DNA of 43,613 nt, taken from positions 1-43,613 of the forward strand of contig CAMBQP010000018.1 in assembly GCA_945869955.1 (NCBI GenBank). The letters are read 5' to 3'. Shown here in pieces: positions 1 through 43,613 of the stretch (position 1 is the stretch's first letter; every line of letters begins with the position of its first letter). The position numbers and the translations under genes are program-made. The stretch comes from Schlesneria paludicola DSM 18645 (GTDB lineage Bacteria; Planctomycetota; Planctomycetia; Planctomycetales; Planctomycetaceae). The notes under the pieces were generated by a model that did not search any database, had not been told where the DNA came from, and saw only the letters and a list, made by a program, of their open reading frames with translations.

Positions 1-754
1 CAGAACGATGATGCGCCGCCAAGTCTTTTTCCAGCGATCGACCGACCAGCAGATTCAAATCAAACATACCCGCATGAATCACTTCGCGATAAATCGCATT
101 GCTGGGACGGGACCGAACCGTGCGAACCGGTAATCCCTCGGCAGTGATATGCTGATTGGGATACGCGATTTCGGGTGCCGATTCGGATTTCTGCAACAGA
201 TCCCCATTGCCACCCCAAATCACAAAATATAACCGCGATTCTTCTTCCCCATGAAAAAGTTGCTGAAACTCTTCCGGCAATGGACCAGGGTCCAAAGGAA
301 ACCGATCCCGTCGGGGAGGTTCCTGACCTTCCGGATCGACAGGAGAAACAGGAACTGGCGCCGCGGGAGAATTCGCGGGCTGAGTCGCATTCAGAACTGG
401 CTCAGGACCCGTTTGTCCCGCGATTGTGACAAGAGTCGGCTGTCCCGCGATCGTGACAAGAGTGGGCTGTCCCGCGACAAGAGTGGGCTCAACACGAGGC
501 CCCAGATTCACCTCCCGATTCGGCTCGTCATTGCGACGGGGGCGACGCCCACCGGGACGAAATCCGGCTGGGCGAGGAACCAATCGTCGTAGCTGGGACA
601 TGACGACCCCCGCAGTTCGATCAAGTTCGGCATCGATCTGCTGTAAGCGGGTCTGCCAATGAAGACTATGCACCAGACCACCGAAGCTGATGAGTACGAT
701 CAAGAGCACGAGAGCGTGCCAGACCTGCAGTCGCCAGCGAAGTGATTTGAACAT
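1..754 (-). CDS. Sensor histidine kinase, N-terminal part (cut by window edge)
   Basis: The minus-strand frame is open from the ATG at 754 to the window edge, about 251 codons. It starts with a short basic stretch (MFKSLRWRLQVW), then a membrane segment at about residues 13-32, then a long periplasmic-type region rich in Pro, Arg and Gly. No HAMP, HisKA or ATPase domain is inside the window, so 'histidine kinase' rests on two points: the N-terminal architecture (the LRWRLQVWHA start is typical of this class) and the position 30 bp downstream of an OmpR-family regulator on the same strand. By analogy with such pairs it would sense an envelope signal and phosphorylate that regulator. The sensor region carries an in-frame tandem repeat (separate entry). 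The signal sensed cannot be told from sequence. Confidence 0.75.
   Translation of the reverse strand, partial: MFKSLRWRLQVWHALVLLIVLISFGGLVHSLHWQTRLQQIDAELDRTAGVVMSQLRRLVPRPAGFRPGGRRPRRNDEPNREVNLGPRVEPTLVAGQPTLVTIAGQPTLVTIAGQTGPEPVLNATQPANSPAAPVPVSPVDPEGQEPPRRDRFPLDPGPLPEEFQQLFHGEEESRLYFVIWGGNGDLLQKSESAPEIAYPNQHITAEGLPVRTVRSRPSNAIYREVIHAGMFDLNLLVGRSLEKDLAAHHRS
413..487 (-). repeat. In-frame tandem repeat in the kinase sensor domain
   Basis: Two 27-bp units and one 21-bp unit lie head to tail. Read on the minus strand they encode PTLVAGQ, PTLVTIAGQ, PTLVTIAGQ. All unit lengths are multiples of three, so changes in copy number keep the frame. The repeat lies in the extracytoplasmic part of the putative histidine kinase. 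Confidence 0.85.
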
Positions 755-784
755 AATGATCTTCTCGCCGCAAACGCGGCCCAT

Positions 785-1441
785 TCAGCCTTCGATAATA
801 TAACCCATACCCCGTCGCGTCGTAATCAGTTCACGACCCACTTTACGCCGGATATTGGAAACGTAGACATCCACCAGATTGGACAGCGAGGCATCGTATT
901 CGTCAAACAAATGGTCGTAGATCTTGGTTCGTGTGACCAGTTCACCCCGATGAATCGCCAGAAATTCCAACAGGCAGTATTCTTTGGCCGTTAAGGCAAC
1001 CGGTTCGCCATCCACAGAAACCGTTCGGGCGGTGGTATCGATCGAGACATTCCCAATTTCGATCAGCGGCTGAGCCATGCCGGCCGATCGCCGAATCAGC
1101 GCCCGAACCCGCGCCACCAGTTCAGAAAGCTCAAACGGCTTGATCAGATAATCATCAGCACCCGTATCAAGACCCCGAACCCGATCCTTCACCGCATCCC
1201 GCGCCGTCAACATCAGCACCGGCGTGCTTTTTTTATTCCGACGCAGTTCTGCCAAGACCGACCAGCCATCCCGCTGGGGTAACATCACATCCAGCAAAAT
1301 CGCGTCGTAATCCCACGTGATTCCCTTGAACAGGCCATCCTCACCGTTTTCCGCCGTATCGACGGAATAGCCAGCCTCGCGCAGGTACATCGCTACCGCG
1401 CGGCTGACATCAGGCTCGTCCTCGACCACCAGCACTCGCAT
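785..1441 (-). CDS. OmpR/PhoB-family response regulator
   Basis: The 218-residue protein has a receiver domain at 1-115 and a winged-helix DNA-binding domain at about 125-217. Acidic residues E7 and D8, the phosphoacceptor D51 (in LLDVMLP) and the conserved Lys in LIKPF (about 101) are all present. The C-terminal part carries the usual TAKEYCLLEFL helix, the VDVYVSNIRRKVG recognition region and the GMGYII wing. Overall it resembles the CopR/CusR branch. It is the first gene of a two-gene unit with the histidine kinase that follows after 30 bp. Phosphorylation at D51 would switch promoter binding; target genes are not visible. Length and motifs are normal for the family. Confidence 0.96.
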   Translation of the reverse strand: MRVLVVEDEPDVSRAVAMYLREAGYSVDTAENGEDGLFKGITWDYDAILLDVMLPQRDGWSVLAELRRNKKSTPVLMLTARDAVKDRVRGLDTGADDYLIKPFELSELVARVRALIRRSAGMAQPLIEIGNVSIDTTARTVSVDGEPVALTAKEYCLLEFLAIHRGELVTRTKIYDHLFDEYDASLSNLVDVYVSNIRRKVGRELITTRRGMGYIIEG

Positions 1442-1698
1442 ACGTCTTCACCACCCAAAGTCGTGTTGTTGTCTCTTGCGTCCGGACCATCATGAAATGA
1501 GCGCGATGGGGATCCAGAAAAATATCTCTCGCAAACCGCGTGGATGAGCCAGCTTACAACAACAACCTTAAGTCAAGATGAATTAATTGTCCGGAAAAGA
1601 AATCTCGGAATCACCCGAGGGTATTGAGATTCCGATCGGACCGAATTCGGAGAATTTGACGATCCTCGTCTCTGCGTTGCGCGGGGCCGTACCCCGAC

Positions 1699-3132
1699 TC
1701 AGGGTGCCGAATTCCAGACCTCTTCCAGTGCCTGGCGGATGCTGCGTAGCGTCACCGGTTGCTCGGACAGGACCCGCGTGGCCTTGGTCGTGGTCAGTTG
1801 ATCTTTCAGTGATCCCCGACTTTTCGAGAGGACCAGAACCATGGCGGTTCCAGTCTGTTGGCACGCCTGCTGCGCCTGTCCAAACAGTGCCTCGGTCTCA
1901 TCCCCCAATGCATCGCTCATCAGAACGAGGCCTTTGGGAGGATCCGATTTTAACCGTTTCATCGCCCGTTCAAAATTGCCGAGCAACAGCACGCGATAAC
2001 CATGCTTGGTGAAATACTCTCGCAAGGAATCCTGTTGTCGCAAGCGTTCTTCGACACACAACACCGTCGGTGAAATCCCTTTAGGGGGGGCAATCACCAC
2101 CGAATCATCCCCCTGAGGGAGATTCAGTTCGGCCAGTGCCGTCCGCAAGTCACGGGCGAGCATCGCGGGTGTCTGGTAGCGTTCCGTAGGGTTGATACGG
2201 ATTAATTTCTCGACGATCTTGCAGAGGCTGGGGGGGAGCGTTGGATCGACCTGCTGGATTGGTGGAATACCCGAATAACGACTGAACTCCCGTCGTTCAT
2301 CTTTACTTTTTGTCGGGGGATAGGGATGTTTTCCCGTCAGCAACTCGTAATAGATCGTGCCAAGGAAATACAGATCTGAACGTGGATCGTTATCCGGGGC
2401 ACCCGTTCCTCGTTCGAGCGTCGCGTATTCGATTGCTCGATCGACTTCTTCATCGAGTGACCGGGCACTGGCATCCTGCCCCGCCAGCCCAAAGTCGACC
2501 AACTTGGCAACCCCCTGGGCACTCAGCAAGACATTGGTCAGCTTCAGGTCACGATGCGTGACACCCAGCGTCGCGGCATATTCCAGCCCTTCACTGATCT
2601 CGAGTGCATAGCGAGTTGCGTCCTGAGGGGAAAACTTCCCTCGGGCTTTCATCAGCTCGCGAAAATTTCCCCCCTCGACAAACTCCATCGTGAGGTAATG
2701 CTGATTCCCTGCGGAACCGACTTCGTAAATCGGCACAATATTTTTGTGTTTGAGACGTTTACCCAGTTCCCCCTCGCGCTGAAACAATAACACTTTCCGT
2801 GGGTCTTCGGCCCAGCGGGAACGGAGAACCTTGATGCCGATCATCCGCCCGTCATCAACGGAACAGCCACGAAATACGCGAGCGAAGCTTCCCGAGGCGT
2901 TCCGATAGAGCAGCTTGTATTTCCCCAGTAGCAGCCCATCAAGGTCCCGCTTCATCAACTTTGCTGCCTGATAAGTGGTCAGCATGTGGGCCGTTTCGAG
3001 CTCCCGAATCAGGCCGTCGATACTTTGTCCACGCGACTGCAGTCGAATCATACACTGCTGCAGCTGTGAAGATTCCACGAGTTTGGTTTTGAGTAGAAAG
3101 TTTTGAAAGTTCTGAAGGCTGGAAAAGTGCAT
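1699..3132 (-). CDS. Ser/Thr protein kinase with C-terminal degenerate receiver-like domain
   Basis: The protein has 477 residues. An N-terminal helical segment (1-65) precedes a PknB-type kinase domain (about 70-345). Visible motifs are a Gly-poor nucleotide loop (NASGSFARVFRG, about 78-89), the ATP-anchoring K101 in IGIKVL, HRDLKLTN (193-200, with LT in place of the usual PS or PE) and DFG (213-215), so it should be active. The last 120 residues look like a response-regulator receiver: a beta start TVLCVEE and a hydrophobic strand GLVLMSDAL. The aspartate expected at the end of that strand is Ser followed by Asp, so phosphotransfer there is doubtful. There is no membrane segment, so it is probably cytoplasmic. 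A STAS protein is encoded 105 bp upstream on the same strand, suggesting a partner-switch type pathway. Confidence 0.93.
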   Translation of the reverse strand: MHFSSLQNFQNFLLKTKLVESSQLQQCMIRLQSRGQSIDGLIRELETAHMLTTYQAAKLMKRDLDGLLLGKYKLLYRNASGSFARVFRGCSVDDGRMIGIKVLRSRWAEDPRKVLLFQREGELGKRLKHKNIVPIYEVGSAGNQHYLTMEFVEGGNFRELMKARGKFSPQDATRYALEISEGLEYAATLGVTHRDLKLTNVLLSAQGVAKLVDFGLAGQDASARSLDEEVDRAIEYATLERGTGAPDNDPRSDLYFLGTIYYELLTGKHPYPPTKSKDERREFSRYSGIPPIQQVDPTLPPSLCKIVEKLIRINPTERYQTPAMLARDLRTALAELNLPQGDDSVVIAPPKGISPTVLCVEERLRQQDSLREYFTKHGYRVLLLGNFERAMKRLKSDPPKGLVLMSDALGDETEALFGQAQQACQQTGTAMVLVLSKSRGSLKDQLTTTKATRVLSEQPVTLRSIRQALEEVWNSAP

Positions 3133-3237
3133 GAAAAATTCGTGTCCACAATCGTTCTGGAGACTCCAGAAGACGGCAATGAGTCGGACGCAAGGCCTGA
3201 CAATTTTGGTTGTCGTCAGACATACTGAAGAACAGGG

Positions 3238-3627
3238 CTAGACTGAGAGGTCCTTGATCTCAAACAACTGCTCAAGACGTGTCAGGTGCAGGACTTCGCG
3301 AACATCCACCGAGGGGTTGTACAGTTCTAATCGTTCGACTTGGCTGCGCAACGAGGTTAACACCCCCAGCATCCCGCTTGGAATCAACTTCACGCCAGTC
3401 AGATCGAATGCCAGCACTTTACAGTGATGCTCTTTGATTAACTGCATCAGCTGATCTCGATAGAAAGCGATGCAAACTTCGTCAGGCACGTCTTGTCCGC
3501 CGAAACCGACGACGGTCAGTTCACCGGTTTGATAGAGCTTGAGCACATTCCGATCTTTCAGATCACGGATTTTCAGTGTGGCTTCGTCTGAGTGAGATTC
3601 AATGTCGTCGTGGATGCTGTCGCTCAT
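3238..3627 (-). CDS. STAS-domain protein (anti-anti-sigma factor-like)
   Basis: The start is set at 3627 (MSDSIHDD) because GAGGAG lies 7 bp upstream; an upstream TTG in the same frame lacks such a site. The protein has 129 residues. Residues about 15-127 fit the STAS fold: a beta strand with LTVVGF, an amphipathic helix, then CKVLAFDLTGVKLIPSGMLGVL, where the Ser corresponds to the phosphorylatable Ser of SpoIIAA/RsbV-type antagonists. Related planctomycete proteins usually sit with Ser/Thr kinases, as here. Phosphorylation by the neighbouring kinase is inference. The sequence between strand and helix (GGQDVPDEVCIAFYRDQLMQLI) is as found in the larger STAS family. Confidence 0.85.
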   Translation of the reverse strand: MSDSIHDDIESHSDEATLKIRDLKDRNVLKLYQTGELTVVGFGGQDVPDEVCIAFYRDQLMQLIKEHHCKVLAFDLTGVKLIPSGMLGVLTSLRSQVERLELYNPSVDVREVLHLTRLEQLFEIKDLSV

Positions 3628-3759
3628 CGCGAGTCTCCTCGATGAAAGCAAAAAAACAAGAACGTGTTCGACGTAAATTCATCTGCGACTATATCGTCCG
3701 TCTCGACCATTCGCCAGAAGCAAAACGCCACAAATCCCCCTCGGGGCGGGAATGGACCC

Positions 3760-6090
3760 TCACTTGCCATTATCCTGAGGGTAGACCAGTAGTCGGTCGT
3801 GTGCCAACAGGATCAAGTCGACCAAACCATCTCCGGTAACATCCGCAACCAGGGCTTCACGCGGTTCCGCATCTTTCACTTCGTCATTTCCCGCAAACGA
3901 TTTTTGCTCATAAATGCGAAAATACAGAGCATGCTTCAATCCCGTTGTCGGACGGTGCTGGATGATTTCGACAAAATGACCACGAACATCCGTCATCGCC
4001 AAATCCGTGTGGCCATCCCCATTCAAATCACCCGCGACAACGTCGGTGGGGTAAACTTTATCGAGCTGACTTTCAAACGACGCCAATTCCTTGAGGGCGG
4101 GTGATTGTCCGCCCGCAAACAAAACCGCAAATTTGTCCGCCCCAAACAGCACCAGATCATCTTTTTTATCACCATTTAAATCGGCAACCTTCAATGATTT
4201 GAGCTGGAAGTCGCCAATATCAATCTCTTTCCACGACTGATAACTGCCATCGATTTTCCGCAAGACGCGCAACTTTCGCAGTCCCGCATCAACCAACGCG
4301 ATTTCGGGATCTCCTTCGCCATTCAAGTCGACAACAGTTCCCGCAACAATTTTGGAATTCGACTCGGTGATATTAAACTGGTCGACCACTTCCCAGCGTT
4401 TCTGCTGACTGAGCACCATATGCCGGGCAAAGTTTTCTTGCGTGATCAGTAACCCTTTCTTCCCCCCCAGCGAACAGAGACTCACCGCCCCCGCTCCAAC
4501 GGCACCGACCCCCAGATTTCCCGTCGTGGCGATCTCGACCGGAATCCCCTCTGCGTTCATCCCGAATAACTGGGGTGGCTTTGAACCCTGAAACACCAGA
4601 AATTCCGGTCGCTCGTCACCAAGCAGATCCGCCAGCAGCAGTCGTTCTGGCGTCCCCTTCAAATCCAGCGTCACCGCCGTCTTTTCACCAAATTTGACCG
4701 GCTGCCACTCCTCAGGACTAATCCGTTTCATCGCCTGCAACGAGTATTCCGAGGACCGATCTTTCTTGGTCTTGGCGATAAACATCACTTCCAGTTTTCC
4801 ATCCCCATCCAGATCAACCAGTTCCATTGCCGAGGCATCCGCTTCGGTCGGAATCGATTGCGGAAAGAGCAATTTCCCTCCGTCAAACGGGCTGACACCC
4901 AGCGTCTTCTCGGCAGCACTGTGAAGCACCAACTCTGCTGTACCGTTCCCATCCAAATCCGCGGCATGAATCTGGTCCGCCCCGGTTAAGCTGGGAAACG
5001 GAATCCCCATTTCCAGCCCCTGTCCCTTGCTCTGCTTAAAAAACAGCACGCGTGACGCATCAGGATCTGTCACGACGAGGTCACTCAAGCCATCGCCGTC
5101 GAAGTCCCCTACCGCCAAGTCCCGGTCTTTTCCCGAGCCTTGTTTGCCAAACCCATATTGAATCAATCGTTCGGGCAGTTCATGCTCACCCAATTTTTTC
5201 TGCTCGACGTTGAGCAGCTTTAGTCGTCCGGTTCGCGAATCGATGGTCAAGATTTCATGGCCCGGCTTACCATCGACATCCCGTAACGACACGGCACGAG
5301 GACGTTCCAAATCAAATACATATTCCGGTCCCAGTTGGCCAGTCGCCTGCTGCAGTCGGGCACCGAGCACCCGATTCAAACCTTCTCCGGCCAAATAGCA
5401 CAGGTCGAGTCGTCCATCACCGTCAAGATCGGCGATCTGAGCCAACCCCAACTTATCCGAGGTATTCATCAGGCGACGCGGAGCCGCCATAACACCCTTC
5501 TCAGTCTGATAAAGCAGGATGGTCTCGTGTTTTCCCAGAATCACCAGATCATCAAGACCGTTTCCATCAAGATCGCCTGCGGTCAGAAACCACTGTGAGG
5601 CCGCAACGTCTGGGATCCGCTGTTTTTTCGTGCGGGTCCATTCCCCTTTTTCTGGCTGAAAGCGAATCACCAGCTGATCCGGAGTACCGAAATAAACGAT
5701 GTCGGTCCGGCCATCCCCGTCAAAGTCCCCCAGCGTCATCGCTGCCACGTCATGATCGACGGGAAGTTTCTGATGATCAAATCGCCAGGCGTCATCGATC
5801 ACATTCACATCGGTCCGGCCGGCGGGCTTTTCCTTCGTACCAGGCTTCTCACTGCGCTGAATCATCAGGTCCAGCCGACTATGGCTATTGTCAACCAGAA
5901 TCAAATCGGTCAAGCCATCATGATTCAGATCGCCCGTCAACATATTGCCCGAACGCTCCGCTAACTTGAAGACTTCAACGGGCTTGAAACCATAGTACTG
6001 AGAAAGCGACGATTCCTCCGCCCCACCGGTGGCGGCCATGAATCCCATACTGGCAAACAGAAAAAGGCATCGTATTGAGAGCGCCTGCAT
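3760..6090 (-). CDS. Secreted FG-GAP/VCBS repeat protein
   Basis: The 776-residue protein begins with a signal peptide (MQALSIRCLFLFASMGF...ATGGAEE, cleavage near residue 24). It consists almost wholly of about 13 repeats with the Asp-rich core of integrin-like beta-propeller blades, for example GDFDGDGRTDIVYF, ADLDGDGRLDLCYL and GDLNGDGHTDLAMT. These DxDGDG loops bind calcium in the known families. A few blades are degenerate (RDVDGKPGHEI, ADLLGDERPEF). The protein probably forms one or two propellers outside the cytoplasmic membrane; the partner is unknown. The ATG at 6090 is preceded by AAGGATGGGAATTC. It lies downstream of the EF-hand gene on the same strand, so it may be the last gene of a secreted-protein operon. 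Confidence 0.92.
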   Translation of the reverse strand: MQALSIRCLFLFASMGFMAATGGAEESSLSQYYGFKPVEVFKLAERSGNMLTGDLNHDGLTDLILVDNSHSRLDLMIQRSEKPGTKEKPAGRTDVNVIDDAWRFDHQKLPVDHDVAAMTLGDFDGDGRTDIVYFGTPDQLVIRFQPEKGEWTRTKKQRIPDVAASQWFLTAGDLDGNGLDDLVILGKHETILLYQTEKGVMAAPRRLMNTSDKLGLAQIADLDGDGRLDLCYLAGEGLNRVLGARLQQATGQLGPEYVFDLERPRAVSLRDVDGKPGHEILTIDSRTGRLKLLNVEQKKLGEHELPERLIQYGFGKQGSGKDRDLAVGDFDGDGLSDLVVTDPDASRVLFFKQSKGQGLEMGIPFPSLTGADQIHAADLDGNGTAELVLHSAAEKTLGVSPFDGGKLLFPQSIPTEADASAMELVDLDGDGKLEVMFIAKTKKDRSSEYSLQAMKRISPEEWQPVKFGEKTAVTLDLKGTPERLLLADLLGDERPEFLVFQGSKPPQLFGMNAEGIPVEIATTGNLGVGAVGAGAVSLCSLGGKKGLLITQENFARHMVLSQQKRWEVVDQFNITESNSKIVAGTVVDLNGEGDPEIALVDAGLRKLRVLRKIDGSYQSWKEIDIGDFQLKSLKVADLNGDKKDDLVLFGADKFAVLFAGGQSPALKELASFESQLDKVYPTDVVAGDLNGDGHTDLAMTDVRGHFVEIIQHRPTTGLKHALYFRIYEQKSFAGNDEVKDAEPREALVADVTGDGLVDLILLAHDRLLVYPQDNGK

Positions 6091-6199
6091 GAATTCCCAT
6101 CCTTACGTCAACGATCCAGAAAGCGAGTTGTAGTTGGCAAGGTAGCTTAATCCTGACGGACGAGGGAGGATAGAGAAAAGAGGCCCTCCCCCGGAAGAA

Positions 6200-7939
6200 T
6201 CAGTCGGAACCTTGCGCCAAAGCCGCCTCGTTCAAGTCGATAAACCCATCGTGATTGCGATCAAACTCGGCAAACAGAGACAAATCACCCAGAAATTCGC
6301 GTGTCGAGACTTCCCCATCCCGGTTTTTATCCATCTTCAAAAACCAGACCGGCCCCGCAGTCCGCTCGGCCGGAATTCCCTGAGGATTCATTCCCAAATT
6401 CGGATTCAAAAAACCATTACCAAGTCCCGGCAGGTTTCCTCGAGCCAGCACCAACCGATACTGGAGCGGAACTTCCGACTCTTTCAGCTCGCCATCACCA
6501 TCTTGATCCCACAGCGATAATCGATCTGCAGCCACCTGCAATTCGCGAAATGAAAGCCGCTGGTCACGATCCGTATCGAGAATCTCAAACAGTGTTCGCC
6601 CCTGCTCCTGAATCGTTAACACGACGCGGCTGCGAGTGCTATCAAGCCGAAGCGAGAAATACTCGAGCAACTCGCCCAAAAAGATTTTGCCGTTCTTGTC
6701 CGTATCCAGACTTTCGAACGGGACACCCAGCAGAAAAATGCGTTCCGTCTCGGACTTTTCCAGATAGCCATTGGCATCGGTATCCGCCGCCATGAACTGT
6801 TGTTTGAGCAGCAAGTCGACCGACAGCGGAGCAAAAGACGGATTGCGTACAACACTGAATTGCAGACTACCGAGATTGATATTCGCCGACCCGTCGGGGG
6901 TGATCTTTAATTTTTCCTGCAATTCGGGTTGATGAGCGGTCGCAGCAAGGGAGTCCATCCGATCCAGAGGAACCATGATCTGGATCGTCGGATCGGGATC
7001 CGACAGAAACTGGCGCAGCTCATCAAAATCCAGCTGACCATCACCGTCACCATCGAAGCGAGCGAACGAGGCGACCGACAGCCCCAACTCCTGACGACTC
7101 AATTTCTGATTACGGACAGTGGCACCCTCGACCCCGGATTTGAGTGGATCAACACTGTCATATTTGTCGATCAGCCGCCCAATCTGCTTCGAAATCGACT
7201 CGTCCGACCCCACCCCCAGAAAGGGACTTTTCGCGGGATTCCTCGCACCATTCGCTGGCATTGCGTTCAACCCCGCCCCGTTGCCGAGAGGATTCAGTTC
7301 GGCCAAACTGATCGTTTCGTCATCGTCCAGATCCAGCTTATGCAAGGTTTTTAAGGCATCGGTCAGCTCGCTGCTCGACAGCTTTCCATCCCCATTGGTA
7401 TCGAGCCGCGCAAAGAGTGGCACCGACGGCGAACCGTCAGCGGGCCTCCCGGGCCGGTTCATCGCCGCCGTAGCGACATTCGATTGATAGAGCATTTGAA
7501 ATGGGAATAACCCAATCCGCTTGAAGTACGCCAGAAACTCTTGCCGAGTGATTTTTCCATCGGCGGGAGTCACATCCGGATTCGGCTCGGCCACCAGTGG
7601 TCGGTTTCCGGCGGGTACCGGAACTCTGGCCGGTTGCAGGTCACGCGAAGTCAGATATCTCCCTTGAGCTTCCTCGACCTTGACGATTCCATTCCCATCC
7701 TTGTCGAGCGCTTGCATCAGTCGTTCGACCGATTGCTCGAAGGCGGTACGCGGCCCGGTCTCGTAAGTAGTGGTCTCGCGTGGGCCCGTCTCGCCCAGCC
7801 GAATCTCGAATTTCAAGACGATCACGCCGTTGTCACCCAGAAACACGACCGACTCAGACTCGTCCGACCCCTCTCGGGCCGCAGCCTGCGTTGTGAGCAC
7901 TCCCACCAGCAATAACAGCACTAATCCAAATCGTTTCAT
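6200..7939 (-). CDS. Secreted multi-EF-hand protein
   Basis: The start is placed at 7939 (MKRFGLVLLLLVGVLTTQAAA) because AGGA precedes it and a signal peptide follows; an in-frame GTG at 7981 would add 14 residues in front of the signal. The protein of 579 residues contains about ten canonical or near-canonical EF-hand loops spread over its full length, for example DKDGNGIVKVEE, DTNGDGKLSSSE, DGDGDGQLDFDE, DTDKNGKIFLGE, DQDGDGELKESE and DRNHDGFIDLNE. Each has the D-x-D-x-D/N-G spacing for calcium. No enzyme domain is visible. Planctomycetes encode many such EF-hand proteins near DUF1501/DUF1549 genes; the role is not known. The DUF1501 gene ends 54 bp upstream. Confidence 0.93.
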   Translation of the reverse strand: MKRFGLVLLLLVGVLTTQAAAREGSDESESVVFLGDNGVIVLKFEIRLGETGPRETTTYETGPRTAFEQSVERLMQALDKDGNGIVKVEEAQGRYLTSRDLQPARVPVPAGNRPLVAEPNPDVTPADGKITRQEFLAYFKRIGLFPFQMLYQSNVATAAMNRPGRPADGSPSVPLFARLDTNGDGKLSSSELTDALKTLHKLDLDDDETISLAELNPLGNGAGLNAMPANGARNPAKSPFLGVGSDESISKQIGRLIDKYDSVDPLKSGVEGATVRNQKLSRQELGLSVASFARFDGDGDGQLDFDELRQFLSDPDPTIQIMVPLDRMDSLAATAHQPELQEKLKITPDGSANINLGSLQFSVVRNPSFAPLSVDLLLKQQFMAADTDANGYLEKSETERIFLLGVPFESLDTDKNGKIFLGELLEYFSLRLDSTRSRVVLTIQEQGRTLFEILDTDRDQRLSFRELQVAADRLSLWDQDGDGELKESEVPLQYRLVLARGNLPGLGNGFLNPNLGMNPQGIPAERTAGPVWFLKMDKNRDGEVSTREFLGDLSLFAEFDRNHDGFIDLNEAALAQGSD

Positions 7940-7993
7940 GGTGATTCCTGCGGCGAGCGGCCTCGATCTGTTCAGCGACACGACCGCGATCCT

Positions 7994-9343
7994 TTAGCCA
8001 ATCAGCTCGGTAATCGGTTTGGCAGTCGGGTCCGCCAGACGGATGGGACGCCCGACGTTCGAGATATTCTGTTTCATCGAATCCAGTCCCAAAACCTGAC
8101 AAAAGGTGGCAAACAGATCCTGTACCGAGACCGGGCGATCCTCGACCTTCATTCCGTCGTCGCTCGTCCGGCCAATCACCTGCCCCCCCTTGATCCCACC
8201 GCCACAGAGCACGCTACTCCAGGCATTCGGGAAGTGGTCTCGTCCCGTCTGGGGATTGATTTTTGGCGTCCGGCCAAACTCACCCATCCAGACAATCAAA
8301 GTGGAATCGAGGAGTCCCCGGTCCTGCAGGTCGGCCAGCAAAGTGGACCAGGCGGGATCGAGCACCCCCAGTAAACTTTTCACAGACGTAAAGTTCTGGG
8401 CATGCGTATCCCAGGCAAATGTCTGATTGTTACCGACACCATTCAACGAAACTTCGATAAAAGGAACGCCCCGTTCGACCAGTCGCCGCGCCAGCAAACA
8501 CGCCTGGCCAAATTGATTTCGTCCGTAAGCATCGCGAAGTTTTTCTGTTTCATCCTCTAGCTGAAACGCCTTGACCGCTTCCGAACGCATCATCCGCACT
8601 GCCGCCGCATAAGCGGACCGGTGGCTTTCGGAATTCAAGCCGGGCCGCCCGCTGGCAAAGTCGGCCTCCAGTTCCCCCAACAGCGACAATCGAGCATCCG
8701 CCCGCTCCAGATTCACCCCGCGTGGCAGAGCGAGATTTTTGACTGCCAGCGACTGATCGTAGTTGGGACCCATCGGGGTTGCGACCGCACGATTGGCATC
8801 GCCGACGACCAGCGGTGCGAAGTTCGGCCCGAGAAACCCAGGTCCATAAGCGGCAGGACTGAACTGGGTGTAGGGGGCCACCGCGACAAAGTTGGGCAGG
8901 TCGGATTGTTCCTGTCCCAGTTCTTTACTCAAAAGAGACCCGAGCGTCGGGTAATCGATCGGCCCTTGCGGTAGATTGCCCGTTCGCAACAGATAGGTCC
9001 CCCGCGTATGGTCACCCTCTTTGGTGCTCATCGAGCGAATCGGGGCACAGTGGTGCATCTGTCGCGCCAACAGCGGCAGATGCTCGCAAATCTGGATCCC
9101 TGGGACCGAGGTCTCGATCGGTTTGAATGAGCCCCCATTTTCATGACCTGGCTTCATGTCGAAGGTATCGGTCTGTGACGGGCCCCCCGTCATCCAGAGC
9201 AGAATCACGGAACGCTGACGCGGACGAGTTTGGCGAGCCTCATCCGCCAGCATCGGCAGCCAGCGCGACATCGAAGCTCCAAACGCCCCGCAGCTTGAGA
9301 GTTTTAACAGGTCACGGCGATTGAGCGGCATTGGTTTTGACAT
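7994..9343 (-). CDS. DUF1501 family protein (sulfatase-like fold, Tat-type signal)
   Basis: The 449-residue protein opens with a twin-arginine type leader (LNRRDLLKLSSCGAFGASM). Typical DUF1501 motifs follow: SVILLWMTGGPSQTDTFDMKPG near 43-65, the HHCAPIRSMST and HTRGTYLLRTG stretch, and near the C terminus WMGEFGRTPKINPQTGRDHFPNAWS. The family is related to alkaline-phosphatase/sulfatase-like hydrolases and is very abundant in planctomycetes; its substrate is not established. The DUF1549/DUF1553 gene lies immediately upstream on the same strand, the usual pairing in this phylum. Export by the Tat route fits a folded, metal-bound protein. An in-frame ATG four codons in is an alternative start. 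Confidence 0.95.
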   Translation of the reverse strand: MSKPMPLNRRDLLKLSSCGAFGASMSRWLPMLADEARQTRPRQRSVILLWMTGGPSQTDTFDMKPGHENGGSFKPIETSVPGIQICEHLPLLARQMHHCAPIRSMSTKEGDHTRGTYLLRTGNLPQGPIDYPTLGSLLSKELGQEQSDLPNFVAVAPYTQFSPAAYGPGFLGPNFAPLVVGDANRAVATPMGPNYDQSLAVKNLALPRGVNLERADARLSLLGELEADFASGRPGLNSESHRSAYAAAVRMMRSEAVKAFQLEDETEKLRDAYGRNQFGQACLLARRLVERGVPFIEVSLNGVGNNQTFAWDTHAQNFTSVKSLLGVLDPAWSTLLADLQDRGLLDSTLIVWMGEFGRTPKINPQTGRDHFPNAWSSVLCGGGIKGGQVIGRTSDDGMKVEDRPVSVQDLFATFCQVLGLDSMKQNISNVGRPIRLADPTAKPITELIG

Positions 9344-9474
9344 GGCTTTGGATCCCGGCGATCAGAGAACACAGCGGATTCATCCGCGTCGTTTTTGGGG
9401 GGGGATGGATGACAGCTTGATTCCGAACACAGCAGACAGAACAGGAACTCAACAACCTGCAGAATTGGGGAAAA

Positions 9475-11088
9475 TCAATGATTAAACAAAAACTCAGAAC
9501 TGTTCAGGAGCGCCCAGAACAGATCGGCCAGCGCCTGTTTGGAATTCTTCGAGGGCCCTCCCGAGTCAATATATTTCGTCAATCGCTCTTGCTCTGCAGC
9601 AGTCGGTTTGCGCGTCAGCGCGGCCAGAAACAGGGCTTCAATCCGATCCGGGGTCTTCATCCGGGGAAACTCGGCGATCGCGGTGAGTGTGACACTTTGT
9701 TCGAGACTCGTCGCACTCGCAGTGAACGAACCATTCATCAGGGCCAGTGCCTGCAGAATCGAGGTTTGCCGTTCCGTCGGAGAATTATTATCGGGAGCAA
9801 ACAATTCTAAAAACTCGGCCCGCGGACCCGTCTGATTGAACTGGAACGGCTGCTGTTGCTGAAACGATTCAAGATGCCCGACCGCCACCGCGATCGAATC
9901 GAATAATTGCTCGCCCGTTAACCCCTGCACCGCCATGCGGGAAAAGTGCTGCGGCTCGGTTTGCGAGCGATGCGTCTGCCGGCTGGACCTCTGGTAGGTC
10001 TTCGAAGTCGTGATCGCACGAATCAGATATTTCAGGTCAAAGTCATGGGCCGCAAAGTCGGCAGCCAGCTCCTCCAAAAGCTCGGGATGACTCGGAACAT
10101 TTGCCCCACCAAAATCGTCAATCGGCTCGACAATTCCCACCCCAAAAAAATGACCCCAAATCCGGTTCACAGCCGATCGCGCGAAATAGGGGTTTCGACG
10201 AGCGGTCATCCAATCGGCGAGCGTTCGACGGGAACTGACCTTGGATCGCCACTGCGGCTGTGTCCCATCCAGATAGGTCGCCTGAACCACGGTTTCCTGT
10301 TCCGGAATCGTTAATTCTCGACGATCAAAGACCTCTTTGACCTGGCCAATAAAGTCGTCATTCCGCGTGGTCCGCTCGATCCCCGCAAAAAACGCCGCAT
10401 AGCCCCAAAACTGCTCTTGTTTCCAGGCATCGTAAGGATGATGGTGACACTGGGCACATTCAATCCGAATCCCCAGAAACATCCGTGATGTCGCCGCCGC
10501 CAGATTTTCCGGCTTGATCTGCTTGGTCGTGAAGAACGCGATGGGCGAAAGCGTATTCGCGTTCTGTAGCGTGGCATTCATCCCGCGATCACCCGCCAGC
10601 GGCGTTGTCATGATCTCGTACACCAGCGCGTTGTAGTGTGTGTTGTTCGCCAAATGCTGACGCAGCCATGACTCAAAACCCGGTCGCAGGGCCATCCCCT
10701 GCAGGTCGGTCGCGGATTCGGGCATCATCACCCGCGTCCAGAAATGACTGAAGTGGGTGATGTAATGGGGGCTTTCCAGCAATTGATCGACAAGCAACCT
10801 GCGCTGGTCTGGCGATTCCCCCTGCAGAAATTTCCGAACTTCTGCGACCGGCGGAATTGAACCCGCCACATGCAACGAAACACGCCGCAGGAATTCGGCA
10901 TCCTCCGCGAGCTCGGCCGGGGTCACCCCATCAGAATCCCATTTGGCCGCAATCCGCCGGTCGATCATATCCGCCAAGTCTTGCACATCATCGGCAAAGG
11001 CAAGCGGACTGAACCAACAACACAGAGCGACACCAATCCAGGCCCGTATGACTGGATCCCAGCAGAAACGAGGCCGTTGATTTGACAT
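9475..11088 (-). CDS. DUF1549/DUF1553 planctomycete secreted protein, short form
   Basis: The start is chosen at 11088 (MSNQRPRF) because GGAGG lies about 9 bp upstream and a signal-like hydrophobic segment (VIRAWIGVALCCWFSPLAFA) follows; the frame is open farther up to 11211. The protein has 537 residues. The DUF1549 part (about 35-240) ends in RIECAQCHHHPYDAWKQEQF, a CxxCH heme-c-like motif. The DUF1553 part (about 290-500) has RTLADWMTARRNPYFARSAVNRIWGHFFG and later LALMNGSF. Unlike the long forms, no N-terminal PSCyt1 cytochrome domain is present. It pairs with the DUF1501 gene 131 bp downstream. Function is unproven; the context suggests an envelope polymer-processing or redox role. Confidence 0.94.
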   Translation of the reverse strand: MSNQRPRFCWDPVIRAWIGVALCCWFSPLAFADDVQDLADMIDRRIAAKWDSDGVTPAELAEDAEFLRRVSLHVAGSIPPVAEVRKFLQGESPDQRRLLVDQLLESPHYITHFSHFWTRVMMPESATDLQGMALRPGFESWLRQHLANNTHYNALVYEIMTTPLAGDRGMNATLQNANTLSPIAFFTTKQIKPENLAAATSRMFLGIRIECAQCHHHPYDAWKQEQFWGYAAFFAGIERTTRNDDFIGQVKEVFDRRELTIPEQETVVQATYLDGTQPQWRSKVSSRRTLADWMTARRNPYFARSAVNRIWGHFFGVGIVEPIDDFGGANVPSHPELLEELAADFAAHDFDLKYLIRAITTSKTYQRSSRQTHRSQTEPQHFSRMAVQGLTGEQLFDSIAVAVGHLESFQQQQPFQFNQTGPRAEFLELFAPDNNSPTERQTSILQALALMNGSFTASATSLEQSVTLTAIAEFPRMKTPDRIEALFLAALTRKPTAAEQERLTKYIDSGGPSKNSKQALADLFWALLNSSEFLFNH

Positions 11089-11530
11089 AGTTTTCAGCCT
11101 CCATTGAAGTCCCACCGCGTAACAGGGGCTTCTCGTCGTGTGGATCCCGCTTCGCATCGAACATGGGGCGAATCCACAACCACTCGGCAAATCCACCGAT
11201 TCTCCCCTCATTCATTAACAGACGGAACGTCTGATTTGTCAAGGCTGTTTCCGAGGGACCTCTGGTTTCCCCCACCCCGTGACCACCCCGTGACCACCCC
11301 GTGACCAGGCGGTGACCAGGCGGTGACCACGTGCGGCAGGGGATTCCCGTGGGCCAGGCGAATTCCGTTTCCTTGCCGATCGAGGCCTGTATGAGGCCTG
11401 TAGGCTGTTCGATTCTGTGCAGGATCAGTAGATTAAACCCTTGACCCATGTCGGTCGTCAGTCGATTGCCGACTGCGGATTTGACGCGAGAACTTGGGAC
11501 CATTTTTCCGCCAGCCAGGGACGAAATTCG
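11089..11530. other. Divergent intergenic region
   Basis: These 442 bp separate the minus-strand DUF1549/DUF1553 gene from the plus-strand PQQ-propeller gene and should hold both promoters. I cannot assign -35/-10 boxes with confidence. The only clear structure is the 11-bp tandem repeat at 11274-11328. Confidence 0.6.
11274..11328. repeat. 11-bp tandem repeat, five units
   Basis: Three copies of accccgtgacc are followed directly by two copies of aggcggtgacc, all in register with the core GTGACC, then a partial unit ending in acgtg. The unit of 11 bp is close to one helical turn, so the cores lie on one face of the DNA. It sits in the divergent promoter region. Confidence 0.9.
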
Positions 11531-12739
11531 ATGCTGCTCGAACTTTTGACCGTTTGTGTTTTGTCGACAGGGGATTGGCCTCAGTTCCGCGGTCCGAATT
11601 CGGACGGCCACGCCGCAGGCCCCGCGACTCCCGTCGTCTGGTCTGACACCGAAAATGTGGCCTGGAAAACCCCCATCCCCGGTTTGGGCTGGTCTTCACC
11701 CGCGATCGTCGGTGACCGCGTGTATCTCACCACCGCCGTTCCCGTTGGAGACGGGCTGTCGCTGCGCGCCTTGGCCCTCGATGCCAAAACGGGAAAAATC
11801 GTCTGGGAACGGGAAGTGCGGACCATCGAAAAAGCCCCCGCCATTCATACGAAAAATAGTCACGCCAGCCCGACCCCGGTAGTTCGCGATGACGCCGTCT
11901 TTGTCCACTTTGGTGCCCAGGGGATGGCACGACTCGCCGCCAGTGACGGAACGTTGCAGTGGGTCAACACCGAATTGCAGTACCCTCCGATGCATGGCAG
12001 TGGTGGTTCACCCGTGCTGCACGATGGAAAACTGGTCGTCGTCTGTGACGGCAGCAAAAATCCGTTTGTCGCCGCCGTCGATGCGACCACCGGCAAAGTT
12101 GCCTGGAAAAAGCCCCGCTCGGTCGAGGCCCGTATCAGCCATTCCTTCGTCACCGCCACCGTCGCGATGGTCAACGGAAAGCCCCAAGTGATGGCTCCTG
12201 GACCCGATCACTTTGCGGCGTACGATCTTGAGAGTGGCAAGGAATTGTGGAAAGTGATGGCCCCCGGCTGGTCCGTCGTTCCCCAGCCGACACTCGCCCA
12301 TGGCCTGGTGATTTACAACCATGATTATGACAACCCGGAGCTGATCGCAATCAAGTTAGGCGGATCTGGAGATGTCACCGAATCACACGTTGCCTGGCGA
12401 CTCAAACGGGGTGCGCCGAGCACCCCGTCTCCCCTGCTCGTCGGTGACGATCTGTACTTTGTCTCGGACGCCGGGATCGCTTCGTGTGTCGATGCAAAAA
12501 CCGGAGATCGCCACTGGATGGAACGCCTTGGCGGCAACTTTTCCGCCTCGCCGGTCTATGCTAATGGACAGGTGCTGTTTCTGAACGAGACGGGAGTTGC
12601 GACCTGGGTCAAACCGGCCCATGAATTCGAAGCGGTGGGCAAGAACGAAGTCCCTGGCCGAACATTTGCCACCCCCGCCTTCAGTCGCGGTGCGATGTAC
12701 TTGCGAACCGACGAATACCTGTACAAAATCGCTCAATAA
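11531..12739 (+). CDS. Secreted PQQ-like beta-propeller repeat protein
   Basis: The start at 11531 (MLLELLTVCVLSTGDW) has AGGGA 8 bp upstream; the frame is open for 30 more codons upstream without a comparable site. The protein has 402 residues. After a very short hydrophobic leader comes WPQFRGPNSDG, the entry motif of planctomycete PQQ_2 propeller proteins. Blade-type repeats follow: ALDAKTGKIVWEREV, AVDATTGKVAWKKP, AYDLESGKELWKVM and CVDAKTGDRHW, all matching the tryptophan-docking pattern. No quinoprotein dehydrogenase catalytic residues are evident, so it may be a BamB-like scaffold rather than an enzyme. It converges on ribonuclease PH with 31 bp between stops. Confidence 0.92.
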   Translation: MLLELLTVCVLSTGDWPQFRGPNSDGHAAGPATPVVWSDTENVAWKTPIPGLGWSSPAIVGDRVYLTTAVPVGDGLSLRALALDAKTGKIVWEREVRTIEKAPAIHTKNSHASPTPVVRDDAVFVHFGAQGMARLAASDGTLQWVNTELQYPPMHGSGGSPVLHDGKLVVVCDGSKNPFVAAVDATTGKVAWKKPRSVEARISHSFVTATVAMVNGKPQVMAPGPDHFAAYDLESGKELWKVMAPGWSVVPQPTLAHGLVIYNHDYDNPELIAIKLGGSGDVTESHVAWRLKRGAPSTPSPLLVGDDLYFVSDAGIASCVDAKTGDRHWMERLGGNFSASPVYANGQVLFLNETGVATWVKPAHEFEAVGKNEVPGRTFATPAFSRGAMYLRTDEYLYKIAQ

Positions 12740-12770
12740 ACCCCTGACACGAAACCCTGACTTAAAACCT

Positions 12771-13526
12771 TTAACAGATCAGCATTTGTTCGAGCGGAGG
12801 CCAGTCGGTCCCCAGGGCGTCACGCTGCAATCGTGTCAACTGCTCGATCCCTCGCGCGGCGAGGTCGAGCTGTTGATTCAACAGCTCACGGGAAAAGGGC
12901 TTTCCTTCCGCAGTCCCCTGCACCTCGATGAATGCCCCCGTACCACTCATCACCACATTCAGATCGACTTCCGCTGTACTGTCTTCGATGTAATCCAGGT
13001 CGAGGACCGGTGTCCCCTGGACGACCCCCACACTCACGGCAGCAATACTTCGCTCGATCACCAGGCGATCGGCAGGAAGCTCGTGACGAATCGATGCGAT
13101 GGCATCACACAACGCGATAAACCCGCCGGTGATACTGAGGGTCCGCGTCCCGCCGTCGGCTTCGAGCACGTCACAATCGATGGCGATCGTTCGTGCCCCC
13201 AACGCCTGGAAATTGACTGCGGCACGCAGGCTGCGGCCGATCAGGCGCTGAATCTCGCTCGAACGTCCGTCGAGTTTTTCTCGTTCGCGTCGTTTTCGGG
13301 GCGAGGTACTGCCGGGCAACATCGAGTATTCTGCCGTGAGCCAACCCGAGACGGTCGCAGGATCTGCTGCGGCTTTCCAGGGGGGGAGTGAGCTCTCGAT
13401 GCTGGCCGTACAGAGCACGGTCGTGCGACCGGCCTGAATCAGTACGCTTCCCGGTGCGGCACCGGTGAAATGTCGTTGCACGCGAATCGGCCGTAAGTCG
13501 TGGGGCTGTCGTTGATCGTGTCGCAT
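12771..13526 (-). CDS. rph: Ribonuclease PH
   Basis: The start at 13526 ([14 protein letters not shown]) matches the family N terminus; the frame remains open to 13595 but that extension is unlike the family. The protein of 251 residues is normal length. Recognisable parts are [80 protein letters not shown] and the C-terminal [21 protein letters not shown]. RNase PH is a phosphorolytic 3'-5' exoribonuclease that trims the 3' ends of tRNA precursors, as a hexamer in the cytoplasm. The phosphate-binding GGTRT motif is intact, so it should be active. Confidence 0.97.
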
Positions 13527-13704
13527 GCTTTTCTCGAAGATTCCGTAAATGGAAACAGGGAAAGGATCGTAACCGGGAAAAAAAAGGATCGCCAACGTTT
13601 GCGTCTGGCGCGGACAACAAACTGCCGTCGTGAGAATGCTCTCGTGAGTGTGGCGTCAGTCACGCGAATTCGGTCATCGCTCAAATTCTCGCAATCACCA
13701 CCCA

Positions 13705-16026
13705 TCATTCGACAAAGAGAAACTCGTTCGCGTTCAAGAGGGCATGACAGAGATCCGAAATCGCTGCGTCACTCGCCTCGAGGCTCGCCTCTGGCGATGA
13801 CGAGGGACTCTTCTCAGCAGCGTGGGCTGACGTGTGAGTAATCACCTGCTGTTGTGCCCGGATAAACGTCAGGGCACTCGCAACTTCTGTATCGGTTGCC
13901 GGACGGCCAAAACTGGTTTGCCAAGCGCGCTGAATCACGGCAGCGGGGTCCGCGGAGTTCGCTTCCCGCTGGGCTCGCTGGCCCAATTGTTGTGCGGCGC
14001 GCAACACAATCCGGTTATTCAGCAACATCAGTGCCTGCGGGGCAATCGTGGTTCGCGTTCGGCTACCACAAGCCTCGTGCATATCCGGAAAATCAAAGGC
14101 GGCCATCATCGGATAGGGCAAATTTCGCTTGGCAAAAATGTAAACCGACCGCCGCACCTGCTCGGCCGGTTCGCTCACTTTCCATTCGTAACTGCTGAAA
14201 TTTGGCGGCAATTCCGGACGCGTACCGGGACCATACATCGAATCATTCAACTGACCCGAGGCCATCAGCCACGCATCTCGAATCCGTTCCGACGACAGAC
14301 GCTGACGCGGAAAATACGAATACGCCGGAGCATCGCCCCACGCTGTGGCCAAAATCTCACCCGTGGCAGGCTCGCTTCGATCCGTTTGAGACCCCTGCCG
14401 ATACGTCGCTGAGTGGACGATCTGACGATGCAGCAACTTCGACCCGAACCCGCGTGCCATGAATTCACTCGTCAGCCAGTCCAGCAGTTCCGGGTGAGTC
14501 GGCAGTGGTGTCTGCGTCCCAAAGTCATTCGCGTTCGAGACCAAACCCCGCCCAAAATGACCCTGCCACAGCCGGTTCACCCACACGCGATGCGTCAGGG
14601 GATGATCCGACGACGCCAGCCATCGCGCCAGCTCAGAACGTCGTCCCGAGGAACGGTCCGAGGGGGGTAAAATCACCGGGGGTGTTGAAGTTGATCCGCG
14701 ACGCAAAATGACCGGAAAGTCGGGTTCGAGGACCTCTCGTGGTTTGTCGTAGCTTCCCGAATCCAACCGACAGGTGATGGGAGGGGTATTCGTCAGTTCC
14801 GCAACCGCCATGACACTCGCTTCCCGGCTCGGCTGTGGCCGCCGACCTTTGGCTTCCGCCAGCAGTGCCAGCACTTCGTCGCGGCGCACTTTCGCGGCGT
14901 CCTCCAGATGCTTGGAAATCTCGTCCTCTTTCACTCCCATCTGCCGGACAGTCCAGAACGCCAGTTGCCGCTGCATCGTCGTCCGATCTTCTGCAGGAGT
15001 ATCGAGCGCTTGCAGCACCTCGAACGGAAACTTCATCCGACGATCACCCTGCATCTTGGTTCGTGCGGGTTGCTCCAACGCGTTCAGTTCGTGCCGCAGT
15101 GAGGCTGTTTCCGCCAGCCACTGACGCTCGGCCCGGCGGTAGTCCTCGAGTTGTGACAAGGTCCCCACCGGGACTTTGTCTTCCAGGACGATCCCGGAAA
15201 AAAAGGCTTGTAGCTGGTAAAAGTCGGTCTGCAGCAGCGGGTCAAATTTGTGATCGTGACACTGGGCACAGCCGATCGACAGCCCCAGAAACACCGCACC
15301 GACATTTCCGGTCAGGTCGTCCAGCGAAGTTTGTCGGGCCAGCAAAATGTTGGAAGCATTGCTTTCATCGGGCCACATCCGGCAGTACCCGGTTGCAGCC
15401 AGCGATTCGACATCGTCGGGAAATAATTCATCCCCCGCGATCTGATCCAGCATGAACCGATCAAACGGCAGATCCCGGTTATAAGCGCGAATCACATAGT
15501 CGCGGTAGGTATACGCGGTTGGGCGGAGCGGATCCTCTTTGAATCCCGCCGTCTCGGCAAATCGGACCACATCGAGCCAGTTGCGTCCCCAAGCCTCGCC
15601 ATAATGAGGATGACTGAGCAACCGATCGGTGAGACGTTCGTAGGCATCGGGGGATGTATCCGCAAGAAACGCCGCCACCTCGTCCGGTGTCGGTGGTAAA
15701 CCTGTGAGGTCGAAGGTGACTCGTCGCACTAACGTCAATCGGTCCGCAGGTGCCGTAAACGCATGCGAACTTGACTGTAGCTTCGCCAGAATAAACGCAT
15801 CGATCGGATTTTGCAGGCCCGCGACGCCAGAGAAATCCCCCCCCCGCACGCCATCCGGTATCGAACCACGTTGAACGGACTGAAAAGCCCAATGCTTCGA
15901 GCCGGATTTCGGATCACTCGTGTTCGGACCCGTGTCAGACGCGGTGACGGTTCCGCCGTAAACCAGCAATCCCGCTACGATCAGGCAGAACAAACCCTGC
16001 CAACTCCAGGCCGCTCGATGACGCAT
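13705..16026 (-). CDS. DUF1549/DUF1553 planctomycete secreted protein
   Basis: The 773-residue protein has a signal peptide (WQGLFCLIVAGLLVYGGTVTAS). The DUF1549 domain (about 65-285) includes RVTFDLTGLPPTPDEVAAFL, WGRNWLDVVRFAETAGF and the CxxCH motif SIGCAQCHDHKFDPLLQTDFYQL. A linker with a coiled-coil-like Glu/Arg-rich stretch follows. The DUF1553 domain (about 455-745) includes RSELARWLASSDHPLTHRVWVNRLWQGHFGRGLV and EACGSRTRTTIAPQALMLLNNRIV. No PSCyt1 cytochrome domain precedes it. Like the other copy at 9475-11088 it is predicted to be exported; substrate and redox role are unknown. Here there is no DUF1501 partner next door, which is less common. Confidence 0.95.
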   Translation of the reverse strand: MRHRAAWSWQGLFCLIVAGLLVYGGTVTASDTGPNTSDPKSGSKHWAFQSVQRGSIPDGVRGGDFSGVAGLQNPIDAFILAKLQSSSHAFTAPADRLTLVRRVTFDLTGLPPTPDEVAAFLADTSPDAYERLTDRLLSHPHYGEAWGRNWLDVVRFAETAGFKEDPLRPTAYTYRDYVIRAYNRDLPFDRFMLDQIAGDELFPDDVESLAATGYCRMWPDESNASNILLARQTSLDDLTGNVGAVFLGLSIGCAQCHDHKFDPLLQTDFYQLQAFFSGIVLEDKVPVGTLSQLEDYRRAERQWLAETASLRHELNALEQPARTKMQGDRRMKFPFEVLQALDTPAEDRTTMQRQLAFWTVRQMGVKEDEISKHLEDAAKVRRDEVLALLAEAKGRRPQPSREASVMAVAELTNTPPITCRLDSGSYDKPREVLEPDFPVILRRGSTSTPPVILPPSDRSSGRRSELARWLASSDHPLTHRVWVNRLWQGHFGRGLVSNANDFGTQTPLPTHPELLDWLTSEFMARGFGSKLLHRQIVHSATYRQGSQTDRSEPATGEILATAWGDAPAYSYFPRQRLSSERIRDAWLMASGQLNDSMYGPGTRPELPPNFSSYEWKVSEPAEQVRRSVYIFAKRNLPYPMMAAFDFPDMHEACGSRTRTTIAPQALMLLNNRIVLRAAQQLGQRAQREANSADPAAVIQRAWQTSFGRPATDTEVASALTFIRAQQQVITHTSAHAAEKSPSSSPEASLEASDAAISDLCHALLNANEFLFVE

Positions 16027-16302
16027 GATATCTCATCTCCTGATCGGGCAGGGGAAAACGCTTTTTGGCAAATCGGGTCAACGCGAATCGGATCGACATT
16101 GATCGATCAATCCCCCAGAATATATCGGCGATGTTGCCGTGAGAAAACTGCGAAGTCCAAATTCCGGAAAAAAGCCCCGGCAAAAACGGCGGGGCGAACT
16201 GTTTTTGCTGCCGCTTGCGATGTTTGGCCCATTCTGCGATCTTTTTGACGTTTTCATAATTTCCTATTCACAGTTTCCTGATCCGCACCCCGAGGTTTCG
16301 TC

Positions 16303-17172
16303 ATGCGCCTTGCCAAGCTCCGTCTTGCCGATTGTTCCCTGCGTGTTGCCCTGGTCGAGGACAATGGGCAATTCCGTTTGCTCGACCTGCTGCAAGTCGA
16401 TCATGCTCGCTCGCTGATGGACATCCTGCACTCCCCCGATCCGATTGGACTGGCCCGATTTCTGGTCGATACCCGCGCCCCGCTGCTCGATCCACGTCTG
16501 GTCACGGTTGTCGCCCCCATCGATCGTCAGGAAGTCTGGGCGGCCGGTGTGACCTATAAGCGAAGTCAGGTCGCCCGGATGCAAGAATCCGAATCGGCGG
16601 CGACGCACTACGACAAGGTTTATACCGCCCCACGACCCGAGATCTTCTTCAAAGCGACTCCCAACCGCGTTTCCGGACCGGGTGAACCGCTCCGCGTCCG
16701 TGCGGACAGCAACTGGAGCGTTCCGGAACCCGAACTCGCCCTGGTGATCTCGCCCACGAAAAAACTGGTCGGCTTTACCGTCGGCAATGATATGTCCGCC
16801 CGCGATATCGAAGGGGAAAACCCGCTCTATCTTCCTCAAGCCAAAGTTTATAACGGCTGTTGTGGACTCGGTCCCTTCGTCCTGATCCCCGAATCCCCGG
16901 TCGATCGGGCCGCGACCAAAATCCGCCTCCGCATCGATCGGGGTGGCTCGACCGTCTTCTCAGGAGAAACCGATCTCAGCCAAATGAAACGGGAATTCCC
17001 CGAACTGATCGACTGGCTAACCCGAGAAAACGACCTCGCCACCGGGGCGTTCCTCCTCACCGGCACCGGTGTTGTTCCCCCCGATGATTTCACGCTGCTC
17101 GATGGGGATGTCTCGAGTATCGAAATCACCGGTATCGGCACCTTGACCAATCCGATCGTGAAAGCAAGCTAA
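16303..17172 (+). CDS. Fumarylacetoacetate hydrolase-family protein (AraD1-like)
   Basis: The protein has 289 residues. The C-terminal two thirds carry the FAH fold: the metal-binding pair E142 and E144 in PEPELALVIS, then GFTVGNDMSARDIEGENPLYLPQAKVYNGCCGLGPFVLIP, the family's hydrophobic core and oxyanion region. This layout matches the AraD1-type subgroup that acts on 2-keto-3-deoxy sugar acids or related 2-oxo acids with a divalent metal in the cytoplasm. The true substrate cannot be read from sequence. A GAGG lies about 8 bp before the ATG. An enoyl-CoA hydratase-like gene follows 75 bp downstream, so the two may be co-transcribed, though a palindrome lies between. Confidence 0.9.
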   Translation: MRLAKLRLADCSLRVALVEDNGQFRLLDLLQVDHARSLMDILHSPDPIGLARFLVDTRAPLLDPRLVTVVAPIDRQEVWAAGVTYKRSQVARMQESESAATHYDKVYTAPRPEIFFKATPNRVSGPGEPLRVRADSNWSVPEPELALVISPTKKLVGFTVGNDMSARDIEGENPLYLPQAKVYNGCCGLGPFVLIPESPVDRAATKIRLRIDRGGSTVFSGETDLSQMKREFPELIDWLTRENDLATGAFLLTGTGVVPPDDFTLLDGDVSSIEITGIGTLTNPIVKAS

Positions 17173-17188
17173 CCAACCCAGTTTTCAA

Positions 17189-17226
17189 CGGCAGTACACT
17201 GCCGCTGACAACTGACAACTGACAAC
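17189..17226. repeat. Palindrome plus 7-bp tandem repeat between genes
   Basis: A perfect inverted repeat CGGCAGT-ac-ACTGCCG (17189-17204) is followed at once by three copies of tgacaac (17206-17226). The 2-nt loop is too tight for a simple RNA hairpin without opening the top pair. It could be a weak terminator or the trace of a dispersed element; no T-run follows. Confidence 0.8.
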
Positions 17227-17247
17227 TCCTTTCTTTAAGCCCCAACC

Positions 17248-18012
17248 ATGCTCTTGGTCGAACACGAATCCGGAGTTACCCGACTCACCCTGAATCGGCC
17301 CGAGCGACGCAATGCCTTGTCCGAGGCGATGCTGACAGAGCTAGGGACGGCCCTGGAACAGATCGCGGTGGATTCGTCCGTCCGCGTGGTGGTGCTCGCC
17401 GCTGCGGGCCCCGTCTTCTGTTCGGGGCACGATCTGGGGGAAATGGTCGGTCGGTCGGAAGCCGATTATCAGTCGCTGTTCACCCGCTGTTCACGCGTCA
17501 TGCAGCAGATCCGACAACTTCCTCAACCGGTGATCGCGCGGGTTCAGGGGCTCGCCACCGCCGCCGGTTGCCAACTGGTCGCCGCCTGCGATCTGGCGGT
17601 GGCCGTGACCGAAGCGCGGTTCGCGACTCCAGGGGTCAAAATCGGGCTGTTCTGCTCGACACCGATGGTTCCGCTGGTTCGAGCGGTTCCTCCGAAAGTC
17701 GCGATGGAAATGCTACTCACCGGAATTCCCATCTCGGCCGAACGCGCGCTCGTCGTGGGACTGATTAACCGCGTCGTTCCCGCATCCGAATTGGACGCGG
17801 CCGTTCAGGAGCTGACCGCCGCGATCGTCGCCAGCAGTCCAATGACCATTCAACTGGGAAAACGGGTCTTCTACGATCAATTGCTGCTGGACGAAGCCAC
17901 CGCCTACGAACAAGCGACGTATACAATGACCGCCAACGCCGTGAAACACGACGCCCAGGAAGGAATCTCGGCCTTCCTGCAGAAACGCCCCCCCCAATGG
18001 AAAGGGGAATAG
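17248..18012 (+). CDS. Enoyl-CoA hydratase/isomerase-family protein lacking usual catalytic glutamates
   Basis: The 254-residue protein has the crotonase fold: [16 protein letters not shown] (N-terminal strand and CoA-site), [10 protein letters not shown] (57-66), [19 protein letters not shown] (101-119) and [19 protein letters not shown] (125-143). Both glutamates used by standard enoyl-CoA hydratases are replaced: Q109 in AAGCQL and G129 in TPGVKIG. The SGHDL motif and these changes resemble the ECHDC3-like subgroup, whose reaction is not settled. The oxyanion-forming glycines appear to be kept, so CoA-ester binding is likely, but hydration is doubtful. The stop overlaps the start of the next gene by 16 bp. 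Confidence 0.92.
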
Positions 18013-19151
18013 CAACGAGCACCAAACCAGAGAACTCTTCCGCAGAGAACACAGAGAATACTGAGCCCACAGACAAAACCGGACAACCGCCGAGTCACTT
18101 CGTTGTCTGGCTCTGGATTCAGGCACGGCGAATTGTGATCTTCGTGATCGGCTCAACCGTGGTGCTGATCGGAATTGCGATGATCGTACTTCCCGGCCCC
18201 GCCTTTATTGTCATTCCCTTGGGATTGGCGATTCTGGCGACCGAGTTTCTCTGGGCGAAAAAATGGCTCGCCTATGCCCAAGACCATCTCAAAAATCTCG
18301 CCACCCAAATTGCGAAAACATCGACCCTGTCACCCCAACCTCCCGCTGCCAAACAATCTCGCCGGGGAACCGCTCCCGGATATCCACGTCGTCAGCCGGT
18401 CGAAGAGGCGGATGCGGACTGGTCACGACCACTCCCCGGATACGCCCCACCCGAATTCACCTCCCCAAAAGTCTTCCAGAATGCAGGGGTCTGGGCCGAT
18501 CCCGCCGACATCACCCAGGTCACCCGCAAACTCCTGACGCGAACCCCCAGTGGCGATATTCCCGTTTCCCTCGATCCACACGGTTTTCCACTCAATCCAC
18601 TGGGACGGACCGGCCTGCGGGGCCGGGGACTGTTGGGGAAATGGGGCCGCAATCAGGCGGGAGATCCACTGGTGACGCGTTTTGATCCCGTCACCGGACG
18701 ACTGCAGGTGCTGGTCATTGAACGGAGCGATTCCGGCCGATTGGCACTCCCCGGCGGCATGGTCGACGAAGGGGAAGCGATCACCACCACCGTGTCCCGC
18801 GAATTGGCGGAAGAGACCGGTGCCCACATTCGCTTCGAGGAGACCCAGATTTTGTTTGCGGGTGTCGTCGATGATCCGCGAAACACCGACCATGCCTGGA
18901 TGGAAACCACCGTCCTGCACCAGCATCTGACCGCCGACCAATCCCAGGCGTTGGCTCTGCAGGCGGGTGACGATGCCAAATCGGTTCACTGGATGGAGAT
19001 CAACCCGACAAACCTCGCCGCACTGTATGCCAGTCATGCGGATTTTGTTCGACTCGCCGTGCGGAAATTACAGGGACACCCGCAGCTCAAACAGACGATT
19101 CCAGAACTGATCGGCGTCAAGCTTGTTTCCAGCCGAACTGAACGGGATTGA
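17997..19151 (+). CDS. Membrane-anchored NUDT9-like Nudix hydrolase (PGPGW-type membrane segment + ADP-ribose pyrophosphatase-like domain)
   Basis: This 384-residue fusion has three parts. Residues 1-33 are a polar leader whose DNA resembles a common cacagagaacacagag repeat. Residues about 45-100 form a two-helix membrane module with [17 protein letters not shown] and EFLWAKKWL, as in PGPGW-family proteins. Residues about 145-375 match the NUDT9/TRPM2 homology region: [15 protein letters not shown] (203-217), a Nudix box starting at G254 (GX5EX7REUXEEXG, 254-276), [23 protein letters not shown] and LYASHADFV. Human NUDT9 hydrolyses ADP-ribose to AMP and ribose 5-phosphate, which is the likely reaction here. 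It overlaps the preceding gene, so it may be translationally coupled. The start is uncertain because no good ribosome-binding site is seen. Confidence 0.88.
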
Positions 19152-19598
19152 AACCGATCACCATTGAGTCCTGTCGCTCCCTTCAGGGCCTCATCTTCGC
19201 TGAGTGCCGACCAGACAGTTTTAACGCAAAGACGCAATGTCGCAGGGACGCCAAGAAAAACAAACGACTTCGAGGTAGTGGATACCATTTCAGAAATGGT
19301 CTCGGAAATGCAGCTCTGATTGAATGCGTGGTATAATCCACCTGCATCATCTGCTCGTCGAGGCCGTAGGATCCTGGAATGCTCAGGATCCGTCAAACCG
19401 CTGCCATGCGTCCTGAACGGTTTGATTTTTCCTCATTCAGTTTACCTCGCCCTTGGTTTTACTGGCGTGTGGCTTCGCGAGATCAAGAGACTGTTTGACA
19501 TCAACCACTCGGCTGTGGTACACGACGAAAACGTTTATTACTGGGACCGAAGTGGTCTTCTTCCTCGGTTTCCTCAAAAACTCGCATCGGTGATACTT
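19152..19598. other. Intergenic region holding repeat copy 1
   Basis: These 447 bp lie between the NUDT9-like gene and the first gene of the three-gene module. They hold repeat copy 1 (19222-19434) and about 165 bp before the module. The frame of the first module gene stays open through the repeat back to 19320, so a longer first gene is possible. Confidence 0.6.
19222..19434. repeat. Long direct repeat, copy 1 (left border of three-gene module)
   Basis: This 213-bp stretch matches 22394-22609 in the same orientation, with diverged but clearly related sequence along its whole length; the longest identical blocks include agacgcaatgtcgcagggac and gctcaggatccgtcaaaccg. It contains two inverted repeats: ACCATTT-cag-AAATGGT (about 19283-19299) and GGATCCTGG-aatgc-TCAGGATCC. 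The left end (acgcaaagacgcaatgtcgc) resembles a family of short dispersed repeats found in many bacterial genomes. No transposase is associated. Confidence 0.9.
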
Positions 19599-20342
19599 AT
19601 GGGTGATCACGTCATTTACTTGCGGACTCCCCGACTATTATTGTCCGGGACTCTTTCGGACGAAGAGATTGAGGATTTTCGTGAGCTTGCGTCAGTCAGC
19701 GACGAACTCATCCAATCCGCAATGCAACTTTTAAGCGACGCACCCAGATATCTGAGGCCAAGCGATCTCGAGAATCTTTTTCTTCGTGCGATCGCACTGA
19801 AGGAAGCGCAACTCCTCGCGCGATTGATCGACTGGCTTCGCAGTTTTCAGGGTGATGACATAGACTTTGGGGTAACAATCCCCCGAATTATTGAGAGATT
19901 AAAGGGGCATCAATCAACCGATGCTGAAGCGAAGCCGGCATTTACGGCAACCGCTTTGGAAGTAATCCGTGTTCGCATTCAAGAAATCGCAAGTTCCTGG
20001 GGATGTCTCGACAGGCAGAAAAAAGCCGAAACTGTCGCCAAAGCGACTGGTCGACGGTTACAATCCCTACATTTGGTCTGCGATTTTCGACCGATTTTCG
20101 ACAGTGAGCGAACAGAGATTGATGGCTTTCTGCCTGTCACGACGATGCACATTGTTTTTGAAGGCGCGGACGGTCTCCCCAACGGTCTTGATGTCATTTT
20201 ATCAGAAAAGGACGTAGAGTTTCTTGCTGAACATGCCGAGTTCGCCAAAAGCAAACTCGCGGCTTTAAAGAGGGCCGCGAACCGATTGAATACACCGATT
20301 CCATCAACCGACTTAACCAAACCCTCGATTGAAGAACAGTGA
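19599..20342 (+). CDS. Unrecognised protein, module gene 1 (possible COMM-like C-terminal domain)
   Basis: From the ATG at 19599 (GGTGA about 8 bp upstream) the protein has 247 residues; the frame is open back to 19320, and the upstream residues (DENVYYWDRSGLLPRFP) look protein-like, so a non-ATG start farther up is possible. Residues 20-105 are predicted helical (LSDEEIEDFRELASVSDELIQSAMQLL). Residues about 152-226 read as three strands and a helix (LQSLHLVCDFRPIFD, LPVTTMHIVFEGADG, LDVILSEKDVEFLAEHAEFAKSKLAALKR), a pattern reminiscent of the eukaryotic COMM domain. That resemblance is by eye only. Its stop overlaps the next start (TGATG), implying coupled translation. No signal peptide or membrane segment is seen. 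Confidence 0.75.
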   Translation: MGDHVIYLRTPRLLLSGTLSDEEIEDFRELASVSDELIQSAMQLLSDAPRYLRPSDLENLFLRAIALKEAQLLARLIDWLRSFQGDDIDFGVTIPRIIERLKGHQSTDAEAKPAFTATALEVIRVRIQEIASSWGCLDRQKKAETVAKATGRRLQSLHLVCDFRPIFDSERTEIDGFLPVTTMHIVFEGADGLPNGLDVILSEKDVEFLAEHAEFAKSKLAALKRAANRLNTPIPSTDLTKPSIEEQ

Positions 20343-21391
20343 TGGCCACTAAGCAACTCAACCCTCTTCAAAAATCGATATTTCAAATTGCCCAGAAGTT
20401 TCTCCGTAACGCAGCGAGTGCACCTGAAGTTTTGCGGCCGCAGGAATTGATGCAAATTGCTGACGAGCTTCAGCTTTCGGATATTTGCCAACGAAAGACA
20501 TCAACGCTGGCAGCAGGGACAGTCACTGGACAGGAAGAAAAACAAAAGTGGCGACTCCAAACACAACACGGCCTTGAAGTGGATTTGAGGCAAAATCTCG
20601 ACGAACAACCCTCAACAGACTGTCAGTCGAATCCATCGGCAACTGCAACGAAAATCGTACGGAATTCAGACTCACGTCCCGCTTCGGTGAGGGCTCTTGA
20701 TGAAGGTGTTCCCGTTGAATCTCGGCTTGATGCTTTACGGGAATTGATGGCAAATGACAGTGCCGTGGCGGCATCGTTTGTTTACGCAGAACTCGAAAAG
20801 CCGATTTTAAGCGAACAATGGCGCAGGATCGTCATCTATGCCGCAGAATCGGTTCGGTTTGCAGACCCAGCGATGCGAGCAAAGGTTGCTGTGAGTCTCT
20901 TGCGGCACGCTTGCGAACTCCGCGTATCGTCGTCAGCCGACGATACGCCAGTCGTCATGTGCGCGATACGGCGTGCGGGATCCATTCTTCCGCAACACTT
21001 GTTAACCGAACTTTCCGGCTTCCTCTCTGCTCCAAGCCCGATCGATACGCGAATTGTGACATTGCAGGCGATCAACTCCATCATCCTTGCCGCGCCATTG
21101 GAAGGAATTGACATCGGAACGTTGGGCAACCGTGTCACCACACTCGCGCTGAAGCACTGGGATGAAGATGTTTTCAAAGCGGGAGAAATCTCTGTCATCG
21201 CAATTGAAGCAACGATTGCGGCAACCGTGCTCGGCGAAGCCAGGATATCCCAGGTAATTGAATTGGTAAACCGCACCGGCAGACGCCTGTTGATCGGAAA
21301 GCTGAAATCACGGTTGCAGGCGGTGGTAACTCAATGGGGAAATCAACCTTCCGCCGCTGCGCGTGTGAATGATGTGATTTCACTGCTCTAA
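20342..21391 (+). CDS. Unrecognised helical-repeat protein, module gene 2
   Basis: The ATG at 20342 shares its A with the TGA of gene 1; a GTG one codon upstream is an alternative. The protein has 349 residues. Residues 1-50 are a helical head (LNPLQKSIFQIAQKFLRN). Residues 60-110 are polar and probably disordered. From about 115 to the end it reads as consecutive amphipathic helix pairs (SRLDALRELMANDSAVAASFVYAELEK, WRRIVIYAAESVRF, MRAKVAVSLLRHACELR, LTELSGFLSAPSPIDTRIVTLQAINSIIL), which suggests an alpha-solenoid of HEAT/ARM type. No enzyme motif is seen. Such scaffolds usually bind proteins; the coupled neighbours are the obvious candidates. I do not recognise the family. Confidence 0.78.
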   Translation: MATKQLNPLQKSIFQIAQKFLRNAASAPEVLRPQELMQIADELQLSDICQRKTSTLAAGTVTGQEEKQKWRLQTQHGLEVDLRQNLDEQPSTDCQSNPSATATKIVRNSDSRPASVRALDEGVPVESRLDALRELMANDSAVAASFVYAELEKPILSEQWRRIVIYAAESVRFADPAMRAKVAVSLLRHACELRVSSSADDTPVVMCAIRRAGSILPQHLLTELSGFLSAPSPIDTRIVTLQAINSIILAAPLEGIDIGTLGNRVTTLALKHWDEDVFKAGEISVIAIEATIAATVLGEARISQVIELVNRTGRRLLIGKLKSRLQAVVTQWGNQPSAAARVNDVISLL

Positions 21392-21411
21392 ATTGTGTGA
21401 GCAAGGAATAC

Positions 21412-22158
21412 ATGCCAAATACAACTCCCGTCGCCGTTGCGAATTCCATGACGTGCATTCTAAGGGATTTGACTTCTCCCATTCGCGTACAGCGTTTCGT
21501 AGTCGTCGGCAAATATTCTCGGAATCGCCCGTTCGTTCGCCATGCAGCGATCCTCAACGCCGAGACGGAATTCAACGGAGAATGCAAAGTTGCTCTCAGT
21601 CATGTCGGTCCCCCGATTGAGAACCAATATACCGGCGATTGCCACATCGTGGGACAAATTGGGCTTTCAAACGAAGAAATCGAAGCGGTTGCGGATTGGC
21701 TCGCGTCCATCGAGACCCAATATACTCCAACGAAAATTCTTCGATTTCAGCAGTATGTTGTCGCTCCCCACATGGTGTGGGTAAAATCTGAGGAAGGACG
21801 ACCATTGCGGCAGCGATTCAGTTGCGTTGGATACGTAATCGAAGCGTACGCTGCCGCAAACGTTTCGTTAATCGACTCGGAATCTCTCCCTGATGCGGAA
21901 ATGAAGGACGTGGAAACCGCGTACCCAGATCTTTATGGGTTATTGGATAATCCGAAATTGGCAAAGCGTCTCGGTTTCAAAGGTCTTGATGATCTCGGCT
22001 TAGTTGGGACGGGACCTTGGAAAGTTGCGCTTCCGGGCTATTTGTTTCATTCGACAAATCGGTTTGAGCAGGCTCAACCGCGTCCAAATCCCTTCGCGCC
22101 ATCGAGCTTGGAACAATCCTGCTTTCCGGTACGCGAGCCGATTCCAAGCCCCAAGTAG
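21412..22158 (+). CDS. Unrecognised protein, module gene 3 (possible papain-like/NlpC-type cysteine hydrolase)
   Basis: The start is set at 21412 (MPNTTPVAV) with AAGGA 5 bp upstream; a GTG at 21397 is an alternative. The protein has 248 residues, no signal peptide and no membrane segment. Residues 136-149 (FSCVGYVIEAYAAA) place a Cys at the start of a hydrophobic helix, as in NlpC/P60 and other papain-like enzymes (compare DCSGFVxxxY), and a His follows at 213 in LPGYLFHST. The order Cys then His fits that fold, but this is motif-level inference. It begins 20 bp after gene 2 and is probably co-transcribed with it. The C terminus is Pro-rich (QPRPNPFAPS). Confidence 0.75.
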   Translation: MPNTTPVAVANSMTCILRDLTSPIRVQRFVVVGKYSRNRPFVRHAAILNAETEFNGECKVALSHVGPPIENQYTGDCHIVGQIGLSNEEIEAVADWLASIETQYTPTKILRFQQYVVAPHMVWVKSEEGRPLRQRFSCVGYVIEAYAAANVSLIDSESLPDAEMKDVETAYPDLYGLLDNPKLAKRLGFKGLDDLGLVGTGPWKVALPGYLFHSTNRFEQAQPRPNPFAPSSLEQSCFPVREPIPSPK

Positions 22159-22675
22159 CGTTCCTGCACTATGGGGTGATTGACCACCCTCCCGCCTGTT
22201 CATCATTGGTCGCCCGGTGTCGGCCAACCAAAATGACTCCCGTGTCCGCTGGAATTTCACGCTTTCGCAGTACATTCGCTTCCCAAGGCTCCGCACGACG
22301 GATCACTCAGACGCACGTTTGGGTTACTACATGGCAAACGAATAATGACCACGATCAGTTCCTTTGAACTGACAAGAAACGTCAAGCTTTGCCTAACGCA
22401 CCAAAGACGCAATGTCGCAGGGACGCCAATAATACCAACCGACCTCGAGGTGATGGCTACCGTCTCAGAAATGGTTCAGGAAACGCAACTCTGATTGAGT
22501 GCATGGTATAACCCAACGGCATCATTTGCTCGTCGGGGCCGTAGGATCCTGAGATGCTCAGGATCCGTCAAACCGCTGTCCTGAGTCCTGACCTGTTGGA
22601 TTTTTCTTCGTGTCCCCTGAGGCTGCCGTCAGACAATCGACGCGAAGGAAATTGTGGCCAGCAGCCCTCTTTTTG
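22159..22675. other. Intergenic region holding repeat copy 2
   Basis: These 517 bp run from the end of module gene 3 to the stop of the convergent sulfatase gene. The first 235 bp show no gene or clear signal. Repeat copy 2 occupies 22394-22609, and 66 bp of unassigned sequence follow. Confidence 0.6.
22394..22609. repeat. Long direct repeat, copy 2 (right border of three-gene module)
   Basis: This is the 216-bp partner of 19222-19434, same orientation. Here the main palindrome is perfect: GGATCCTGA-gatgc-TCAGGATCC (about 22546-22568). The copy ends in a T-rich stretch (gatttttcttc), as does copy 1 (gatttttcctc). Distance between copy starts is 3172 bp. The second inverted repeat of copy 1 is only partly kept here (ACCGTCT against AAATGGT). 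Confidence 0.9.
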
Positions 22676-24382
22676 TTATCGATCTCGATGATGCCGGTGG
22701 GGCGCGTCGGGTTTGACGTAGGGAACCAGGTTCGGTGGGAGGAACGTGGGGACCCCGGCTCCCAGCGTCGAGCCAGGGACCGTTTCGATATTGGGAAAAG
22801 CCTTCACCGATGCGGTAAACTCATCGATAATGCGCCCCCCATACATCAGTGTCCAGGCGTTGTCCGCTCCACTATAGCGACCGGGGGACGTTCCCAGGAT
22901 TCCTGATGTTTTGGGTGCCGCACCGTTAAAGTACATGTCATAAGACTCGCCAGGATCCTGCTTCAAATTGTAGATCGCGACGGTGTCCATCGGCAAATTG
23001 GGGCCGAGCCAGGCATCCTTGGCGGTGAAGACAAATTTCCATTTTTTCGAGCGAACAGCACCGAAGGTGAGATCGCTGATATAGATCCATTCGCTTCGTG
23101 CCGATTCGGTGGCTTTACCCAGCAGATACTCGCTATTGTCGATCCCATCGTAGAAGACGTGTTTTTCTTTCCAGGGGCCATGCGGTGGGGGTTTGAGGCC
23201 CGCCATGGCAGCGAGACTCGACCACATATCCATGTGCGAGGTGATGTCATCCGCGACGCGTCCCGCTTGAATATGTCCTGGCCACCACATGATCGCGGGG
23301 ACACGCCAGCCACCTTCATAGCAGGTCCCTTTCATTCCGCGAAACGGGGTGTAGCCCGCATCTGGCCAAGCATCGATCCAAGGGCCGTTGTCGGTAGTCC
23401 AGACCACGATTGTCTCTTGGTCGAGACCAAGTTCTCGTATCGCGTCCACGATCATTCCGCTATTGAAGTCGACTTCCATGATCGAATCCAGGTAGGCGTT
23501 TTCGTGGCTCTTCCCCTTAAAAAGAGGTGACGGATTTGTCGGATTGTGACACTTCATAAAGTTCACATGCATGAAGAATGGCTTCGTTGACTTCCCCTTC
23601 GCTTCCGCCTCTTTTTTATGCGACGCGTGCTTGCGGAGATATTGGATTGCGCTGTCACGCTGTTTATCATCGATCGTCGACAGATCTTGATAATTAAAGT
23701 GCTGAATCACCCGATCGGGCTCTTCACCCGCATGCCCCTCGTATTCACCATCGTTTGTCCTATGGTAATAAGACTTCATAAATTCAGGGTCATCTATGGG
23801 AAAATCGGGATGCTGTTTCAGGTCGGTTGCGGAATAGACCGATGCGTAATAGCAAAGCATGTGCTTCATTTCATCATACCCGTGTTTCGTTGGATAAGAA
23901 TCGGGCACATCACCCAGGTTCCACTTGCCAGAAAAATACGTCTGATAGCCATGTTCTTTAAAAAAGCCTGACATCGTTGGCGTGCCAGGCAACAGGTAAT
24001 TTTTCGATCCTGGGCCTATGACGCATGACAATCCGGTCCGAATCGGAATCCGTCCTGTCAGCAATGAGGCCCGGCCTGCCGTGCAGCTTGCTTGACCATA
24101 CCATTGCGTGAATCGGGTCCCCTCTTTGGCGAGTTTATCGAGATGAGGTGTCGGTGAACCTCGCGTCGCGCCTCCGCCATAACAGCCAAGATCCCCATAG
24201 CCGATATCATCGGTCATGATGAATACAATGTTTGGCTTCTTGTCATGCTCATGAGAAGAACATGCCTCGTCGCCAATCGCATTACCAGAGGCTCCGAATA
24301 AGCCTGTTAAAAACACAAGCGTCGTGAGACCCATGACGGTAATACGAGAACATAACAATCGGCCGACTGTGGCAGGTAACAT
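22676..24382 (-). CDS. Secreted arylsulfatase (formylglycine-dependent, Cys type)
   Basis: The start at 24382 (MLPATVGRLLC) has GGAG 7 bp upstream; an ATG two codons earlier lies too close to that site. The protein has 568 residues. A hydrophobic leader (ITVMGLTTLVFLTGLFGASG) directs export. Metal-binding residues D58 and D59 sit in NIVFIMTDDIGYGDLGC. The sulfatase signature CTAGRASLLTGR has Cys100 as the residue expected to become formylglycine, so a maturing enzyme is needed elsewhere in the genome. TTDNGPWIDAWPDAGYTPFRGMKGTCYEGGWRVP is the second conserved block. It likely removes sulfate esters from polysaccharides or aryl compounds outside the cytoplasm, the usual role of the many planctomycete sulfatases. 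Confidence 0.96.
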   Translation of the reverse strand: MLPATVGRLLCSRITVMGLTTLVFLTGLFGASGNAIGDEACSSHEHDKKPNIVFIMTDDIGYGDLGCYGGGATRGSPTPHLDKLAKEGTRFTQWYGQASCTAGRASLLTGRIPIRTGLSCVIGPGSKNYLLPGTPTMSGFFKEHGYQTYFSGKWNLGDVPDSYPTKHGYDEMKHMLCYYASVYSATDLKQHPDFPIDDPEFMKSYYHRTNDGEYEGHAGEEPDRVIQHFNYQDLSTIDDKQRDSAIQYLRKHASHKKEAEAKGKSTKPFFMHVNFMKCHNPTNPSPLFKGKSHENAYLDSIMEVDFNSGMIVDAIRELGLDQETIVVWTTDNGPWIDAWPDAGYTPFRGMKGTCYEGGWRVPAIMWWPGHIQAGRVADDITSHMDMWSSLAAMAGLKPPPHGPWKEKHVFYDGIDNSEYLLGKATESARSEWIYISDLTFGAVRSKKWKFVFTAKDAWLGPNLPMDTVAIYNLKQDPGESYDMYFNGAAPKTSGILGTSPGRYSGADNAWTLMYGGRIIDEFTASVKAFPNIETVPGSTLGAGVPTFLPPNLVPYVKPDAPHRHHRDR

Positions 24383-24811
24383 CGTCATTCTCCATGATTT
24401 AACACTCGACCGAATCGGATGCGCGTTGATGCTAAGTCGGTCGAACAACGGGATGCAAGCGGTTTGATGAGGGGATATCTCCTTTCTACGCAAGATCAGG
24501 CATATCTCGATGAGGGGTAAGGGAACACCCCTGAGGAGGATTACTTATTGGGTTGGAGGCACGAGCCGTTCGTTTGATGAAACCTCGATTCGCACAGAGA
24601 TTTTCGACGTCATCTGCTTCTGCCGTTGAACGGACTGGTAAGCGTTCGCGGCGCCGGATGGTCAATTCAGACGGTTGCATCCGCGCTGAGGTGGGGCTTG
24701 TCTAAGGCATACCACGATCAGTTAGTCTTCAGGAGACTCCTGACGGTGACACTCGGACCCGCGAGACTCTGAGCCCGGCAAGGATTTGCCGGGCGCAGAG
24801 TGAGCCCGATT
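24383..24811. other. Intergenic region
   Basis: These 429 bp lie upstream of the sulfatase gene and downstream of the MutT-like gene, both on the minus strand. They should hold the sulfatase promoter, which I cannot pinpoint, and the hairpin at 24767-24800. A 64-codon open frame at 24486-24680 has no ribosome-binding site and no protein-like features. Confidence 0.55.
24767..24800 (-). terminator. Strong stem-loop after MutT-like gene
   Basis: The inverted repeat GCCCGGCAA-ggat-TTGCCGGGC is extended, after one mismatch, by CTCTG/CAGAG: 14 pairs around a 4-nt loop. It begins 11 bp past the stop of the minus-strand Nudix gene. No U-tract follows, so it may be a stabilising 3' hairpin or an atypical terminator. 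Confidence 0.6.
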
Positions 24812-25189
24812 CTAATCGGACGTCAGCATGCGAACCACATCGAGGTTCGCCTCGGGGAATCGCAATCCTTGTAGCTGAACCGCCGAAACCCAACGAAATT
24901 CGGCTTGTTGTTCCTGGACCTGGGTGACCTCAACGGGATGACAAAGGAAAAAATGGAGTTTTAACAACCCACGAGAAGTCTTGATTTCCTGCTGATCGAG
25001 CAACCGGTCAATGCGGACCAGTAACCCCGTCTCTTCCAGGCATTCCCGGATCGCACAGGCCGAGGGAGATTCGTTAGCCAGGCACTTTCCGCCAGGAAAT
25101 TCGTCATACCCCGCTAGCACGCGATTCGCTCCGCGGACGCCGACCAGATAACGCTGCTGATGTTCGACGATGGCGATTCCAATTTGCAT
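24812..25189 (-). CDS. Nudix hydrolase (MutT-like)
   Basis: The protein of 125 residues is a minimal Nudix domain. The Nudix box runs from G34 to L56 (GGKCLANESPSACAIRECLEETGLL) and fits GX5EX7REUXEEXGU exactly. The start IGIAIVEHQQRYLVGVR and the end FRWVSAVQLQGLRFPEANLDVV match 8-oxo-dGTP diphosphatase/CTP-pyrophosphohydrolase-type enzymes. It probably sanitises nucleotide pools in the cytoplasm; the exact substrate cannot be assigned. It starts 9 bp after the stop of the phosphoesterase gene, so the two form an operon. Confidence 0.94.
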   Translation of the reverse strand: MQIGIAIVEHQQRYLVGVRGANRVLAGYDEFPGGKCLANESPSACAIRECLEETGLLVRIDRLLDQQEIKTSRGLLKLHFFLCHPVEVTQVQEQQAEFRWVSAVQLQGLRFPEANLDVVRMLTSD

Positions 25190-25198
25190 GATGCGGCT

Positions 25199-25690
25199 CT
25201 ATGGGTTGACCGGGAGAAACCTGAGCTCGTCATCGGCCAGATTCAGTAATCCGACGGTATATTCTCGGGCTCGATGCAACGCACCGGGGTTGATCCGTCG
25301 CGTTCGCCCCTCGTGCCAAACGTCGGCCCGATGAGAATGGCCGGTCAACAGATAGTCTGGCTGAGTGGCGATCAAACGATGGTACTCGGATAATCGATGG
25401 CCATGTGTGACGGCAATCCGTTTTCCGGCGAGCTCGACTTCACCCCCCCACTGGAGACAGACCCCCTGTGAGGTCAGGTCGATTGCACGCTGAATTTCCG
25501 CGATGTCGTTTTGATCATTGTTGCCGAATACGAAATAGAACGGGAGCACAGCACAGAGCGAAATCAGGTCCGGGTCGACCAGATCGCCACAATGAATCAG
25601 CATTTCCGCACCCTGATTCTGTAATAACTGCACCGCCTCTGCTGTTCTCGCTCGCTGGTTATGAGTGTCTGACAGGATTCCGATCCGCAT
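25199..25690 (-). CDS. YfcE/MJ0936-type metallophosphoesterase
   Basis: The 163-residue protein has the calcineurin-like metal site in order: D8 and H10 (MRIGILSDTHN), D37 (IHCGDLVD), GNND near 55-58, the His of AVTHGHRL, and GHSHRADVW (GHxH). Size and motif spacing fit the small YfcE family, which hydrolyses phosphodiesters with Mn or similar metals in the cytoplasm. The cellular substrate is not known. It is the first gene of a two-gene unit with the MutT-like Nudix gene, a pairing that would fit nucleotide clean-up. Confidence 0.94.
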   Translation of the reverse strand: MRIGILSDTHNQRARTAEAVQLLQNQGAEMLIHCGDLVDPDLISLCAVLPFYFVFGNNDQNDIAEIQRAIDLTSQGVCLQWGGEVELAGKRIAVTHGHRLSEYHRLIATQPDYLLTGHSHRADVWHEGRTRRINPGALHRAREYTVGLLNLADDELRFLPVNP

Positions 25691-26105
25691 GCAACGATTC
25701 TTTTTCTGGCGGCCTGAGTCGATTGGTTCGGGCCAGCAATCCCTGCCGATGTCAGTGATTCCCGCTGGCAGTCATTTTGGTTCAATGACGTCGGCCATTA
25801 TAGCAAAAACCGCAAGAACGTCTGCGAAGCACCGGTTTGCAGGGTGGTTGGGTCGCTGATTCGCTGGTGGGGAACGGGTCAACCCGTTGCACACTGCCAC
25901 TGCATCGAGTTCTCGTTTACAGCGTTCTCGTTTACAGCGTTCTCGTTTACAGTGTTCTCGTTTACAATCGGGATGCGTCATCAACATCGGGATTGGGGAC
26001 TGCGGGTTTTCAACGTGTCTGGTGCGGTACGTTGTCCTACCGTTTGGTTGATTTGTTGGTTTACTGGTTTGTTGATTTACTGGGAATTTTTGGGGAATCA
26101 TCGTC
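25691..26105. other. Divergent intergenic region upstream of argG
   Basis: These 415 bp separate the phosphoesterase gene (minus) from argG (plus). They hold the 15-bp tandem repeat at 25906-25965 and, nearer argG, a T/G-rich imperfect repeat of ttgatttgttggtttactgg type (about 26042-26082). No promoter boxes could be assigned with confidence. Confidence 0.6.
25906..25965. repeat. 15-bp tandem repeat, four units, upstream of argG
   Basis: The units are cgagttctcgtttac, agcgttctcgtttac twice, and agtgttctcgtttac, head to tail with no spacers. It lies 140 bp before the argG start. Read in frame it could encode a short repeated peptide, but no start or ribosome site supports this. Confidence 0.92.
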
Positions 26106-27320
26106 ATGTCGAGTTGTGTTCTCGCCTATTCAGGCGGATTGGATACGTCGGTCATTCTGGGTTGGCTGCAAGACGAAGGTTACGACGTTCACTGCGTTTA
26201 TGTTGATCTTGGTCAACCGGGCGAGGATCGCGAGGCGGTCTTAAAGAAAGCCGATGCGTGTGGTGCCAAGTCGGCCCGGATCGTCGATGCCCAGGAAGAG
26301 CTTTGCCGGGATTTTGCCTTTCCCGTCCTGCAGTGGCAGGCACGGTATGAAGGGGTGTACCTGCTGGGAACCTCGATCGCTCGTCCACTGATTTCCAAGA
26401 TCTGTCTGCAGGTCGCACGAGAAGTCGGTGCCGATGCGTACGCGCACGGAGCGACGGGAAAAGGAAACGATCAGTGCCGATTCCAGCTCGCAGCGGAAGC
26501 ATTAGAACCCGGCATTAAAATGATCGCTCCCTGGCGGATCGAGAAATACCGAGCCAAATTCCCCGGCCGAACCGAGATGATCGCCTTCTGTCACGAGAAG
26601 GGGATCCCCGTGAAAGCCTCGGTCGCCAAGCCGTATAGCTCGGACGAAAACTGTCTGCACATCAGTTACGAAGCGGGAGTGCTGGAAGATCCCCAGGTGA
26701 CTGGGGTCGATGTACCCGACTACGGTATGACGGTCTCGCCGCAACAGGCACCGGATCAGAGCGAGCAGCTGACGATTGGTTTCGAGCAGGGAGTTCCTGT
26801 CAGCCTCAACGGCAAAAAGGTGAGTCCGCTGACGATGGTATTGGAGCTCAACAAAATCGGGGGTCGCAATGGGGTTGGTCGCCTGGATATGATTGAAAAT
26901 CGGTTCGTGGGGATGAAGAGCCGTGGTGTTTATGAAGCTCCCGGCATGACACTGTTGTACGAGGCGCATCGTTATGTCGAACAATTGACCCTGGATCGCG
27001 ACCTGCTGCACCTGCGCGACCGGCTTTCGCCAGAAATTGCCGAGATGGTCTATTACGGGTTCTGGTACACGGCCAAGATGGACGCGCTGATGGCCTTTAA
27101 CAAACAGACGCAGTCGGTTGTGACTGGTGAAATCACCTTGCGTCTGTACAAAGGGAACATCACGGTCTGCAGCCGCACCAGCCCCAACAGCCTGTACGAC
27201 GATAAAATTGCCAGTATGGAAGCGGGAGGTTCCTACAACCAGACAGACGCTGAAGGGTTCTTGCGTTTGATGGGACTGCCGGGTCGCGTTCAGGGTCGAG
27301 TTCGGCCGCGAGCATACTAA
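26106..27320 (+). CDS. argG: Argininosuccinate synthase
   Basis: The 404-residue protein has the ATP pyrophosphatase P-loop at the start (LAYSGGLDTSVILGWL, residues 6-21), the signature GTSIARPLISK and GATGKGNDQCRFQLA, and the substrate-binding EKGIPVKASVAKPYSSDENCLHISYE. It joins citrulline and aspartate with ATP to make argininosuccinate, the seventh step of arginine synthesis, in the cytoplasm as a tetramer. Length is normal. The start ATG follows a GGGGAA site about 10 bp upstream. No other arginine gene is adjacent, so it is likely transcribed alone; a stem-loop follows the stop. Confidence 0.98.
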   Translation: MSSCVLAYSGGLDTSVILGWLQDEGYDVHCVYVDLGQPGEDREAVLKKADACGAKSARIVDAQEELCRDFAFPVLQWQARYEGVYLLGTSIARPLISKICLQVAREVGADAYAHGATGKGNDQCRFQLAAEALEPGIKMIAPWRIEKYRAKFPGRTEMIAFCHEKGIPVKASVAKPYSSDENCLHISYEAGVLEDPQVTGVDVPDYGMTVSPQQAPDQSEQLTIGFEQGVPVSLNGKKVSPLTMVLELNKIGGRNGVGRLDMIENRFVGMKSRGVYEAPGMTLLYEAHRYVEQLTLDRDLLHLRDRLSPEIAEMVYYGFWYTAKMDALMAFNKQTQSVVTGEITLRLYKGNITVCSRTSPNSLYDDKIASMEAGGSYNQTDAEGFLRLMGLPGRVQGRVRPRAY

Positions 27321-27363
27321 CGAACGCGTCCCAATGGGTGCGTGCTCATCCTGATGCCCTAAG

Positions 27364-27395
27364 CCCGGTCGGTGGTTGCGTTGTCGCCGACCGGG
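27364..27395 (+). terminator. Stem-loop downstream of argG
   Basis: CCCGGTCGG and CCGACCGGG pair perfectly over nine bases around a 14-nt loop, 43 bp after the argG stop. No T-run follows, so termination is plausible but unproven. Confidence 0.5.
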
Positions 27396-27577
27396 TGGCG
27401 TGGATTCCTCGCCACCTCAGGATTTGCCGCCCGGGATCGCCAGCCCAGTTTTGGTCGCGGGCTAACGACGGTTCTGCCCGTGAAAAAGATCCTGTCAGGC
27501 AACACCGAGAGATCCTGCGGCCCCGTTTGAATACGAACAATCGCCGGATACGGACAATCGAGCTCGCCCGAGTACAA

Positions 27578-28207
27578 TCAGCGGATCGACTTCAGAAACT
27601 CGTCAAGTTGCTCGGCCGTCAGAAATTCTTGTTCACATTCCAGAATCAAAACGGTGCTGTCCAACTTCCCTTTAAACTGGCCCACGACCCGGCGATACCG
27701 AGTTGTGCTCGACATGTCTTCACCCTCTTCGATCCGAAATGTGGCGGGAGCGCGGTTGATGGTCAGCGTTCGCACCTCGGAGTGACTGACATCCAATTTT
27801 TTGAAATTGGGAGTCAGATTTTCCAGTTGTTCCTGAATTTGTGCGTGCAGCGGAATGCCCGAAAACCATTTGTAGTGCATTTGACCGATGATCAGACTTC
27901 CGCGTTCTTCCTTTTGAACAAATTGAGCGACATCGAAGCGAAAGACCCAATTGTCCATTGTCGATCCCGCCTTCCCCACGAAGTTGGCGGGAGGAGTCCA
28001 ATCCGTGATTTGGACCGCAACTTCCTCTGCTCCTGCGGGAGTATTGATGAGCTTCGGCCCCAGCAGCAATCTTGACAGGAAACAACATCCCTGGAAGGCA
28101 AAGATTCCACAACACCAGATCATCACGAGGATGTAAAGGCGATTTGGCAGCCTGCGCTGAGCAGCAGACTTTGGCACAGGGAGAAGTGGTGGTTCAGATG
28201 CGGGCAT
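27578..28207 (-). CDS. Uncharacterised single-pass membrane protein
   Basis: The start is set at 28207 (MPASEPPLLPVPK) with AAGGA 5 bp upstream; the frame is open to 28315. The protein has 209 residues: a short Pro-rich cytoplasmic head, one membrane helix at about 23-45 (LYILVMIWCCGIFAFQGCCFL, Cys-rich), and an extracytoplasmic domain of alternating strands and helices (VAVQITDWTPP, RGSLIIGQMHYKW, GQFKGKLDSTVLILECEQEF). I do not recognise a known family. It stands between argG (convergent) and a divergent Uma2-like gene. Confidence 0.75.
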   Translation of the reverse strand: MPASEPPLLPVPKSAAQRRLPNRLYILVMIWCCGIFAFQGCCFLSRLLLGPKLINTPAGAEEVAVQITDWTPPANFVGKAGSTMDNWVFRFDVAQFVQKEERGSLIIGQMHYKWFSGIPLHAQIQEQLENLTPNFKKLDVSHSEVRTLTINRAPATFRIEEGEDMSSTTRYRRVVGQFKGKLDSTVLILECEQEFLTAEQLDEFLKSIR

Positions 28208-28389
28208 CGAGTCCTTCCGGATCGCGCGAACAGTTGGTTCAGTCTCTTGCAGTTGGTATATGTTAACAGTTTGGACGATCTGATTCACGCGATCATGGCG
28301 GGTTTCAGCGGGCAAACCTTGCGAATCGCCGTCGCGGGATCATAATCGACCTTCAGTTCTTCATTCCAATTCCGCTTTGAGACCTGCCC

Positions 28390-28989
28390 ATGTCTGAATC
28401 CATGACAGCACAGAAGATGACACTGGAACAATTTGAAGAACGACTCTTGGATGGTGATCGCTGGATCGAATTGCGAAATGGTCGTCTTGCGCGACTGAAC
28501 CCTCCTGATGATGCCCATGGCGATGTGATCCGAAATCTCGCCAAACCTCTCGCCGTCTACCTCAAAAAATCGACCGACCTGTACGCCTGTTTCGAGTTAC
28601 CGCTCATCCTCAGGCGGGATCTTCCCACGGTCCGCTGTCCTGCGGTTTCCTGTTTCCGATTTGAGCCGGGAACCCGCTTTGCGGAAACAGACAAAGTCTT
28701 AACGGAATCTCGTCCGGAACTCACCATCGAAGTGGCATCGACCAATGAGCGGCGCGAGGCGATGGCCGACCGCGTCCGTGCCTATCTGGACTGGGGGGTC
28801 TCTGCCGTCTGGGTGATCGACCCAGTCTCACGACATGTGCATCAATTCCACGGTCGGGGTGCTTCAGAAACGCTGAAAGAGCCGCAAGTCCTGATCGGAC
28901 ATCCGGCTCTTCCTGGCTTTGCCATGCCGATCTCGGATCTATTTCGTTTACCTGCGTGGTTAAAAACGCCTCCGATTCCCGTCGAGTAA
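28390..28989 (+). CDS. Uma2-family (DUF820) nuclease-fold protein with altered active site
   Basis: The 199-residue protein follows the Uma2 PD-(D/E)xK layout: MTLEQFEERLLDGDRWIELRNGRL, HGDVIRNLAKPLAVYL, LTIEVASTNERREAMADRVRAYLDWGVSAVWVIDP. The catalytic Asp expected in the RxPDVSF motif is Ala (A85 in VRCPAVSCF), and the Lys four residues before the conserved Tyr is Arg (R128 in DRVRAY), while E114 is kept. It may therefore be catalytically dead. The family is often expanded near mobile DNA in planctomycetes and cyanobacteria; its function is unknown. A start at the second Met (residue 5) is also possible. Confidence 0.88.
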   Translation: MSESMTAQKMTLEQFEERLLDGDRWIELRNGRLARLNPPDDAHGDVIRNLAKPLAVYLKKSTDLYACFELPLILRRDLPTVRCPAVSCFRFEPGTRFAETDKVLTESRPELTIEVASTNERREAMADRVRAYLDWGVSAVWVIDPVSRHVHQFHGRGASETLKEPQVLIGHPALPGFAMPISDLFRLPAWLKTPPIPVE

Positions 28990-29030
28990 TGTCGGTGGCC
29001 GACGGAGGTCCGTTTCAGGCGAAATCCAAA

Positions 29031-29624
29031 TCAGGCGGAATCCGAACCGCTGCCGTCACGATGGGCTCCTGGTATCCAGAGGACGTCGTTTTTTCCGTCG
29101 TCATTGGCACAACGAGCGAGCACAAATAATAAATCGGAAAGCCGGTTGAGGTAGATCACCACCTCGGAATTGACTCGTTCGACCTGAACCAGTCGCAGGA
29201 CCTCAATTTCACTGCGCCGACAGACTGTTCGAGCGACATGCAATTGGGCGGCAACCATCGAGCCCCCAGGCAGAATGAAACTGGTTAAGGGTTCCAGCTT
29301 GGCCGTGGCGGCATCAATCCAGCGTTCCAGTTGGGTGACCTGAGTGCTGGTAACTCGCAGCGGGGTATAGGTCAGGGGTTCATCCGATTCAGGAATACAC
29401 AGGTCGGCCCCGACATCAAACAAATCATTCTGGATTCGCGTCAGGATGCGAATCATTTCGGCTGACGGCCCTGCGGCGATGACACAGCCCAGCACGGAAT
29501 TCAGCTCATCCACTGTTCCGTAGGCGCCAATTCGAGGGTCGGTTTTGAGGACCCTGCGACCATCCCCCAGCGAGGTTTCCCCCGCATCACCGGTTTTCGT
29601 ATAGATACAATTTAAGTAGACCAT
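29031..29624 (-). CDS. Cob(I)yrinic acid a,c-diamide adenosyltransferase, PduO type
   Basis: The 197-residue protein has all main PduO-type motifs: IYTKTGDAGETSLGDGRRV (ATP-binding N terminus), KTDPRIGAYGTVDELNS, ARTVCRRSEIEVLRL (Arg/Glu pair at the active site) and VVIYLNRLSDLLFVLAR. The enzyme transfers the adenosyl group of ATP to cob(I)alamin, giving coenzyme B12, in the cytoplasm as a trimer. Length is normal. The window shows no other cobalamin gene and no B12 riboswitch upstream. It converges with the Uma2-like gene. Confidence 0.96.
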   Translation of the reverse strand: MVYLNCIYTKTGDAGETSLGDGRRVLKTDPRIGAYGTVDELNSVLGCVIAAGPSAEMIRILTRIQNDLFDVGADLCIPESDEPLTYTPLRVTSTQVTQLERWIDAATAKLEPLTSFILPGGSMVAAQLHVARTVCRRSEIEVLRLVQVERVNSEVVIYLNRLSDLLFVLARCANDDGKNDVLWIPGAHRDGSGSDSA

Positions 29625-30021
29625 GGATTTTTCATTGCCTGGAAATCAAATCGAACTGGGTCGAAGACGAGCTCTTCAAAACACGTGCTGTCATCACGCT
29701 GGCTGTCATCACGCTGGCTGTCATCATAGCATTGCTCCGAGCCTCGCCCAGTTCCCAACCAGCGAGTCCAGCGCAACGAGGGTTCCACCCCCCTCTGGAT
29801 CACCACCTCAATCGTAGCGACAAAACAGGCTCAAAGCCGAAATCAGCAGGCCGACCGACAACGGGAGGACTTCGTTTTCTGGACTTTTTCGCTATATTCG
29901 TGTATCACAATGTTGGCATGTACGCTGATTATGCATCACGATGACGGTATGGTCACTCGGATGTCGAGTATTTCGGGACCGGAGAAACGGTCCTGTCCAA
30001 AGTGGTTTTTTCAGAGAATCG
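29625..30021. other. Divergent intergenic region
   Basis: These 397 bp separate the adenosyltransferase (minus) from the redoxin gene (plus). They hold the 15-bp tandem repeat at 29688-29726. Open frames here are short and lack ribosome sites. An AT-rich patch (tttttcgctatattcgtgtatcac, about 29884-29908) could be a promoter for the redoxin gene, but I cannot prove it. Confidence 0.55.
29688..29726. repeat. 15-bp tandem repeat
   Basis: Two full units ctgtcatcacgctgg and the first nine bases of a third lie 64 bp upstream of the adenosyltransferase start. The unit length equals that of the argG-upstream repeat, but the sequence differs. Confidence 0.9.
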
Positions 30022-30630
30022 ATGATGCTGGTTCGCTTTTTCTTCAGAGTGATCTGCGTTTTTCTGTTGATGTCGCAGGGTACGGTGTTTTCCGAACCAC
30101 CGGCGAAGCGGATCGAAATCACAGACCTTGCAGGTGAAACACAGACGCCGCTGACGGTTGCCGACCGGAAAGCATCGGTGCTGTTTTTCCTATTGCCGGA
30201 TTGTCCTGTTTCCAACGCGTACGCTCCCGAGATTAAAAGAATTTCTGCCGAATATGCGCGTCAGAACATCGCGTCATTCGTAATTTATGTTGACCCGGCA
30301 CTCGACCCCGCCGGGGCGAAAAAGCATGCTGCCGATTTTGGGTACGAAACTCCTTTGATTTGTGACACAAGTTTGCAGTTGGTTGAAGCGACCGGCGTGA
30401 CGATCGCTCCCGAAGTGGCTGTCATGTCACCCCAAGGGAAGCGACTTTATCGGGGCCGAATCGATAACCTGTATGCAGGACTGGGGAAACGCCGTCCGCA
30501 GGCAACTCAGCATGACCTGCGTGCGGCGCTCGATGCGATCCTGAGTGGAAAACCGGTCGCGCACGAGACCACGACAGCGATTGGGTGCTTTATCGAAAAG
30601 CGAACCCCCAAGGCGATCCGTTCAAAATAG
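30022..30630 (+). CDS. Secreted redoxin (thioredoxin-like), single-Cys type
   Basis: The start is at the first of two tandem ATGs (30022). The protein of 202 residues has a signal peptide (MMLVRFFFRVICVFLLMSQGTVFS) and a thioredoxin-fold AhpC/TSA-like domain. The active-site region reads FFLLPDCPVSNAYAPEI: one Cys, no CxxC, as in planctomycete redoxins linked to copper-monooxygenase proteins. Later, GVTIAPEVAVMSPQG supplies the cis-Pro loop, and GRIDNLYAGLGKRRPQATQHDL is typical of this subgroup. It probably acts in the periplasm in thiol or peroxide chemistry, or copper handling. The monooxygenase-like gene starts 10 bp after its stop. Confidence 0.9.
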   Translation: MMLVRFFFRVICVFLLMSQGTVFSEPPAKRIEITDLAGETQTPLTVADRKASVLFFLLPDCPVSNAYAPEIKRISAEYARQNIASFVIYVDPALDPAGAKKHAADFGYETPLICDTSLQLVEATGVTIAPEVAVMSPQGKRLYRGRIDNLYAGLGKRRPQATQHDLRAALDAILSGKPVAHETTTAIGCFIEKRTPKAIRSK

Positions 30631-30640
30631 GAATGCGAAG

Positions 30641-32158
30641 ATGTCGAGTCGAAGAACTTCGAGTCCAAGAATTGAGTGCCGCAGAACAGGGTGCCGAATT
30701 CTCAAAATGATTCTGGCTGCCGCAATCCATGTTGCGGTGAGCCGCACTTCGTTACTCGCCGAGGTGACGTTCTCGAAAGAGATTGCACCCATCGTCTTTG
30801 CAAATTGTACGGCGTGCCATCGTCCGGGCGAGGGGGCTCCGTTTTCATTACAAACTTATGCGGATGTGAAAAAACGGGGTGAATTGATTGGGGAAGTCAT
30901 CGCGTCTCGTCAAATGCCCCCCTGGAAAGCGGCTGCGGGGGACATCTCGTTTCAAAACGAACGGCGGCTGAGCGCTGACCAGATCCATTTATTTGCTCAA
31001 TGGATCGAGGCCGGAATGCCGGAAGGAGATCCCGCGCACCTGCCACCACTTCCGCAGTTTACGGCTGGCTGGAGTTTGGGTGAGCCGGACCTGATTGTCA
31101 CCATGCCCGCATCCTTTACCGTACCGGCCGATGGTCCGGATATTTACCGGAATTTTGTGGTTCCGCTCGGACTGAAAACGGATCGATGGGTGAAGGCGAT
31201 CGACTTTCGACCCCGCGCCCGATCGGTCGTCCATCATTCGTTATTTTTCTTTGAATCGAATGGCTTGGCGCGAACGCTGGACGAGGAAGATCCGCAAACG
31301 GGATTTAAGGGGGGAATGGGGGCCATGATGCGACTTCGTGGCGGACCACCGGTCCTGGCGGCGGATGCGGCGGAAGAGGAGGCCACACCCTCGACGGGGC
31401 CACAGAATGGGAACGGCCTGAATCCACTCGAGAACATCGGCAAAGCAAAGCCCGCTACCTTTGGGACACTGGGAGGCTGGGCGCTGGGTGCCCGTCCACA
31501 ACCGTTGCCCGAAGGGCTGGCCTATCGCTTGCCAGCCGGGTCCGACCTGATTCTCGCGACACATTTTCATCCCTCGGGAAAAACCGAGGAAGAAGCTTCG
31601 ACGGTTGGGATCTATTTTGCGAACGAACCGATCACTCGCCGCTTCACCGCAATCCAGCTCCCGACGGCATTTGGGGCGTTCAAGAATATTGATATTCCGC
31701 CGGGGAAAGCCGAGTATGTGATTGAGGATTCGTTCGCGCTTCCTGTCGCTGTGCAAGCCTTTGGCGTCGGCGCACATGCGCACTACCTTGGTAAATCGAT
31801 GACCATGACCGCCACACTTCCTAGTGGGGAAACACGCGTCTTATTGTCGATCCCTGATTGGGATTTTGCCTGGCAGGAACAATACCGTTTCGCCGAATAT
31901 CTTTCGCTTCCCCAGGGAACCGTGCTGCGGTCCCGAATTACCTATGACAATTCCGTTGATAATCCGCGAAACCCCAGCGATCCTCCCGTTCGGGTGCGAT
32001 TTGGTGAGGAGTCGACGAACGAAATGGGGGCGGTGACGCTGATGGTCGTCGCTGCGAACGAATCACTCATGCCACAATTACTCGATGGTTATCGCAACCA
32101 TTTTCGCCAGTCGTTGCTGCAAACCCCGCTGTTTCGATTATTCAACCTGAAGAAATAA
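30641..32158 (+). CDS. Secreted cytochrome c / copper type II ascorbate-dependent monooxygenase-like protein
   Basis: The start at 30641 has AGGA about 9 bp upstream; an internal ATG at 30707 would give a shorter leader. The protein has 505 residues. After an N-terminal signal-like segment comes a heme-binding CTACH in FANCTACHRPGEGAPFSLQTY, with a possible distal Met in ASRQMPPWKA. The rest resembles the catalytic core of PHM/DBH-type enzymes: VVHHSLFFFE, LILATHFHPSGKTEEEAS and GVGAHAHYLGKSM supply His pairs that could bind two copper ions. The combined architecture is common in planctomycetes; the natural substrate is unknown. It forms an operon with the redoxin. Confidence 0.9.
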   Translation: MSSRRTSSPRIECRRTGCRILKMILAAAIHVAVSRTSLLAEVTFSKEIAPIVFANCTACHRPGEGAPFSLQTYADVKKRGELIGEVIASRQMPPWKAAAGDISFQNERRLSADQIHLFAQWIEAGMPEGDPAHLPPLPQFTAGWSLGEPDLIVTMPASFTVPADGPDIYRNFVVPLGLKTDRWVKAIDFRPRARSVVHHSLFFFESNGLARTLDEEDPQTGFKGGMGAMMRLRGGPPVLAADAAEEEATPSTGPQNGNGLNPLENIGKAKPATFGTLGGWALGARPQPLPEGLAYRLPAGSDLILATHFHPSGKTEEEASTVGIYFANEPITRRFTAIQLPTAFGAFKNIDIPPGKAEYVIEDSFALPVAVQAFGVGAHAHYLGKSMTMTATLPSGETRVLLSIPDWDFAWQEQYRFAEYLSLPQGTVLRSRITYDNSVDNPRNPSDPPVRVRFGEESTNEMGAVTLMVVAANESLMPQLLDGYRNHFRQSLLQTPLFRLFNLKK

Positions 32159-32314
32159 CGACTTGCTTTCCGGGCCGAATCGCGAGAAGCCAATCGAAGA
32201 GCCAAACCTGGTCTATTGACCGGGGTCGATGCGATCACCAATACACGGATGTGCTGAGTCCAGCAGGCGAATCCCCTTTTTCATTGCGGAACTCCACCAA
32301 GACAGTCTCTCAAC

Positions 32315-34036
32315 TTAGCGCGGTATGACTCGGTTATGCGAAGTCCTCAGCGACCTCTGACGATGGTATTTCCAGCCAGGAAAGAAGAAACAGCAGCCCA
32401 GCACGATTCCCAGCAGCGACAGACCAAAATCGATTTTCGGATATTCCTGCAAGATGGCCATCAGAATCGCGGTGAGATAGAGTGCGACCCCCTGCACGTA
32501 AAACTTGCCGGACAAGATTCCTGCTTTGGCAAAGAAAACATTCCCGGCAATCAGGGCGAGCACCGGTGAGAGCGTCAGCACCTTCAGTTGAATAATGGGT
32601 TCCAGCAAATACAGGAAGATACTGCTGCCGACGCTTCCTGCCCAGACGTGAGCAATCTGCCGTTCGACGAACGTGATGGGCCCCGAACGACGGCGCAATT
32701 CCCAGAAAATCAGAGCCCAGCCGATGGAACTGACGGACCACAGTGTGGCATAAGTCCACCAGTCTGTGACCCCTTGGGAATGAATGATATTGGTGATGAC
32801 GCAGATCAGCAGCACCACCAGGCTATGCCACATCCACAATAGACCCCAGTTTTCCAAAATCGCGGCGTGGTGTGTTTCGCGAAAAGCGAGGGAAATGATT
32901 TGCGAAAATTGTGACGATCGAGCGGAAATCGGTTCACTCTTCAAAAACGCGTCCAGATCATCCGCGAGATCATCGGCCGTGGCGTATCGCAAGTCGGCGG
33001 GCTTCTGGAGACATTTGAGGCAAATCATCTCAAGATCGGGGTCGACTTGCGGATTGAGCATTCGCGGCGGCAGTGGATCTTGCTCGCGAACCATCAGCAC
33101 CGTATCGACCGCAGTGGCCGCTTGGAAGGGGGGACGTCCCGTCAGCATGGCATATAAGATGGCACCAAGCGAATAGATGTCGGTCGCCCCGCTCACCTCG
33201 CCCCGCCGACCTGCCGCCTGCTCGGGTGCCATGTAGCCCGGTGTCCCCAAAATTGCCCCTGTCAAAGTCAAGTTGGCGGCCAACAGGGATTCGTCATCCA
33301 GATCTTCGGGATCGGTGTTGAGTCGTTTGGCGAGGCCAAAGTCGGTGACATAGGTTCGTCCCTCGGTATCAATCAGAATATTGGACGGTTTCAAATCGCG
33401 ATGCAGGACACCCCGGCGATGCGCGTCCGCAATGGCCCGGCAAATCGGTCCTAGCATCTCGGCGGCGAGTCGAGAGGGAAGCGGCCCATCGGTCAGACGT
33501 TTCGCCAGCGTAGTCCCTTCGATGAGCTTCATGCTGAAAAAGGGACGTCCTTCGAATTCCCCCACTTCATAAACATTGACGATGTTGGGATGATTGAGCT
33601 GCGCTGCGGATTCGGCTTCGGATCGAAATCGGGCAATATCCGCATTCGAAGCATTGTCGCCACGCAGGATCATTTTCAGTGCGACAACTCGATCGAGGCT
33701 TTTTTGCCGGGCATAGTAGACCACCCCCATTCCCCCCCGGCCGAGTTCGCCGAGTAACTCGTAATCACCACAATCCTGCGGTGGACTCGAGGTCGCCTCG
33801 AAGCGTGGTCCGCCGCTGGATGAGCCTTCACTGTCGAGTTCCGAAAAGCTGGCGAAGTCATCCGCGATCTGCATCGTCGCCCACAGCTCCCGCAGCTCGA
33901 CTGCTAACTCGGGATGCTGTTTCACGAGTGCGTCGAGTGCTTCAGAGCTTCCACCACGGGATGACTCGAGCACCCGATCCAGGAGCGAGACGAGTAACTC
34001 ATCATGACTGGAAGACAATGAGGTGGTCGGTTTCAT
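32315..34036 (-). CDS. PknB-type Ser/Thr protein kinase with multi-pass membrane tail
   Basis: The 573-residue protein has an N-terminal helical head (1-85), a full kinase domain (about 92-365) and a hydrophobic C terminus (about 400-560) with five to six predicted membrane helices (LWMWHSLVVLLICVI, TLWSVSSIGWALIFW, AGSVGSSIFLYLLEPI). Motifs are complete: GELGRGGMGVVYYA (97-109), K121, HRDLKPSN (212-219), DFG (232-234) and GTPGYMAPEQAAG. The kinase should be active. Its ATG overlaps the TGA of the ECF sigma gene by 4 bp (ATGA), so the two are translated together; kinase control of the sigma factor is a reasonable inference. Confidence 0.95.
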   Translation of the reverse strand: MKPTTSLSSSHDELLVSLLDRVLESSRGGSSEALDALVKQHPELAVELRELWATMQIADDFASFSELDSEGSSSGGPRFEATSSPPQDCGDYELLGELGRGGMGVVYYARQKSLDRVVALKMILRGDNASNADIARFRSEAESAAQLNHPNIVNVYEVGEFEGRPFFSMKLIEGTTLAKRLTDGPLPSRLAAEMLGPICRAIADAHRRGVLHRDLKPSNILIDTEGRTYVTDFGLAKRLNTDPEDLDDESLLAANLTLTGAILGTPGYMAPEQAAGRRGEVSGATDIYSLGAILYAMLTGRPPFQAATAVDTVLMVREQDPLPPRMLNPQVDPDLEMICLKCLQKPADLRYATADDLADDLDAFLKSEPISARSSQFSQIISLAFRETHHAAILENWGLLWMWHSLVVLLICVITNIIHSQGVTDWWTYATLWSVSSIGWALIFWELRRRSGPITFVERQIAHVWAGSVGSSIFLYLLEPIIQLKVLTLSPVLALIAGNVFFAKAGILSGKFYVQGVALYLTAILMAILQEYPKIDFGLSLLGIVLGCCFFFPGWKYHRQRSLRTSHNRVIPR

Positions 34037-34683
34037 GTTGGGGGGGATCCTGACAGGGAGGGCCGTTCGCCGAGAATGGCCCGCAATTTTCGCAGTGCCC
34101 GGAGATGCCTCATCCCGGCTGCTGCCGCAGAGAGTCCGAGTGCCTCGGCGACTTCGCTATTTCCGAGTTGTTCGAAATGACGCATCAAGACGATTTCGCG
34201 ATCTTCGTCTTCAAGTTGATCGAGGGCGATAACGAAGCGTGCTTCCAGCTCTTTGCGAATACTGGCAGCGGCCGGGGTCAGTTCGTGATCCGCAAGCTGG
34301 CCCATCAGGTCGAACCCCGACCGATCCGCGAACTGAGGAACCGCCAGTGACTGTTCACGATCAAGGCTGCGGCGCTGGGCTCCGCGATGTCGGCGGTGCA
34401 GATCGATCATGCGATCCTGAGCGAGTTGCCGTAGCCACAAATGAAACGGCATGCGCGGATCGGCGAGATAGTCTTGCAAGCGGGTATTCGCTTCCAGTAA
34501 CACATCTTGAACCACGTCACTGGCATCAACTCGACGTGCAATCTGACGGTCAAGACGGAGCGAAATCAACTTTCGTAACGAGACTCGATGCCGTTCCAGC
34601 AGTCGATTCACCGCAGCGCGATCCCCCCCCTTGGCATTAGCCAGCAGGTTCTGGGTGACGTTCTGTTCGGGCCAGAGTGGCAT
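34033..34683 (-). CDS. ECF-family RNA polymerase sigma factor
   Basis: The 216-residue protein has sigma region 2 (ISLRLDRQIARRVDASDVVQDVLLEANTRL, then FHLWLRQLAQDRMIDLHRRHRGAQRR) and region 4 (LEDEDREIVLMRHFEQLGNSEVAEALGLSAAAAGMRHLRALRKLR). The DASDVVQDVL helix and the RRHRGAQRR segment are typical of planctomycete ECF sigma factors encoded with Ser/Thr kinases. It directs RNA polymerase to its own promoter class; targets are not visible. No anti-sigma gene is present; the overlapping membrane kinase is the likely regulator. Confidence 0.94.
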   Translation of the reverse strand: MPLWPEQNVTQNLLANAKGGDRAAVNRLLERHRVSLRKLISLRLDRQIARRVDASDVVQDVLLEANTRLQDYLADPRMPFHLWLRQLAQDRMIDLHRRHRGAQRRSLDREQSLAVPQFADRSGFDLMGQLADHELTPAAASIRKELEARFVIALDQLEDEDREIVLMRHFEQLGNSEVAEALGLSAAAAGMRHLRALRKLRAILGERPSLSGSPPT

Positions 34684-35026
34684 ACGGATCTTAATGAGAG
34701 TCGGGTTAGATCGCGGGTGAAAAGCGCACCCGATTCACGGATGTTCATTGTATCTCTTGAACCGCAGGGAAAGAAATCAAAACGCGTCGATTATGGGAAG
34801 AAAAGAGGGGAAGCAAACGGTTGAATCGCTGGTGGGCTTGTCAGAGTATTCCTGAAAAAGGGAGTCAAACAGTCCGGTTTGTCGAAAATGGGAAAACCAT
34901 GAAGATCTGGAAATTGCTGAAGCAAACGGAATCGTAAAGCGATTCCAAAACGAATGGTTTTCGCCGGGCGATCTCACGAGAACGTGACAAGTCGGACTGT
35001 CAGTCATGCAGCGTTTGCTCGCACGA
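34684..35026. other. Intergenic region
   Basis: These 343 bp lie upstream of the ECF sigma gene and downstream of the ABC exporter gene, both on the minus strand. The sigma gene's promoter is expected here, but I can assign no boxes. I see no repeat, hairpin or credible open frame. Confidence 0.5.
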
Positions 35027-36940
35027 TCAATCATGCAGCGATTGCAGAGCGACCATTTCCTGATACCGGCCCCCTTTGGCGAGGAGCGTTTCATGGTTAC
35101 CGATTTCGACAATCCGGCCACCATCCATGACCAGGATCCGGTCTGCATGACGAACGGTACTGAGGCGATGCGCGATGACAAATGAGGTGCGCCCCTTGAG
35201 AACGTCGTCCAGACTGAGCTGAATCCATTTCTCACTTTCGCTATCGAGGTTACTGGTTGCCTCATCCATGATCAAAATGCGGGCATCAGCGAGAACAGCG
35301 CGCGCAATCGCCAGCCGCTGCCGCTGACCACCGCTCATCTGAATGCCACGCTCACCAATCATGGTGTCATACCGATCCGGAAAGGACTCGATGAATTCGG
35401 CGCAATGAGCCACTTTGGCTGCCTGTTCAATCTCGTGCGGGGTGGCATTCCGGCGAGCGTAAGCGATGTTTTCTGCAATCGTTCCATCGAAGAGAAAGAC
35501 ATCTTGTTCGACAATTCCCAGCAGTTGTCGATAGTTATCAATGTCGATCGAGCCGAGATCGCGTTGATCCAATTGAATTGTCCCTTGGCTGGGGTCATAA
35601 AATCGGGCAATCAGATTGCATAAGGTTGTCTTTCCGGAACCACTTTGGCCGACGAGTGCAATCATCTCACCCGGTTTGACATCCAGCGAAATCTCTTTCA
35701 GCACCACGGCAGTTGAGTTTGGGTACTGGAATGAAACCCGATCCAGCCGGATTCCGCCGCGCACATCATTTTTGGAAAGTTTGACACCTCCCGCATTCAG
35801 GGCTGCTTCGCGTGGTTCCGCGAGCAAGTCCAAAACTCGATCAAAGCCAGCCAGCAACCCTTGAACCTGGGTGAAGGAATTCGAGAGCAGGGCAATCGGT
35901 TCCAGCAGCATCACCAGGTAAACCAGAAACATCATCAGTTCACCGGGCGAAAGGTACCCGTCCAGCACGCGCAGTCCACCATATAACATGAGCAAACCGG
36001 ACGATAAGGGAAGGGCGAATTCCCATAAAAGTTCCAGTGATCGACCCCAGCGCCAGCCGAGCAATTCGAGGCGCGTTAAAAAATGAATCGACTGCACGAA
36101 CCGCAGCACCTCGCTCCGTTGGCGACCGAACGCACGCACGATCCGAACTCCGCCAAAAATTTCGGTTGTTTTGGCGGAAAGGTGCTGACGTTCGCCACGA
36201 ATTTCCCGGTAAATGGGCCGTAACCGCAGACTCCATAATCGATGAGAAAAAAACACGGTGGGGACAAGAATCAAGGAACAGACCAGCAATCTCCAGTCAA
36301 CGAGGATCAGTGCCACCAACCCGATCAGTAGTTGCATGCTGGCACGCCAGGGAATGTAAACCAGATTCATAACCAGTTCGCCAATCCCGTTGACATCATC
36401 TCGCAGGATGCTGGTCATTCCCCCCGCCTTCAGTTGGTTAATGCGATGCAATGGGAGCCGCGAAGCGTGTTCAAACGCTTGGCGACTGACCTTGATGTGG
36501 GTTCGTTTCGAAACCAATGTGATCCACCAGCGACTGAGAAGACTCAGGCCGATGCCCAGGGTCGCAAACATCAGCACCATCCCAAACAAGGCGACCAGTT
36601 GCCCCTTCGGATCTGACGGAATCGGGACCCACGGTGGGATCCACACGGGAACCGATCGCCTCAGCAAGATGGTATCGATCGCAAGTTTCATCGTGAGTGG
36701 AACGATCATCTTCATCGCCATCGCCAATGAGAGCAGCACCAGCGAACCGAGCAGCATGCCGCGATGGCGCGCCAAGAGACGGTATAACTCGCGGTAAAGC
36801 TCGAGCAGCGATCTCTGGCGGGAGACTTGCCGCTGGGGATTGTCGCTCTCGACCTCTTTTTCAGGCAGACCGGATTTTCCCCGCAGCAGGGGCGATTGCT
36901 CATATCGCTGCCGACTGCTCAAATTCCTGTGCGTAATCAA
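35027..36940 (-). CDS. ABC exporter half-transporter (MsbA-like)
   Basis: The 637-residue protein has a membrane domain with about six helices (60-380) and an ATPase domain (395-637). Walker A is GQSGSGKTT (431-439), the Q-loop is in GIVEQDVFLF, the signature is MSGGQRQRLAIARA (535-548), Walker B is ILIMDEAT (555-562) and the H-loop is in IAHRLS. It should work as a homodimer exporting a lipid-like or hydrophobic substrate from the cytoplasmic membrane; the substrate is not clear. The start is a TTG at 36940 with AGGGA about 6 bp upstream, and is tentative; the first 40 residues are polar and non-conserved. Confidence 0.94.
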   Translation of the reverse strand: MITHRNLSSRQRYEQSPLLRGKSGLPEKEVESDNPQRQVSRQRSLLELYRELYRLLARHRGMLLGSLVLLSLAMAMKMIVPLTMKLAIDTILLRRSVPVWIPPWVPIPSDPKGQLVALFGMVLMFATLGIGLSLLSRWWITLVSKRTHIKVSRQAFEHASRLPLHRINQLKAGGMTSILRDDVNGIGELVMNLVYIPWRASMQLLIGLVALILVDWRLLVCSLILVPTVFFSHRLWSLRLRPIYREIRGERQHLSAKTTEIFGGVRIVRAFGRQRSEVLRFVQSIHFLTRLELLGWRWGRSLELLWEFALPLSSGLLMLYGGLRVLDGYLSPGELMMFLVYLVMLLEPIALLSNSFTQVQGLLAGFDRVLDLLAEPREAALNAGGVKLSKNDVRGGIRLDRVSFQYPNSTAVVLKEISLDVKPGEMIALVGQSGSGKTTLCNLIARFYDPSQGTIQLDQRDLGSIDIDNYRQLLGIVEQDVFLFDGTIAENIAYARRNATPHEIEQAAKVAHCAEFIESFPDRYDTMIGERGIQMSGGQRQRLAIARAVLADARILIMDEATSNLDSESEKWIQLSLDDVLKGRTSFVIAHRLSTVRHADRILVMDGGRIVEIGNHETLLAKGGRYQEMVALQSLHD

Positions 36941-37330
36941 GGAAGTCCCTCATCTCTCTGCTGCCATGGAAGCTTGTCTGGTGATCCCCTTTGTAGCCAT
37001 CGATTGTTGTCCCTGAGAACGGGAAAACCACCCAGTCTTTCATCGCAGGTCACGATCAGGACTTAGTCTACATTAAACGACGCCCAAGTGTGATGTCGTC
37101 CCGTTTTTCTCACCCGGTTTTTCGATCGAAATTTGCTCGAATTGGAAATGGGGCGACGTTTTCAGGAATTGGGGTCTGTAGCACGGAGAGTGCGGAATAG
37201 AGTTGCTGTTGTGACCGAAAACAAGGCGCGTCGTTAATCGTCAACTTCCCGTAGACGCAATCGCGCTTTTCCGCTACGAAACCAATGCGGGATCCGGATG
37301 GTATTTTTGTCGTTTTATCGAAGGAATTCT
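36941..37330. other. Divergent intergenic region
   Basis: These 390 bp separate the ABC exporter (minus) from the outer-membrane lipoprotein gene (plus) and should hold both promoters. I see no repeat or strong hairpin. AAGGA at 37321-37325 is the ribosome site for the GTG start at 37331. Confidence 0.55.
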
Positions 37331-38266
37331 GTGCGTTCGCTCTGCTGTTTTGTGAGTCTGGGGTGGCTCGCAGTCATCGGCTGCGCCATCCCCGAAGCCA
37401 CGCGAGGCAGACAACCGCTTGCTTCGGCCGTGATTCGAGGCGAGAGTGACGGATTGGTTGATCTCGAATCGGCCGCACATTCACGACAACGAACGGATTC
37501 GGACAAGCATGGTCGAACGGCCATCGCGAAAACGACCCACAAACACCATCGTTCACACTGTGCAACGTGTAACCAATCACCCTGTTCCTGTCAGGGATCG
37601 ACGGAGGGGAATCTTTTCGGGCAAATCTTTTGGGGATTTTTTGCCACTCCGTTTGCCGTCCCTTCGTTTCTGCTGCACGATGATCACGATCATTTCGCCG
37701 AATTTCCGGATTATCCCTATGCGGATGATCTCCCCGGATCGCTATTGATTGACAGCTCGTTCAAAGGGAAAACACAAACTTGGACCGGCAACATCCAAGC
37801 CGTTGCCATCCCCAGCTCTCATGAACTCGAACGTTTCGGTGGTCGGCTGCTACTCGAAAACAGCGATCGAATTGGATTGGATACCGAAACCAACTACTGG
37901 TTGAGCACCGGTTCGCAAGCGGGACCTCGTGACGCATGGACCGGGGATTTCAATCTGACGTACCGATTTGCCGAGAGTGAACAGATTCAACTCCGCGCCG
38001 GGATCGGGGTGAACTGGCTCGCCGATCAGATCCGCCCCGAGTTTGGCGTCAATTTTACCTACGGCATCGATTGGTTCCCACGCCGCCCCTGGACAATCTC
38101 GTCCATCATCGACGTCGGTTCGCTGGGGAGTGCGATGCTGTTTCACAATCGGAGTACGATCGGTGTGATGCTCGGTCCGACAGAACTCCTCGTCGGCTAT
38201 GATTACTTCCAACTGGGGAATGCCCGCTTCCAAGGTCCCGTCGCCGGGATTGGATATCGTTTCTAG
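37331..38266 (+). CDS. Putative outer-membrane beta-barrel lipoprotein
   Basis: The start is a GTG at 37331 with AAGGA 5 bp before it, giving 311 residues; the open frame reaches back to 37298. The N terminus (VRSLCCFVSLGWLAVIGC) is a lipoprotein signal with lipobox VIGC. A His/Cys-rich cluster (HKHHRSHCATCNQSPCSC, about 80-97) could bind metal. The C-terminal 190 residues alternate in strand-like fashion (WTGDFNLTYRF, IQLRAGIGVNWL, FGVNFTYGIDWFPRR, LLVGYDYFQLG) and end in GIGYRF, with the terminal Phe common in outer-membrane barrels. Function is unknown. It is the gene before gvpA, same strand, but 346 bp apart with a candidate promoter between. Confidence 0.72.
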   Translation: MRSLCCFVSLGWLAVIGCAIPEATRGRQPLASAVIRGESDGLVDLESAAHSRQRTDSDKHGRTAIAKTTHKHHRSHCATCNQSPCSCQGSTEGNLFGQIFWGFFATPFAVPSFLLHDDHDHFAEFPDYPYADDLPGSLLIDSSFKGKTQTWTGNIQAVAIPSSHELERFGGRLLLENSDRIGLDTETNYWLSTGSQAGPRDAWTGDFNLTYRFAESEQIQLRAGIGVNWLADQIRPEFGVNFTYGIDWFPRRPWTISSIIDVGSLGSAMLFHNRSTIGVMLGPTELLVGYDYFQLGNARFQGPVAGIGYRF

Positions 38267-38503
38267 TCGATTAGCGGCTTAGAGCAGCGTGATTTGACCA
38301 TGACACACCGTCAGTAATGGTCTACCACGCCACACAGGGCCGAATTTCTGGATTCCGTCACCGAAAGTAGTCTTCCCATACCACATAGTGGCCTTGCGCC
38401 CCCACTGAGCTTAATACCTCTGAGGGAAGCCCTTGTTTTGTGGCACCCTGTAAAATCATTCATATAAACAACTTATGGATTTAATGAAAAAACAAAGGAT
38501 GAC

Positions 38504-38519
38504 TGGCACGAGGTTCGCT
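38504..38519 (+). promoter_or_regulatory. Candidate sigma-54 (-24/-12) promoter of gvpA
   Basis: TGGCACGAGGTTCGCT matches the TGGCACR-N4-TTGCW consensus at all fixed positions but one (TCGCT for TTGCT), with the GG and GC dinucleotides at the correct 12-bp spacing. A start point near 38530 would give a leader of about 80 nt. No activator site or enhancer-binding protein gene is seen in the window, so this is a motif-level call. Confidence 0.4.
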
Positions 38520-38554
38520 AGGTAGGATATCCAGAGCCTCGTCAGGGTGGACTG

Positions 38555-38586
38555 TGTCCTCTCCCAAGAATCAAGACGCGAGGACA
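38555..38586 (+). promoter_or_regulatory. Stem-loop in gvpA leader
   Basis: TGTCCTC (38555-38561) and GAGGACA (38580-38586) pair perfectly around an 18-nt loop, ending 13 nt before the ribosome site. It could stabilise the message 5' end or affect translation. Confidence 0.45.
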
Positions 38587-38612
38587 AGTGGTTTTCCTGA
38601 AGGAGTTTTCTC

Positions 38613-38831
38613 ATGGCCAAAGTAATGAAGTCGACCGACAGTTCCAGCCTCGCTGAAGTTGTGGACCGCATCCTGGACAAAGGTATCGTTATCGATGCAT
38701 GGGTCAAGGTTTCGTTGGTCGGTATCGAACTGCTGTCAGTCGAAGCACGAGTCGTCATCGCTTCGGTAGAAACCTACCTGAAGTACGCCGAAGCCATCGG
38801 GCTGACCGCCTCGGCCGCAGCACCCGCCTAA
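38613..38831 (+). CDS. gvpA: Gas vesicle structural protein GvpA
   Basis: The 72-residue protein is an essentially canonical GvpA. After a variable start (MAKVMKSTD) come [19 protein letters not shown] (helix 1 and turn), [20 protein letters not shown] (the two beta strands that face the gas space, with helix 2) and [19 protein letters not shown]. From memory it is very close to cyanobacterial GvpA in length and core residues. GvpA polymerises into the ribbed gas-filled shell giving buoyancy. AAGGAG lies 7 nt upstream; a strong hairpin follows. The flanking genes are unrelated, and no gvpC, F, G, J, K, L, N or V is in the window, so it stands alone. Codons look optimised (CTG, GTC, ATC, AAG), fitting high expression. 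Confidence 0.97.
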
Positions 38832-38863
38832 TCGTACCCTGAAGTACGTTGGTCTCGACTTTT

Positions 38864-38896
38864 CGGTGGAGCCTGTTCGCTGGGCAGGCTCCACCG
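38864..38896 (+). terminator. Terminator-like hairpin after gvpA
   Basis: CGGTGGAGCCTG (38864-38875) and CAGGCTCCACCG (38885-38896) form a perfect 12-bp stem with a 9-nt loop, 32 bp past the gvpA stop. No U-tract follows. A smaller CGTAC/GTACG stem lies just before it. Together they suggest a single-gene, stable transcript. Confidence 0.7.
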
Positions 38897-38999
38897 ATGA
38901 GTGATCTCTCGTTCAAGTGCATTCTCTGCGTAAACAACCGAGTCGAACTTGCGAGTTTCACGAGTGGGTTGCTCGAAGAATGGACTCATATTCAGGGTT

Positions 39000-40205
39000 T
39001 TACTTGCGCCCGAGTCTCCGATTCAGGCCTTGGCTCATGTGGGTGTCACCACAATCCTGGAAGAAGTCGGCAAGCTCGATCAGCGCGGTAGGATTCACCG
39101 ATTCCGCTGCGGTCAGGTTCCTTAACTTCCGCCGAATCTCTTGGGCTCGATCGACCAATTGTGTCAGGCGTTCAACTTCCGTTCGATTGTTGCGACGGCG
39201 TTCGACCGCTGCCAAACGAATCATGGTTGTCCAATCGACGGGATGTCGCCTGAGTCCCTCGCCGTACGCGGCAACTGCGTCATCCCATTCATTATGGGAT
39301 TCATGCACCCAACCTTTCATTCTCCAGAAACGGCTATCCTGTTTGGCTGTTGTGGGGGCCTGTAACAGCAAAGCTGTGACCCCGTCGATATCTCCGGCGT
39401 CAAATCGTTCTTCGGCCTGAAACGCTAACAGTTCCAGATTTTTCGGAAATCGCTCGCGGAGCTGGTTGACCCGTTCCCGTTTGGCAGGTCCCAGCGAGGT
39501 GCGAACCTCGGCTTCAGTACGAGCAAAGAGATCGATCTCTTGTGAATCGGTCTTGGGGTCTGGCAATTGCAGGATGCTCGCCACCAGAAATAGTTCCTCG
39601 TCCGGGGAACTTTTCAGCCACCGTTCATTCAAATCGATCCCCTCTTTCGATCGCAGGGTGTACAGCAGAAAGGCATAGGCGTAGGCTTCGCGTGGTTCGC
39701 TTTGCGTCTCGACACCCTGCTGGATCTGTCGAAGCAATTTTTCTCGCTGCAGGGTGGCCGCATAGAATCCGATCAATTGCTGTCGTGCCCCGGCGGCACG
39801 GGGATCGATCTGCAAAATCCGCTCACAGGCGGCCGCTCCTTTCAACGGATTGTTCAGACGAGTGAAGGCCAGTTTTGAGACCTCAATCAGAGCGGGAACG
39901 ACCTGCGGATCGCTGTCAGGGACTTGCCAGAACGAGGCCAGGGCCTGTTCCCAATCCTGCCGTCCGCTTGCCGCCTGACCCCGGTACATCCAGGCTTCTC
40001 CATTTTCGGGCTCCCAGGCGGTCCAGCGATCGGCCAGTCTTTGGAGTTCATTCCAGCGACGTTCACTTTTCGCCGCACCGCAGGTCTCAGCAAGATCGGC
40101 TCGCCGGAGCTCAGACCAGATCGGGTAGACAAACGGAGCCGCCACAGCCGTGATCAAGATCAGGCTCGCGACACAGACGAGAACAATTCGTCGATTCATG
40201 AACAT
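39000..40205 (-). CDS. TPR-repeat protein with N-terminal membrane anchor
   Basis: The 401-residue protein starts MFMNRRIVLVCVASLILITAVAAPFVYPIW, a signal-anchor. Tetratricopeptide-like helix pairs follow: NGEAWMYRGQAASGRQDWEQALASFWQV, GAAACERILQIDPRAAGARQQLIGFYA and FWRMKGWVHESHNEWDDAVAAYGEGLRRHPVDW. It is therefore a protein-interaction scaffold facing away from the cytoplasm. It starts 39 bp after the stop of the FG-GAP/ASPIC lipoprotein gene on the same strand; this pairing of TPR and FG-GAP/UnbV genes is common in planctomycetes, and they probably work together. No enzyme motif is seen. Confidence 0.88.
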   Translation of the reverse strand: MFMNRRIVLVCVASLILITAVAAPFVYPIWSELRRADLAETCGAAKSERRWNELQRLADRWTAWEPENGEAWMYRGQAASGRQDWEQALASFWQVPDSDPQVVPALIEVSKLAFTRLNNPLKGAAACERILQIDPRAAGARQQLIGFYAATLQREKLLRQIQQGVETQSEPREAYAYAFLLYTLRSKEGIDLNERWLKSSPDEELFLVASILQLPDPKTDSQEIDLFARTEAEVRTSLGPAKRERVNQLRERFPKNLELLAFQAEERFDAGDIDGVTALLLQAPTTAKQDSRFWRMKGWVHESHNEWDDAVAAYGEGLRRHPVDWTTMIRLAAVERRRNNRTEVERLTQLVDRAQEIRRKLRNLTAAESVNPTALIELADFFQDCGDTHMSQGLNRRLGRK

Positions 40206-40244
40206 GCCGATCCCGCAGGTCTGGAAAAAAAGAGAGCGTGACGG

Positions 40245-42029
40245 TTAATCCTGAGAGATCTGCAGAATCTGGTCTGCAGCCACATTCTGTAGCGTCTGTT
40301 CCGCCCCCGATGGCCAATGAATCGTCAGGGTGTCCAGTCTCGTATTCTCGCCCAGCCCCCAGTGGACGCGGGGATCGCTCGAAGAGAGATAGCTTGAAGC
40401 GGGGGAAACGTCACTAATCCAGACTTGATCACCGCGACGGCCCACCAGTCGCGCACCGTAGGCAAACCGATTGGGGGCCTTGCCGCGCAGGTCCAGTTTC
40501 AGCCAATGCGATGTCGTCTCGGTACGATTCTGCAGCAACATGGCAGGCCCCTCAAAATCGACTGCCAATAAATCAACGCGGCCATCATTATCAAAATCGA
40601 CGGTGGCGGAACCTCGTCCGACCATCGGTCGCTGAATCTCTGCCCTTTGCTTCGGCACAATATCAATCAGCTTCTGGCCCCGATCATTCCAGTACAGCGA
40701 CATCGGCTGACGGAAAGGGACACCCGGGCCGTGGATTTCTGCCGAGTTGTCGTACACGTGTCCATTCACAAAAAACAGATCTAGCCAGCCATCATTTTCA
40801 AAGTCGACCCATTTGGCACCGAACCCCAGTCGGTTTTTCGAGCTGCGAGCCAGATCGGTCCGTTTGGCACAATCCACGAATAACCGATTGCCGACACTTT
40901 GAAAGATCACGAACGAATCACCAAACCAGTTTGTCACCGCCAGGTCCAGCCTCCCATCACGGTCAAAGTCGCCCCAGTCCGCTCCCATCGCCGAGACCGC
41001 TCCACCGTTGTCCGAGGTGGCGACCCCTGCGACTGCCGCGATATTCTCGAAATGCCCTGTCCCCTGATTGTACAGCAGATCGGCTACCACACCGTCATTG
41101 CCGATATAAAAATCGATCCGGCCATCATCGTCGAGGTCCGTAAAAGCCAGCACCAATCCGACACCATGGGTCTGTTGCATCCCCTGCTCCGAGGGGATCA
41201 GCTGCAGTGACTTTCCGGCCATGTTTTTCCAAATTTGACCTCGTTCAGGGAGATAGGTTTTCGGTCCGCAGCCGGATTTGACTCCTGGAGTATACTCGCA
41301 GTATTTCTGGGTTTCCGGACCGAAAATGACATAGTTCAAGATCACCAGATCCAGCCAGCCATCACCATCAAGATCCATGAATCCCGAACTGGCGCCCCAA
41401 TACCCCTGATTGGTGGGGTCGAGTCCCATGGCCTGCGTCACATCCTGAAATTGCTGACCACGCTGATTTTTCCAGAGGGCCAGTTGGTGATATCCCGTTA
41501 CGACCAGATCCAGCAGTCCATCACCATCGAAGTCGCCGATCGAACAGCCGGTCCAGCGGCCCGCGAGGCTTTTCAAACCACTTTGTTCGGTGACATTGGT
41601 AAAATGGTTCCCACCGTCATTGTGAAACAAAATCGGATGAGGCGTCGCCACCAGCAATACGTCTTGCCAGCCGTCGTTGTCGTAGTCAAAGGCTGCGCAA
41701 CCGGCACCAAACGCATCGAGTGCCGTCATGGGCCGTGGTTGCTCAGGCCAGTGATGCTGCAGGCCCCATTCCTCAGCGACATCAACAAACTGAATCTCAG
41801 TCGGAGCGGTGATCTCGACCCGATGCGGATCGCGATGCGATTTGAGTGCCGGAAATGCCAGTCCCGTCGAATCGTCTGGAGGCGATTGTACTGCGGACGA
41901 TGGGGAAGTGTGCGAGAAATCTTGGGTTGTTGTCGTTGATCCGGCATCACGACATCCCAAGACGAACAGCAACATCGCCAGGCCCCGTAATGGCCGGAAA
42001 TGCGAGGCAGATAAGAATGTCGAGATCAT
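40245..42029 (-). CDS. Lipoprotein with FG-GAP/VCBS repeats and ASPIC/UnbV domain (CRTAC1-like)
   Basis: The 594-residue protein has a lipoprotein signal (LRGLAMLLFVLGC, lipobox VLGC at about 23-26). FG-GAP repeats run from about 80 to 490: FDYDNDGWQDVLLV, GDFDGDGLLDLVVT, MDLDGDGWLDLVIL, TDLDDDGRIDFYIG, GDFDRDGRLDLAVT, VDFENDGWLDLFFV and VDFDNDGRVDLLAV, each with calcium-binding Asp loops. The C-terminal 100 residues (HWLKLDLRGKAPNRFAYGARLVG..., SSYLSSSDPRVHWGLG, LTIHWPSGAEQTL) match the ASPIC/UnbV domain. It probably sits on the outer membrane or in the periplasm; its ligand is unknown. It is the first gene of a pair with the TPR gene. Confidence 0.94.
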   Translation of the reverse strand: MISTFLSASHFRPLRGLAMLLFVLGCRDAGSTTTTQDFSHTSPSSAVQSPPDDSTGLAFPALKSHRDPHRVEITAPTEIQFVDVAEEWGLQHHWPEQPRPMTALDAFGAGCAAFDYDNDGWQDVLLVATPHPILFHNDGGNHFTNVTEQSGLKSLAGRWTGCSIGDFDGDGLLDLVVTGYHQLALWKNQRGQQFQDVTQAMGLDPTNQGYWGASSGFMDLDGDGWLDLVILNYVIFGPETQKYCEYTPGVKSGCGPKTYLPERGQIWKNMAGKSLQLIPSEQGMQQTHGVGLVLAFTDLDDDGRIDFYIGNDGVVADLLYNQGTGHFENIAAVAGVATSDNGGAVSAMGADWGDFDRDGRLDLAVTNWFGDSFVIFQSVGNRLFVDCAKRTDLARSSKNRLGFGAKWVDFENDGWLDLFFVNGHVYDNSAEIHGPGVPFRQPMSLYWNDRGQKLIDIVPKQRAEIQRPMVGRGSATVDFDNDGRVDLLAVDFEGPAMLLQNRTETTSHWLKLDLRGKAPNRFAYGARLVGRRGDQVWISDVSPASSYLSSSDPRVHWGLGENTRLDTLTIHWPSGAEQTLQNVAADQILQISQD

Positions 42030-42343
42030 ATGGCATCCGGATTTTCAGCCAGATTGGGGCTCGCATCCAGTCGTCGAGCGAACGGGAACAGGGTGAGTCC
42101 GCACTCTATCGAGTTCGTTCCGCTGATCATACCGGCGCAGGTGGTATCGGTATACCCCCGTCAAACACGAGCCTGTCCTCACTTCGCTGTGAACGGTTAC
42201 AATTTTTGGCTCCCCCAGCAGAGAGGCCTGCAAACGCGCTTAACTTGTGGCCTTCACCGAAAATTCATTATTCGTTCATGAAATATTTTTGTCGCTCCGT
42301 AACGGTCTTCTTTGTAGATTTTTATCAATGAGAGGATTGTTTT
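42030..42343. other. Divergent intergenic region
   Basis: These 314 bp separate the FG-GAP/ASPIC lipoprotein gene (minus) and the esterase-like gene (plus). The right end is AT-rich (attcattattcgttcatg, about 42264-42282) and could carry the plus-strand promoter. No repeat or open frame of interest is seen. Confidence 0.5.
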
Positions 42344-42346
42344 GTG

Positions 42347-43543
42347 ATGAGTGATCTCCGTCGAAATTGGCAACGAGTCGTTCTGGTGGTAATCCCGCTT
42401 CTGGCCCCGCTTTCTGGTTTCGGACAAGAGGTCGTGCTGCTAGGCAGAACCTCGATTTCGGCGACCGCGACCGATCTGTCTGGCGAGACGGATCCCCAGG
42501 AAAATGGCACCCCCCAGAATCGTCTCGGTGGGCACGGATCGGCGATCGCCTGGACTGGGGTGGGAAATCGCTATGTGATGTTGCCCGATCGGGGTCCCGA
42601 TGACGGGGCAAATTCGTATCGTTGCCGCATCCAGATCGTGGAAATCGTGGTGGACCCCAGTGCTCAGCAACCGGTCAAGACGCAACTGGTCGCGACCAAA
42701 TTGTTGACGAGCGCGAGCGGAAAGAATTTCGTGGGCCGCGCCACACAATTTGATCGAGAACATCCCGAGCAAAGTCTTCGATTTGACCCCGAAGGAATTC
42801 GCGTCACCAAACAAGGAACATTTCTGATTTCCGAGGAATATGGTCCGTCTGTTCGCGAATTCGATCCTGAGGGAAAATGGATTCGCGATCTTGCAACCCC
42901 CGCCCGTTACCAGATCAAAAACCTCGGAGCGACTCCGGCGGACGAATTGCCACCGCATAACACCTCGGGCCGTCAGAATAATCGGGGCTGGGAAGGAGTC
43001 GCCCTCAGTGACGACGGGAAACTCATGTACCTGATCACGCAAAGTCCGCTGCTTCAGGATGGGGGACTTGATGAACACAATGCGCGGATCGGCACAAACG
43101 TTCGTCTGCGGGAACTCAATCTGACTAACGGATCGTCTCGCGAATTTTTGTATCCATTAGAAGATAAATCGTTGGGCTGCAGCGAAGTTGAATGGATTTC
43201 CACCCATCGGCTACTGGTAATCGAACGTGATGGACATCCTGGCGAAATGGCGAAAGTGAAGCGGCTGTATGAGATTGACCTGGCCGGGGCCACCGATATT
43301 CAAGCGATTGAGCAACTTCCGTCGCGGGGAATACCCAGTGGTGTGCGTCCAGTGACGAAGAAGCCGTTTCTGGACTTGTTGGCGCTCGAGTATGGTCTCG
43401 CAGGCCCCAAGTTCCCCGAGAAGATTGAGGGTATCGCATTGGGTCCCCTGTTGAAATCGGGACTACGGGTACTGGTCGTGACGAGCGACAATGACTTCAA
43501 GCGGGATGAGTCAACCGAGATCTATCTGTTCGCCGTAAAATGA
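42347..43543 (+). CDS. Secreted 'esterase-like activity of phytase' family protein
   Basis: The start is tentatively the ATG at 42347; a GTG directly before it (42344) lies nearer the AGAGGA at 42331-42336. The protein of 398 residues has a signal peptide (WQRVVLVVIPLLAPLSGFGQ). Family motifs are GHGSAIAWTGVGNRYVMLPDRGPDDG (about 62-87), SLRFDPEGIRVTKQGTFLISEEYGPSVREFDPEG, NRGWEGVALSDDGKLMYLITQSPL and EKIEGIALGP. The fold is a beta-propeller with phosphatase or esterase-like activity in described relatives; the real substrate is unknown. The protein is probably periplasmic and complete. Confidence 0.9.
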   Translation: MSDLRRNWQRVVLVVIPLLAPLSGFGQEVVLLGRTSISATATDLSGETDPQENGTPQNRLGGHGSAIAWTGVGNRYVMLPDRGPDDGANSYRCRIQIVEIVVDPSAQQPVKTQLVATKLLTSASGKNFVGRATQFDREHPEQSLRFDPEGIRVTKQGTFLISEEYGPSVREFDPEGKWIRDLATPARYQIKNLGATPADELPPHNTSGRQNNRGWEGVALSDDGKLMYLITQSPLLQDGGLDEHNARIGTNVRLRELNLTNGSSREFLYPLEDKSLGCSEVEWISTHRLLVIERDGHPGEMAKVKRLYEIDLAGATDIQAIEQLPSRGIPSGVRPVTKKPFLDLLALEYGLAGPKFPEKIEGIALGPLLKSGLRVLVVTSDNDFKRDESTEIYLFAVK

Positions 43544-43549
43544 TGCGGG

Positions 43550-43567
43550 CTGCCGTTTCTGCGGCAG
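43550..43567 (+). terminator. Small hairpin after esterase-like gene
   Basis: CTGCCG and CGGCAG pair around a 6-nt loop, 7 bp past the stop. It is short and has no T-run, so it is a weak terminator candidate. Confidence 0.35.
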
Positions 43568-43613
43568 ATCCGTCACAGCCATCCTGTTCGACTCGCAAAC
43601 ACCCTGTGCGACA

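Follow-up and report, generated by a model that had tools for sequence, protein, structure and literature searches.

The question raised by this locus is whether a gas-vesicle gene that stands alone on its contig still belongs to a gas-vesicle system and, if so, where its partners are. The window, i.e. the whole stretch of DNA that was analysed, is an entire contig (C18) of 43,613 bases. It comes from a genome (G000), a planctomycete judging by its related genomes, assembled to 6.25 Mb in 394 contigs, with a completeness of 94.8% and a contamination of 1.71%. A sequence-only reading of the window had described a solitary gvpA gene with a complete 72-residue product, its own ribosome site, hairpins on both sides and unrelated neighbours. 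It left two alternatives, namely a split locus with the other gvp genes elsewhere in the genome, or a GvpA that builds something else, and it suggested a transfer from cyanobacteria or an aquatic pool shared with them. The features around gvpA are the following.

37298..38266, plus strand: left neighbour of gvpA, 322 residues, no Pfam family, genus-native according to its same-genus matches
38504..38519, plus strand: promoter-like site of the sigma-54 (-24/-12) type, 11 of 12 consensus bases
38600..38605, plus strand: ribosome binding site AAGGAG, read from the sequence
38613..38831, plus strand: gvpA, 72 residues; the Pfam and NCBIfam models found no other GvpA-type gene in the genome
38863..38897, plus strand: strong hairpin with a 16-pair stem and no T-run, z -5.3 over the surrounding 94 bases
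39000..40205, minus strand: right neighbour, a TPR protein convergent with gvpA, 53% in the same-genus genome G011
40245..42029, minus strand: FG-GAP / ASPIC-UnbV protein by Pfam, with same-genus homologues

Translation gives a complete GvpA, and the family models agree with it: the protein scores 62.8 bits on PF00741 (cut-off 25) and 134.5 on the NCBIfam GvpA model NF006874 (cut-off 100), whereas it stays well below the cut-offs of the paralogue models, with 48.5 against 125 for halo GvpJ and 29.5 against 109 for halo GvpM. Judged by these scores, it is a GvpA shell protein. In a comparison made at the sequence level, residues 3-71 of the solved shell structure 8gbs align to residues 4-72 of the window protein, and residues 3-64 of 7r1c to residues 4-65. 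The AAGGAG motif is located 7 bases 5' of the ATG, so the complete gene and the ribosome site of the sequence-only reading are both confirmed. Its hairpins fared unevenly. Downstream, the folding energy of -42.9 kcal/mol for 38832-38925 was matched by none of 200 shuffles, and the hairpin in this region may possibly serve as a terminator or as an mRNA stabiliser. The upstream hairpin does not stand out from chance (z -0.6, equalled by 57 of 200 shuffles). An Rfam search returned one sub-threshold match only, which we ascribe to chance.

The solitary position of the gene and the unrelated neighbours were borne out as well. A phmmer search with 20 query proteins at E-values up to 1e-3 found no further gvp gene across the contig; the sole extra match, at 788-1447 and with 39 bits, was to a receiver domain of generic type. 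We note that the solitary status covers 38 kb to the left of gvpA and only 4.8 kb to the right, where the contig ends. The left neighbour, without a match in Pfam, has counterparts in 4 of 14 same-genus relatives (61% in G002, 60% in G006, also kept in G012 and G013). On the right, the TPR homologue of G011 adjoins an ASPIC gene just as in the window, and gvpA is absent there; the ASPIC-UnbV protein itself has homologues in G009 (71%) and G011 (66-69%). This protein is a member of a large paralogue set, with 32 matches in G000. Going by these homologues, both flanks of gvpA are genus-native. No single empty gvpA insertion site was found among the same-genus genomes, because the genomes that keep the left neighbour are not those that keep the right one, i.e. 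the left gene is in the four named above and the right pair in G011, with the ASPIC gene also in G009.

The partners are found on another contig. Besides the C18 gene, the genome has two PF00741 genes, both on contig C7, which makes three in all; in 14 control genomes the family was not found. On the GvpA model the two C7 proteins score 57.7 and 31.8 (cut-off 100), i.e. only the C18 copy passes and no second gvpA was found in the genome. From similarity and place, we take the two C7 proteins as GvpJ and GvpM/S type, although they reach no model cut-off for these types. The C7 genes run on a single strand in the order orf205, receiver domain, sigma-54 activator, Hsp20, CDC48, GvpL/F, GvpF, GvpG, double ArsA ATPase, small TPR-like protein, GvpM-type, GvpK and GvpJ-type. 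The GvpF/GvpL, GvpG, GvpK and J/M-type proteins, all on C7, are above the Pfam cut-offs; no GvpF/L genes were found in the genome beyond the two located here, and the GvpH match of the Hsp20 barely exceeds its cut-off. In other words, C7 is a gas-vesicle cluster without GvpA, and C18 has GvpA without a cluster. A complete cluster just outside the window, which according to the sequence-only reading would have made the locus ordinary, is not what was found: C18 ends 4.8 kb past gvpA, and it is C7 that holds the cluster.

The C7 cluster is flanked on its right by a phosphodiesterase gene, which has a 77% same-genus orthologue and, at E-values of at most 1e-60, matches in 6 of the 14 relatives of the genus. 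In the five of these six relatives that were inspected, the genes left of the cluster were not found beside the phosphodiesterase, and no empty cluster site was found among those five. Three proteins of the cluster have features of their own. The 205-residue orf205 (L007 19238-19855) stands at the cluster head and has no Pfam match, nor does its homologue in L014 have an NCBIfam match; it recurs in 9 loci of the first relative comparison and in 7 stretches of the planctomycete comparison, and it is possibly an unnamed gas-vesicle protein. The small TPR-like protein (L007 10410-10781), between ArsA and the GvpM-type gene, has a sub-threshold TPR match, and among the compared loci its only listed relative outside G000 is in the cluster of G042. 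GvpG (L007 12706-13236) has 176 residues and a long acidic tail rich in Asp and Glu.

The same gene order is seen in Desulfobacterota, Acidobacteria and planctomycetes, with gvpA inside the cluster, between GvpL/F and GvpF. On C7, GvpL/F (L007 14094-14915) and GvpF (13297-14097) share four bases, and therefore the whole gvpA-containing segment is absent there. GvpN follows gvpA in the two clusters that were read closely (L014 and L027), and the two genes occur together in 20 of 37 planctomycete stretches; among the remaining 17 are fragmentary contigs, divergent clusters and both halves of the split genome G704 described below. In a CDC48 tree of 35 rows, C7 falls into a planctomycete clade (98/96) with eight relatives, i.e. 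five Isosphaeraceae-type genomes (G117, G127, G146, G202 and G206), the Phycisphaerales locus L027, and the fragmentary G512 and G142. The Isosphaeraceae-type clusters and L027 have the same order as C7, but unlike G000 they have contiguous gvpA, GvpN and GvpF. Their GvpA proteins are 94-97% identical to the window GvpA in the five genomes and only 86% identical in L027. Since all eight relatives of the clade carry gvpA on their CDC48 stretch, the split is most simply regarded as derived in the G000 lineage.

We consider it rather probable that C18 gvpA and the C7 cluster are a real split gas-vesicle locus, the two parts of which would act in trans and give vesicles that are probably small. 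For such a locus a gas-vesicle function is likely, as a prediction. The gvpA-containing middle segment would have been lost from C7, and gvpA would have moved, or stayed, elsewhere with a sigma-54 promoter of its own. An activator on C7 that resembles GvrA of Serratia would then switch on gvpA in trans together with RpoN, and nucleation and assembly of the shell would fall to the chaperones and the minor A-J-M proteins of C7. Of the two alternatives left by the sequence-only reading, the split locus is thus the one that agrees with the gvp genes on C7, and a structure of another kind is not needed. A bolder version is that G000 has a natural GvpN-free split regulon, in which a stand-alone sigma-54 shell gene is controlled in trans by an activator encoded with the assembly chaperones at another locus, the shell dosage is uncoupled from the assembly factors and vesicles form without GvpN; this version we put forward only tentatively.

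The proposed promoter, TGGCACGAGGTTCGCT (TGGCACG-AGGT-TCGCT), agrees with the sigma-54 consensus TGGCACGNNNNTTGCW at 11 of its 12 specified positions and ends 93 bases before the gvpA ATG. It is the only site in the window, with both strands scanned, that scores at least 11. The pattern TGGCACGNNNNTYGCW, in which the Y was chosen after the site had been seen, has two exact matches in the 6.25 Mb genome, one of them before gvpA. The other lies before three Hsp20 genes (L112 2932-4736, contig C177). With at most one mismatch the genome contains 141 sites, hardly above the 115 of a reversed control, so the promoter call rests on one good match and on its place. Among 30 relatives, hand-picked from the at least 55 loci of the genome scan, 12 have a site of at least 10/12 within 450 bases upstream of gvpA, including none of the five cyanobacteria; the background for such sites is 70 of 915,327 positions. 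In a wider set, such sites within 350 bases were found at 10 of 16 loci with an NtrC-like gene versus 8 of 33 without one (Fisher p 0.011, not corrected for relatedness). This table comprises 49 loci of at least 9 kb, the window excluded; 61 loci had enough upstream DNA, and 6 more, with a short upstream, were dropped. On the cluster strand of C7, the best sigma-54 site (10/12, at L007 4144) is 5.3 kb beyond the cluster, and scores within the cluster do not exceed 9. A shared activator-binding (enhancer) repeat upstream of gvpA was also considered and rejected, as the 8-mers and dyads that some relatives have in common, for example CTATGGAA in 5 of 13 loci, are absent from the window copy.

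The genome has rpoN, on contig C33. Counterparts of the three parts of a Serratia-type regulation can thus be named, i.e. an NtrC-like activator, a sigma-54-like site before gvpA, and RpoN, but the receiver and AAA+ domains of the activator are split over two frames. According to the Serratia report, gvpA1 is driven by a sigma-54 promoter and the NtrC-like GvrA (PMC4982088). Because of this precedent and the sigma-54/NtrC evidence given above, we predict that the C18 gvpA is controlled in trans by the activator of C7.

Some components were not found. The best GvpN candidate of a model search in the 94.8% complete assembly reaches 32.1 bits versus a cut-off of 266.8; GvpN of two relatives scores 333.5 and 349 on the same model. 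Neither a third GvpF/L nor counterparts of the Serratia GvrB/C were found in G000, and the histidine kinase or further regulator that is near gvpA in some relatives is not among the C7 genes scanned. Two proteins from the GvpC position of relatives, themselves without a family match above the cut-off, gave no match on C18 or C7:1-40000. Among the accessory proteins that the sequence-only reading expected for a gas-vesicle system, GvpF/L, GvpG, GvpK and a GvpJ-type protein were thus located on C7 and GvpN was not. In Serratia, as the same report describes, gvpN mutants form small bicones and do not float, three GvpF/L are required, and vesicles are absent from mutants in gvpF3 or gvrB, so that each of these two genes is required (PMC4982088). 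Since no GvpN was found, the vesicles of G000, if made, would likely be small.

The main rival to a functional split locus is a decaying or cryptic system, in which the middle segment with gvpA, gvpN, a gvpC-like gene and a third gvpF was lost, and the remnants, including the displaced gvpA, make no vesicles. The missing GvpN and the missing counterparts of Serratia-essential genes speak for it, and so does the cluster of S. coelicolor, which lacks gvpN and is described in the Serratia report as cryptic, with no vesicles seen (PMC4982088). PF00741 was found in none of 14 same-genus and 22 other same-family relatives, which is also in line with decay. The NtrC-like regulator (L007 17726-19176) has its receiver and AAA+ activator domains in two separate frames, whereas all but one of the 13 best relatives have them fused. 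Finally, the 969-base database contig P0157 encodes the identical 72 GvpA residues but has a tyrosine where the window gvpA has its stop; this copy either extends by 23 residues or contains a sequence error. On the other hand, gvpA and the recognised gvp frames of C7 are open and exceed their family cut-offs, the changes in gvpA are mainly synonymous, and a promoter-like site and a ribosome site are present before the gene. The regulator, too, occurs in the protein database both as a 362-residue form (99%) and as an intact 483-residue form (96% identical). Taking these points together, we regard decay as unlikely.

Still less probable, in our view, is an artefact of assembly or binning, i.e. 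that gvpA and the C7 cluster are truly neighbours, that either contig is of foreign origin, or that a multi-copy gvpA was collapsed. The fragmentation into 394 contigs, the contamination of 1.71% and the contig end 4.8 kb from gvpA would fit such an artefact. There is also a precedent in an actinobacterial co-assembly, where the gvp genes were scattered over three contigs although they lay together on a single contig in one single-cell assembly (PMC7325909). However, the C7 sequence is continuous through the GvpL-GvpF junction, and because of the four-base overlap no gvpA fits between these genes. Even if the contigs were abutted most closely, 18,218 bases would still part gvpA from the cluster. 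The neighbours on both contigs are genus-native, the GC contents are alike (0.51-0.59 in the window versus 0.53-0.57 in L007), and P0157 has the same 3' flank of gvpA as the window. A misjoin is possible and not favoured. That the window GvpA builds something other than gas vesicles is very improbable: gvpA is alone in its neighbourhood and GvpN was not found, but GvpF, GvpG, GvpK and GvpJ-/GvpM-type genes are in the same genome, and the GvpA sequence is close both to the shell proteins of known structure, 8gbs and 7r1c, and to the GvpA of G042 (68 of 72 residues identical), a member of planctomycete family f2 that we take to be the vesicle-bearing Isosphaera pallida. Gas vesicles are present in Isosphaera pallida cells (PMC3072084).

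The cyanobacterial source proposed by the sequence-only reading is not supported. Among the matches listed in the scan (at least 55 loci), the six best by E-value are 93-97% identical to the window GvpA. Two of them are Gammaproteobacteria, two are Acidobacteriota records, and the other two are a Desulfobacterales and a 'Deltaproteobacteria'. Cyanobacteria account for 14 of the listed loci, and these are at 78-88%. The nearest GvpA proteins among the genomes compared (96-97%) are planctomycete, proteobacterial, myxococcal and acidobacterial, and the copies of family f2, probably the Isosphaeraceae, are at 94-97%. Database proteins reach 99-100% identity. In a GvpA tree of 74 rows the window copy is outside the 13 cyanobacterial rows, which speaks against the cyanobacterial grouping, though the fork is weak (73/85). 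The AU test does not reject a tree in which the window copy is forced in with the cyanobacterial rows (p 0.12), given how little signal a protein of 72 residues contains. We have rejected a cyanobacterial transfer on the identity ranking and the tree, with this AU value noted. Nor is a recent transfer of gvpA from any source seen, since the DNA identity to the relatives compared is only 71-82% and the differences are mostly synonymous; in the comparison with L011, for instance, 27 of 64 codons have synonymous changes and 2 are changed otherwise.

Gas-vesicle genes are sparsely distributed around G000. The first survey turned up PF00741 in 2 of 59 genomes, the class survey in 9 of 397 and the phylum survey in 23 of 392, with G000 counted in each; the class and phylum surveys comprise 31 distinct positive genomes. 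Seven of the nine positives in the class survey carry three PF00741 genes together on a single contig, in a span of about 5 to 6 kb. The exceptions are G000, which is split, and G142, which has one PF00741 gene on an 8.3 kb contig together with other gvp genes.

The planctomycete genome G704 shows a similar split and is a second case of this kind. Its gvpA is mid-contig on its contig C10 (L162 9292-9600), with no other gvp gene within the 19 kb stretch, and the other gvp genes found are on its contig C17 (L163). Unlike G000, it retains GvpN, has no sigma-54 activator in the L162 and L163 stretches and has no good sigma-54 site before gvpA (best 8/12). Its GvpA is identical to that of the window at 61 of 72 residues. 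Five further planctomycete genomes with gvp genes on two contigs (G406, G512, G575, G605 and G675) were rejected as splits, as their genes are on small contigs or near contig ends and look like products of fragmentation.

Among the described systems, that of Serratia sp. ATCC 39006 offers the closest parallels discussed here. As in Serratia, the C7 cluster has an NtrC-like activator, an Hsp20 (GvpH-like) and then GvpF/L, a sigma-54-type site precedes gvpA, and the genome has three PF00741 proteins as well as GvpF, GvpG and GvpK; we infer the gene-by-gene correspondence with the Serratia names. The two gvp operons of Serratia are in one 16.6 kb locus (PMC4982088), whereas gvpA of G000 is on a separate contig and what is left of the two operons has been joined together. 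In addition, no GvpN, third GvpF/L or GvrB/C counterparts were found in G000. Double ArsA and Hsp20 genes have already been described in gvp clusters (PMC2963123).

The G000 arrangement is a real, uncommon form of a known system. In a review, gvp genes are said to be always clustered, and the AAA ATPase GvpN is listed as conserved in all gvp clusters (PMC9501494). Both G000 and G704 depart from the first statement. G000 also departs from the second, for which the one precedent known here is the cryptic cluster of S. coelicolor (PMC4982088). Judged by titles and the beginnings of abstracts, no solitary gvpA was found among the papers listed from the open-access literature. If the split locus is functional, gvpA can do without a physical link to its chaperones, and the genome would be both a natural test of the purpose of GvpN and a natural two-part system for tuning the shell dosage in gas-vesicle engineering. 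Annotation based on clusters can overlook organisms that make gas vesicles or label them as incomplete.

Additional gvpA-like genes away from clusters were seen in two other genomes, both of which also have clustered or tandem copies elsewhere. In G545 an extra gvpA-like pair (L164 8814 and 11200; 83 and 80 bits) is the only gvp content of a 19 kb stretch, and a Methylumidiphilus genome (G756) has a lone extra gvpA (L011 9938) and a tandem triple elsewhere.
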